Source: Streptomyces lonarensis (GTDB lineage: Bacteria; Actinomycetota; Actinomycetes; Streptomycetales; Streptomycetaceae). From it: 41,699 bases of DNA. Within the stretch, counting starts at the first letter, position 1, and every line of letters starts with the position of its first letter. Of this stretch, positions 1 through 41,699 are shown one piece after another. The stretch is from contig NZ_JAAVJD010000020.1 in assembly GCF_012033735.1 (NCBI RefSeq), forward strand, positions 1 through 41,699, written 5' to 3'. Under the pieces are notes generated by a model, which searched no databases, had not been told where the DNA came from, and was given only the letters and a program-made list of their open reading frames with translations. A program made the translations under genes and the position numbers.

Positions 1-26
1 CGCCCGCCCCGACCCCGGGGCGGGCG
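1..26. terminator. GC hairpin, probable terminator of a gene left of the window
   Basis: Bases 1-10 (CGCCCGCCCC) pair perfectly with bases 17-26, leaving a 6-base loop. No U tract is present, which is usual for high-GC actinobacterial terminators. Its gene lies outside the window, so the assignment is inferred from structure only. Confidence 0.5.
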
Positions 27-184
27 GGCGCCGTCGTGTGTGCCGGGGCGCGATTGTCCGCCGAGCGGGCGGCTCGCATCCGCTGTGGCGGGCGTCACGC
101 GCACGGCGGGTCCGCGCGGGGATCGGTGGGTCTTATCATCCGGCATCAGATGATTTTCGGTGGATGAGCCCGAGGAGTCCGCGG

Positions 185-1228
185 ATGCCCGTTCGTTCCC
201 TCTCCGCCGGCTCCTCCGGCACCGGTCGCAGGCGCCGCACCCGCCGCACGCTGCTGTGGGGGCTCCTCGGACTCGCGGTGGCCGTGCTCGCCACGGGCGG
301 CTGGCTGTACCACCAGCTCAACGGCAAGCTCAGCAGCGTCGACATCGACGCGCAGCTCGCCGACCAGGGCGCCGAACGGCCGGAGACCGGCCCGGAGGGC
401 GGCCGGTCGATCCTGGTCCTCGGCACGGACTCGGCCACCGACCCGGGCGCCGCCGGGCTGCCGGCCGGGGCTGCCGGGGCCGGCACGCCCGCCGCCCCCG
501 GCGCGGAGCTCCCGACCTCCGGGGCGGCGGTGGTGGTGCGGCTGCCCGACAGCGGCGGCGCCCCGACCGCGGTCGGCATCCCCGCCACCCACCCGGTCCC
601 GGCCCCCGACTGCGCCACCGGCCAGGCGGAGGCCGAAGGGACAGAGACCGAAGGGACGGAGGCCGAGGGGACGGGCGGGGCCGAGGAGCCCGAGGAGGCC
701 CGGGAGGTCGCCTTCCACACCGTCCGCGCCGTCGGCGGCCCCGGCTGCGTCGTACGAGTCGTGGAGGGCCTCTCCGGCATCCGTATGGACCACTACATCG
801 AGGTGGACGTCGCCGGCCTCGGGGAGCTGGTGGACGCGCTGGGCGGCATCAGCGTCGAGCTGACGGAACCGGTCCGGGACGACCTCAGCGGCGTCACCCT
901 GGCCGCCGGCCCGCAGCGGCTCGACGGCTCCACTGCGATGGCGGCCGCCCGCGCGGCGGGCCCGGAGGAGCAGCAGCGGCTGCTGGTCGCGCTGTTGGCC
1001 GAGCTCCGGGACCAGGACGTGCTGGGGAGCCCCACCACCCTCTACCGGGTGGCGGAGGCCGCCGCCGCGACGCTGACCACCGACGCCGGGCTGGGCTCCG
1101 TCCCCGACCTGGTGGCCTTCGCGCGGGACCTCAGCAGTTCGGGCACCGACGGTGTGGAGATGCTGGCGCTGCCCGCCGACGCACCGGGCGCCGAGCCGGT
1201 CTGGGCGTCGCTCCGCGGCGAGGAGTGA
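185..1228 (+). CDS. LytR-CpsA-Psr (LCP)-like membrane protein, probably catalytically degenerate
   Basis: 347 residues. The ATG at 185 is chosen because GAGGAG lies 8-13 bases upstream; an in-frame ATG at 164 lacks this. The N-terminus has an Arg-rich cytoplasmic stretch (RRRRTRR) and one membrane segment (about residues 22-40), followed by an extracytoplasmic domain. The second half has LCP family features: GLSGIRMDHYIEVDVAGL and LVDALGGISVELTEP. LCP enzymes attach polyprenyl-phosphate-linked glycopolymers to peptidoglycan. The hallmark substrate-binding motifs are altered here: where the family has RSDT and IPRD there is TSGAA and IPATH, and the usual LAYVR...RQQ stretch is replaced by an Ala-rich one. 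I infer an LCP relative that has lost activity or been repurposed. A Glu/Thr/Gly-rich low-complexity insert lies at about residues 150-175. The gene converges on the downstream GNAT gene across a hairpin. Confidence 0.7.
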   Translation: MPVRSLSAGSSGTGRRRRTRRTLLWGLLGLAVAVLATGGWLYHQLNGKLSSVDIDAQLADQGAERPETGPEGGRSILVLGTDSATDPGAAGLPAGAAGAGTPAAPGAELPTSGAAVVVRLPDSGGAPTAVGIPATHPVPAPDCATGQAEAEGTETEGTEAEGTGGAEEPEEAREVAFHTVRAVGGPGCVVRVVEGLSGIRMDHYIEVDVAGLGELVDALGGISVELTEPVRDDLSGVTLAAGPQRLDGSTAMAAARAAGPEEQQRLLVALLAELRDQDVLGSPTTLYRVAEAAAATLTTDAGLGSVPDLVAFARDLSSSGTDGVEMLALPADAPGAEPVWASLRGEE

Positions 1229-1236
1229 GGCGGGCG

Positions 1237-1260
1237 GCGGGGGCGGGCTGCCGCCCCCGC
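1237..1260. terminator. Bidirectional hairpin terminator
   Basis: GCGGGGGCGG pairs with CCGCCCCCGC around a 4-base loop (GCTG). It lies between the convergent LCP-like (+) and GNAT (-) genes and can serve both. Confidence 0.65.
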
Positions 1261-1270
1261 GTGCCGGTGC

Positions 1271-2158
1271 TCAGCCCTGCCGGACCAGGTGCAGCTCGCG
1301 CGCCCCGGCGGTGAAGCCGAGGGAGCGGTGCAGCGCGTGCGCCTCACCGCCCTCGGTCACGCGGGTCGTCGCCGTGACGGCCCCGTGGCGTCGGGCGGCG
1401 TGGAGCGCCGCCAGCGTGGTGGCCCGCAGCAGCTCGGCCTGGCCGGCGACGCCGGTGACCTCCACCGGCTCCAGCGCCGCCGAGCGGTTGGCGTCGTCGA
1501 GCCACGCCAGGCGGGCCGCCGCCCCCGCACCACAGCTGGTCAGCCCGGCCAGCCAGTCCAGTTCGGGGCGGTAGGGCCAGCGCCGCGTGCAGCGCAGCCA
1601 CTCCTCCCTCGCCACCGCGGGATCGTCCCCGGCCCAGGCACCGACCGTGGCGCGCACCCCGGCGTCCGCGTCGCCGCGGACGTGCCGGAGCCAGTGGCCC
1701 TCCGGGGTCTGCGGGGTGGGCAGGTCGGTGAGGGCCCGCCGCAGGTGCAGGACGGGGCGGGGCGCGGCGGTCTCGTGGTAGCCGGCGGCGCGGAGCCGCG
1801 CGAGGAGCGCCTCCTCGCCGTCGGCGACCGCCAGGGCGGGCTGTCGGCCATCGGGGGCGGCCGCCCAGTCGAGCAGCTCCGCCGTCAACTCCACGTGCTC
1901 GGGGTCGATCTGGAGCCGCAGCGGCTCCCCCGCGGCGGCGCCGTCGCCGTGGCGCGCCCAGGCCACCACCCGGCCGTCGTCCTCCCACAGCGCGAGCGGC
2001 GCCGGGGACGCCGCGCCGGGGACGATCGTGCGTTCCGCCAGTTCCCCTATGTGCCAGCGGCCCGGCGCGCCGGGCCAGAGCCGCTGTGCGAGCGCCTGCA
2101 TGGCCCGCAGGTCGGCGGGGCCCTGGTAGGTCCGTCGTCGGTATCGGCCGTCGCTCAC
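1271..2158 (-). CDS. GNAT-family N-acetyltransferase, two-domain
   Basis: 295 residues from a GTG start, about twice the size of a single GNAT domain, so two tandem GNAT-like folds are likely. The C-terminal half is the better conserved. It carries a beta-strand/acetyl-CoA region (LEPVEVTGVAGQAELLRATT), a helix (LAALHAARRHGA) and the closing family signature ALHRSLGF, as in mycothiol-synthase-like and other actinobacterial GNATs. The first half contains WEDDGRVVAWARHG, a typical GNAT central strand. The substrate cannot be told from sequence. The upstream RBS is weak (GCGGGG). It is divergent from the glutaminyl cyclase gene, with about 150 bases between the two starts for both promoters. Confidence 0.75.
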   Translation of the reverse strand: MSDGRYRRRTYQGPADLRAMQALAQRLWPGAPGRWHIGELAERTIVPGAASPAPLALWEDDGRVVAWARHGDGAAAGEPLRLQIDPEHVELTAELLDWAAAPDGRQPALAVADGEEALLARLRAAGYHETAAPRPVLHLRRALTDLPTPQTPEGHWLRHVRGDADAGVRATVGAWAGDDPAVAREEWLRCTRRWPYRPELDWLAGLTSCGAGAAARLAWLDDANRSAALEPVEVTGVAGQAELLRATTLAALHAARRHGAVTATTRVTEGGEAHALHRSLGFTAGARELHLVRQG

Positions 2159-2310
2159 GTTCCCCGCCCAATCCGCCGGTGGTCCCGCGTCCGGTGACGT
2201 CCGGGGTCAACCACCGCGCCCGTGTGTGCGACGCTACCGGCGACGGACCGGCCGTGCCCAGAGCCCGGGGGAACGTCGGTATGTTCGTGTCCCCCGGCCC
2301 TGGAGGAGTC

Positions 2311-3147
2311 GTGTCCGGACCCCGCCCGGCCTCCGGCCGCGCCCTGGCCGCGGGCGCTGCGGCGGTGGCCGCCGCCACCGCGGTCGCGCTGCTCGCCGTC
2401 GGCGCCCGCTCTGCCGACGACGGGGCCGAACCGGACGCCGGGGAGACGCCCGAGGAGCTGCGCGTCCGGGTGCTGGCGACGCTGCCGCACGACACCGACG
2501 CCTTCACGCAGGGGCTGGAGGTGCACGACGGGGTGCTCTACGAGGGCACCGGCCGGTCGGGCCGTTCCTGGGTGTCGGCGACGAGCCTGGCGGACGGCGT
2601 TGAACGCGCGCGGGTCGACCTGCCCGAGCCGCTCTTCGGCGAGGGGGTGACCCTCACGGGTGACGCGCTGTGGCAGCTGACCTGGCGGGACGGCGTCGCC
2701 TTCGAGCGCGACCCGGAGACCCTCGCCGAGCGGCGGACCGTGCGGTACGAGGGCGAGGGCTGGGGGCTGTGCCACCAGCCGGAAGCGGACCGGCTGGTGA
2801 TGAGCGACGGTTCGGACACGTTGCAGTTCCGCGACCCCGTCACCTTCGAGCGGACCGGCGAGGTGCGGGTCGCCTCGGGCTCCGGAGAGGTCGACGACCT
2901 CAACGAGTTGGAGTGCGTGGGCAACGCGGTGTACGCCAACGTGTGGCACTCCGACACCATCCTGCGGATCGACCCCGAGGCGGGCCGGGTCACCGCCGAG
3001 ATCGACGCCTCCGGACTGCTCACGGCCGACGAGCGCCGCGCGGCCGACGTCCTCAACGGCATCGCCTTCTCGCCGGACCACGATGCCTTCCTGGTCACCG
3101 GCAAGCTCTGGCCGCACCTGTTCGTGGTCGAGTTCGTCCCGGTCTGA
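2311..3147 (+). CDS. Secreted glutaminyl-peptide cyclotransferase (glutamine cyclase)
   Basis: 278 residues. The GTG at 2311 is preceded by GGAGGA at 2302-2307; an in-frame ATG at 2281 is possible but lacks such a site. A signal peptide or membrane anchor (about residues 8-30, Ala/Val-rich) precedes a beta-propeller of the plant/bacterial glutaminyl cyclase family. Family blocks appear in order: FTQGLEV, FGEGVTLTGDALWQLTWRDG, GEGWGLCHQ, VMSDGSDTLQFRDP, LNELECV, ANVWHSDTILRIDP, VLNGIAF and VTGKLWPHLF. The enzyme converts N-terminal Gln (and possibly Glu) of peptides to pyroglutamate, here outside the cell. It is a monocistronic gene convergent with the next GNAT gene. Confidence 0.9.
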   Translation: MSGPRPASGRALAAGAAAVAAATAVALLAVGARSADDGAEPDAGETPEELRVRVLATLPHDTDAFTQGLEVHDGVLYEGTGRSGRSWVSATSLADGVERARVDLPEPLFGEGVTLTGDALWQLTWRDGVAFERDPETLAERRTVRYEGEGWGLCHQPEADRLVMSDGSDTLQFRDPVTFERTGEVRVASGSGEVDDLNELECVGNAVYANVWHSDTILRIDPEAGRVTAEIDASGLLTADERRAADVLNGIAFSPDHDAFLVTGKLWPHLFVVEFVPV

Positions 3148-3161
3148 CCTCGCCCGTCCAC

Positions 3162-3211
3162 CGCGGGACCCCGGCCCTCAGCGCGTGGCTGAGCCCCGGG
3201 CCGGGCCCGCG
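3162..3211. terminator. Compound hairpin between convergent genes
   Basis: An outer stem CGCGGG/CCCGCG (3162-3167 with 3206-3211) encloses an inner stem CTCAGC/GCTGAG and further GC pairing. It sits 15 bases after the glutaminyl cyclase stop, in the gap before the convergent GNAT gene. Confidence 0.5.
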
Positions 3212-3343
3212 ACGCCCTTCACGGCCATCTGCCGCGTTGACGAAAGACGCCCGGACACCACCCGGTACGCGGGCGCCCCTCCGCCGTGCAGCTGACCGCA
3301 TCCGGCGCCGCGAGCCGGCCGACGCAGGGTCCCGCGCCCGCCC

Positions 3344-3865
3344 TCAGGGCAGCCGGCGGTAGAAGAAGGTGCAGTCCTCCAGCGTTCCTGCGGGGTCGCG
3401 GGCGAAGTCGGGGACGACCCCGTAGGGGGTCCAGCCGTCCCGGCGGTACAGCTCCTCCGCGGGGCTTCCGGTCGCCGTGTCGAGCAGCAGCAGCGTCAGT
3501 CCGGTGGCCGCCGCGTGGTTCCGGGCCGCCGCCAGCAGCTCCCTGCCCAGGCCGGCGCCCCGGGCGTCCCGGTGCACCAGCAGCTTCCTGATCTCGCCGC
3601 GGTGGACGGCGTTGGCCTTCGGCGCCCGGTGCAGGACGACGGTGCCGACGACCCCGCGCTCGTCCTCGGCCACCCACACCTGCTGGGTGCCGGAGTCGAT
3701 CTCCGCTCCCTGCTGCCGCCACCACCGCTCCGCGGCCTCGGTGTCGAAGGGGGCGAGGAACCCCACGGAGGCCCCGCCGTCCACGGAGTCGGCGAGCAGC
3801 GGTGCCAGCCCGGGCAGCCGCGCGCGGAACTGCTGCGGGGTCAGCGGGCCGAGGACGCGGGCCAC
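3344..3865 (-). CDS. GNAT-family N-acetyltransferase
   Basis: 173 residues, the normal length for a single-domain GNAT. The GTG start has GAGGAG about 8 bases upstream. Motif A, which binds the acetyl-CoA pyrophosphate, is clear: IRKLLVHRDARGAGLGRELL (R-x-x-G-x-G type). It is followed by the helix AAARNHAAATGLTLLLLDT and the C-terminal AEELYRRDGW. A central strand, VWVAEDERGVVGTVVLHR, precedes it. The acceptor substrate is unknown. It is transcribed in the same direction as dxs and lies 118 bases downstream, but a strong hairpin separates the two, so it is probably its own unit. Confidence 0.85.
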   Translation of the reverse strand: MARVLGPLTPQQFRARLPGLAPLLADSVDGGASVGFLAPFDTEAAERWWRQQGAEIDSGTQQVWVAEDERGVVGTVVLHRAPKANAVHRGEIRKLLVHRDARGAGLGRELLAAARNHAAATGLTLLLLDTATGSPAEELYRRDGWTPYGVVPDFARDPAGTLEDCTFFYRRLP

Positions 3866-3947
3866 GGTAATGCTCCTCGCGGTGGCGGCCGGGCACGGCG
3901 GTCCGGTCGGACGGGGGTCGGGGACGACAACGGGGACGGAGCCGGTC

Positions 3948-3972
3948 CGCCGCCCGCGCAGTGCGGGCGGCG
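3948..3972 (-). terminator. Hairpin terminator downstream of dxs
   Basis: CGCCGCCCGC (3948-3957) pairs perfectly with 3963-3972 around a 5-base loop, 11 bases after the dxs stop codon on the minus strand. Confidence 0.7.
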
Positions 3973-3983
3973 CACCACCGGGA

Positions 3984-5888
3984 TCAGGCCCGGGCGGTGT
4001 CGAGGCTGCCGTCGAGTCGGGCGACGTGACCGGTGACCTCGCGGGCGATGTCGGGCGCGGTCAGCCCGATGGCGGCCATGACGTCCTTGCGGGAGCCGTG
4101 GTCGAGGAACTGCGGCGGGATGCCGAAGTCCCGCACCGGGACGTCGACCTCGGCGTCGCGCAGCGCCTGCGCCACGGTCGAGCCGACGCCGCCGACCCGG
4201 CTGTTGTCCTCCACGGTGACCACGAGGCGGTGGCGCGCGGCGAGGCCGGGCAGCTCCGGGTCGACGGGCTTGACCCAACGCGGGTCCACCACCGTGCAGG
4301 AGAGACCCTGCCGGCCGAGGAGCTCCGCGGTCTCCAGGCACATCGGCGCGAGGGCGCCCACGGACAGCAGCAGCACGTCGGGACGGTCGGTGCCCTCCTG
4401 CGGCGCCCGGAGCACGTCCATACCGCCGACGGTGCCCACGGACGGCACCGACGGGCCGACCGCGCCCTTGGAGTAACGCACCACGGTGGGAGCGTCCTTG
4501 ACATCGACGGCCTCGCGGAGCTGCAGCCGCAGCTGCTCGGCGTCGCGGGGAGCGGCGAGGCGGAGGCCGGGGACGCACTGCAGGATCGACATGTCCCACA
4601 TGCCGTGATGGGAAGCGCCGTCCGGGCCGGTGACCCCGGCGCGGTCCAGCACGAAGGTCACACCGAGCTTGTGCAGGGCCACGTCCATCAGCAGCTGGTC
4701 GAACGCGCGGTTGAGGAACGTCGCGTACACCGCGAAGACCGGATGCAGCCCGCCGGCGGCGAGACCGGCCGCGGAGACCGCGCCGTGCTGCTCGGCGATG
4801 CCCACGTCGAAGACCCGCTCGGGGAACTCGTCCGCGAACTCCTTGAGCCCCACCGGGCGGAGCATGGCGGCGGTGATGGCGACGACGTCGCGGCGCTCGC
4901 GGCCGATGCGGACGATCTCGTCGCCGAAGACGGAGGTCCAGTCGGCGCCGGCCGCGGCGACCGGGAGGCCGGTGTCGGGGTGGATCACGCCGACCGCGTG
5001 GAACTGGTCGGCCTCGTCCTCGCGGGCGGGGCGGTAGCCGCGGCCCTTCTCGGTGAGGCAGTGGACGATGACCGGGCCGCCGAACCGGCGGGCACGCTGG
5101 AGGGCGGACTCCAGCGCCTCGATGTCGTGGCCGTCGATCGGGCCGACGTACTTGAGGCCGAGGTCCTCGAACATGCCCTGCGGGGCGATGAAGTCCTTCA
5201 GCCCCTTCTTCGCCCCGTGCAGCGCGTCGTGCAGCGGCTTGCCGACGACCGGGGTCCGGTTGAGGACCTCCTTGCCGAGGGCGAGGAACTTCTCGTAGCC
5301 GTCGGTGGTGCGCAGCGTCGCCAGGTGGTTGGCGAGACCGCCGATCGTGGGCGAGTAGGAGCGCTCGTTGTCGTTGACGACGATGACCAGCGGCCGGTCC
5401 TTGGCGCCGGCGATGTTGTTCATCGCCTCCCAGGCCATGCCGCCCGTCAGCGCGCCGTCGCCTGTGACGGCGACGACGTGGTCGTCGCGGCCGTGCAGCT
5501 GGTTGGCCTTGGAGAGGCCGTCGGCCCAGCCCAGCACGGTGGAGGCGTGGCTGTTCTCGATGACGTCGTGCTCGGACTCGGCCTGCGAGGGGTAGCCGGA
5601 GAGGCCGCCCGCGGAACGCAGCCGGCTGAAGTCCTGGCGTCCGGTGAGGAGTTTGTGGACGTAGCTCTGGTGGCCGGTGTCCCACAGGATGCGGTCGGCC
5701 GGGGAGTCGAAGACACGGTGCAGCGCGATCGTCAGTTCGACGACACCGAGGTTGGGGCCCAGATGTCCGCCGGTCTTGGAGATCGAGTCGATCAGGAAGG
5801 TCCGGATCTCCTCGGCCAGGGTCACCAGCTCCTCCTGGCTGAGCTGGTCAAGATCGCGCGGTCCCGTGATGCGGGTCAGCAGCGCCAC
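3984..5888 (-). CDS. dxs: 1-deoxy-D-xylulose-5-phosphate synthase
   Basis: 634 residues, normal for DXS, starting at GTG with AGGAGG just upstream. DXS condenses pyruvate and glyceraldehyde 3-phosphate to 1-deoxy-D-xylulose 5-phosphate with thiamine diphosphate and Mg2+. This is the entry step of the MEP isoprenoid pathway and also supplies thiamine and pyridoxal synthesis. Visible features are [14 protein letters not shown] near residue 40, [15 protein letters not shown] near residue 70, and the ThDP/Mg motif starting GDGALTGGM (143-151) and closing with Asn157-Asn158. [13 protein letters not shown] and the transketolase pyrimidine-binding region GIAEQHGAV follow. The C-terminal transketolase domain is complete. 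In my recollection S. coelicolor has a dxs paralogue (SCO6013) in the same position relative to xylFGH. Confidence 0.97.
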
Positions 5889-6129
5889 CCGTGCCTCCTA
5901 GCTGTCGATCTGCGTGCCGTCACACGGCGGACGGCTCCGTTGCCGATCCGTCGAGTCTAATGTTCCGTCCGGGCGGCCCGTCGCGGAGCTGTGCGAGATA
6001 GGTCACCCGGAGGGCTCAGGAAGCCGGGTGGGCCGCCCCGCACCGACGCCCCGCGCACCGGGGGCCGGCCACGGTCGGTGACGGGACGCCGGTGGTGCGC
6101 GGGGCGTGGGGCGAACGGGTGCGGACGCC

Positions 6130-6196
6130 GGGGCGTGTCGTTCGGATCGTCGGACACCGGGCCGCGGTCCCCCGACCGATCCGAACGACACACCCC
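6130..6196 (-). terminator. Long hairpin directly after xylH
   Basis: An inverted repeat of about 23 base pairs: 6130-6153 pairs with 6172-6196, with one mismatch near the base and one bulged base. Each arm contains GTGTCGTTCGGATC or its complement. The loop is about 18 bases. It abuts the xylH stop codon at 6197, so it most likely ends the xylFGH transcript. The remaining roughly 240 bases back to the dxs start (5889-6129) show no gene and presumably carry the dxs promoter. Confidence 0.75.
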
Positions 6197-7465
6197 CTAG
6201 GTTCGGCCGGCGGTGCGTTGCGTCCGGCGCGAGACGGAGTCGACGACGACCGCGATCAGCAGCACCGCACCGGTGATCATGTACTGGATCTCGCTGGCCA
6301 TGCCGAGGAGGTTCAGGCCGGTGGTGATGGACTGGATGACCAGGGTCCCCAGCAGCGCCGACCAGATCCAGCCGCGTCCGCCGAAGAGGCTGGTACCGCC
6401 GATAACGGCCGCGGCGATGACGTTCATCAGCAGGTTTCCGGAGCCAAGGCTCTTGGAGGCGCCGCCGGCCTGCGCCGCCCAGAACAGGCCGCCGAGCGCG
6501 GCGAGCGAGCTGGCGATGGTGAAGACCGTCAGCCGCACGCGGACCACGTTGATGCCGGCGCGCCGCGCGGCCTCGGCGTTGCCGCCGACCGCGAAGATCT
6601 GCCGCCCGTAGGAGGTGCGGCGCACCATGAAGTCGGCGGCGATCAGCACCGCGAGGAAGATGACGAGGGCCAGCGGCAGCCCGCGGTGCTGGTTGAGCAC
6701 GTAGGCGACGGTGAAGGCGGCCACCGCGACCAGACCGATCCGCACCGCGAGGTCGACCATCTGGCGGTTGGGCAGCTTGGCCGCCGCGCGCCGTCGCTCG
6801 CCCGTCCAGAGGGCGGCGGCGTAACCGAGCGTGATCACCAGGGCAAGGCCGTAGGCGGCCGCGATGTCACTGAAGTAGAAGTTGTTGAAATCCCGGACGA
6901 GGCTGTCGCGGGGGATGTTGATGGTCCCCTCGCTGCCCATGATCCAGATCTGCAGGCCGCTCCACCCGAGGAAGCCGGCGAGGGTGACGACGAACGCGGG
7001 GACGCCGATCTTCGCGAAGAAGAACCCGTGGATGGTGCCGACGACCGCGCCCGCGGCGATGGCCAGCACGATGGCGAGCAGGTCGTTGACGCCCTGACCG
7101 ACGCTCAGGACGGCCCAGATCGCGGCGCTGAGCCCCGCCATGGAGCCGACGGAGAGGTCGATCTCGCCCAGCAGCAGCACCAGCACGATCCCGACCGCCA
7201 TGAGACCGGGGCCGGCGATGTAGACGGTGATGTTGCTGAGGTTGCCCGGGGTGAGGAAGGTGCCGGTCAGCGACTGGAAGACGACGGCGATGATGATCAG
7301 GCCGACGACGACGGGTATGGCGCCGAGCTCACCGCCGCGTATCTTGCGGCGGAACTCCTCTACGTACCCGGCCATGCCGCGTTCGCGGACCAGGAGCCGG
7401 GGGTCGACCACGGGTGCGGCCGCGCCTGCCGGCTCCTGCTCGCCGGTCGGGGTGGTGCCGCTCAT
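6197..7465 (-). CDS. xylH: Xylose/ribose-type ABC transporter permease
   Basis: 422 residues. The ATG at 7465 overlaps the stop of the ATPase gene (ATGA), so translation is probably coupled. It is a BPD_transp_2 family (RbsC/XylH-type) permease. After a roughly 60-residue hydrophilic N-terminus there are about 10-12 hydrophobic segments and the family's conserved stretches: TPGNLSNITVYIAGPGLMAVG, VLLLGEIDLSVGS, FFFAKIGVPAFVVTLAGFLGW, FAVGGNAEAARRAGI and AAAVIGGTSLFGGRG. The length is typical of XylH-type permeases, longer than RbsC (about 320). It forms the membrane channel for the sugar delivered by the upstream lipoprotein. Any ORF call extending further upstream is a shadow of the ATPase gene. 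Confidence 0.92.
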   Translation of the reverse strand: MSGTTPTGEQEPAGAAAPVVDPRLLVRERGMAGYVEEFRRKIRGGELGAIPVVVGLIIIAVVFQSLTGTFLTPGNLSNITVYIAGPGLMAVGIVLVLLLGEIDLSVGSMAGLSAAIWAVLSVGQGVNDLLAIVLAIAAGAVVGTIHGFFFAKIGVPAFVVTLAGFLGWSGLQIWIMGSEGTINIPRDSLVRDFNNFYFSDIAAAYGLALVITLGYAAALWTGERRRAAAKLPNRQMVDLAVRIGLVAVAAFTVAYVLNQHRGLPLALVIFLAVLIAADFMVRRTSYGRQIFAVGGNAEAARRAGINVVRVRLTVFTIASSLAALGGLFWAAQAGGASKSLGSGNLLMNVIAAAVIGGTSLFGGRGWIWSALLGTLVIQSITTGLNLLGMASEIQYMITGAVLLIAVVVDSVSRRTQRTAGRT

Positions 7466-8313
7466 GCTGTCTCCTCGCCGGCTTCGGTGGTGCGGTTGCG
7501 GTCGTCGTCGGCCGCGGCGTCCGTCGACGGCGCGGCACCGTCCTTGGTGAGGGTGCGCGCGCTGCGACGCGTGACCGCGTTGTCGGCGGCACCGGTGATG
7601 GCGGCGACGATCTCCTCGTGGCTGGTCTCCGCGACCGGGAAGATGCCGTTGTTGCGTCCCAGCCGCAGCACGGCGACCTCGTCGGCGACCGCGCGGACGT
7701 CCGCCATGTTGTGGCTGATGAGGACGACGGCGAGCCCCCGGCGGCGCAGCAGCTCCACCAGGTCGAGCACCTGGGCCGTCTGCTCGACGCCGAGCGCGGC
7801 GGTCGGCTCGTCGAGCACCACCACCTCGGGCTCGCCGATCAGGGCGCGCGCGATGGCGACGACCTGCCGCTGCCCGCCGGAGAGCGAGGCGACGGGGATG
7901 CGCACGCTGGGGATGCGGATCGACAGGCTGTCCAGGAGCTCCCGGCAGCGGGCCTCCATGGCGACCTCGTCGAGGACCCCCAGGGAGCGGGTCTCCCGGC
8001 CGAGGTAGAGGTTGGCGACGACGTCGAGGTTGTCGCAGAGCGCGAGGTCCTGGTAGACGGTGGCGATGCCGAGGTCCTGGGAGTCCTGGGGGCGCGCGAT
8101 GCGGTGCGCCCGGCCCTTCCACTCGATCGTCCCGGCGTCGGCGGTGTATACCCCGGCGATCGTCTTCACCAGGGTGGACTTGCCGGCGCCGTTGTCGCCG
8201 ACGAGGGCGGTGACACGGCCGGCGTGGATCTCCAGGTCGATGTCGCTGAGGGCCTGGACGGCGCCGAAGCGTTTGGAGACGCCACGCAGCGCCAGCAGCG
8301 GTGCGGTGGTCAT
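7462..8313 (-). CDS. xylG: Sugar ABC transporter ATP-binding protein
   Basis: 283 residues. The ATG at 8313 is chosen for AAGGAG about 10 bases upstream and because the domain begins at once (LLALRGVSKRFGAVQALSDI). It has a single nucleotide-binding domain: Walker A GDNGAGKST, Q-loop VYQDLAL, signature LSGGQRQ, Walker B VVVLDEPTAALG and H-loop LISHN. Enterobacterial XylG/RbsA contain two fused NBDs (about 500 residues). This protein is a one-NBD version and would act as a homodimer, as in other actinobacterial carbohydrate-uptake (CUT2) systems. The C-terminal roughly 40 residues are hydrophilic and poorly conserved. It powers the XylH channel. Confidence 0.92.
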   Translation of the reverse strand: MTTAPLLALRGVSKRFGAVQALSDIDLEIHAGRVTALVGDNGAGKSTLVKTIAGVYTADAGTIEWKGRAHRIARPQDSQDLGIATVYQDLALCDNLDVVANLYLGRETRSLGVLDEVAMEARCRELLDSLSIRIPSVRIPVASLSGGQRQVVAIARALIGEPEVVVLDEPTAALGVEQTAQVLDLVELLRRRGLAVVLISHNMADVRAVADEVAVLRLGRNNGIFPVAETSHEEIVAAITGAADNAVTRRSARTLTKDGAAPSTDAAADDDRNRTTEAGEETA

Positions 8314-8403
8314 GGTGCGGTGTGCTCCTTCGCGGGCTGGAACCCGCCGGGAGGGCGGCCCGGCGGGCGCGTCCGCCCGGGGCGGTCGGCCGCTCCGGGC
8401 GGG

Positions 8404-8434
8404 GCGGGGCCGAGGGGCACGCCCCCGGCCCCGC
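8404..8434 (-). terminator. Intercistronic hairpin between xylF and xylG
   Basis: An outer stem GCGGGGCCG/CGGCCCCGC and an inner stem GGGG-CACG-CCCC with one bulged base begin 12 bases past the xylF stop. Such hairpins commonly stabilise the binding-protein mRNA, or partly stop transcription so that the binding protein is made in excess. That role is inferred. Confidence 0.55.
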
Positions 8435-8446
8435 ACGTGGGGTGAC

Positions 8447-9550
8447 TCAGTCGAGGCCGAGCTCGGCGCAGGCCTCGGCGTACTCCGGCGTGCAGATGTC
8501 GGAGATCTCGTAGAAGCCGTCGGCGATGACGGTGTCGGCGATGTTCTCCGCCGTGACCGCGACGGGCGTCAGCAGGGCGCTGGGCACGCCGTCCTGGGTG
8601 GGGCTGTCGACGCTGTCCGGGGTGAGGTCGTCGAAGTCCTCGCCCTCCAGCAGCCGGACGGCGACCTCGCCGGTCGTCTCGGCCTGCGGGATGAGGGCCT
8701 TGTAGACGGTGAAGGCCTGCTCACCGGCGATGATCCGCTGCAGACCGGCCAGTTCGGCGTCCTGCCCGCCGACCGGGACATCGCTCACGCCCGCGTTGCC
8801 GAGGGCGGTGATGATGCCGGCCGCCATGCCGTCGTTGGCGGAGTAGACGGCGTCGAAGCCGTCGGTGCCGAGCGCCTGGATGGCGGTGCTCACGGTGGAG
8901 TTGGCCTCGGCGGGGTCCCACCCGTCGATGTCCTGCTCGTAGACGATCTCCACGACGTCGTCCAGCACGTCGTGGGCGCCCGCCTTGAACATCGCCGCGT
9001 TGGGGTCGGTGGGAGACCCGTTGATCATGATGACGCGGGCGCCCTCGGCGTCGTCGCCGAGCGCCTCCAGCATGGCCTCGCCCTGGAGCTGGCCGACGCG
9101 GAAGTTGTCGTAGGAGATGTAGGCGTCGATCTCGCCCTCGGCGAGGCGGTCGTACGCGACGACCGGCACGCCCTGGTCGGCGGCCTCCGCGACCCAGGAC
9201 TCGGTCACGCCGGCATCCACGGCGTCGAGGATGATCACGTCCACGCCCTGGGTGAGCAGCGCGTCGAACTGCTGCTTCTGGAGGGCGGTGTCCTCGGTGG
9301 CGTTGCTGTAGGAGATCGTGCAGTCCTCGCACAGCTCCTTGATCTTGCCCTCGATGCCCGGGCGGTCGAACGCCTCGTACCGGGTGGTGGAGTTCTCCGG
9401 GAGCAGGAGCCCGATGCTGCGGCTCTCACTGCCCCCGCCGCCGTCACCGCCGTCGTCACTCCCGCCACCTGCTTCGCCGCATCCGGCCAGGGTGACCGCC
9501 AGACCGGTCGCGGCTATGCCCGCCAGCACTGCGCGAAGTCGCACGCCCAT
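8447..9550 (-). CDS. xylF: Sugar-binding lipoprotein of the xylose-type ABC transporter
   Basis: 367 residues. A lipoprotein signal peptide ends in the lipobox LAGC (Cys24), followed by a Gly/Ser/Asp-rich tether. The mature part is a periplasmic-binding-protein type I (LacI/RbsB-like) fold: SIGLLLPENSTTRYEAFDRP, QFDALLTQGVDVIILDAVDAG, GVPVVAYDRLAEG, GEAMLEALG, VIMINGSPTDPNAA, YSANDGMAAGIITAL and VPVGGQDAELAGLQRI. These match XylF-type receptors. AGGAGG lies 7 bases before the ATG. It is the first gene of xylFGH, downstream of the ROK regulator. Xylose as substrate is inferred from family and synteny with S. coelicolor SCO6009-6011, and other pentoses are possible. Confidence 0.92.
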   Translation of the reverse strand: MGVRLRAVLAGIAATGLAVTLAGCGEAGGGSDDGGDGGGGSESRSIGLLLPENSTTRYEAFDRPGIEGKIKELCEDCTISYSNATEDTALQKQQFDALLTQGVDVIILDAVDAGVTESWVAEAADQGVPVVAYDRLAEGEIDAYISYDNFRVGQLQGEAMLEALGDDAEGARVIMINGSPTDPNAAMFKAGAHDVLDDVVEIVYEQDIDGWDPAEANSTVSTAIQALGTDGFDAVYSANDGMAAGIITALGNAGVSDVPVGGQDAELAGLQRIIAGEQAFTVYKALIPQAETTGEVAVRLLEGEDFDDLTPDSVDSPTQDGVPSALLTPVAVTAENIADTVIADGFYEISDICTPEYAEACAELGLD

Positions 9551-9596
9551 CGTTCGCCTCCTGTCGGGGCCGCACCCACGCGGCCCGAGTGGGGTG

Positions 9597-9626
9597 AGCT
9601 AACCGCCCACTGCCCGGGACAGTCAA
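9597..9626 (-). promoter_or_regulatory. Candidate xylF promoter with a palindromic operator in the spacer
   Basis: Read on the minus strand, TTGACT (-35, 9621-9626) is followed after 18 bases by TTAGCT (-10, 9597-9602). The spacer holds a 15-base near-perfect palindrome, ACTGcCCGGGaCAGT (9609-9623, one mismatched pair). An operator between -35 and -10 would let a repressor, most simply the neighbouring ROK protein, block transcription. The rest of 9551-9958 shows no gene. Confidence 0.45.
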
Positions 9627-9958
9627 CAGGTCGGAACGGGATTCCCCATGGTCCGGTACAGGCCATGATCCGGCGGTTCGCGCGGACCGCGACGCGCCTG
9701 TTCGCCGGGGCGTTCCGGATGCCCGTTCGAGCAGGGCTGGGTGCCCGGAGGTGACCACATCCCGCCACGCGCACGGCCGGGCGCGGATGCGTTCGCCACG
9801 CCCGGGCCCCGCCACCGACAGGCGCGGTCTCGCGGCGGCACCGCGACACCCGGCGCCCGCATGACGTCCCCTCCTGCCCGTTCTGCGCCCGTCGGGCCGA
9901 CGGCCCCCGCCGCCCCGGCGCAGGACCGGGCACGGGGCCCAGGCGGGCCGACGCCCCC

Positions 9959-11155
9959 TCAGCCCTGATCGTCCCGGGGAGCGGCGGAACCGATGAGCAC
10001 CCCGTCGCCCATCTCGCGCAGCGCGAGCGCCAGCGCCCCCAGGACCTCGGCGCGACCGCCGAGCGCGCCTGCCACCAGCGACAGCTGCCGCGCCGCGCTC
10101 GGGATGGTGTAGCGGCGCACCGCCGTCCGCATCGGCTCCAGCACCAACTCGCCCGCGTCGGCCAGTTCGTCGCCGATCACGACGCGGCTGGGGCCGAGGA
10201 CGTTGCACAGCTGCGCCACGCCGCTCCCCACGTGGTGCGCGATGTCGGCGAGCACCCGCCGGCAGCCGGCGTCCCCGTCCCGCGCCGCCCGCACCATGCC
10301 CGCCATCGTGAGTCCGGGTCCGTGGGTGGCCGCCAGCAGCGGCAGGACATAGCGGGAGGCAGCGAAGGTCTCCAGGCAGCCGCGGTTGCCGCAACGGCAC
10401 ACCGGCCCCGACTCGTCGAGCGTGATGTGCCCGATCTCCCCGGCGCTCCCGCCCGGGCCCCGGTAGATCTGCCCGTTGATCACCAGGCCGGCCCCGACGC
10501 CGCTGGCGACCTTGACGTAGGCGAGGTCCGCGCAGCCCCGGCCGCTCCCCCAGACCAGCTCGCCCAGGGCGCCGAGGTTGGCGTCGTTGTCGACGTAGAC
10601 CGGCGCGCCGAGCCGTCGACTCAGCTCCTCGCTCGGGTTGGTGCCGTGCCAGCCGGGGAGCAGCGCCGTCGCGTCGATGACCGAGCGCTCGGCGTCGATG
10701 GGCCCCGGCACGCCGAGACCCACGCCGATGATCTTCGTCCGGGAGCTGCCCGCGGTGGTGAGCAGCCCGTCCACCATGCGCTCGGCCAGCTCGAAACCGG
10801 CGTCCGCCGCGGAGTCCACGTCGAACGGCTCCGACTCCTCCGCCAGCACCTGGTGCGCCAGGTTGCCGACCGCCACGCGGAGGTGCGAGTGGCCGAAATC
10901 CACCCCGACGACGACACCGGCGTCGCTGGACAGCGAGACGCTGCGGGCACGACGGCCACCGGCGGAGGTGTCGCGCACGTCGATCGTGCCGAGTTCTCGC
11001 AACTCCCTCACGATGTTGGAGACCGTGGCGGCGGACAGCCCCGTCGCGCGGGCGATCTCCGCCTGCGTCAACGCGCCGGCTCCACGCACCGCGCGCACCA
11101 CGCGTTCCAGGTTGGCCCGGTGCAGTGAGGACTGCGACCCAGGAGTCTGCGCCAC
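9959..11155 (-). CDS. rok7B7: ROK-family transcriptional regulator (Rok7B7-like)
   Basis: 398 residues from the GTG at 11155, which has GGGGGAG about 10 bases upstream; an in-frame extension to 11245 has no support. The N-terminal winged HTH (about residues 10-75) reads LTQAEIARATGLSAATVSNIVRELRELG. A ROK sugar-kinase-like domain follows: VVGVDFGHSHLRVAV, GVGLGVPGPID, YVDNDANLGALGE, and the ROK zinc motif CRCGNRGCLETFA. Kinase activity is usually absent in such regulators. In S. coelicolor the homologue at this position (rok7B7, SCO6008) is reported to control xylFGH and to affect carbon catabolite control and antibiotic production. Here too it sits directly upstream of xylF and beside ngcEFG. 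The specific name rests on gene order and domain type. Confidence 0.88.
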   Translation of the reverse strand: MAQTPGSQSSLHRANLERVVRAVRGAGALTQAEIARATGLSAATVSNIVRELRELGTIDVRDTSAGGRRARSVSLSSDAGVVVGVDFGHSHLRVAVGNLAHQVLAEESEPFDVDSAADAGFELAERMVDGLLTTAGSSRTKIIGVGLGVPGPIDAERSVIDATALLPGWHGTNPSEELSRRLGAPVYVDNDANLGALGELVWGSGRGCADLAYVKVASGVGAGLVINGQIYRGPGGSAGEIGHITLDESGPVCRCGNRGCLETFAASRYVLPLLAATHGPGLTMAGMVRAARDGDAGCRRVLADIAHHVGSGVAQLCNVLGPSRVVIGDELADAGELVLEPMRTAVRRYTIPSAARQLSLVAGALGGRAEVLGALALALREMGDGVLIGSAAPRDDQG

Positions 11156-11270
11156 GGCCGGCTCCCCCTTCAGCTCGACTCGGCGCGCCCGCGCGGACCC
11201 GCCGGTCGCACCACTATAGAAACGCCCCAGTGCCCCCAGGCACACGACGGGGACCGTCCGTGACGGGTCC

Positions 11271-11276
11271 TAGACT
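11271..11276 (+). promoter_or_regulatory. Possible -10 element (TAGACT)
   Basis: TAGACT lies 33 bases before the ATG at 11309, with AGAGAGGA at about 11292-11299 as RBS. A small inverted repeat, GTGCC-N4-GGCAC (11230-11243), lies in the shared region between this gene and rok7B7, which is transcribed the other way. Weak evidence. Confidence 0.3.
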
Positions 11277-11308
11277 GCGACACAGTTCGACAGAGAGGAC
11301 GTCCCAGC

Positions 11309-11779
11309 ATGCGCCCCGAGCGGTTCCGCGACTTCGCAGTGCAGAGCTACACCACGGCCGGCCTCGCAGCCGAGCCGTGGGACGACGGGAACAAACGCCC
11401 GCTCGGCGTCAAAGTGACCCTCCCCTCCGGGGCGCAGGTGTGGCACGCCGTGACCGTGCAGAGCCCGGAGGGTGAGAAGTCCTCGGAGCCCGAGAAGATC
11501 GTCGAGGGCGACGCCCCGGCGTCCGAGCCGCTTCCCGACCTGACGTCGAGGGTGCCGGTCCCCACGGTCGAGGCGTTTCTCGCGGGGACGATCCGCAACG
11601 CGGGCAGCACCGAGGTGTCCGGGGTGTACAGCTACTCCGGACGGGAAACTCCCTCCGTACACCCCGGCTTCGGGGTCACGTTCCACAGCGGTGCGAAGGC
11701 GTTCTGCGTCTTCGTCCATGTGGCCGGCCCGGGTCAGGGCCGTCCCGGCAACGCCTACGACATCCCCACGGAGGTCTGA
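11309..11779 (+). CDS. Small soluble protein of unknown function
   Basis: 156 residues, not recognised. It starts MRPERFRDFAVQSYTTAGL. No signal peptide or membrane segment is visible. The middle (about residues 55-85) is Glu/Pro/Ser-rich and probably unstructured, flanked by two ordered-looking parts rich in beta-strand residues (VKVTLPSGAQVWHAVTVQSP; SGVYSYSGRETP followed by a VTFHSGAKAFCVFVHV segment). The arrangement suggests a small beta-rich domain, possibly a toxin-immunity or phage-type accessory protein, but no function can be given. It has a plausible promoter and RBS, and its stop overlaps the start of the next small gene (TGATG), so the two form a unit. In my memory of S. coelicolor nothing equivalent lies between rok7B7 and ngcG. 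Confidence 0.7.
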   Translation: MRPERFRDFAVQSYTTAGLAAEPWDDGNKRPLGVKVTLPSGAQVWHAVTVQSPEGEKSSEPEKIVEGDAPASEPLPDLTSRVPVPTVEAFLAGTIRNAGSTEVSGVYSYSGRETPSVHPGFGVTFHSGAKAFCVFVHVAGPGQGRPGNAYDIPTEV

Positions 11780-11931
11780 TGCCACGATTCGATCCCGGAC
11801 TCTGCCACGGAAACTGCCCGGAGTGCGGTGGGTACGTCGGCACATCCGCCGGCGAACCCGTCCCCCATCATCAGCCGGTCGACGGCCGCGACCTGGGACC
11901 CTGCCCGGGAATCGGCCGTCCGACAGCGTGA
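11779..11931 (+). CDS. 50-residue Cys-rich (zinc-ribbon-like) small protein
   Basis: This is too short for most gene finders, but its ATG overlaps the stop of the preceding gene (TGATG), a translational-coupling arrangement. The peptide begins MPRFDPGLCHGNCPECGGYV and carries Cys9, Cys13, Cys16, His30, His31 and Cys42, enough ligands for one zinc site. It ends with TGA at 11929-11931, 13 bases before a strong hairpin. It is probably a partner of the 156-residue protein. The function is unknown, and the coding call rests on overlap, cysteine pattern and codon usage. Confidence 0.55.
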   Translation: MPRFDPGLCHGNCPECGGYVGTSAGEPVPHHQPVDGRDLGPCPGIGRPTA

Positions 11932-11944
11932 AGCAGCCGCAGGT

Positions 11945-11975
11945 GGGGCGCGCACCGTCGCGCGGTGCGCGCCCC
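11945..11975. terminator. Bidirectional hairpin terminator
   Basis: A perfect 13-bp stem (GGGGCGCGCACCG with its complement at 11963-11975) and a 5-base loop. It lies between the convergent small-gene pair (+) and ngcG (-), 4 bases from the ngcG stop. Confidence 0.8.
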
Positions 11976-11979
11976 TGAG

Positions 11980-12909
11980 TCACTTCAGCGCGCCCGCCGT
12001 CAGTCCGGCCTGGACCTGCCGCTGGAAGGTCACGTAGACGACGAGCACGGGCAGCATGGCGACCGTCAGACCCGCGTACAGCGCACCCCAGTCCCCCTCG
12101 TAGCCCATCTGCACCATCAGCGCGGCGAGCCCCTGCGGCAGCACGTAGTCGTCGCGACTTCCGACGTTCAGGACCCGTGGCAGCACGAACTGGTTCCACT
12201 GGCCCAGGAAGTTGAAGATGCCGATGGAGATGAGGCCGGGCTTGGCCATCGGCATCATGATCTGCCAGAACGTGCGGGTGTGGGAGGCGCCGTCGACGAT
12301 GGCGGCCTCGTGGACGCCGCTGGGCAGCGTGCGGAAGAACGCCGTCAGGAAGAAGATCGTGAACGGCAGCGAGTACGCGATGTAGACCAGGATCAGGCCG
12401 GGCCGGGTGTTCAGCAGGCCCAGGTTCTGCAGCATGAAGAACAGCGGCACCAGCGCCAGGAAGATCGGGAACATCAGCCCGCCGATGAACAGCAGGTGGA
12501 GCGCGCGGTTGCCGCGGAAGGTGTAGCGGGCGATCACGTAGGCGGCCATCGAGCCCAGCAACATTGTCCCGGTCAGGGAACCCGACAGGATGATCAGCGA
12601 GTTGAGGGCGTAGCGCCCGATGTTCGCCTCGGCCCAGGCGTTGGCGAAGTTGGCCCAGTGGAGGCCGCTGGGCAGCCCGAACGGGTCGCTGAGCACCTCG
12701 GCGGAGGTCTTGAAGGCGGAGACGACGATCCACAGCAGCGGGGCGGCGGCCATGACGGTCCACAGCACGAGGAAGGAGTGGGCGAAGACGTTGAGAACGC
12801 CGCCCTCCTCCTTCACGTGCCCGCCGGACGGGGCCGGTTCGGCGGGTGCGGGTCGTTCTGGGCGGAGTTCGCCGTCCTCGGCGCGGTCGGCGGTGTCGGT
12901 GGTGCTCAT
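11980..12909 (-). CDS. ngcG: N-acetylglucosamine/chitobiose ABC transporter permease (MalG type)
   Basis: 309 residues with an ATG start and GGGGAGAG upstream. It is a binding-protein-dependent inner-membrane permease with about 6 membrane segments after a 35-residue Pro/Glu-rich N-terminus. The EAA loop, which contacts the ATPase, is EAAIVDGASHTRTFWQIMMP, matching the CUT1 consensus. The ending VYVTFQRQVQAGLTAGALK is typical of MalG-like partners. It is the last gene of ngcE-ngcF-ngcG, 18 bases after ngcF. No ATPase gene is present in the operon. In Streptomyces, CUT1 importers commonly share the MsiK ATPase encoded elsewhere, so MsiK is the expected energiser. Confidence 0.9.
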   Translation of the reverse strand: MSTTDTADRAEDGELRPERPAPAEPAPSGGHVKEEGGVLNVFAHSFLVLWTVMAAAPLLWIVVSAFKTSAEVLSDPFGLPSGLHWANFANAWAEANIGRYALNSLIILSGSLTGTMLLGSMAAYVIARYTFRGNRALHLLFIGGLMFPIFLALVPLFFMLQNLGLLNTRPGLILVYIAYSLPFTIFFLTAFFRTLPSGVHEAAIVDGASHTRTFWQIMMPMAKPGLISIGIFNFLGQWNQFVLPRVLNVGSRDDYVLPQGLAALMVQMGYEGDWGALYAGLTVAMLPVLVVYVTFQRQVQAGLTAGALK

Positions 12910-12927
12910 GGTGTTCGCTCTCCCCGC

Positions 12928-14040
12928 TCAGAACTCGATCCGGTCACGCCGGCCGACGCGCATCATGAGCAGCGCGAAGGTCAGGGTGATGAGGAACAGG
13001 ACGACCCCCACGGCGGTCGCGTAGGCCGCCTGGCCGTCGCGGAACGCCTTGAGGTAGAGGAAGGTGGGCAGCACGTCGATGCCCTGGCGCGGGATCATGA
13101 TGGAGACGATGGCGAAGGCGTCGAGCGCCTGGATGCCCATGTAGATCCAGCCGGTCCTGATGGCGTCCCAGGTCAGCGGGAAGGTGATCCGGAAGAACGT
13201 CGTGGAGCGGTTGGCCCCGTCGAGCAGTGACGCCTCGTAGATCTCCTTGGGGATCGACCCCATCGACGCGGAGAAGAGCACCACGTAGAAGCCGACGAAG
13301 GACCAGCACAGCACCAGCAGCGTCACCCAGAGCCCGTACTTGCCGAGCCAGTCGTTCTGCGTCAGGGCGCCGAGCCCGACGTTCTCCAGCAGCGGGTTGA
13401 CCACGCCCGAGCGGGGGCTGAACGCGCGCGCCCAGATCACGGCGATGATGGCGACGGAGAGGACCTGCGGGAAGAAGTAGACGATCTTGTAGAACTTCGA
13501 GCCGAAGACCCCGGAGACCGTCTCGTTGCGGCGGTGCCGCCCGCCGGCGTTGAGCATGTAGGCGAAAAACAGCCCGAGCGCCAGTGTGATCACCGGGGCG
13601 AACACCAGCAGGACGAGGCTGTTGCGGGTCGCGTCCCAGAACTGGGAGTCGCTCCAGAGGCGTACGTAGTTGTCGAAGCCGATGAAGGTGAACTCGGTGC
13701 CGTAGCCGGACCAGTCCGTCATCGAGTAGTAGAACGCCTGAACGAACGGCCAGGCGACGAGCAGGAGGTAGAAGGCGAGCGGCAGCAGCGTGAACCACGC
13801 CACGAACCGGTACTTGTCCAGCGCCCGGTAGCGCCGGTCGTACTTGACCGCCTCCGGAGTCAGGGAGGGCGGCAGGAAGAACGCCAGGACCAGTCGGCGG
13901 GTGGGCACGCCCGGCCGGACCTCCGGCCGCGGTCGCTCCGGCGGCGGCGCGACGGCGACTCCGCCGCGGGCGGCGGGTCGGCCGTCGGCGGGGTCGCCGG
14001 CTGCCTCCCGCGAGCTGTCGGGTGGGACCTCACTGTGCAT
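12928..14040 (-). CDS. ngcF: N-acetylglucosamine/chitobiose ABC transporter permease (MalF type)
   Basis: 370 residues from the ATG at 14040. A longer frame reaches 14136 but without an RBS. A hydrophilic Pro/Arg-rich N-terminus of about 60 residues precedes the membrane core. The first segments (FVAWFTLLPLAFYLLLVAWPFVQ) lead into YYSMTDWSGYG, the usual CUT1 start. The EAA loop is EASLLDGANRSTTFFRITFP, followed by membrane segments and the C-terminal MMRVGRRDRIEF. It pairs with NgcG to form the channel for the sugar presented by NgcE. Spacing to ngcE is 134 bases, to ngcG 18 bases. Confidence 0.9.
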   Translation of the reverse strand: MHSEVPPDSSREAAGDPADGRPAARGGVAVAPPPERPRPEVRPGVPTRRLVLAFFLPPSLTPEAVKYDRRYRALDKYRFVAWFTLLPLAFYLLLVAWPFVQAFYYSMTDWSGYGTEFTFIGFDNYVRLWSDSQFWDATRNSLVLLVFAPVITLALGLFFAYMLNAGGRHRRNETVSGVFGSKFYKIVYFFPQVLSVAIIAVIWARAFSPRSGVVNPLLENVGLGALTQNDWLGKYGLWVTLLVLCWSFVGFYVVLFSASMGSIPKEIYEASLLDGANRSTTFFRITFPLTWDAIRTGWIYMGIQALDAFAIVSIMIPRQGIDVLPTFLYLKAFRDGQAAYATAVGVVLFLITLTFALLMMRVGRRDRIEF

Positions 14041-14174
14041 TGCGCCCCGTCTTTCGTCGTCGGTCCGCTGTGGGGGGCCGCCTCGGCGGCCGCGGCTGGG
14101 CACGGGTCGGCGGCGGGGCGGGCTGGCCCGCGCCACGTCTGCCGGTGACCGCCGGAGCGGCCACCGGCGGACGG

Positions 14175-15599
14175 TCAGAGGTACTTCTCCACGGTGTCGT
14201 CCTGGGCGATGCGGTCCGCGGCCTGCTGGATGCGGTCGGTCGCCTGCGCCGCGGTCAGCTCGCCGGCCATCATCTGGCCCATGGCCACACCCATGTGGTC
14301 GATGAACAGCTCCGCGTACCAGTCGCGGAACCGCGGCACGATGATGTTGTCGCCCGCCCCCTGGATGGCCTGCTGTGCGCTGGCCAGCCCCGGGGGGAGG
14401 TCCAGGTCGTCGGCGGAGCCGGCGACGCAGGTGAGCGAGGCGACCTTGTCGGTGAAGTTGCGGGCCATGTCGTTGCTGAGCATCATCCGCAGGTACTCCA
14501 TACCGGCGGCGCGGTTCTTCGCGTTCTGCGGCACGAGGAAGGGTTCACCGGCCGCGGCGTAGATGACGCCGTAGGGCAGCGCGTCGGAGGAGTCCAGGCC
14601 GGTCGGCGCACCGACGGCGAGGTCGAAGTCGTCGGGGATGACCTCCTTGGACTCGTTCTCCACCCAGGAGCCGTTGGGGATGAACAGCGCCCGCCCCTGG
14701 GCCCACTCGGTCTGGGAGTCGATGTGGTCGATGCCGGGGGTGCCGGGGAGCACCAGGCCGCGCGCGGCCAGCTCCTCGAACGCCTCGAAGGTGGCCACCA
14801 CCGCGTCGGCCTTCCAGGCGTCCGGCTCCAGCCGGTCGATGGCCTCCATGACCTCCTTGCCGCCGACCTTGACGGCCATCGGCAGCATGGAGAAGGCGAG
14901 GTAGCGGGCGTGCTGCCCGGCGTAGGTCCAGCCGTAGACGTCGTGGTCGCGCCGGGCCTTCTCGCAGACGCGGATCATCTCGTCCCAGGTCTCCGGGAAC
15001 TCTTCCTCCAACGTGTCGTTGAGGAAGCGCTTGGAGTACCAGGTGCCGTGGACGGTGTAGACGTAGTTCAGGTGGTAGGAGGCGTCGCCGCCGTACTGGC
15101 CCACCTCGATGGTGCCCGGGAGCAACGTGTCGCGGACGGGGACGTCCGGGTCGTCCCAGGACGGCGCGTCGAAGAGTTCGGTGAGGTCGGCGATCTGGTT
15201 GTCGCGGATCAGCGCCGGGTGCGGCATCTGGTTGGCACCCGAGTTGTTGATCATGTCGGGCGGGTTGCCGCCGACCAGCCTCGGCTGCATCAGCTGGCTG
15301 ATCTCCTGGGTGGAGTCCAGCGTGACGGAGCCGTAGTTCTCCTCGTACAGCTTCGCGGTGTCGCGGGCGTACTCGTCGCCGAACCCGCCGTCGAAGATCA
15401 CCACTTCGACGCCGCCGTCCTCGGCGACACCGAAGGGGTTGCGGTCGCTCACCTCGCCCGATCCGGTGCTGTCGCCGCCGTTGCCGCCGCCACCGCTGGC
15501 GCACGAGGTCAGCGCCGCCACGCCGGGAAGGGTGAGGGCTCCGGCCAGGGCGGAGCGCTTCAGCAGCGTTCGCCGGTTCAGGTGGGAACTGGAGGTCAT
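14175..15599 (-). CDS. ngcE: N-acetylglucosamine/N,N'-diacetylchitobiose-binding lipoprotein
   Basis: 474 residues. The signal is of Tat type (RRTLLKRSALAGALTLPGVAAL) ending in lipobox LTSC with Cys33, so this is probably a Tat-exported lipoprotein. The mature part is a large CUT1 solute-binding protein (SBP_bac_1). Stretches I recognise as NgcE-specific are DGGFGDEYARDTAKLYEENY, TQEISQLMQPRLVGGNPPD, YVYTVHGTWYSKRFL, HIDSQTEWAQGRALFIPNGS and AAAGEPFLVPQNAKN. NgcEFG was characterised in S. olivaceoviridis as the uptake system for GlcNAc and chitobiose, products of chitin breakdown. Clear homology plus the S. coelicolor order (SCO6005-6007 next to rok7B7) supports the name. The 560-base region upstream (15600-16160) contains no gene but holds two hairpins. 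Confidence 0.92.
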   Translation of the reverse strand: MTSSSHLNRRTLLKRSALAGALTLPGVAALTSCASGGGGNGGDSTGSGEVSDRNPFGVAEDGGVEVVIFDGGFGDEYARDTAKLYEENYGSVTLDSTQEISQLMQPRLVGGNPPDMINNSGANQMPHPALIRDNQIADLTELFDAPSWDDPDVPVRDTLLPGTIEVGQYGGDASYHLNYVYTVHGTWYSKRFLNDTLEEEFPETWDEMIRVCEKARRDHDVYGWTYAGQHARYLAFSMLPMAVKVGGKEVMEAIDRLEPDAWKADAVVATFEAFEELAARGLVLPGTPGIDHIDSQTEWAQGRALFIPNGSWVENESKEVIPDDFDLAVGAPTGLDSSDALPYGVIYAAAGEPFLVPQNAKNRAAGMEYLRMMLSNDMARNFTDKVASLTCVAGSADDLDLPPGLASAQQAIQGAGDNIIVPRFRDWYAELFIDHMGVAMGQMMAGELTAAQATDRIQQAADRIAQDDTVEKYL

Positions 15600-15906
15600 G
15601 CGCGGGTCCTCGCCTTCCTACAGGACGCTGCGGCAGTCGCGGCCCCCCGCCCGTCGTCTCGACGCGTGGGCCCCGCCACCGCAGGTCTACTCAGCTGCTC
15701 AGCCATGCCACGCAGGCTCTTTTGGCGCCGTACCGACCGGGCGGGCCCGCGCCCGTCGGCGCCGGGGCCGCCCGGGTGCCGACAGGTATAGTCCGGTCTC
15801 CCGGAGGCGGCAAGATCGAAGACAACTTTCACCGGTGGGCTTTTCCGAGTCGATACCTCCCCGACACACGGCACGGGCCGGAGCTTTCAGCGAGAAGATA
15901 CGGCCA

Positions 15907-15916
15907 TTGGTCCACC
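15907..15916. promoter_or_regulatory. Very tentative DasR-like half-site palindrome upstream of ngcE
   Basis: TGGTCCACCA is a perfect short palindrome (TGGT-CC-ACCA). The DasR site (dre) has TGGTCTAGACCA, with the same arms but a 4-base centre. It lies about 310 bases before the ngcE start and only a few bases from a large hairpin, so spacing and position argue against it being a real dre site. Confidence 0.15.
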
Positions 15917-15920
15917 ACAT

Positions 15921-15962
15921 CGTGAAGGCGCCGCCGGGAGTGCTCCCGACGGCGCCTTCACG
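15921..15962 (-). terminator. 20-bp hairpin, second terminator after acnA
   Basis: 15921-15940 pairs with 15943-15962 with one mismatch and only 2 unpaired loop bases. It lies between acnA and ngcE, both transcribed leftward, so it would stop read-through from acnA. An alternative is a role in the ngcE leader if the promoter lies upstream. Confidence 0.6.
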
Positions 15963-16050
15963 TGCACCGTTCACCGGACGTCACGACGCCCGTTCGAGTG
16001 GTCACCCACCCGGCGCTCCCCCAGGTGACGCAACGGACACCCGGGGTGGC

Positions 16051-16083
16051 GACGGGGTGGGGAGCGCCGCTCCCCACCCCGTC
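16051..16083 (-). terminator. Perfect 15-bp hairpin terminator after acnA
   Basis: GACGGGGTGGGGAGC (16051-16065) pairs without mismatch with 16069-16083 around a 3-base loop, 78 bases downstream of the acnA stop. Confidence 0.8.
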
Positions 16084-16160
16084 GCCCGTCGTTCACGGAT
16101 CAACCGTTCGGCGGCGCGGTGCCGCCGCCGAACGGGCGACCTGACGGGCCCTTCGGAAAG

Positions 16161-19133
<2,973 letters not shown>

Positions 19134-19557
19134 TCAGTCGAGCCGCGCCACCCGAGAGCACCGCAAGACGCCGACCGGGTCGCCACGATCCGCCCCCGCG
19201 CGCCTCGCCAACGGAAATTCTCACGCCGAAAGCACTGCAGATTGCAGTCGCGAGAAAAACAGCCCGTGATGACCGGGACCCTACTGTGGCGATACGCGAT
19301 TGATACAGCTCCAGATCACACTGCCGGCGAGCCGGTAGAAGTCGAACCACCGGTTCGCAACCCGTTCCCGGCATTGCGGATCGGCGACGATCGGCCGTCT
19401 CGCTTCCTTGACGGAAAAGCGCGCGCGCTGCAAAGCTCCCGCGACCGGCGGAACCGACGCGGAGCGGGCGCGGCCGACCACCGCGCGACGGCCATGACGC
19501 CGTCACCAATGGCGCCGGACCACCGCCCACGCGGCGACGGACTACGGAGGATCGGCA

Positions 19558-20367
19558 GTGAATCGGGAGCACACAGCTGCACAGGAAGCCAGTTTCCGCT
19601 TCTCGATCATCGGAGGCCTGGATCTACGCATTGACGGCGCACGCCCGGAAACACCGACGGGGAAACAGCACACGCTCCTGGCCTCGCTTCTGCTGCACCC
19701 CGACCGCGTGCTGTCGACGGACGAGCTCATCGACTACCTCTGGGAGGACTCCCTCCCGCAACACCCCGCTGCCGCCCTCCATACCGTCGTGACCCGAGTA
19801 CGACGAGCGCTGTGCGGCGAAGCACGCTCCCGCGACGTCATCCGCCGCCGCGGGAGCGGATACGGGCTGGCGTCCTCGGACTGCTATGTGGACCTGGTCG
19901 AGTTCCGCTCGCTGGTCCGCCGTGCCGACACCGCCCGGCGCGAGGGAAACCACGGCAAGGAGTCACAACTGCTCGGTGCCGCCCTCGCCCTGTGGTCATG
20001 GCCCGCCCTTCCGGACGTCGGGTCCCGGACCCTGCGCCGCGCCGTCCTGCCGGGGCTCACCGAGGAATGGTTGGCGTCCGCCGAGCGGCGGGCCGAGGTC
20101 GACCTCGCGCTCGGACGTCCGCAGAGACTGATACCGGAGCTCACCACTCTGGCGACGGCCTTTCCCTACCACGAAGGGCTCTGGCGGGCGCGCATACTCG
20201 CCCTGCACCACTCCGGACGGGACGCCGAGGCACTCCGCGTCTTCTCGGAGTTCCGCGACCGTGCACGCGCCGAACTCGGCGCCGAGCCCGGCTGCCTCCT
20301 GAAAGCCGCGCACCTCGCCGTTCTCCGCGGCGGTACCGGCCGCCCCGGGACGACGAAAGCGCAGTGA
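19558..20367 (+). CDS. SARP-family activator of the lasso peptide cluster
   Basis: 269 residues. The GTG start has ACGGAGG 7 bases upstream. The N-terminal OmpR/PhoB-type winged HTH (about 10-100) reads FSIIGGLDLRIDG ... LLASLLLHPDRVLSTDELID ... HTVVTRVRRALCGE ... IRRRGSGYGL. It is followed by a bacterial transcriptional activation (BTAD) domain (about 105-255) with AELGAEPG, the classic SARP ending. The size equals small SARPs such as ActII-ORF4 and RedD; there are no NB-ARC or TPR additions. It is the first gene of the lasso cluster, same strand, 69 bases before the first precursor. Its 3' end overlaps phased repeats that look like its own binding site, so it probably activates the precursor promoter. 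Confidence 0.9.
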   Translation: MNREHTAAQEASFRFSIIGGLDLRIDGARPETPTGKQHTLLASLLLHPDRVLSTDELIDYLWEDSLPQHPAAALHTVVTRVRRALCGEARSRDVIRRRGSGYGLASSDCYVDLVEFRSLVRRADTARREGNHGKESQLLGAALALWSWPALPDVGSRTLRRAVLPGLTEEWLASAERRAEVDLALGRPQRLIPELTTLATAFPYHEGLWRARILALHHSGRDAEALRVFSEFRDRARAELGAEPGCLLKAAHLAVLRGGTGRPGTTKAQ

Positions 20368-20394
20368 AAGACCGGTGAAATGAGCTCCTACTAG
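20353..20394 (+). promoter_or_regulatory. Predicted SARP binding site and -10 box for the lasso operon
   Basis: Three heptamers are phased at exactly 11 bp: ACGAAAG (20353), GTGAAAG (20364) and GTGAAAT (20375). Seven bases after the last comes TACTAG (20389-20394), a good -10. SARPs bind heptamer repeats spaced one helical turn apart, about 8 bases upstream of -10. No separate -35 is evident, as expected for an activator-dependent promoter. Transcription would start near 20400, 35-40 bases before the precursor ATG. Confidence 0.65.
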
Positions 20395-20436
20395 CGTTGC
20401 TCGAGAACGCACACCACGGTCTTCCGAGGAGGAGAA

Positions 20437-20577
20437 ATGAAGGACACCACCGTCACGCCGTACGAGGCGCCGGCGCTGCTCGACGCCGGGGACTTCACCG
20501 AGGTCACCCTCGGCCGCAACAGCTGGGGCTTCGACAGCTCCATGCTCTGCCGCTGGATCAACTGCCAGCCCGCTTGA
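20437..20577 (+). CDS. Lasso peptide precursor 1 (LP2006-like class IV)
   Basis: 46 residues, with AGGAGGAG directly before the ATG. The leader is residues 1-25. It has the RRE recognition motif YxxPxLxxxGxF (Tyr9, Pro12, Leu14, Gly18, Phe20) and the conserved Thr at the penultimate leader position (Thr24). The predicted core begins at Gly26: GRNSWGFD, then SSMLCRWINCQPA (21 residues). Gly1 and Asp8 would form the 8-residue macrolactam ring. Cys13 and Cys18 of the core can form a disulfide in the tail. LP2006 of Nocardiopsis, the founding class IV lasso peptide, has the same GR-x-x-WGF ring start with Glu8 and Cys13-Cys17. Here the ring acid is Asp, the spacing is one residue longer, and three residues follow the last Cys. 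The cleavage site is predicted, not shown. Confidence 0.92.
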   Translation: MKDTTVTPYEAPALLDAGDFTEVTLGRNSWGFDSSMLCRWINCQPA

Positions 20578-20702
20578 TCTCGACCGCGGGATGACATGCG
20601 GCGAAAGAGCACGAGCGAGCCACCGGAGAATTCCGGCGGGAAGAGCTCGTCGACCGGCCATCCTTTCGTCCGGTGCCGAACGTCATTCCTGAGGGCGCCC
20701 CG

Positions 20703-20726
20703 GCGCACCTGCTTCCGGCAGGGCGC
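20703..20726 (+). other. Small hairpin between the two precursor genes
   Basis: GCGC + CCTGC pairs with GCAGG + GCGC around a TTCCG loop with one bulged A, within the 208-base gap between the precursor genes. It could be a processing, attenuation or stabilising structure in the precursor mRNA, or incidental. I see no convincing second promoter in the gap. Confidence 0.3.
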
Positions 20727-20785
20727 ATCCCCCGGGTCGCATCCGACACCGCGGTGAACCACCAGAACCCACGACCGGAGGAAAC

Positions 20786-20923
20786 ATGAAGAACACCACC
20801 ACCTCGCTCTACGAGGCGCCGGCGCTGCTCGACGCCGGGGACTTCACCAAGGTCACCCTCGGCCGGGTCAGCTGGGGCTTCGACAGCTCCATGCTCTGCC
20901 GCTGGCTCAACTGCCAGGTCTGA
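20786..20923 (+). CDS. Lasso peptide precursor 2 (variant copy)
   Basis: 45 residues, with GGAGGAAAC before the ATG. From Tyr9 onward it is nearly identical to precursor 1 at both DNA and protein level: same leader motif (Tyr9, Pro12, Leu14, Gly18, Phe20, Thr24), with Lys22 in place of Glu22. The predicted core is GRVSWGFD then SSMLCRWLNCQV (20 residues). It differs from core 1 at position 3 (Val for Asn), position 16 (Leu for Ile) and the tail after Cys18 (QV for QPA). Ring acceptor Asp8 and Cys13/Cys18 are kept. This is a tandem duplication with changes confined to one ring position and the tail. One set of maturation genes follows, so the cluster should make two related peptides. Confidence 0.92.
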   Translation: MKNTTTSLYEAPALLDAGDFTKVTLGRVSWGFDSSMLCRWLNCQV

Positions 20924-21004
20924 TCCGGGCTACGGGGCGCGTCGGACCGGCTCCCGCCGCCGGCGCGCCCCGGCGCCGCAGCCGCCCCGAGGAGAAGATG
21001 AGCG

Positions 21005-22831
21005 ATGCGATTCGTCGTACGGCCCGACTGCATGCTGCCCAGCGCATGGGCCGCGTTGCCGCGTGGCCCCCGGACCATTGACCACCCTTCCGGACGCCCC
21101 TTCGTCGACGGGGAGTGGGAGGACCACGAAGTCGCCACCGCAACCGCCCGCGGCGTCCGGGTCGTCCTTCTCGGCGCGTTCGACACGGACGGCGACGCGC
21201 TCGCCGAGCACTGCGTGCGGCTGAGTCGTGGCGGTGGCGTCGAGGCACTGGCCTCGGCCGTGCCGGGCGCTTACCACCTGCTGATCTCCGCCGGCGGACG
21301 CGTCCGCCTCCAGGGGACGCTGTCGTCTCGCTACCAGCCGGTTCACCGGAGTCTGGACCGCGTCACCGTGGCCGCGGACAATCCGGCGGCTCTCGCCACG
21401 GGGAACTCCCTGTCACAGGTCTCACCGGAGAGGCTGGCGGTACGGCTCGTGGCTCCGCTGCCGCCGTGGCCCCTCGGTGAGAAACCGGTGTGGGACGACG
21501 TGAACGCCCTGCCCGCCGGCCACCACCTGGAACTCGACCGCGACGGCCAGGCCCGCACGAGGCGCCACTGGAACGCGCCGGACGCCGCCGCACCCATGGC
21601 CGAGGCGGCCCCGGAGATCGCGCGTGCCCTGCGCGCCGCGGTGCGGGCCCGCCTGCGCGCCCACCCCACCATCGGCGCCGACCTGTCCGGGGGGCTCGAC
21701 TCGACGAGTCTGTGCTTCCTCATGGCGGCCGAGGAGCCGGACAGCCTCCCCACCCACAGGGGCAGCGCCCGCAGCATGCTGACGTTCCGCTGGGAGGTGG
21801 CGGACCCGAACAACGACGACCGGCAGTGGGCGGAGTTCGCGACCACCCGCCTGCCGGACGCAACGCACATCGTGGAAGGCGGCAGCTCCGCACCGGCGTG
21901 GTTCGGCCGGATGGCCGAGCCCTACGACGACCTGGAAGCACCGCAGGCCTGGATACGCACCCGCGCCCAGGACGAGCACAAGGCGCGGCTGCTGGCGGGA
22001 CGCGGCGTGACCGCGCACCTGTCGGGCGACGGTGGGGACGAGCTGTTCCACGCGACTCCCACGCATCTGCACGCGCTGATGCGCACGAACCCGCTGCTCG
22101 CGCTCTCGCACGCACGCCGCTACCGCGCGCTGTACCGGTGGGGGCGTCGCGCCACGTTGGCCGGTCTGGTCCGCTCCCGCAGTTTCCGGGACGCCCTCCT
22201 CTCGACCGCGGACACCCTGCACGCCCCGATCGGGGTCGCGGGCGGCAGACCGGACTTCGGCTGGGGCGCCGAGACCCGACTACCGGGATGGGCGAGCGAC
22301 GACGCGGCCGCCGCCGTCGGGGATGCCGTGCACGACCTGGCCGACACGACTCCGCTCTCGGGATCGGCGCCGCAACACCTGCTGCTGGCGGACGCCCGGA
22401 CAGCAGGCGAGGTGACACGGCAACGGTCACGGCTGTCGGAGCAGATGGGGCTTTCCTTGCACGCCCCCTTCCTCGACGACCACGTCATCGAGGCCGCCCT
22501 CGCCGTCCGTCTGGCCGACGCGGTGCCCGTCGACCGGTACAAGCCCGGGCTCACCGAGGCGATGCGCGGCATCGTGCCGGCGCGGCTGCTCGAACGCCGG
22601 ACCAAGCACGAGTTCAGCGCCGACGCCTACGCGGGGCTGCGCCAGAACCGGGGAACGCTCCTCGGTCTGTGCGAGGACATGCGGCTGGAGAAGCTCGGCC
22701 TCGTGGACGCCGCGGCTTTCCGCGCAGCCCTCACCGCCCCCCACCTCAACGCTTTCAGCATCATCCCGCTGATTCCGACCCTGGCCTGCGAGAACTGGCT
22801 TCGGTCCCTGCCCGACGGAGGACAGCGATGA
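21005..22831 (+). CDS. Lasso cyclase (asparagine-synthetase-like, C protein)
   Basis: 608 residues. The ATG at 21005 follows GAGGAG by about 10 bases; an ATG at 20998 is out of frame. It has the asparagine synthetase B architecture. The N-terminal glutaminase-like domain (about 1-210) lacks the catalytic Cys2 (it begins MRFVV), as in lasso cyclases that do not use glutamine. The C-terminal ATP-pyrophosphatase domain has PP-loop SGGLDSTS (228-235) and SGDGGDELF. Lasso cyclases adenylate the ring Asp/Glu side chain and couple it to the core N-terminus, closing the macrolactam around the threaded tail. The C-terminal part EQMGLSLHAPFLDDHVIEAAL is conserved in the family. Its stop overlaps the RRE gene start (ATGA). 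Confidence 0.95.
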   Translation: MRFVVRPDCMLPSAWAALPRGPRTIDHPSGRPFVDGEWEDHEVATATARGVRVVLLGAFDTDGDALAEHCVRLSRGGGVEALASAVPGAYHLLISAGGRVRLQGTLSSRYQPVHRSLDRVTVAADNPAALATGNSLSQVSPERLAVRLVAPLPPWPLGEKPVWDDVNALPAGHHLELDRDGQARTRRHWNAPDAAAPMAEAAPEIARALRAAVRARLRAHPTIGADLSGGLDSTSLCFLMAAEEPDSLPTHRGSARSMLTFRWEVADPNNDDRQWAEFATTRLPDATHIVEGGSSAPAWFGRMAEPYDDLEAPQAWIRTRAQDEHKARLLAGRGVTAHLSGDGGDELFHATPTHLHALMRTNPLLALSHARRYRALYRWGRRATLAGLVRSRSFRDALLSTADTLHAPIGVAGGRPDFGWGAETRLPGWASDDAAAAVGDAVHDLADTTPLSGSAPQHLLLADARTAGEVTRQRSRLSEQMGLSLHAPFLDDHVIEAALAVRLADAVPVDRYKPGLTEAMRGIVPARLLERRTKHEFSADAYAGLRQNRGTLLGLCEDMRLEKLGLVDAAAFRAALTAPHLNAFSIIPLIPTLACENWLRSLPDGGQR

Positions 22832-23100
22832 CCTACAGACTTGCCGACGGAGTGACCGTGGCCGAGACGGACGGGGGCACCGTCATCCTCGACCTCAGGA
22901 CCGGCGCGTACCGGCTGCTCAACGAGAGCGGTGCCGCCGTCCTGCGGCACCTCACCGAGCACGGTGCACAGGGCGACGCGCCGGCCCGTGCGATAGCCGA
23001 GCTCAGCGCACGCCACCCGGAGGCGGCCGACGCCATACCCGGCGATGTCCACCTCGTGGTGCGGGCGCTGCTGGAGGCGAAGGTCGTGGAGCGGTCATGA
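22828..23100 (+). CDS. PqqD-like RiPP recognition element (lasso B1/E protein)
   Basis: 90 residues, a stand-alone RRE of the PqqD fold. VTVAETDGGTVILDLRTGAY forms the beta-hairpins, RLLNESGAAVLRHLTEHG the first helix, and VHLVVRALLEAKVVE the last helix. It binds the YxxPxL leader motif and hands the precursor to the protease and cyclase. The ATG overlaps the cyclase stop (ATGA) and its own stop overlaps the protease start (ATGA), so the three are translationally coupled and presumably made in equal amounts. The split arrangement (separate RRE and protease) is the usual one in actinobacterial lasso clusters. Confidence 0.93.
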   Translation: MTYRLADGVTVAETDGGTVILDLRTGAYRLLNESGAAVLRHLTEHGAQGDAPARAIAELSARHPEAADAIPGDVHLVVRALLEAKVVERS

Positions 23101-23513
23101 GCCTTCCCGTGACGTTGGAGCCCCGAGCCGCGCGAGACGCCGTCCCGCGGACCCGCAGGTTCGCCGCCCGTGCTGCGGTCGCAGCCGCCTTCCAGCTGCG
23201 CCGCTGTCGGCCGCAGCGCCTGCGTGGGCTCTTGGAGCTGGTGAGCCGGGGCGCACGGCCGGCCACCTCGGCCGAGGCCATGGAAGCTCGCGAAGCGGTG
23301 GTCGCGGTCAGCGTCCACTGCGCCGGGCAGGGGTGCCTGGAGAGGTCGATCGCCACGTTCCTGCTGTGCCGGCTCTCCGGTCGCGTGCCGGAGTGGCGCA
23401 CCGGTGTGCGGCTGGAGCCGTTCCGTGCCCACGCGTGGGTGGCGGTCGGTGGTGTCCCCGTCGGAGAGCACGAGGAAGTCGCCACCTACGCAGTGACGAT
23501 GGGGGTCCGGTGA
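23097..23513 (+). CDS. Lasso leader peptidase (transglutaminase-like, B2/B protein)
   Basis: 138 residues, the size of stand-alone B2 proteases. Transglutaminase-like Cys protease motifs are present: GCLERSIATFLLCRL with the nucleophile Cys80, and PFRAHAWVAVGGVPVG with His112. The acidic third residue normally lies 12 residues after the His (Asp in McjB-like enzymes). Here that position is Glu124, a conservative change. The enzyme removes the leader after Leu25, exposing Gly1 for cyclisation. Its start overlaps the RRE stop (ATGA), and its own stop overlaps the GTG of the transporter fusion (GTGA). Confidence 0.92.
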   Translation: MSLPVTLEPRAARDAVPRTRRFAARAAVAAAFQLRRCRPQRLRGLLELVSRGARPATSAEAMEAREAVVAVSVHCAGQGCLERSIATFLLCRLSGRVPEWRTGVRLEPFRAHAWVAVGGVPVGEHEEVATYAVTMGVR

Positions 23514-25993
23514 GCGGCGCCTGGTGGTCGGCCGCCGGACAGACGCTGGTCGTGGTCGTCTTCGTCATGTCCGCGCTCGGCAAGTTCCGGAGCAGGGCTC
23601 GGTTCCGCTCCTTCACCACCTCGGTGGAGCAGCTGCCGTTCGTGCGAAGCCGACGGGTCGCCACGACTCTCGCAGCCCTGGTTCTCCCGTCCGAGGTCGC
23701 GGTTGTCGCCGCCGTGCTGATCCCGGGGACGACCCGCTTCGGGCTGGCACTGGCCGTCGGCCTGCTGCTGTTGTTCTGCGCCGTCTCGCTGAGCGTCATG
23801 CGTTCGGGGCTTCTGGTGGACTGCCGGTGCTTCGGCCGGCGCGCGGTGATGGGAGGAGCGACCGTGGTCCGGAACCTCCTCATGGCCGGCATGGCCGCGG
23901 TGGGTGCCCTCGGAGCCGGAGGAACGCTCACGGACGTGACCGGCTGGGCGGACCGTCCGGCGTGGACGGCAACCGCGGCCGCCACGGGAGTGGCGCTCGC
24001 ACTGGTACTCACCCAGCTCTGGGACGTGGTGGTGGGCGGCCACGTGCAGCGCTCGCTGCTGCGCGCCCAACGGGCGGAACCGAGGAGCGCCGCGCACGCG
24101 GTCGAAGGCGCCGCGGCGGCGGAGCAGCCGGGCCCGGCAGGAGGCCCCGCAGCCGAGGCCGGGGCCGGCGCCGAGGCCGGGAAGCTGACGGCCGACGAGC
24201 ATGACAGCCGCGGCGGGGAGCGCGTCTCGCCCGGCGCCGGCCACGTGGGCATCGGTGCTCTCTTTCCCTATCTGCGTCCCCACCTGAAGGTGCTCGGCGC
24301 GGTCTCGGCGCTCTCGGTGGCGACCGCGGCGGGCCTGCTCGCCCAGCCGATGCTGATCCGGTCGGTCCTGGACGGCCTGCACGCCGGGGCTGCGGTCGGC
24401 GGGCTGCTGCTCGCCCTGGTGCTCCTGCTGCTGATGTCGGGAGCCGCCTCCGCGGTGCGGGACTACCTCCTGCACCGGACCGGCGAGGGCGTGGTGCTGT
24501 CCGTACGGAAGCAGTTGGCCGCACGGATGCTGCGGCTGCCGATGCCCGAGTACGACCGCCGACGCACCGGGGATCTGCTGGCCCGGTTGAGCAGCGACTC
24601 GACTCTGCTTCGTTCGGTGGTGACCGGCGGCCTCATGGAACTGCTGAGCGGGGTCGTCGTCCTGGTGGGCGCCGTCGCCCTGATGCTGCTGCTGGACCCG
24701 CTGCTCTTCGCGGTCACCGTACTGGGCCTGGCGGGCGCGGTCGGCGCGGTGGCAGTCGCGCAGCGCATCCAGGGCGCCTCCACCGCAGCCCAGGAAAAGC
24801 TGGGCGAGATGACCTCCGCCACCGAGCGTGCCATCTCCGGCATCCGGACGGTGCGGGCGGCCAGGGCCGAGGAGCGGGAGACACGGGAGATCAACCGCTG
24901 TGCGCACGGCGCCTACCGCGCGGGCTTGCGGATCGCTCGGCTGCGGGCGTTGGTCGGGCCGCTGATGACCTCTGCCGTCCAGGTCGCCTCACTCGTCGTG
25001 CTCGGCGTCGGCGGCAGCCGCGTCGCCGCAGGCGCCATGAGCGTCGGGGACCTGGTCGCGTTCGTGGCGCTGCTGTTCATGATGATGATGCCGATCCTGC
25101 AGGCCGTCGGCGCCTACGCGGATCTGCAGACCGGGCTCGGAGCGCTGCGGCGCATCGAGGAGGTGCTCTCGTTGGCGGAGGAGACGGCCGGCGACCGCCG
25201 GAGCGGGCCGGTGCCCGTCGCCGCCGCGCGAGCTGCGCCGGCCGGACAGCCGGTCGGACAGCCGGCCGCTGTCGAGTTCGACGGGGTGACCTTCGGATAT
25301 GACGCAGCCGATCCGGTGCTGCGCGAGGTGGCCTTCCGGGTGCCCCCGGGGTCGCGCTGCGCCCTGGTGGGGCCGTCGGGCGGCGGTAAGTCCACGACGC
25401 TGGCGCTGATCGAACGGTTCTACGACGTCGACCGGGGTGCTGTGCGGGTGGACGGGGTGGATGTGCGCGACCTCTCCCGGGCGGATCTTCGGGGCCGGAT
25501 CGGCTACGTCGAACAGGACGCTCCCGTGCTGGCCGGGAGCATACGCGAGAACCTGCTGATCGCGACCCCGGAGGCTGATGACGCAGACCTCATGGCCGCG
25601 CTGCGCGCGGCTCAACTGACGGAGCTGGTCGAACGCTCACCGGCCGGTCTGGACGCCCCCGTGGGCGAATCCGGGGTGCTCCTGTCCGGGGGGCAGCGCC
25701 AGCGCCTCGCCCTGGCCCGCACGCTGCTGACCGGCGCCCCGATCCTGCTGTTGGACGAGCCGACGAGCAATCTGGACGCCCGCAGCGAGCACGCGCTGCG
25801 CCGAGCGCTCGACGCCGTCGCCGAGCACCGCACGCTCCTGATCGTGGCGCACCGGTTGGCGACCGTCGTCGATGCCGATCAGATCGTCGTGTTCGACAAC
25901 GGCAAGGTCGTGGCAGCGGGCGGACACGACGAACTGACGCGGAGCAGCTCCCTGTACCACGAGCTGGCCGCGCATCAGCTGCTCGTCCGGTAG
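23510..25993 (+). CDS. MauE/DoxX-like redox domain fused to a lasso peptide ABC exporter
   Basis: 827 residues from the GTG at 23510, which overlaps the protease stop. Residues 1-185 form a membrane domain of four or five helices (TLVVVVFVMSALGKF; TLAALVLPSEVAVVAAVLI; FGLALAVGLLLLFCAVSL) with the Cys-x-Cys motif DCRCFG (Cys105, Cys107). This resembles MauE/DoxX-type proteins involved in disulfide formation. An Ala/Gly/Glu linker (about 186-247) leads to a full ABC half-exporter: six-helix domain from about 248, Walker A GPSGGGKST (621-629), signature LSGGQRQ (725-731), Walker B ILLLDEP (745-751) and H-loop His781. It should export the mature peptide as a homodimer. I infer that the redox domain makes the Cys13-Cys18 disulfide at the membrane. 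The frame is continuous, so this is a genuine fusion unless sequencing joined two genes. Confidence 0.9.
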   Translation: MSGAWWSAAGQTLVVVVFVMSALGKFRSRARFRSFTTSVEQLPFVRSRRVATTLAALVLPSEVAVVAAVLIPGTTRFGLALAVGLLLLFCAVSLSVMRSGLLVDCRCFGRRAVMGGATVVRNLLMAGMAAVGALGAGGTLTDVTGWADRPAWTATAAATGVALALVLTQLWDVVVGGHVQRSLLRAQRAEPRSAAHAVEGAAAAEQPGPAGGPAAEAGAGAEAGKLTADEHDSRGGERVSPGAGHVGIGALFPYLRPHLKVLGAVSALSVATAAGLLAQPMLIRSVLDGLHAGAAVGGLLLALVLLLLMSGAASAVRDYLLHRTGEGVVLSVRKQLAARMLRLPMPEYDRRRTGDLLARLSSDSTLLRSVVTGGLMELLSGVVVLVGAVALMLLLDPLLFAVTVLGLAGAVGAVAVAQRIQGASTAAQEKLGEMTSATERAISGIRTVRAARAEERETREINRCAHGAYRAGLRIARLRALVGPLMTSAVQVASLVVLGVGGSRVAAGAMSVGDLVAFVALLFMMMMPILQAVGAYADLQTGLGALRRIEEVLSLAEETAGDRRSGPVPVAAARAAPAGQPVGQPAAVEFDGVTFGYDAADPVLREVAFRVPPGSRCALVGPSGGGKSTTLALIERFYDVDRGAVRVDGVDVRDLSRADLRGRIGYVEQDAPVLAGSIRENLLIATPEADDADLMAALRAAQLTELVERSPAGLDAPVGESGVLLSGGQRQRLALARTLLTGAPILLLDEPTSNLDARSEHALRRALDAVAEHRTLLIVAHRLATVVDADQIVVFDNGKVVAAGGHDELTRSSSLYHELAAHQLLVR

Positions 25994-26007
25994 AGCTGCC
26001 GCCCACC

Positions 26008-26054
26008 CGACCACCCCGGGGCCGCGCGTCGAACGCCGGACACCGGGGTGGTCG
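26008..26054. terminator. Terminator closing the lasso operon
   Basis: CGACCACCCCGG (26008-26019) pairs perfectly with 26043-26054. The 23-base loop can fold further. It follows the exporter stop by 14 bases and can also serve the convergent GntR gene. Confidence 0.7.
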
Positions 26055-26076
26055 CGGGAGCGGGCGGCCGAGCCGG

Positions 26077-26436
26077 TCAGTCGTCACCCAGCGCGGAGCG
26101 GACCAGCGCGAGGAGCTGTTCGTCGGTGAGGCCGAGTTCGCGGCCGTCCTCCACCAGCACCCTGATGTCGGCGGCCAGCCGGGCGCGCGCCTCCGGCTGG
26201 ACGCCGGTCACCACCGCGCCACGGCCGCGCCGCAGCTCGATCAGCCCCTCGTCCCGCAGCTGCTGGTAGCCGCGGAGCACCGTGTGCACGTTCACCCCGA
26301 GGGAGGCGGCCAGTTCCTTGGCCGAGGGCAGCCGCTCCCCCGCGCCGGCACGCCCCTCGGCGATGGCGCCGCGGACCGAGGCCGCGATCTGGTCGCCGAG
26401 CGCGACCGGGGAGGCGGTGTCGAGTCGGAACAGCAC
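26077..26436 (-). CDS. GntR-family regulator (YtrA type)
   Basis: 119 residues from a GTG, 6 bases after the DUF1648 gene, so it is the second gene of that operon. The winged HTH spans about residues 10-75 (LPSAKELAASLGVNVHTVLRGYQQLRDEGLIELRRGRG). The remaining roughly 45 residues are a short helical tail (LAADIRVLVEDGRELGLTDEQLLALVRSAL), the mark of the YtrA subfamily, which has no large effector domain. YtrA regulators usually repress their own operon and neighbouring membrane-protein or transporter genes. The target here is most likely the co-transcribed DUF1648 protein. Confidence 0.88.
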   Translation of the reverse strand: MLFRLDTASPVALGDQIAASVRGAIAEGRAGAGERLPSAKELAASLGVNVHTVLRGYQQLRDEGLIELRRGRGAVVTGVQPEARARLAADIRVLVEDGRELGLTDEQLLALVRSALGDD

Positions 26437-26442
26437 GTGTGA

Positions 26443-27426
26443 TCACTCGTCCTCGTCGCGCCGGCGTTCCACCAGCGCGTTCAGTGTTTCGGCGGCCTGC
26501 CGGGCATCCCCGACCACCACGACGAACTCCCGCCCGGAACGCAGGCGTACACAGAGTGCCTCACCGGAGCGCATCACCACACCTGTGGTGCCCGGCCGCA
26601 TGCGGTAGCCCCAACCGCCGAACTCCGCTGGTGCGTTGACGTTCCGTACCCCGGCCGACTCCACCTCGGCCAGTTCGACGAGCTTCGCGGGCGCCCCGAG
26701 GCCGGCGGGCGCCACGCGCAGTCCGCGCCGGTCCACCGTCACCGTCAGCCGCGCGAGCGCCGCCACCGGCACGACCGAGAGAAGCGTGACGACCGCACCG
26801 GTCCACAGCTCGAAGTACGCCAGCACCAGCGCGGTGAGCAGCGTGAGCACGGCCACGACGCCCATGGCCCGGGAGCCGACCCGGCGGGACCACGCGACCG
26901 TCTCGCCCGTGGCCAGGGGAACGGCGGCGGCCGGCGCGGTGGCGCCGGAGTCGGGCAGTTCGACCTCCGGCACGGAGCCCACGATCCACCAGGACAGCGC
27001 GCCGGCGAGACCGGCCGTGGCGATCGCCGTGAGGAGGTCGCCGGAGCCCAGGGCGGCGTCCTGCGCCTCCACCAGGTCGAGGTTGGCCGCGGTGGCGGAG
27101 GTGATCACGGCCCCCAGCAACCCGGCGGTCGCCACCCCGCCCGCGACCAGCAGCCGGGCGGCGGGTTCCACGGCCCGCGGCGCACCGACCAGTGCGCCGA
27201 AGAGGCCCCCCACGAGCGTGAGCAGCGGCACCGCGGTCCAGAGGAGGGCGGTGCGGCCGGCGAACCCGTCCGCTTCACCGGAACCGGTGAAATGCGAGGC
27301 CATCGGATCGGGCAGCCGATCCCACCAGAGCACGAACGTCCCGGCCACGACGGCCAGCGCGACCATGTAGGCGGTCGCCACCACCAGCACCGCGCGTATC
27401 TTCCACTGCCGTTGGACTCCCCGCAT
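26443..27426 (-). CDS. DUF1648-type integral membrane protein
   Basis: 327 residues. The ATG at 27426 has GGAGGGGG about 5 bases upstream; a longer frame to 27471 is less likely. The DUF1648 domain is at the N-terminus (AVVAGTFVLWWDRLPDPMASHFTGSGEADGFAG), the form found in actinobacterial membrane proteins next to YtrA-type GntR genes. About six hydrophobic segments follow. The C-terminal soluble part (residues 240-327) contains TVTVDRRGLRVAP and VRNVNAPAEFGGWGYRMRPG, resembling a PH-like domain. The biochemical role is unknown. It forms a two-gene operon with the GntR regulator, divergent from HTH-murA. Confidence 0.8.
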   Translation of the reverse strand: MRGVQRQWKIRAVLVVATAYMVALAVVAGTFVLWWDRLPDPMASHFTGSGEADGFAGRTALLWTAVPLLTLVGGLFGALVGAPRAVEPAARLLVAGGVATAGLLGAVITSATAANLDLVEAQDAALGSGDLLTAIATAGLAGALSWWIVGSVPEVELPDSGATAPAAAVPLATGETVAWSRRVGSRAMGVVAVLTLLTALVLAYFELWTGAVVTLLSVVPVAALARLTVTVDRRGLRVAPAGLGAPAKLVELAEVESAGVRNVNAPAEFGGWGYRMRPGTTGVVMRSGEALCVRLRSGREFVVVVGDARQAAETLNALVERRRDEDE

Positions 27427-27587
27427 CGAACCCCCTCCGCAACCGCTGCTCCGAGCGGCGCCACCCGTCACTCACGAGAGACCATTATTCGCATGCAACT
27501 AGAACAATGCAATGCCTCGCGCCACAGCCGTGACGGAGGTCACGACGCGCGGCGGACTGGGCCAAACAGCCCACCCGTCGCGATTGG

Positions 27588-27605
27588 ATCTCATATCTGA
27601 GATAT
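27588..27605 (+). promoter_or_regulatory. Nested palindromes immediately upstream of HTH-murA
   Basis: ATCTCA-TATC-TGAGAT (27588-27603) is a perfect inverted repeat. Overlapping it, ATATCT-G-AGATAT (27593-27605) is a perfect 13-base palindrome. They end 11-13 bases before the ATG at 27616, where a bound protein would block initiation. The XRE-type HTH at the start of the downstream protein makes autoregulation the simplest idea. Confidence 0.6.
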
Positions 27606-27615
27606 GGTCGATCGC

Positions 27616-29145
27616 ATGAGCGATGACTACCTCTCCCGCATCGGCAAGCTCATCCGCGACGCCCGGCAGCACCGGGGCTGGACACAGCTGCAGCTGGCGG
27701 AGGCGCTGAACACCAGTCAGAGCGCCGTCAACCGCATCGAACGCGGTAACCAGAACATCAGCCTTGAGATGATCGCCCGTATCGGTGAAGCCCTCGACTC
27801 CGAGATCGTGTCCCTCGGTTACTCGGGCCCGATGCACCTCCGGGTCGTCGGCGGTCGCCGCCTCAGCGGCTCGATCGACGTCAAGCCCTCCAAGAACGCC
27901 TGCGTCGCGCTGCTCTGCGCCTCCCTGCTCAACTCCGGCCGGACCGTGCTGCGTCGCGTGGCCCGCATCGAGGAGGTCTTCCGACTGCTGGAGGTCCTCG
28001 GCTCCATCGGCGTCCGGGTGCGGTGGATCAACGACGGCGACGACCTGGAGATCGTGCCGCCGGCAGAGCTCGCGCTCGACGACATCGACGCCGAGGCCGC
28101 CCGGCGCACCCGCTCCATCATCATGTTCCTCGGTCCGCTGCTGCACCGTGTCGACCAGTTCAAGCTGCCCTACGCCGGCGGCTGCGACCTCGGAACCCGC
28201 ACGGTCGAGCCGCACATGACCGCGCTGCGCCGCTTCGGCCTGGAGATCGCCGCCACCGACGGCACCTACCACGCCCAGGTCGACCGCTCCGTCACCCCCG
28301 AACGGCCCATCGTGCTGACCGAGCGCGGCGACACCGTGACGGAGAACGCCCTGCTCGCCGCCGCGCGCCACCCCGGCGTCACCGTCATCCGCAACGCCTC
28401 GTCCAACTACATGGTCCAGGACCTCTGCTTCTTTCTGGAGATGCTCGGTGTACAGGTGGAGGGCGTCGGCACCACCACGCTCACCGTCCACGGGCTCGCG
28501 GAGATCGACCGCGACGTCGACTACTCCCCCTCCGAGGACCCGGTCGAGGCCATGAGCCTCATCGCCGCCGCGGTCGTCACCTCCTCGGCGCTGACGATCC
28601 GCCGGGCGCCGGTGGAGTTCCTGGAGGTCGAACTCGCCGTACTGGAGGGGATGGGGCTCGACTACGACCTCACCCCCGAGTACGCCGCCGACAACGGCCG
28701 CACCCGACTGGCCGACGTCACCGTCCGGCCCTCCAAGCTGGAGGCGCCGATCGACAAGATCCACCCGATGCCGTTCCCCGGCCTGAACATCGACAACGTG
28801 CCGTTCTTCGCGGCCATCGCGGCATCGGCGCACGGTCAGACCCTCATCCACGACTGGGTCTACGACAACCGCGCCATCTACCTCACCGACCTCAACCGGA
28901 TCGGCGGCCGCCTCCAGCTGCTGGACCCGCACCGCGTGCTGGTCGAGGGCCCCACCCGCTGGCGCGCCGCCGAGATGATGTGCCCGCCCGCGCTGCGGCC
29001 GGCCGTCGTCATCCTGCTGGCGATGATGGCCGCCGAGGGCACCTCGGTACTGCGCAACGTCTACGTCATCAACCGCGGCTACCAGGACCTCGCGGAACGC
29101 CTCAACTCGGTCGGCGCACAGATCGAGATCTTCCGCGACATCTGA
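27616..29145 (+). CDS. murA: XRE-type HTH fused to UDP-GlcNAc 1-carboxyvinyltransferase (MurA-like)
   Basis: 509 residues. The ATG at 27616 (MSDDYLSRIGKLIRD) matches the start I recall for Streptomyces homologues; an ATG at 27604 adds four residues and abuts the palindrome. Residues 8-62 are a Cro/CI HTH (WTQLQLAEALNTSQSAVNRIERGNQ). The rest is an EPSP-synthase-type MurA fold. The active-site Lys-Asn is present (KPSKNA, Lys93/Asn94), as is the catalytic Cys190 (YAGGCDLGTRTVEPH, equivalent to Cys115 of E. coli) and the Asp of GLNIDNVPFF (equivalent to Asp305). MurA adds enolpyruvate to UDP-GlcNAc, the first step of peptidoglycan synthesis. Homologues (SCO5998 in S. coelicolor, from memory) coexist with a housekeeping murA, so this may be a regulated or regulatory paralogue. 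Confidence 0.9.
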   Translation: MSDDYLSRIGKLIRDARQHRGWTQLQLAEALNTSQSAVNRIERGNQNISLEMIARIGEALDSEIVSLGYSGPMHLRVVGGRRLSGSIDVKPSKNACVALLCASLLNSGRTVLRRVARIEEVFRLLEVLGSIGVRVRWINDGDDLEIVPPAELALDDIDAEAARRTRSIIMFLGPLLHRVDQFKLPYAGGCDLGTRTVEPHMTALRRFGLEIAATDGTYHAQVDRSVTPERPIVLTERGDTVTENALLAAARHPGVTVIRNASSNYMVQDLCFFLEMLGVQVEGVGTTTLTVHGLAEIDRDVDYSPSEDPVEAMSLIAAAVVTSSALTIRRAPVEFLEVELAVLEGMGLDYDLTPEYAADNGRTRLADVTVRPSKLEAPIDKIHPMPFPGLNIDNVPFFAAIAASAHGQTLIHDWVYDNRAIYLTDLNRIGGRLQLLDPHRVLVEGPTRWRAAEMMCPPALRPAVVILLAMMAAEGTSVLRNVYVINRGYQDLAERLNSVGAQIEIFRDI

Positions 29146-29158
29146 CGGCGGAGGTGTG

Positions 29159-29182
29159 GTGCCCCTTGGCAGCAAGGGGCAC
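29159..29182 (+). terminator. Hairpin terminator after HTH-murA
   Basis: GTGCCCCTTG pairs perfectly with CAAGGGGCAC around a GCAG loop, 13 bases after the stop codon. The stretch from here to 29712 (about 530 bases) is lower in GC and I find no supportable gene in it. Confidence 0.75.
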
Positions 29183-29712
29183 GACGCCTCAAGATGCCAG
29201 CTGACCTGCGGATACTCACCTTCACGACTTTCACTGACCACCGTTGTTCTTCAGCGCCTTATGCAACGCATGTGCGAGATGATCTTAGATAGTCGACGAT
29301 GCGTCAGGCGACCCTGAGCAGCCGTCAGCCACCCCGCAGAGTCGTCACCGAACCACCTGGCAAGGTCCGATGTCGGTCGCGTCACGCCGACCGCGGTGGT
29401 TGGCGATACGAGGAGCTATCTGCCGGTGACCGTGGCGGAGCCGTCGGTTGATTCAGGTTCATTACGCGCGCATCGGTCGCATCGTCTAGATTAGTGTCCA
29501 GCCGAGACGCGTCACAGTACGCACGTCCGGCTGTGCAGCGACGATGTAGGGGTGAGGTTGCAATTCTGAGCCTGGGGCGGGGCCGGCCTCCGCACCGCAC
29601 GCGAGACGCTTTCACGCCCGATCGGGTTCAAAGCCAACGTGCTTCGAGCTGCTCCGATCGGCTCTGCGCCCACCGGTGGATCAGATGCCTTCGGCATGAG
29701 GGGCGGTCGCTC

Positions 29713-30005
29713 ATGACGATCACGCCGCGGCCCTGGGCATCGGACGCGGGTCTCGTGCGGGAAATAGGGGATCAGTTCGACAGAGCCCTCGCCTCCCACC
29801 GGGCCAATGCACACCTCGTCTCCGAGCACGCCAATCACGAGGAGTCCATCCGGTTCGAGGATACGCGAATCGGGCACTTCTGGAACTCGTTCAGAACGCC
29901 GCCGACGCGATGTCGGGGATCAGCGACAACTGGAGCCCTACCGAGAGCCTGGCCGTGGGGTGCTGCCGGACGGAACAGAGCTGGCAGTCGCCTCTACTAC
30001 CGTGA
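29713..30005 (+). pseudogene. Frameshifted, truncated remnant of a GHKL/sacsin-like ATPase gene
   Basis: From the ATG at 29713 the reading frame gives MTITPRPWASDAGLVREIGD ... SEHANHEESIRF up to about 29856. Continuing in that frame gives nonsense, but the frame two bases on reads GYANRALLELVQNAADAMSG. LELVQNAADA is the N-box signature of HSP90/sacsin-type GHKL ATPases, which bind Mg-ATP through that Asn. One missing base near 29857 (TTCGGAGGATAC to TTCGAGGATAC) explains the break. After about 30 further codons the second frame stops at 30003-30005, and the rest of the ATPase domain and protein is absent. The intact family members are large proteins, some found in defence contexts. This copy cannot be functional. 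Confidence 0.7.
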
Positions 30006-30055
30006 CGTCCTCGTCGACCGAGCGCCGAGAATAACCCGAGATCTTACGAGGATGC

Positions 30056-30856
30056 ATGGCCGAGGACCAGAAGTACGACGAGGTCGATGCAGTTGTTCGC
30101 ATCCCCAAGGGCGAGCGTCTCGCCGAATCGCGGAAGAGCGAAGGCTGGAGTCGTGGGTTCACTCCCAAGACGAGTGACAAGGGACCGGAGCACGTCGAGA
30201 TCCGCCTGAAGGCCGAAGACGAGTCAGGTTCCGCAGACAAGACCGAGATCGTCTACGTCACCGAGTACGTGGAGGATCAGCGTCCTCAGCTCACCCCCGG
30301 CCAACAGGCCCAGGCTGACCTCGCGCGCCAAATCATCGAGGGTCTCGTAGAAATCGCAAAACCTCTCGTTGCCCACTGGTGGCACACTCAGACCGTGCCA
30401 TTCCTCGTTGCCAAGCGCGAAGCCTTCGTGCTGAAGCAGCAGGCCCGCAGAGCCCAGAAGAAGGCCTCGCGGGCCGGGGTCACGACGACACCTCCTATTG
30501 CTGTCCCGGGGAACGAGGCTGACGCGCCTTCCCAAGATGTGGCCACCGCGCGCAGCGACCCGAAGGTCACTGTGACGAGCGAGCAATTCCAGCAGATGTT
30601 CATGACTTGGCTCGCTCGTGAGGACGCCCAGCAGGCACTCTGGAGCCTCATCGTGGCTGCCGAGGTCGAGAATGGCGGTGCCGCCACCCTGGCATGGCAG
30701 CAGGAACTGACGGGGCTTTCGCCTGAGCAGCGAACCGAACGGGTCATGGAGTTTCTAGCTACCAACCCCTCGATTCTGGAGGACTTCGCTCGTCAGCTCA
30801 TGGGCAGCGTGACTCTGGGGCTCAGCGAGACGACTCTCAGGCGCGACCGGGCGTAG
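30056..30856 (+). CDS. Conserved-looking protein of unknown function, accessory region
   Basis: 266 residues, not recognised. The ATG is preceded by ACGAGG. It is soluble and highly charged, with no signal peptide. Residues 1-75 are polar and possibly disordered. Residues 80-145 look helical (LTPGQQAQADLARQIIEGLV; FLVAKREAFVLKQQARRAQK) with a Trp-rich spot AHWWHTQ, then a linker. The C-terminal helical domain (about 180-255) is TSEQFQQMFMTWLAREDAQQ and LTGLSPEQRTERVMEFLATN. Base composition is clearly less GC-rich than the flanking genes and third positions are less biased, which suggests acquisition by transfer together with the adjoining ATPase remnant. The 500 bases that follow (30857-31376) show no gene I can support. 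Confidence 0.6.
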   Translation: MAEDQKYDEVDAVVRIPKGERLAESRKSEGWSRGFTPKTSDKGPEHVEIRLKAEDESGSADKTEIVYVTEYVEDQRPQLTPGQQAQADLARQIIEGLVEIAKPLVAHWWHTQTVPFLVAKREAFVLKQQARRAQKKASRAGVTTTPPIAVPGNEADAPSQDVATARSDPKVTVTSEQFQQMFMTWLAREDAQQALWSLIVAAEVENGGAATLAWQQELTGLSPEQRTERVMEFLATNPSILEDFARQLMGSVTLGLSETTLRRDRA

Positions 30857-31376
30857 AGCCGTGCCGTTTCAGATGGCGCATCACTAGCTATAACGCGTGC
30901 GCAGGCTGTCCGTGAACGGAGCACGATCCGCCACGGGCATCTGAGTCCCCCACGGCACGCAAAGGGTCGACACCGCAGGCTCTGGGCGGCCGTGTCCCCC
31001 ATTCACTTCCGGCCGGGTCGCAGGGCACGCGGGTTGCCCGTCGATGCCGTGCAGGCGGTCAGCCCCGGCACCCTGTCTTCGACGCGGTCCGGGCTCCGGG
31101 AGACACGCGGTGCCGGTGACCAGCAGAACCTCCCGCCGGCTCCGGACGAGCCGAGTGGCCATCGACTCTCCGGCGCTCAGGAAGCGGCCCCTTCGGGGGC
31201 CGGTCGGCGATCCGGTCCGGTGGTCAAAAATGTGACGACACCGTCGTCGGAGCGTGGGAGGCTCCTTCCGCGAAGCACCGCGGCGGACTGCTCGCGTTCT
31301 CCTCTCTGCCGTCTTCGGGCAGTCCGCTCCGATCCTCGGGGAACAGAGTCGGTTCCTGCTGGACGAGAACAAGCAC

Positions 31377-32255
31377 GTGCGCCGCGCACGTGCCGCCCTC
31401 GCCGCACGCCGACCCAGGATTCACCGGTTGTCCCAGCGCACCTCGCATGCCGCCCACCCTGACCTGCAGGCCGACTGCGGCGACTGCTTCGGGCTGTGCT
31501 GTGTGGCACTGCCCTTCTCACGGTCGGCTGACTTCCCGGTGAACAAGTCCGCCGGCACACCCTGCGGACATCTCCGGAAGGACTTCCGTGGCGGAGTCCA
31601 CGAGCAGCTGCGGGACAGGGGTTACAACGGCTGCGCGGTGTTCCACTGCTTCGGCGCGGGCCAGAAGGTCTCCCGGGTCACCTTCACAAGCGTCAGCTGG
31701 TGTGATGAGCCCGCCTCGGCCCGCGCGATGTTCGAGGTCTTCCCCATCATGCGCCGGCTCCACGAGCTCCTCACGTACATCGCGCAGGCCCTGGACCTGC
31801 CCTCGGCACGGCCCGTCCACCAGGAGCTCCGCCGCGCGTACGAACAGATCGACGCACTCACCCGGGAGACGCCCCAGACCTTGCTCGAGGCCGACGTCGA
31901 CGCGCTGCGCGCCACGATCGACCCGCTGCTCCTGCGCACCGCCGAACTGGCACGGGCGGCGGTGCCGGCGAGCGGGAGGAACCACCGGAGAGCCGACCTC
32001 GTCGGCGCGCGGCTGCACTGCGCGCAACTGCGGGGCGCCGACATGCGAGGGGCCCTGCTCATCGCGGCTGACCTCTCCGGCGCCGACCTCCGTGACGCCG
32101 ACCTGATCGGCGCGCACATGCGAGACGCCGACCTGCGTGGGGCGGACCTCCGCAACGCAGTGTTCCTGACTCAGTCTCAACTTGACGCCGCGCGGGGTGA
32201 CGCGCGCACGCAGATGTCCCCTCCGTTGACGCACCCGCCGCACTGGGCGACCTGA
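31377..32255 (+). CDS. Cys-rich pentapeptide-repeat protein
   Basis: 292 residues if the GTG at 31377 is used. The frame is open back to 31254, but that stretch has poor codon bias, so the start is uncertain. The N-terminal region has a dense Cys cluster, ADCGDCFGLCCVALPF (Cys34, 37, 41, 42), followed by more Cys (GTPCGHL, GCAVFHCFGAG). This suggests bound metal, perhaps an iron-sulfur cluster or zinc. A helical middle (about 115-215) leads to a short pentapeptide-repeat right-handed helix (A-D/N-L-x-x units: ADLVGARLHCAQLRGADMRG, then SGADLRDADLIG and DADLRGADLRNAVF). Similar proteins are common in Streptomyces. Pentapeptide repeats in other families mimic DNA and inhibit gyrase, but the run here (about 10 units) is short. 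The function is unknown. Confidence 0.7.
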   Translation: MRRARAALAARRPRIHRLSQRTSHAAHPDLQADCGDCFGLCCVALPFSRSADFPVNKSAGTPCGHLRKDFRGGVHEQLRDRGYNGCAVFHCFGAGQKVSRVTFTSVSWCDEPASARAMFEVFPIMRRLHELLTYIAQALDLPSARPVHQELRRAYEQIDALTRETPQTLLEADVDALRATIDPLLLRTAELARAAVPASGRNHRRADLVGARLHCAQLRGADMRGALLIAADLSGADLRDADLIGAHMRDADLRGADLRNAVFLTQSQLDAARGDARTQMSPPLTHPPHWAT

Positions 32256-32320
32256 AGCGGACCGCCGAAGAACGCTCACGCGTTCTCGCCGGAACGCGTC
32301 TCACACATGCCGTCGCGGGC

Positions 32321-32362
32321 CCCGGGCTCGGCAGGGCGGGCCGGGGATCAGCCGAGCCGGGC
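32321..32362. terminator. Possible hairpin between convergent genes
   Basis: GGGCTCGGC (near 32325-32332) pairs with GCCGAGCC (32351-32358), with imperfect extension. The right arm lies inside the last codons of the PLP enzyme gene. A weak candidate terminator for the pentapeptide-repeat gene and the convergent operon. Confidence 0.35.
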
Positions 32363-33454
32363 GGCGGGGGTCGGCGCGGCGGCGCCCGCGTGCCCGCCGG
32401 CGGCCACCGCCGCTGCCGGGGCCGGGGCGCCGTTCCAGGCCATGCGGGACCACGGCAGTGCGATCTCGCGTGCCGACCGGACCTGGCGGGGCGCCAGGTG
32501 CTCCACCGGGACCGCGTCGCGGTGCCGGGCGAAGACGGAGTCGACGTACCGGTGGCCGGTGTCCGCGGCGACGAACAGCACCGTCCGGTCTGCGGCCGTC
32601 CGGTGCTCCCAGCGTGCCGCCAGGTAGGCCGCGCCGGCTGAGAGGCCGGCGAAGACGGCGTGGCGGCGCAGCAGGTCGACGCTGCCGGCGAGGGCGGCGT
32701 CGAAGGCGGTCCAGTGGACGGTGTCGTACCGGTCGTGCCGGACGTTGCCGAACGGGATGGAGCTGCCGATCCCGGCGATGATGATCTCCGGGTCGGCGAC
32801 GTGCTCGCAGCCGAAGGTGACGCTGCCGAACGGCTGGACGCCGACGAGCCGGACGTCCGCACCGCGCCGCCGGAGCTGCTGGGCCAGTGCCCCGGTGGAG
32901 ACACCGGTGCCCACGCCGCCGACGAGGGTCAGCGGCCCGTCGCCGAGCTGTGCGGCGAGCCGGTCGGCGACCTCGGCGTAGCCGAGGTCGTGGATGTCGT
33001 CGTGGTACTGACGCATCCAGTGGTACTCGGGGTGCTCCGCCAGGATCTCCCGGATGCGGGCGACCCGGCGGTTCTGGTCCAGCTTGAGGTCGTTGCCGGC
33101 GCGCATCAGCTCCAGGCGCACGCCGAGCACCTCCAGCTGTGTGCGCAGTGTGCGGTCGACCGTGGCGGAGCCGATGATGTGGCAGCGCAGGCCGTAGCGG
33201 TGGCAGGCCAGCGCGAGGGCGTAGGCGTAGATGCCGCTGGAGCTGTCGATGAGGGTGTCGCCCGGCCGGACGGCGCCGCTCTCCAGCAGGCGGCGCACGG
33301 CGGCCAGCGCGGAGACCACCTTCATGGTCTCGAAGCGGAGGCAGAGGAGGGAGTCGTCGAGGCGTATCAGGTCCGGGCGGCCGACCGCATCCGATATGTG
33401 GTCGTCCACGGGGTGGTTCCTGGGCGGTGACGGGACGAGCGAGGTGGGTGTCAC
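32348..33454 (-). CDS. SbnA/cysteine-synthase-like PLP enzyme of a putative metallophore operon
   Basis: 368 residues. The GTG at 33454 overlaps the stop of the upstream DUF364 gene (GTGA). It has the fold-type II PLP (beta-replacement) architecture, with Lys45 in FETMKVVSAL as the probable Schiff-base lysine and a Gly-rich phosphate-binding loop VGGVGTGVSTG. The closest well-known role is SbnA, which makes N-(1-amino-1-carboxy-2-ethyl)-glutamate from O-phosphoserine for diaminopropionate-containing siderophores. The loop that usually reads SSGNTG/SSGNHG, whose Asn touches PLP, is SSSGIYAYALALA here, so substrate or chemistry may differ. A tail of about 30 Ala/Pro/Gly residues ends the protein. 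It is the last gene of the three-gene operon. No SbnB-like partner is nearby. Confidence 0.75.
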   Translation of the reverse strand: MTPTSLVPSPPRNHPVDDHISDAVGRPDLIRLDDSLLCLRFETMKVVSALAAVRRLLESGAVRPGDTLIDSSSGIYAYALALACHRYGLRCHIIGSATVDRTLRTQLEVLGVRLELMRAGNDLKLDQNRRVARIREILAEHPEYHWMRQYHDDIHDLGYAEVADRLAAQLGDGPLTLVGGVGTGVSTGALAQQLRRRGADVRLVGVQPFGSVTFGCEHVADPEIIIAGIGSSIPFGNVRHDRYDTVHWTAFDAALAGSVDLLRRHAVFAGLSAGAAYLAARWEHRTAADRTVLFVAADTGHRYVDSVFARHRDAVPVEHLAPRQVRSAREIALPWSRMAWNGAPAPAAAVAAGGHAGAAAPTPAARLG

Positions 33455-34254
33455 GACACCGCCCGGTAGCGGTAGACGGTGGTGGCGTCGGCGCTGAACT
33501 GCGAGAAGGGGAACGGTTCCGCGCACAGCGCCGTCACCCCCGCTCCGAGGAACGCGCGCGCCACGGCGCTGCCGGTCTGTGCGTAGACGACCAGGGGGAC
33601 GCCTCGCTCCCGGCAGCGGCCGAGGACGGTGTCGAAGGTGCCGTTGCCGAGGGTCATGCCGGTGGCGACGACGGCGTCGGCGGTGTCGAGGACGTCGTGC
33701 ATGTCGTCGGTGATCGGGTCGCCCCAGCGGGTGGTCCGCAGGTTGAGGTCGCAGAGCAGGGGTTCGCCGCCGCGTTCCCGGATGGCGGCGACGAGCGGAT
33801 TGACGACGCCGATGAGTCCGACGGTGCGGCCGGTCGCGCTGCCGAGCAGCTCGGCGACGGCGGCGTCCCGCGCGGCGGCCCGGTGTTCGGGCGTGCCGGT
33901 GGCGAGGGTGACGGCCTCCGCGCCGGCGGTGTCCCGGTGCGGTGACGCCGCGGCGAGGCAGGCGTCGAGCGCCGCGATGCGCAGCGCGCGGGGGCCGTCG
34001 CGCAGCAGGGCGTCCAGGCTCGCCCCGCTGGCGTCGCGGCACACTGCCGGGTCGACCTCGTCCGCCTCGAAGGCGCAGGCGCCGAAGGAGTCACCGACGC
34101 GGACGAGGAGGTACTGGTTGCGGTAGGTGGTGTCCCCGCCGGCCAGTCGGGTGCCGTGGTGGACCCAGAACACGCTGGTGGCGGTCAGCCGGCGGGGTGG
34201 GGTTCCGTGGCGGCCGGCCAGGACGTCGGCGATCAGCTCTTCGACGGCGCTCAC
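33451..34254 (-). CDS. DUF364-type protein (putative heavy-metal chelation domain, Rossmann-like)
   Basis: 267 residues. The GTG at 34254 overlaps the methyltransferase stop (GTGA) and its stop overlaps the PLP enzyme start. The N-terminal half (SVFWVHHGTRLAGGDTTYRNQYLLVRVGDSFGACAFE) looks like the DUF4213 enolase-N-like domain that usually accompanies DUF364. The C-terminal half is Rossmann-like: TGRTVGLIGVVNPLVAAIRERGGEPLLCDLN, DTADAVVATGMTLGNGTFDTVL, GVPLVVYAQTGSAVARAFLGAGVTALCAEPFPFSQF. DUF364 proteins are linked by structure and context to metal homeostasis, and no reaction is established that I know of. Full translational coupling to both neighbours argues for a shared pathway. Confidence 0.8.
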   Translation of the reverse strand: MSAVEELIADVLAGRHGTPPRRLTATSVFWVHHGTRLAGGDTTYRNQYLLVRVGDSFGACAFEADEVDPAVCRDASGASLDALLRDGPRALRIAALDACLAAASPHRDTAGAEAVTLATGTPEHRAAARDAAVAELLGSATGRTVGLIGVVNPLVAAIRERGGEPLLCDLNLRTTRWGDPITDDMHDVLDTADAVVATGMTLGNGTFDTVLGRCRERGVPLVVYAQTGSAVARAFLGAGVTALCAEPFPFSQFSADATTVYRYRAVS

Positions 34255-35003
34255 GAGCGGCCCCCGTTCCGGAGGCCCTGGTGGGTGATGCGGAAGAGGA
34301 AGGTGACGACGCCGTCCTGCCAGTCGTGGAGGTGGTCGATCCGCGGGTCGAACCCGTGGTCGAGCGCATGGCCGACCAGGGCGCGCAGGTCGGCGGTGGT
34401 GGAGGCGATGAGGAGGATCTCTCCTGCGGGGGCGAGGAGTTCGCGTTCCGCGAGTTGGGCGAAGAAGCGGGCGACGAGTGGGGCGCCGACGCAGACGTTG
34501 CGGACCACGTCGGGGTCGTCGCTCACCGGCCGGCTCACGGCCGGGGGGTTGAAGGTGACGACGTCGAACCGGCTGCCGTCCGGGACGGGGTCGAAGAGGT
34601 CGCCGACCCGAGGGTGGAAGGCGGTCCCCGGGCGGTCGCCGACGATCTCCCGGTAGTGGCGGGTGGTGGCGGCGATACTCGCCGGGTGGACGTCCAGGGC
34701 ATGGACCTCGCGGGCTCCTCGCAGCCCGGCCGCGACGGCCTCCACGCCGAGCCCCACCCCCATGGCGGCGTAGCGGAGACCGCGCGTCTCGATACGGCCG
34801 TCGAGGACCCGGTCGTGGATCATGCGGCTGGTCCAGCCGGGGACGAAGACGCCCGGTGGCACGTCGAAGGTCCAGCCGTTCCAGCTGTGGGAGCGGGTGG
34901 TGTGCAGGTCGGACGAGGGCCGGTTGACGGCGATGATGCGGTCTGCGGGCAGCGGCGGCGGCAGCTGTGCGAGGAGGGCGGTGCCGGTCGCGGTGCGGTC
35001 CAT
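34251..35003 (-). CDS. Class I SAM-dependent methyltransferase, HemK/RsmC-like
   Basis: 250 residues, with GGAAGAGAA upstream of the ATG. Motif I is degenerate but recognisable (AAMGVGLGVEAVAAGLRGAREVHALDVHP, with the acidic Asp in DVHP). A later VVTFNPPAVS corresponds to the NPPY motif of methyltransferases acting on planar nitrogen (HemK, RsmC types). The N-terminal 70 residues (SWNGWTFDVPPGVFVPGWTSRMIHDRVL) resemble HemK-like substrate domains. It is the first gene of the operon with the DUF364 and PLP genes, divergent from the MFS gene across a Fur/Zur-like palindrome. An N-methyl group on a small amino-acid-derived chelator is a reasonable guess but only that. Confidence 0.8.
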   Translation of the reverse strand: MDRTATGTALLAQLPPPLPADRIIAVNRPSSDLHTTRSHSWNGWTFDVPPGVFVPGWTSRMIHDRVLDGRIETRGLRYAAMGVGLGVEAVAAGLRGAREVHALDVHPASIAATTRHYREIVGDRPGTAFHPRVGDLFDPVPDGSRFDVVTFNPPAVSRPVSDDPDVVRNVCVGAPLVARFFAQLAERELLAPAGEILLIASTTADLRALVGHALDHGFDPRIDHLHDWQDGVVTFLFRITHQGLRNGGRS

Positions 35004-35180
35004 GAGTTCTCTTCCGTTTTCGTCGGTGGAACGGGCGCGCGCATGCGGAGCCTCGGTGCGCGGCGGCGCGGTGCGTAGCGGACCGCGAGCGGCCGTCGGC
35101 GGTGTCCGAGGGGTGGGGGCGGAGGCATCGGGGCACAGGACGGTGGCGCGTACCGAAGTGGCACGGCCGAGAGCACCCTA

Positions 35181-35203
35181 ATGGCAATGATTGTCATTGC
35201 GAT
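35181..35203. promoter_or_regulatory. Fur/Zur-family-like operator between the divergent metallophore genes
   Basis: GCAATGA-TTG-TCATTGC (35184-35200) is a perfect inverted repeat. It extends to 23 bases (35181-35203) with a single mismatched pair. The core AATGATTGTCATT is close to the AATGATTNTCATT centre of Zur and Fur boxes and is strikingly AT-rich for this genome. It lies in the 336-base gap between the methyltransferase (-) and MFS (+) starts and could control both. The rest of the gap shows no gene. Confidence 0.7.
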
Positions 35204-35340
35204 AGTGTTCTTTCACGCAACGGCGCGCCCTGGCCTGAGGTTTGCGACCGAGGCGGCCGCACCGTCCCGTCCACTCGGACACCGCTCGCCGCGAGGACCG
35301 TGGCGACCGGAACCTCTCCCGTGCCACGTCAGGAGCCCCG

Positions 35341-36609
35341 GTGACCACTTCCGCCGCGCCACCCGGAACCGCGACCCTCCCGCCCCCGGAGCAGCCTTCG
35401 ATCCTGCTCGACACGGCCTTCCTGCGACTCTGGGCAGGCGCGACCGCGTCCGGTCTGGCCACCTGGGCGCTGCCGTTCGTCCTCGGCCTCGCGGTTGTCG
35501 ACCGAACCCTCTCGGCCACGGAACTCGGCCTGCTGCTCGCCGCGCGGACCGTCGGGTTCCTCGCGGCGGTACCGGTGGCCGGCGTGCTGGCCGACCGCTA
35601 CTCCCGTCGCGGCGTCGTCCTCTGGTCCGGCCTGGCAGCAGGCGCGGCGGCGCCCGTGATAGCCCTCGGGGTGGACCGCTCGGTCCTGCTGATGGCGGCG
35701 GGCGCCGCCCTGGCAGGCGCGGGGCAGGGCGCCTGCCGGCCCGCCTACCAGGCGCTGACCGCCGAGGTGGTGGACCCCGGCCGGCGGCAGCAGGCCAACG
35801 CCGCCATGACGCTGGCGGTCCGGGGCACCGTCCTCACCGGGCCGTCACTCGCCGCGCTGCTCGCCGTCTTCCTGCACACCCGGACCCTGCTGCTCGGCAT
35901 CGGCCTGCTCTGGCTCGTTTCGGCCTGCGTACCCGGTCGGGGAGCTCGGCGCACCGACGAGCGCGCCGAGCAGGACAACGACGCAGCGACTTCCCTCGTC
36001 GCGCAGTTTCGCGAGGGGGTCCAGGAGGCACGCCGCCACCCGTGGTTCCTCGCGGGGCTGGGCGCGCTGACGGCGGTCATCGCCACCGGCTACTCCGCGA
36101 CCGGCGTCGTGCTTCCGACCGTCAGCCGGGACGACTACGGCAGCCAGGCGGTGCTGGCGGGCGCCGTCACCGCGTACACGGCCGGGGCGCTGATCGGGGC
36201 ACTCCTCATCGCACGCTGGCACCCGCGCTCCGCCGGGTGGGTGGCGCTGACGGGCCTCGCCCTCTACGGCCTTGCCCCGCTGAGCCTGCTGCTGCCGGTG
36301 CCCGCCGCCGTGGTGCTGGCCGCGTACGCGGTCGCGGGCATCGGGATCGAGCTGTTCAACGTGCCGTGGTTCACCGCCGCGCAGCGGGAGGTCGCGCCGG
36401 ACAAGCTGGCCCGGGTCTCCTCGCTCGACTTCCTGCTGTCGTACGGGCTCGCACCGGTCGGTCTCGCCGTCATCGCGCCGGCCGTCGCCGCGTTCGGCGC
36501 GGAGCCCGTGCTGCTCGGGTGTGCGGTGGTCTGCTTCGCGGCGCCCGCGCTCGCCGCGCTGGCGCCGGGCGCCCGCACCTTCTCCCGGCAGCCCTCCCGC
36601 GGACGGTGA
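35341..36609 (+). CDS. Major facilitator superfamily transporter
   Basis: 422 residues. The GTG at 35341 has AGGAG 5 bases upstream. There are about 12 membrane helices in two six-helix halves with a charged central loop (RGARRTDERAEQDNDA, about residue 200). The MFS motif after helix 2 is present (GVLADRYSRRGVVLW), a variant of G-x-L-a-D-r-x-g-r-r. It belongs to the group of drug/siderophore exporters (EntS-like), consistent with secretion of a metallophore made by the divergent operon. The operator at 35181-35203 lies 138 bases upstream. It converges on the fecB-type gene across a strong terminator. Confidence 0.88.
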   Translation: MTTSAAPPGTATLPPPEQPSILLDTAFLRLWAGATASGLATWALPFVLGLAVVDRTLSATELGLLLAARTVGFLAAVPVAGVLADRYSRRGVVLWSGLAAGAAAPVIALGVDRSVLLMAAGAALAGAGQGACRPAYQALTAEVVDPGRRQQANAAMTLAVRGTVLTGPSLAALLAVFLHTRTLLLGIGLLWLVSACVPGRGARRTDERAEQDNDAATSLVAQFREGVQEARRHPWFLAGLGALTAVIATGYSATGVVLPTVSRDDYGSQAVLAGAVTAYTAGALIGALLIARWHPRSAGWVALTGLALYGLAPLSLLLPVPAAVVLAAYAVAGIGIELFNVPWFTAAQREVAPDKLARVSSLDFLLSYGLAPVGLAVIAPAVAAFGAEPVLLGCAVVCFAAPALAALAPGARTFSRQPSRGR

Positions 36610-36610
36610 G

Positions 36611-36660
36611 CGTCGGGCCCGGAGGGCCGGCCAGGACGGCCGTTCCCTCCGGGCCCGACG
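36611..36660. terminator. Strong bidirectional hairpin terminator
   Basis: A perfect 16-bp stem (CGTCGGGCCCGGAGGG with 36645-36660), and the loop itself forms a CGGCC/GGCCG stem. It lies between the convergent MFS (+) and binding-protein (-) genes. Confidence 0.85.
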
Positions 36661-36669
36661 GTGTCGTCG

Positions 36670-37686
36670 TCAGTCGGCGAGCCCGTCCAGGTACGCGGCG
36701 AACTTCTCCAGCCCGTCGACGGTGCGGGGCCCGCTGATGCCCTCGTTGTAGTCGAGGACGAAGAAGTTGTCCTGCTGCACCCCGGGCAGCTCACGGGTGT
36801 GCGGCGACTCCTTGAGGAATTCGATCTTCTTCTCCGCGGCGAGGTCGCCGTAGTCGAGGATGACGACCACCTCGGGCTCCGCCTCGGCCACCGACTCCCA
36901 ACTGACCTGCGTCCACCGCTCGTCGAGGTCGTCGAAGACGTTCCGGGCCCCGGCCGAGGCGATGATGTCGTTGGGCGGCACCTGACTCCCCGCGGTGAAC
37001 GGCTGGTCGGTGCCGGAGTCGTAGAGGAAGACCGGCAGCGGGTCACCGTCCGGCGCGGCGGCGCGGACCGCTTCCACCCGCCCCTGCAGCTCCTCGACCA
37101 CCTCGGCGGCGCGCTCCTCGACCTGGAAGATCGCGCCGAGCCGCTCCAGGTCGGCCCAGAGCGCGTCGAACGGCGCCATCCGCTCGGGGTGGCCGGGGTA
37201 GTTGAAGCAGCTCTCCGTGTGCAGGAAGCTCTGGATGCCGAGGGTGTCGAGGATCTCGGGGGTGATGCCGCGCTGCTCGCTGAAGCCGGAGTTCCAGCCC
37301 GCGACCACCAGGTCGGCGCGGGCCTCGACCACGATCTCCTTGTTGAGCAGGTCGTCGCTGAGCATCTCCACCTCGGCGTAGTCGGCCGCCCACGGCGACT
37401 CCTCGACCGGCGGGTTGGCCGGCGGCATGACGTAGCCGGCGACGTGATCCGTCAGGCCGAGGGCGAACAGCTTGTCCGCGCTGCCGGCCTCATAGGCGAC
37501 CGCGCGCTCGGGCACGGTGTAGGTCACGGACTCGCCGCAGCGCTGGACGGAGGACGACGCGTCGGACTTCCCCTCGTCCTGCTCGGCCACCTCGGCGCCG
37601 CACCCCGCCAGGGCCAGCGCCATCACCACGGCACTTCCGGAGACGGCGGTGCGGCGCGCCGCGGCTGAGGGGGTCTTCGTGGGCAT
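36670..37686 (-). CDS. Iron/metallophore-binding lipoprotein (FecB/FepB type)
   Basis: 338 residues with lipobox LAGC (Cys29). The mature protein is a periplasmic-binding-protein type III (BtuF/FhuD fold): RAVAYEAGSADKLFALGLTDHVAGY, LLNKEIVVEARADLVVAGWNSGF, GITPEILDTLGIQSFLHTESC, VFLYDSGTDQPFTAG, NVFDDLDERWTQVSWESVAEAEPEVVVILDYGD and FFVLDYNEGISGPRTVDGLEKFAAYL. It delivers a ferric-siderophore or other metal chelate to the permease encoded two genes upstream. It is the third gene of the permease-ATPase-binding protein operon, 17 bases after the ATPase stop, with GGAAGG as RBS. The ligand is not predictable; the neighbouring biosynthetic operon suggests self-uptake. Confidence 0.9.
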   Translation of the reverse strand: MPTKTPSAAARRTAVSGSAVVMALALAGCGAEVAEQDEGKSDASSSVQRCGESVTYTVPERAVAYEAGSADKLFALGLTDHVAGYVMPPANPPVEESPWAADYAEVEMLSDDLLNKEIVVEARADLVVAGWNSGFSEQRGITPEILDTLGIQSFLHTESCFNYPGHPERMAPFDALWADLERLGAIFQVEERAAEVVEELQGRVEAVRAAAPDGDPLPVFLYDSGTDQPFTAGSQVPPNDIIASAGARNVFDDLDERWTQVSWESVAEAEPEVVVILDYGDLAAEKKIEFLKESPHTRELPGVQQDNFFVLDYNEGISGPRTVDGLEKFAAYLDGLAD

Positions 37687-37703
37687 GGTGGGTCGCCTTC
37701 CGA

Positions 37704-38474
37704 TCAGGAGGGATCGAGTGAGTACAACAACTGGGGTGCGCCGCTCACCGGGTGCGGCACGACCTCGGCGCGGACGCCGAAGACCTCGTCAACCAGCTGC
37801 GCGGTGAGGACCTCCGCCGGGGTCCCGGTGGCGACGAGCCGCCCGTCGGCGAGCACGCCGACCCGGTCGCAGACCGCGGCGGCGAGGTTGAGGTCGTGCA
37901 GCACGACGAGGACGGTGAGGCCGGCGCCGCGCAGGAACGAGAGCAGGCCGAGCTGGTGGCGGATGTCGAGGTGGTTGGTGGGCTCGTCCAGGACCAGCAC
38001 CCGAGGCTCCTGGACGAGGGCGCGGGCCAGCAGCACCCGTTGGCGCTCACCGCCCGACAGGCCGGGGACGGTGCGTTGGGCGAGGTGCGCGATGTCGAGG
38101 CGTTCCATCGCCGCCCGGCACAGTTCCCGCTCCCGCGCGTTCAGCGGCTCGTTGCCCCGCCGGTGGGGTGCGCGCCCCAGCGCGACGACCTCCTCGACGG
38201 TGAAGTCGACGTCGACGCCGCCGTCCTGCGTCGTCGCGGCCACGGTCCGCGCGCTCTGCCGGGGCGTGAGGCGCGACAGGTCCTGGCCGCCGACGCGCAC
38301 CGCGCCGGCGCTGGGGCGCAGCGCCCGGTAGACGCACCGCAGGGCCGTGGACTTCCCGCTGCCGTTCGGCCCGACGAGACCGACGATCGCCCCCTCGGAC
38401 ACCGTCAGCGAGAGCCGGTCCACCAGTGTCCTGCCGTCGGTCACCACCGACAGCTCCTCGATGCGCAACTCCAT
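37704..38474 (-). CDS. Metallophore ABC transporter ATPase (FecE type)
   Basis: 256 residues, standard length. Walker A GPNGSGKST, Q-loop ATTQDGGVDVDFTVEEV, signature LSGGERQRVLLARAL, Walker B VLVLDEPTNHLDIRHQ and H-loop VVLHDLNLA are all intact and typical of the FecE/FepC/BtuD group. It drives import of a metal chelate. Its ATG lies one base after the permease stop, and the binding-protein gene follows 17 bases later, so all three are co-transcribed. Confidence 0.93.
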   Translation of the reverse strand: MELRIEELSVVTDGRTLVDRLSLTVSEGAIVGLVGPNGSGKSTALRCVYRALRPSAGAVRVGGQDLSRLTPRQSARTVAATTQDGGVDVDFTVEEVVALGRAPHRRGNEPLNARERELCRAAMERLDIAHLAQRTVPGLSGGERQRVLLARALVQEPRVLVLDEPTNHLDIRHQLGLLSFLRGAGLTVLVVLHDLNLAAAVCDRVGVLADGRLVATGTPAEVLTAQLVDEVFGVRAEVVPHPVSGAPQLLYSLDPS

Positions 38475-38475
38475 G

Positions 38476-39615
38476 TCAGCGGCCTCCGAACGTGTAGCCG
38501 CCGCGCCGCATCAGCGCGACGAAGACGGGAACACCGACCAGCGCGGTGATGACCCCCAGCGGCAGTTCGCGCGGCGCGACCACGGTGCGGGCCGCAAGGT
38601 CCACCCACACCATGAACAGCGCCCCGGCCAACGGGGCGACCGCGAGGACCCGGGCGTGCGTGGCGCCGACGAGGATGCGGACGACGTGCGGCATGACCAG
38701 CCCGACGAAGGCGATGGCGCCGCTCACCGCGACCATGACGCCGGTGACGAGTGAGACAATCACCAGCAGCACGGTCCGCTGCCGGCCCGCGGCCACGCCG
38801 AGGCTCGCGGCCGTCTCGTCACCGAGGGAGAGCACGTCCAGCACCCGGCCCCGCCGGTACATCAGCACCAGCCCGCCGAGCACCGCCACGGCCACCACCG
38901 GCAGTACGTCCCAGCTCGCCGCGCCGAAGCTTCCCATCGTCCAGAACAGCACCGTGCTGGTCGCCTCGTTGTTGGGCGCGAGGTAGACGAGCAGGCTCAT
39001 CACCGCCTGGAAGCCGAGCGACATCGCCACACCGGTCAGGACGAGCCGCAGGGGCGACAGCCCGCCGCGGCCGGCGGCCGCGAGGTAGACCAGCAGCGAG
39101 GCGCCGAGCGCCCCGAGGAACGCGCCGACCGACACGGCGTGGATGCCGAGGACGGCCAGCCCGCCGGTGGTGGTGACGGCGACCGCCCCCACCGAGGCGC
39201 CCGAGGAGACGCCCAGGACGAACGGGTCGGCGAGCGCGTTGCGGACCATGGCCTGGATCACCACGCCGATCGCGCTCAGCCCGGCACCGACCAGCGCCGC
39301 CAGCAGCACGCGGGGGGTGCGGATCTGCCAGATGATCTGGTGGGTGGTCACCTCGTCCGCGCCGATGGTGCCGCCGCTGAGCGCCGCCCAGAGGTGGCGT
39401 GCGGTCTCGCCCGGCGCGATGACCGCCGGCCCGAGGCCGATGGCGACGACGACGGAGACCACCAGCAGAAGGGTCAGCACGGCGCAGGCGCCGAGCAGCC
39501 CGCGCCGGGAGGCGAGGCGGCGCTTCGGGCCGGGCGCCACCGGAGCCGCCGCCTGCCGCTGCTGCCCGATCACGGGCGTTCCCCGGGGTGGTACGAGTGG
39601 CGAGGGCGACGGCAC
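38476..39615 (-). CDS. Metallophore ABC transporter permease (FecCD family)
   Basis: 379 residues if the GTG at 39615 is used. An in-frame ATG at 39651 is possible, but a palindrome covers its first codons and no RBS precedes it. The membrane core starts near residue 40. FecCD family features are WQIRTPRVLLAALVGAGLSAIGVVIQAMVRNALADPFVLGVSSGAS (helix 2-3 region, with the conserved NPLADP-like motif as NALADP), LRLVLTGVAMSLGFQAVMSLLVY, LGDETAASLG and the C-terminal AFVGLVMPHVVRILVG ... PRELPLGVITALVGVPVFVALM. About ten helices; it would form a homodimeric channel since only one permease gene is present. First gene of the uptake operon. Confidence 0.88.
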   Translation of the reverse strand: MPSPSPLVPPRGTPVIGQQRQAAAPVAPGPKRRLASRRGLLGACAVLTLLLVVSVVVAIGLGPAVIAPGETARHLWAALSGGTIGADEVTTHQIIWQIRTPRVLLAALVGAGLSAIGVVIQAMVRNALADPFVLGVSSGASVGAVAVTTTGGLAVLGIHAVSVGAFLGALGASLLVYLAAAGRGGLSPLRLVLTGVAMSLGFQAVMSLLVYLAPNNEATSTVLFWTMGSFGAASWDVLPVVAVAVLGGLVLMYRRGRVLDVLSLGDETAASLGVAAGRQRTVLLVIVSLVTGVMVAVSGAIAFVGLVMPHVVRILVGATHARVLAVAPLAGALFMVWVDLAARTVVAPRELPLGVITALVGVPVFVALMRRGGYTFGGR

Positions 39616-39629
39616 GGGCCACCTGCGCT

Positions 39630-39646
39630 TTCCATCGATAATGGAA
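39630..39646 (-). promoter_or_regulatory. Short palindrome before the uptake operon
   Basis: TTCCAT-CGATA-ATGGAA is an inverted repeat of 6-bp arms and 5-base centre, lying 15 bases before the chosen GTG start. It does not match the Fur/Zur-like box at 35181, so if it is an operator it is for another regulator, or is degenerate. The stretch 39652-40170 (about 520 bases) upstream shows no gene I can support. Confidence 0.3.
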
Positions 39647-40176
39647 CCCATGTTCAACAGAGGAGAACTTAGCCCCCTCTGCCCGCCGTTGTCCACCACG
39701 GATCCCACGCAGTCTCCGGGCACTGGCAGGGTGCCGACGGGATGAGACGCGGGCATCGCTCCACCGGCTGCTGCCGGCCTCGAGCACGTCGCGTCGGTTC
39801 CGCGACAGCGCGTGCGACGCGTCCCTCACCGCGCAGTGCGCGGGGACGGGGAGAAGTGCAGGCGTGTCCACGGCAGCCCGGCGCGGGATCGAGGCTTCGT
39901 CCGGCTACGGCTGCGCCGACGGAAGACGCCCGTCAAGGGCCGCCATCCAGGGTCCGCAGGGAGTAATCGAGCGGGAGAGCGGCGGCCCGAGGCCGGCCGT
40001 TCCCGGCGGGGCGCAGCGCGATTCGGAGATGCGGGCGAGGGCCACGGGCGCGCTCACCATGACCGCGTACTGCGCTCACGCGCGCTACCGCACCATGGGA
40101 CGAGCGGCCTCCCGCCGCGGCTGCTTACTCCCGCCCGCTGAATGGCAAAGGCGTGGCGGATCTCGGGGCAGCAGCA

Positions 40177-40197
40177 GCTGCGGCGATCAGCCGCAGC
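40177..40197 (-). terminator. Hairpin terminator after the secreted protein gene
   Basis: GCTGCGGC (40177-40184) pairs perfectly with GCCGCAGC (40190-40197) around a GATCA loop, 10 bases after the stop codon on the minus strand. Confidence 0.65.
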
Positions 40198-40207
40198 CGC
40201 TGCCGAA

Positions 40208-41233
40208 TCAGCGGACGATGGTCTGGATCTCCTGGACGGTGACGTCCTGGGTGGTGCCGAACGCGCCATCCGGCAGCGTCGCGCCGCTGCCGTCCGAGCC
40301 CTCCCAGCTGACCTCCCACACGACCGTCGCACTGAACGGGTACGGGCCGCGGTCGTGGGTCGCCCGGTGGTAGGTGACGCCGCAGGACGGCGCAGTCCCG
40401 GCGTCGGCAGCCGTGTACGGCCGACCCACACCGCCGTCCGCCCCGACCGCACAGCCGTCGTGCACCGTCGCATCGCCCGTTCCCGGGTCGAGCTCCACGC
40501 GTGACGGGGTCGCGGTCACCGTTGCCGACAGCTGCGAATAGCCACTGATCGACGCCGTCACCGACACCGGCGCCAGGTCGGACGCGTCCATCCACACCCA
40601 GGTCGCCAGGTTCACCTTCTGCGCGTCCGCCGCCGGGCTCAACTCGGCACGGACATCCGGGATCTCCACCTCGGCATACGCCAGCTCCGCCAACATCTCC
40701 GGCGTCGGGGAGTTGGGGTGCGGCGGCGGGGTGTCGTCGTGGTCCACCCAGAAGATCTGCGACTCGCAGCTAGCGGTCGAGCCGTCGGGGTGGTTCGGAT
40801 TCGAGTGCACCGTCCACCAGGCCCCCTCGTCCTCCCGCCCGATGTTGTGGTCCTCGTACTGGCTGTTCTCGCCGTAGGTCTCATCGTGCGAGTCGACGAT
40901 CTCCTGGGCATTGTGCCCCTCGGTCTTGTAAGCCTGGTCCTTGGCGTAGTTGTCCCACCAGTCCTTGAACCCCGACGCCGACCAGCGAGGCGCGTAATAC
41001 GGCGACCAGTTCGACTGCCGTCCGGACAACGACCCACCAGCACCCGAATGCGGCGGATCGAAGACGACACCACCGACACCAGTCTCGGACACTTCGGCTT
41101 TTAGCTTCGACCCGTTGCGGCCACCGTAGAAATCGGTCTGCTGGCCCCCTCGCCCGGAGTCACCGGCGACGGCTGGCGACATCGCCACCATCGACATGCA
41201 GACAATCACGCAGACGGCAACTACTCGGCGCAC
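40208..41233 (-). CDS. Secreted protein of unknown function
   Basis: 341 residues. The GTG at 41233 overlaps the end of the upstream gene by 13 bases. A Sec signal peptide (residues 1-23, RRVVAVCVIVCMSMVAMSPAVA, cleavage after AVA) precedes a mature part rich in Gly, Ser, Asp and aromatic residues (SNWSPYYAPRWSASGFKDWWDNYAK). The C-terminal half (about 195-335) looks like beta-sandwich, Ig-like domains: VNLATWVWMDASDLAPVSVTASISGYS, then YPFSATVVWEVSWEGSDG. Cys residues in the second half (DGCAV, PSCGV) probably form a disulfide. Similar secreted proteins occur in pairs with the kind of gene found upstream. No enzymatic motif is seen. Confidence 0.75.
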   Translation of the reverse strand: MRRVVAVCVIVCMSMVAMSPAVAGDSGRGGQQTDFYGGRNGSKLKAEVSETGVGGVVFDPPHSGAGGSLSGRQSNWSPYYAPRWSASGFKDWWDNYAKDQAYKTEGHNAQEIVDSHDETYGENSQYEDHNIGREDEGAWWTVHSNPNHPDGSTASCESQIFWVDHDDTPPPHPNSPTPEMLAELAYAEVEIPDVRAELSPAADAQKVNLATWVWMDASDLAPVSVTASISGYSQLSATVTATPSRVELDPGTGDATVHDGCAVGADGGVGRPYTAADAGTAPSCGVTYHRATHDRGPYPFSATVVWEVSWEGSDGSGATLPDGAFGTTQDVTVQEIQTIVR

Positions 41234-41699
41234 AGCTGATCCTCTCGATCAGTTGTCATGATCACCGTCTGCCAGACGCCGTCATCATTGAGCTGCTGCC
41301 GAGCCGTGTAGTAGTACTTCCCACTGTCGGGGTCCTGCTCGCCGCTCTCCACCTCGATCAAGTAGGAACCCGCCATGTCCGCGCAGTATGTGGTGACCGC
41401 TGCGCTGTTTGTCTGCATCTCGATGGTGCGCTTGTAGTAACGCGTGGTGCCACCGAACGATAGGCCATCGTCGTGCATGCTTTCGATGTAGTCGATGCTC
41501 TCGAGCAGCGCGGAGTCCGCGAAGTAGAAAGGCAAAGCTGGCACCTGCGTGTCACCACTGGTGACGGCCTCGTCCACCGCGTTCACTCCACGCTCCTGGT
41601 CGGCGAGGACGGCGAGTTCGACCGGGTCGTCGGTGTCGACCTCCTCGAAGACGTTGTTCACGTCGTCCGGCAGGTTGATCTCCGGACGGTCGATACCGT
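41221..41699 (-). CDS. 3' part of a secreted protein or lipoprotein gene, cut by the window edge
   Basis: The frame is open to the end of the window (it reads GIDRPEINLPDDVNNVFEEV from the edge), so the true start with its probable signal peptide lies beyond 41699. A GTG at 41661 is internal. The visible 158 residues match a family of Streptomyces secreted proteins and lipoproteins I recognise by pattern: INLPDDVNNVFE, VLADQERGVNAVDEAVTSGD, FYFADSALLESIDYI, YCADMAGSYLIEVESG and GVWQTVIMTTDREDQLCAE. The cystatin/NTF2-like layout suggests a small alpha+beta domain with a disulfide (Cys in YCAD and QLCAE). The function is unknown. Its end overlaps the next gene by 13 bases, so they are coupled. 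Confidence 0.7.
   Translation of the reverse strand, partial: GIDRPEINLPDDVNNVFEEVDTDDPVELAVLADQERGVNAVDEAVTSGDTQVPALPFYFADSALLESIDYIESMHDDGLSFGGTTRYYKRTIEMQTNSAAVTTYCADMAGSYLIEVESGEQDPDSGKYYYTARQQLNDDGVWQTVIMTTDREDQLCAE

Follow-up and report, generated by a model that had tools for sequence, protein, structure and literature searches.

A predicted class IV (LP2006-like) lasso peptide cluster with a MauE domain fused to its exporter in Streptomyces lonarensis

Gene content of the locus and the two precursors

The window, which is the whole 41,699-nucleotide (41.7-kb) stretch of S. lonarensis DNA that was analysed, carries the following genes on the forward strand:

19558..20367, + strand: SARP-family transcriptional activator, probable pathway activator (Pfam BTAD 1.2e-30, Trans_reg_C 4.2e-10)
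20437..20577, + strand: lasso precursor A1, predicted core GRNSWGFDSSMLCRWINCQPA, core codons 20512-20574 (NF033521 31.7 bits, cut-off 19; alignment with relatives)
20786..20923, + strand: lasso precursor A2, predicted core GRVSWGFDSSMLCRWLNCQV, core codons 20861-20920 (NF033521 29.6 bits, cut-off 19)
21005..22831, + strand: lasso cyclase (C), asparagine-synthetase type (PF00733 5.2e-42; NF033561 5.3e-68, below its cut-off)
22828..23100, + strand: PqqD-like RRE, B1 (PF05402 4.7e-07, above cut-off; NF033530 63.3 bits, cut-off 70)
23097..23513, + strand: B2 leader protease (NF033537 5e-31, above cut-off; PF13471 1e-24)
23510..25993, + strand: MauE-ABC exporter fusion, 827 aa, GTG start (PF07291, PF00664 and PF00005, all above cut-off)

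The lasso gene set was complete, with lasso-leader precursors (NF033521), cyclase (PF00733), RRE (PF05402) and B2 protease (NF033537), and overlaps of 4 bases were found at each of the C/B1, B1/B2 and B2/exporter junctions. Profile matches confirmed an earlier sequence-only reading of this DNA, in which the cyclase, RRE, protease and exporter genes were all present and overlapping. The SARP regulator at 19558-20367 was absent from that reading; a SARP match was detected in the 8-kb stretches of 11 of 15 relatives.

Both precursors matched the NCBIfam lasso_leader_L3 family (NF033521) above its 19-bit cut-off, and A2 was 82% identical to A1. Lasso precursors carry a Thr at position -2, Gly1 and an Asp or Glu at ring position 7-9, and all three features were found in both. 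Each leader contains YEAPALLDAGDF together with Thr at -2, the leader/core junctions reading TL/GRNSWGFD and TL/GRVSWGFD. Both cores have Gly1 and Asp8, and their only cysteines, Cys13 and Cys18, lie in the tail after the ring with three (A1) or two (A2) residues beyond the last Cys, in the positions that the sequence-only reading had given.

Both core peptides were identical in S. bohaiensis (96.7% DNA identity across the cluster) and in S. spiramenti (82-85% DNA identity). Since both are unchanged at the protein level in these two species, the cluster and its cores are not a product of chance. The cores are thus not unique to one strain, and the D8/C13-C18 pattern also occurs elsewhere. Compared with S. 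spiramenti, the cores had accumulated 0 amino-acid and 4 silent changes and the leaders 10 and 6 (Fisher p 0.087), which is only suggestive of selection on the cores. Full-text literature searching with five core fragments brought up two papers, both unrelated to judge by their titles, and looking for lasso peptides in S. bohaiensis brought up none, so that in the library searched no publication describing either core was found.

The LP2006-type family

We assign the locus with high confidence to the class IV (LP2006-like) lasso peptide clusters, with two paralogous precursors; the assignment, first proposed from the letters of the DNA, has good sequence support from the precursor alignment, the gene families and the two tail cysteines. 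The features of LP2006 on which that proposal drew (GRPNWGFENDWSCVRVC, C13-C17, class IV) match both the table of PMC12427821 and the Nocardiopsis alba DNA (L034). Alignment with LP2006 over leader and core revealed invariant Y, P, G, F, TLGR, WGF, C and C in 14 rows, which had been found by a pattern already holding part of these residues.

Three differences from LP2006 had been put forward as novel, namely Asp8, the Cys13-Cys18 spacing and the residues past the last Cys. All three are present, but the case for their novelty is weakened: among 25 distinct LP2006-type cores, 14 had Asp8, 15 had C13-C18 and 12 had both, and residues beyond the last Cys are already listed for felipeptin A1 and pandonodin in the table of PMC12427821. 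Acceptor and spacing were associated in these cores (D8/C18 12, E8/C17 8, E8/C18 3, D8/C17 2; p 0.005), although nothing is claimed from this because the core rows are related. The view that class IV members are very few holds for characterised products, yet the genome search showed the clusters to be rare but recurrent: within the class, 4 genomes out of 394 carried an LP2006-type cluster, and within one other family 13 out of 297 did. Class IV extends beyond the few described products, and Cys13-Cys18 is the commoner spacing in the collected set. In the cyclase tree the 24 class IV rows may have one origin, a single change being enough to explain them, but the support of the branch is only 11; class I and class IV cyclases together formed one clade with a support of 98.

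The MauE domain and its association with cysteine-pair cores

By its domain matches, the exporter (23510-25993) is a MauE domain fused to an MsbA-type ABC exporter, with PF07291 at residues 8-134, PF00664 at 267-528 and PF00005 at 604-753:

23531..23911, + strand: MauE domain (PF07291 75.6 bits, cut-off 27; model pLDDT 86, pTM 0.81)
23819..23836, + strand: DCRCFG motif of the MauE domain (C105, C107, F108 and G109 invariant in 19 aligned rows)
24308..25093, + strand: ABC exporter membrane domain (PF00664 3.9e-43)
25319..25768, + strand: ABC ATPase domain (PF00005 2.4e-29)

The MauE half of this protein had been overlooked in the sequence-only reading. An identical arrangement occurs in two further loci (L056 and L052), and among 199 Streptomyces genomes the fusion was detected in two, the source genome and one that is apparently S. 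bohaiensis (G134). No place in the plasmid records searched covered 80% of the fusion. Another candidate, L186, was rejected, as its long MauE frame extends through a low-complexity stretch and its ABC proteins are encoded by genes of their own.

The motif [DE]CxCFG was found in 25 of 25 fetched MauE domains examined, in addition to the source domain. Mean Lys+Arg counts over 19 rows were 3.9 in loop 1, 2.6 in the CxC loop and 3.1 at the C-terminus, with 0 and 0.6 in the other two loops; this enrichment places the CxC loop on the cytoplasmic side, so the C-x-C motif probably faces the cytoplasm. Foldseek with the MauE model gave no match at E <= 0.001, a VKOR chain appearing only at E 1.5. The best structural match was no oxidase but the assembly factor NACHO/TMEM35A (122 aligned residues, rmsd 2.9), at a Z of 10.8 that lies below the value of about 13 advised by the tool for helical bundles.

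Of the 24 LP2006-type loci whose sequence downstream of B2 was covered, 22 had MauE directly behind B2, including the LP2006 cluster (L051), where it lies between B2 and the ATPase (PF07291 4.1e-18). In the other two (S. iconiensis L062; L065) MauE was missing, and B2 was separated from the exporter by a gene for a luciferase-like flavin oxidoreductase. A census of 120 B2 lasso loci, drawn by B2 protease score, contained MauE in four, all with cysteine-pair cores (three near-identical siamycin types and one class IV). Precursors were identified in 81 of the 120 and not in the other 39; MauE accompanied 4 of 11 cores with at least two Cys and none of the 70 that had one Cys or no Cys (Fisher p 0.0002, or 0.002 once near-identical cores are merged), and seven loci had at least two Cys without MauE (L065, L072, L108, L128, L131, L132, L139).

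The idea that a cluster carries either MauE or the flavin oxidoreductase but never both was rejected, since the two occur together in nine fetched MauE clusters (L049, L053-L055, L057-L061) and in A. kijaniata (L048), where the flavin gene lies upstream of the precursor and faces away. Nor was the flavin profile confined to class IV: in the 120-locus census it also matched L135 (5e-60), L096 (4e-13) and L144 (2e-9), and weak matches were seen in L187 (2e-12) and L188 (5e-9). No flavin oxidoreductase was detected within the 41.7-kb window.

Proposed maturation and comparison with known systems

As expected from their gene families, B1 would bind the leader and B2 would cleave after Thr-Leu, after which the cyclase would close the Gly1-Asp8 ring about the threaded tail. 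Cys13 and Cys18 would form one disulfide; for the two products in lasso form with this bond, the calculated monoisotopic masses are 2407.0408 and 2323.0449 Da ([M+2H]2+ 1204.5277 and 1162.5297), and reduction would add 2.016 Da. The peptide would be exported via the MsbA-type half of the fusion (23510-25993). The MauE half, a membrane domain with some five helices, would serve as an accessory for cysteine-pair lasso peptides, its C-x-C, probably cytoplasmic, sitting near the entry of the peptide into the exporter. Because it is fused to the exporter we tie MauE to export, its most likely role being oxidation of the tail dithiol, or provision of the right redox state, upon export. In other class IV clusters MauE is a protein of its own and/or there is a luciferase-like flavin oxidoreductase.

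MauE is likely to serve the cysteine pair specifically, in one way or another, and the whole explanation, a class IV cluster whose MauE accessory provides a membrane thiol/redox step, read loosely, coupled to export, is favoured with moderate confidence. Motif conservation and gene association raise only tentatively the prospect that MauE participates directly in disulfide formation. A bolder reading, which we consider rather unlikely, is that tail disulfides do not arise by simple air oxidation and that class IV, like class I, has a dedicated MauE-type membrane redox protein, fused to the exporter in this Streptomyces lineage and thereby coupling disulfide formation to secretion in a single step, with the flavin oxidoreductase taking or sharing the role in some class IV clusters.

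The strongest competing explanation, to which we give roughly one chance in three, is a spontaneous disulfide, with MauE retained in the class I/IV branch as a helper in export or immunity and the fusion only keeping it near the transporter. Excerpts of a 2022 review (PMC9266682) name no such gene for class IV and describe the disulfide as thought to be spontaneous, conceivably non-enzymatic; lasso peptide disulfide formation is called unknown in an excerpt of PMC13352647. In class I, according to the same review excerpts, sviceucin is still made without sviF and found in mycelium only, MS-271 is still detected, at lower yield and with no thiol intermediates, when mslE (a gene of the sviE/DoxX type) or mslF is deleted, and arcumycin has neither gene (PMC9266682). 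These deletions support a spontaneous bond and argue against an essential MauE role, and the NACHO/TMEM35A match would suit a helper. The single class I/IV cyclase clade suggests that shared ancestry may explain part of the MauE association. Inside this clade, however, MauE tracks the cysteine pair: eight rows of the clade belong to neither class I nor class IV, and MauE is absent from every one, among them the cysteine-free L158, sister to the siamycin type at a support of 99 (although three of the eight have adjacent CC), and the invariant C-x-C motif speaks against a mere helper.

It is very improbable that the predicted product leaves its two tail cysteines unpaired with each other (as free thiols or in bonds between molecules), which would make this an ordinary lasso cluster outside class IV. 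Cys13 and another Cys, at position 17 or 18, were found in 28 of 28 LP2006-type cores listed, and LP2006 with that pair is class IV (table of PMC12427821).

For the preferred export-coupled reading, the position of MauE after B2 across the LP2006-type clusters (22 of 24) and the exporter fusion offer a simple test: one protein with two changeable cysteines. The link of DoxX-type genes to class I disulfides is already known, as is the cluster kind itself; AboE and HumE (class I) are already termed disulfide oxidoreductase in excerpts of PMC6409603 and PMC7168211.

LP2006 of N. alba shares with the present cores the leader type, Gly1-Arg2, Trp5-Gly6-Phe7, an acidic residue 8 and Cys13, and its cluster shares the order A-C-B1-B2-MauE-ABC. 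In contrast, its core has Glu8, Cys13-Cys17 and nothing beyond the last Cys, and its cluster has one precursor seen, a separate 198-aa MauE protein and a two-gene ABC-2 type exporter. The class IV felipeptins A1/A2 share the tail Cys pair, two products and, in A1, W-G-F, but differ in Glu8 and Cys13-Cys17 (table of PMC12427821); by published description, their cluster has a flavin-dependent oxidoreductase, FilE (PMC9266682, excerpts), whereas the window has none. The class I clusters (sviceucin, aborycin, humidimycin, MS-271) share a DoxX/MauE-type membrane protein (PF07291 1.1e-24 and DoxX 2.2e-06 in the class I locus L168). There, however, the gene encodes a separate protein and lies downstream of the exporter genes, with a DsbA/thioredoxin-type gene coming next (L168), and class I cores have four Cys compared to two here.

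Gene cluster in the window and its relatives

The window is contig G000:C122 of an assembly of 5.95 Mb and belongs to Streptomyces, judging by how closely it matches S. bohaiensis (near-identical). It holds a real class IV lasso peptide cluster, as predicted from its genes, with a 4-base overlap at every junction among the cyclase, RRE, B2 and transporter genes:

19558-20367, +, SARP regulator
20437-20577, +, lasso precursor 1, core GRNSWGFDSSMLCRWINCQPA
20786-20923, +, lasso precursor 2, core GRVSWGFDSSMLCRWLNCQV
21005-22831, +, cyclase
22828-23100, +, PqqD-like RRE
23097-23513, +, B2 (leader) protease
23510-25993, +, transporter protein, 827 aa, GTG start

Both precursor leaders scored above the cut-off of NCBIfam lasso_leader_L3 and each has Thr at -2. 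Gene calls and profile matches bear out the cluster and cores described in the sequence-only reading, which also quoted the LP2006 sequence correctly but overlooked the MauE domain of the transporter protein. The window further encodes a 513-aa protein (27604-29145, +) with an N-terminal helix-turn-helix and a MurA/EPSP-synthase-like domain. A second lasso B2 locus lies in the same genome (L064; G000:C10, B2 match 4948-5277, -), where the precursor scan identified no precursor.

Relatives sought by the DNA pattern T.GR..WGF[DE]....C across a named genome collection comprised 17 loci, 15 of them actinobacterial lasso loci: Actinomadura (7), Streptomyces (3; S. bohaiensis, S. spiramenti, S. iconiensis) and one each from Nocardiopsis alba (LP2006), Allonocardiopsis, Kineosporia, Kribbella and a Thermomonosporaceae MAG. 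The other two (L039, L041) gave no cluster gene by tblastn and were taken as chance. A profile built on 14 precursors detected precursors of LP2006 type in 4 genomes out of 394 for the class. For one other family the yield was 13 of 297, made up of four loci that, judging by contig coordinates, had apparently been collected already, L090 and eight new ones.

Among 25 distinct LP2006-type cores (28 listed), Asp8/C13-C18 occurred 12 times, Glu8/C13-C17 eight, Glu8/C13-C18 three and Asp8/C13-C17 twice. In this set, then, the three departures from LP2006 named in the sequence-only reading (Asp acceptor, shifted disulfide, extended tail) represent the more frequent form, and their novelty is modest; no printed report of these cores was found in the literature searched. 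The peptide sequences of both window cores recur exactly in S. bohaiensis and S. spiramenti. Compared with the latter, there are 0 amino-acid and 4 silent changes in the cores, versus 10 and 6 in the leaders (p 0.087).

S. iconiensis, with seven B2 matches in its genome, encodes a class IV precursor followed by a cysteine-free one (GYPGFSYDYAWVHKGPPSGISA) upstream of the same cyclase (L046, 2654-2761 and 2952-3050). In A. kijaniata, tblastn showed a third tandem match besides two class IV precursors (L048, 4714-4812, 5075-5119, 5368-5412). An LP2006-type precursor in L188 (12906-13025, -) would give a core starting with Lys (KQGTWGYDSRDQCLIAC) if cleaved after Thr-Leu.

A MauE gene in LP2006-type clusters

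Residues 8-134 of the transporter protein form a MauE domain (PF07291, 5.5e-21), which a linker joins to an MsbA-type ABC exporter. The MauE part served as query against 199 Streptomyces genomes (E <= 1e-8), with at most 14 candidates scored in each. Among these candidates, a transporter-length MauE frame was present only in the window's genome and one other, G134 (998 and 990 codons; next longest 632). S. spiramenti (L052) also has the fusion.

MauE directly followed B2 in 22 of 24 LP2006-type loci covering the stretch after B2 (L049-L063, L065, L090, L185-L190, L192; 15 found by pattern, seven by profile, L065 and L090 from the B2-score draw described below). L191, which ends before that stretch, and the window, near-identical to L056, were left out. 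About 100 bases at most separate MauE from the B2 match, save in L186, where some 650 repetitive bases intervene. In A. kijaniata the precursors and the B2-MauE pair (L063) occupy separate contigs, so their link is presumptive. In the LP2006 cluster itself, MauE is a protein of 198 aa encoded between B2 and the ABC ATPase; a methyltransferase-like gene directly follows the exporter permease there (L051, 7675-8340, +).

In the two loci without MauE (S. iconiensis L062, and L065), the place between B2 and the exporter is taken by a luciferase-like flavin oxidoreductase (PF00296 in L062, 50% identical to that of L065). MauE and the flavin gene are not strict alternatives, because ten MauE-bearing clusters, A. 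kijaniata included, also have a flavin gene matching that profile, upstream and facing away. At least one of the two was present in 24 of 24 loci.

As a control, 120 B2 loci were chosen by B2 score alone (best 60 of a class-wide search plus best 60 further loci of a Streptomyces search). A local MauE profile (E <= 1e-5) matched in four, three siamycin-type class I and one class IV. Precursors were identified by scan in 81 loci: where cores had at least two Cys, MauE was present in 4 and absent from 7, versus 0 and 70 for cores with fewer (Fisher p 0.0002; p 0.002 once rows sharing the last 16 residues were merged). MauE was also absent from the remaining 39 loci, for which the scan identified no precursor. 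Of the seven exceptions, L065 is class IV with a flavin gene, while L072, L108 and L128 have one of their Cys in the ring region. The other three, L131, L132 and L139, are Streptomyces loci with paired precursors and adjacent cysteines (CC) in the ring region (GCCGRWLDN, TCCGRWIDN). Across 16 genome rows (two apparently one genome) MauE matches numbered 74, a density near one per 1.9 Mb, from which we estimate chance adjacency at roughly 1 in 100 for each locus.

A quick tree built from 114 cyclases grouped class IV and class I with eight further rows (support 98); class IV, possibly of single origin, required one change, on a branch with support 11. Since MauE was absent from all eight further rows, including the cysteine-free L158, sister to class I (support 99), its distribution appears to follow the cysteine pair rather more than the descent of the cyclases, though few events underlie this.

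Possible role of MauE

The motif [DE]CxCFG was present in the MauE domain of the window and in each of 25 others examined, with C105, C107, F108 and G109 invariant in a 19-row alignment. The model is a helical bundle (pLDDT 86, pTM 0.81), and charge distribution places the C-x-C loop and the C-terminus on the cytoplasmic side, which fits fusion to the exporter N-terminus. The top structural match was the assembly factor NACHO/TMEM35A (Z 10.8, a value low enough that the tool urges caution with helical bundles), with GGCX next (about 6). We infer that MauE would perform a thiol/redox step at the exporter, its best reading. Against this reading, PMC9266682 describes mslE, mslF and sviF mutants in which the class I peptide still formed, in reduced amount or confined to mycelium, and a role in export accounts for that at least as well.

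Comparison with known systems

According to PMC7794033, mauE homologues accompany three candidate RiPP families in Streptomyces, and MauE has been speculated to serve the disulfides of methylamine dehydrogenase. No report of a link between MauE and class IV lasso peptides was found in the literature searched, the primary LP2006 and felipeptin papers lying outside its reach. Two points are worth following: that class IV clusters carry a MauE gene, and that MauE is fused to the exporter here.

PMC6409603 and PMC7168211 already list a DoxX-type protein of class I clusters as a disulfide oxidoreductase (AboE, HumE); in the class I locus L168 a MauE gene follows the exporter genes, and then a protein with a CPEC motif. 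For class IV, PMC9266682 states that the LP2006, pandonodin and felipeptin clusters have no additional genes beyond A-D, nonetheless gives the felipeptins FilE, a flavin-dependent oxidoreductase, and considers a non-enzymatic disulfide conceivable. The MauE gene in the LP2006 cluster of N. alba is at odds with that statement of no extra genes.
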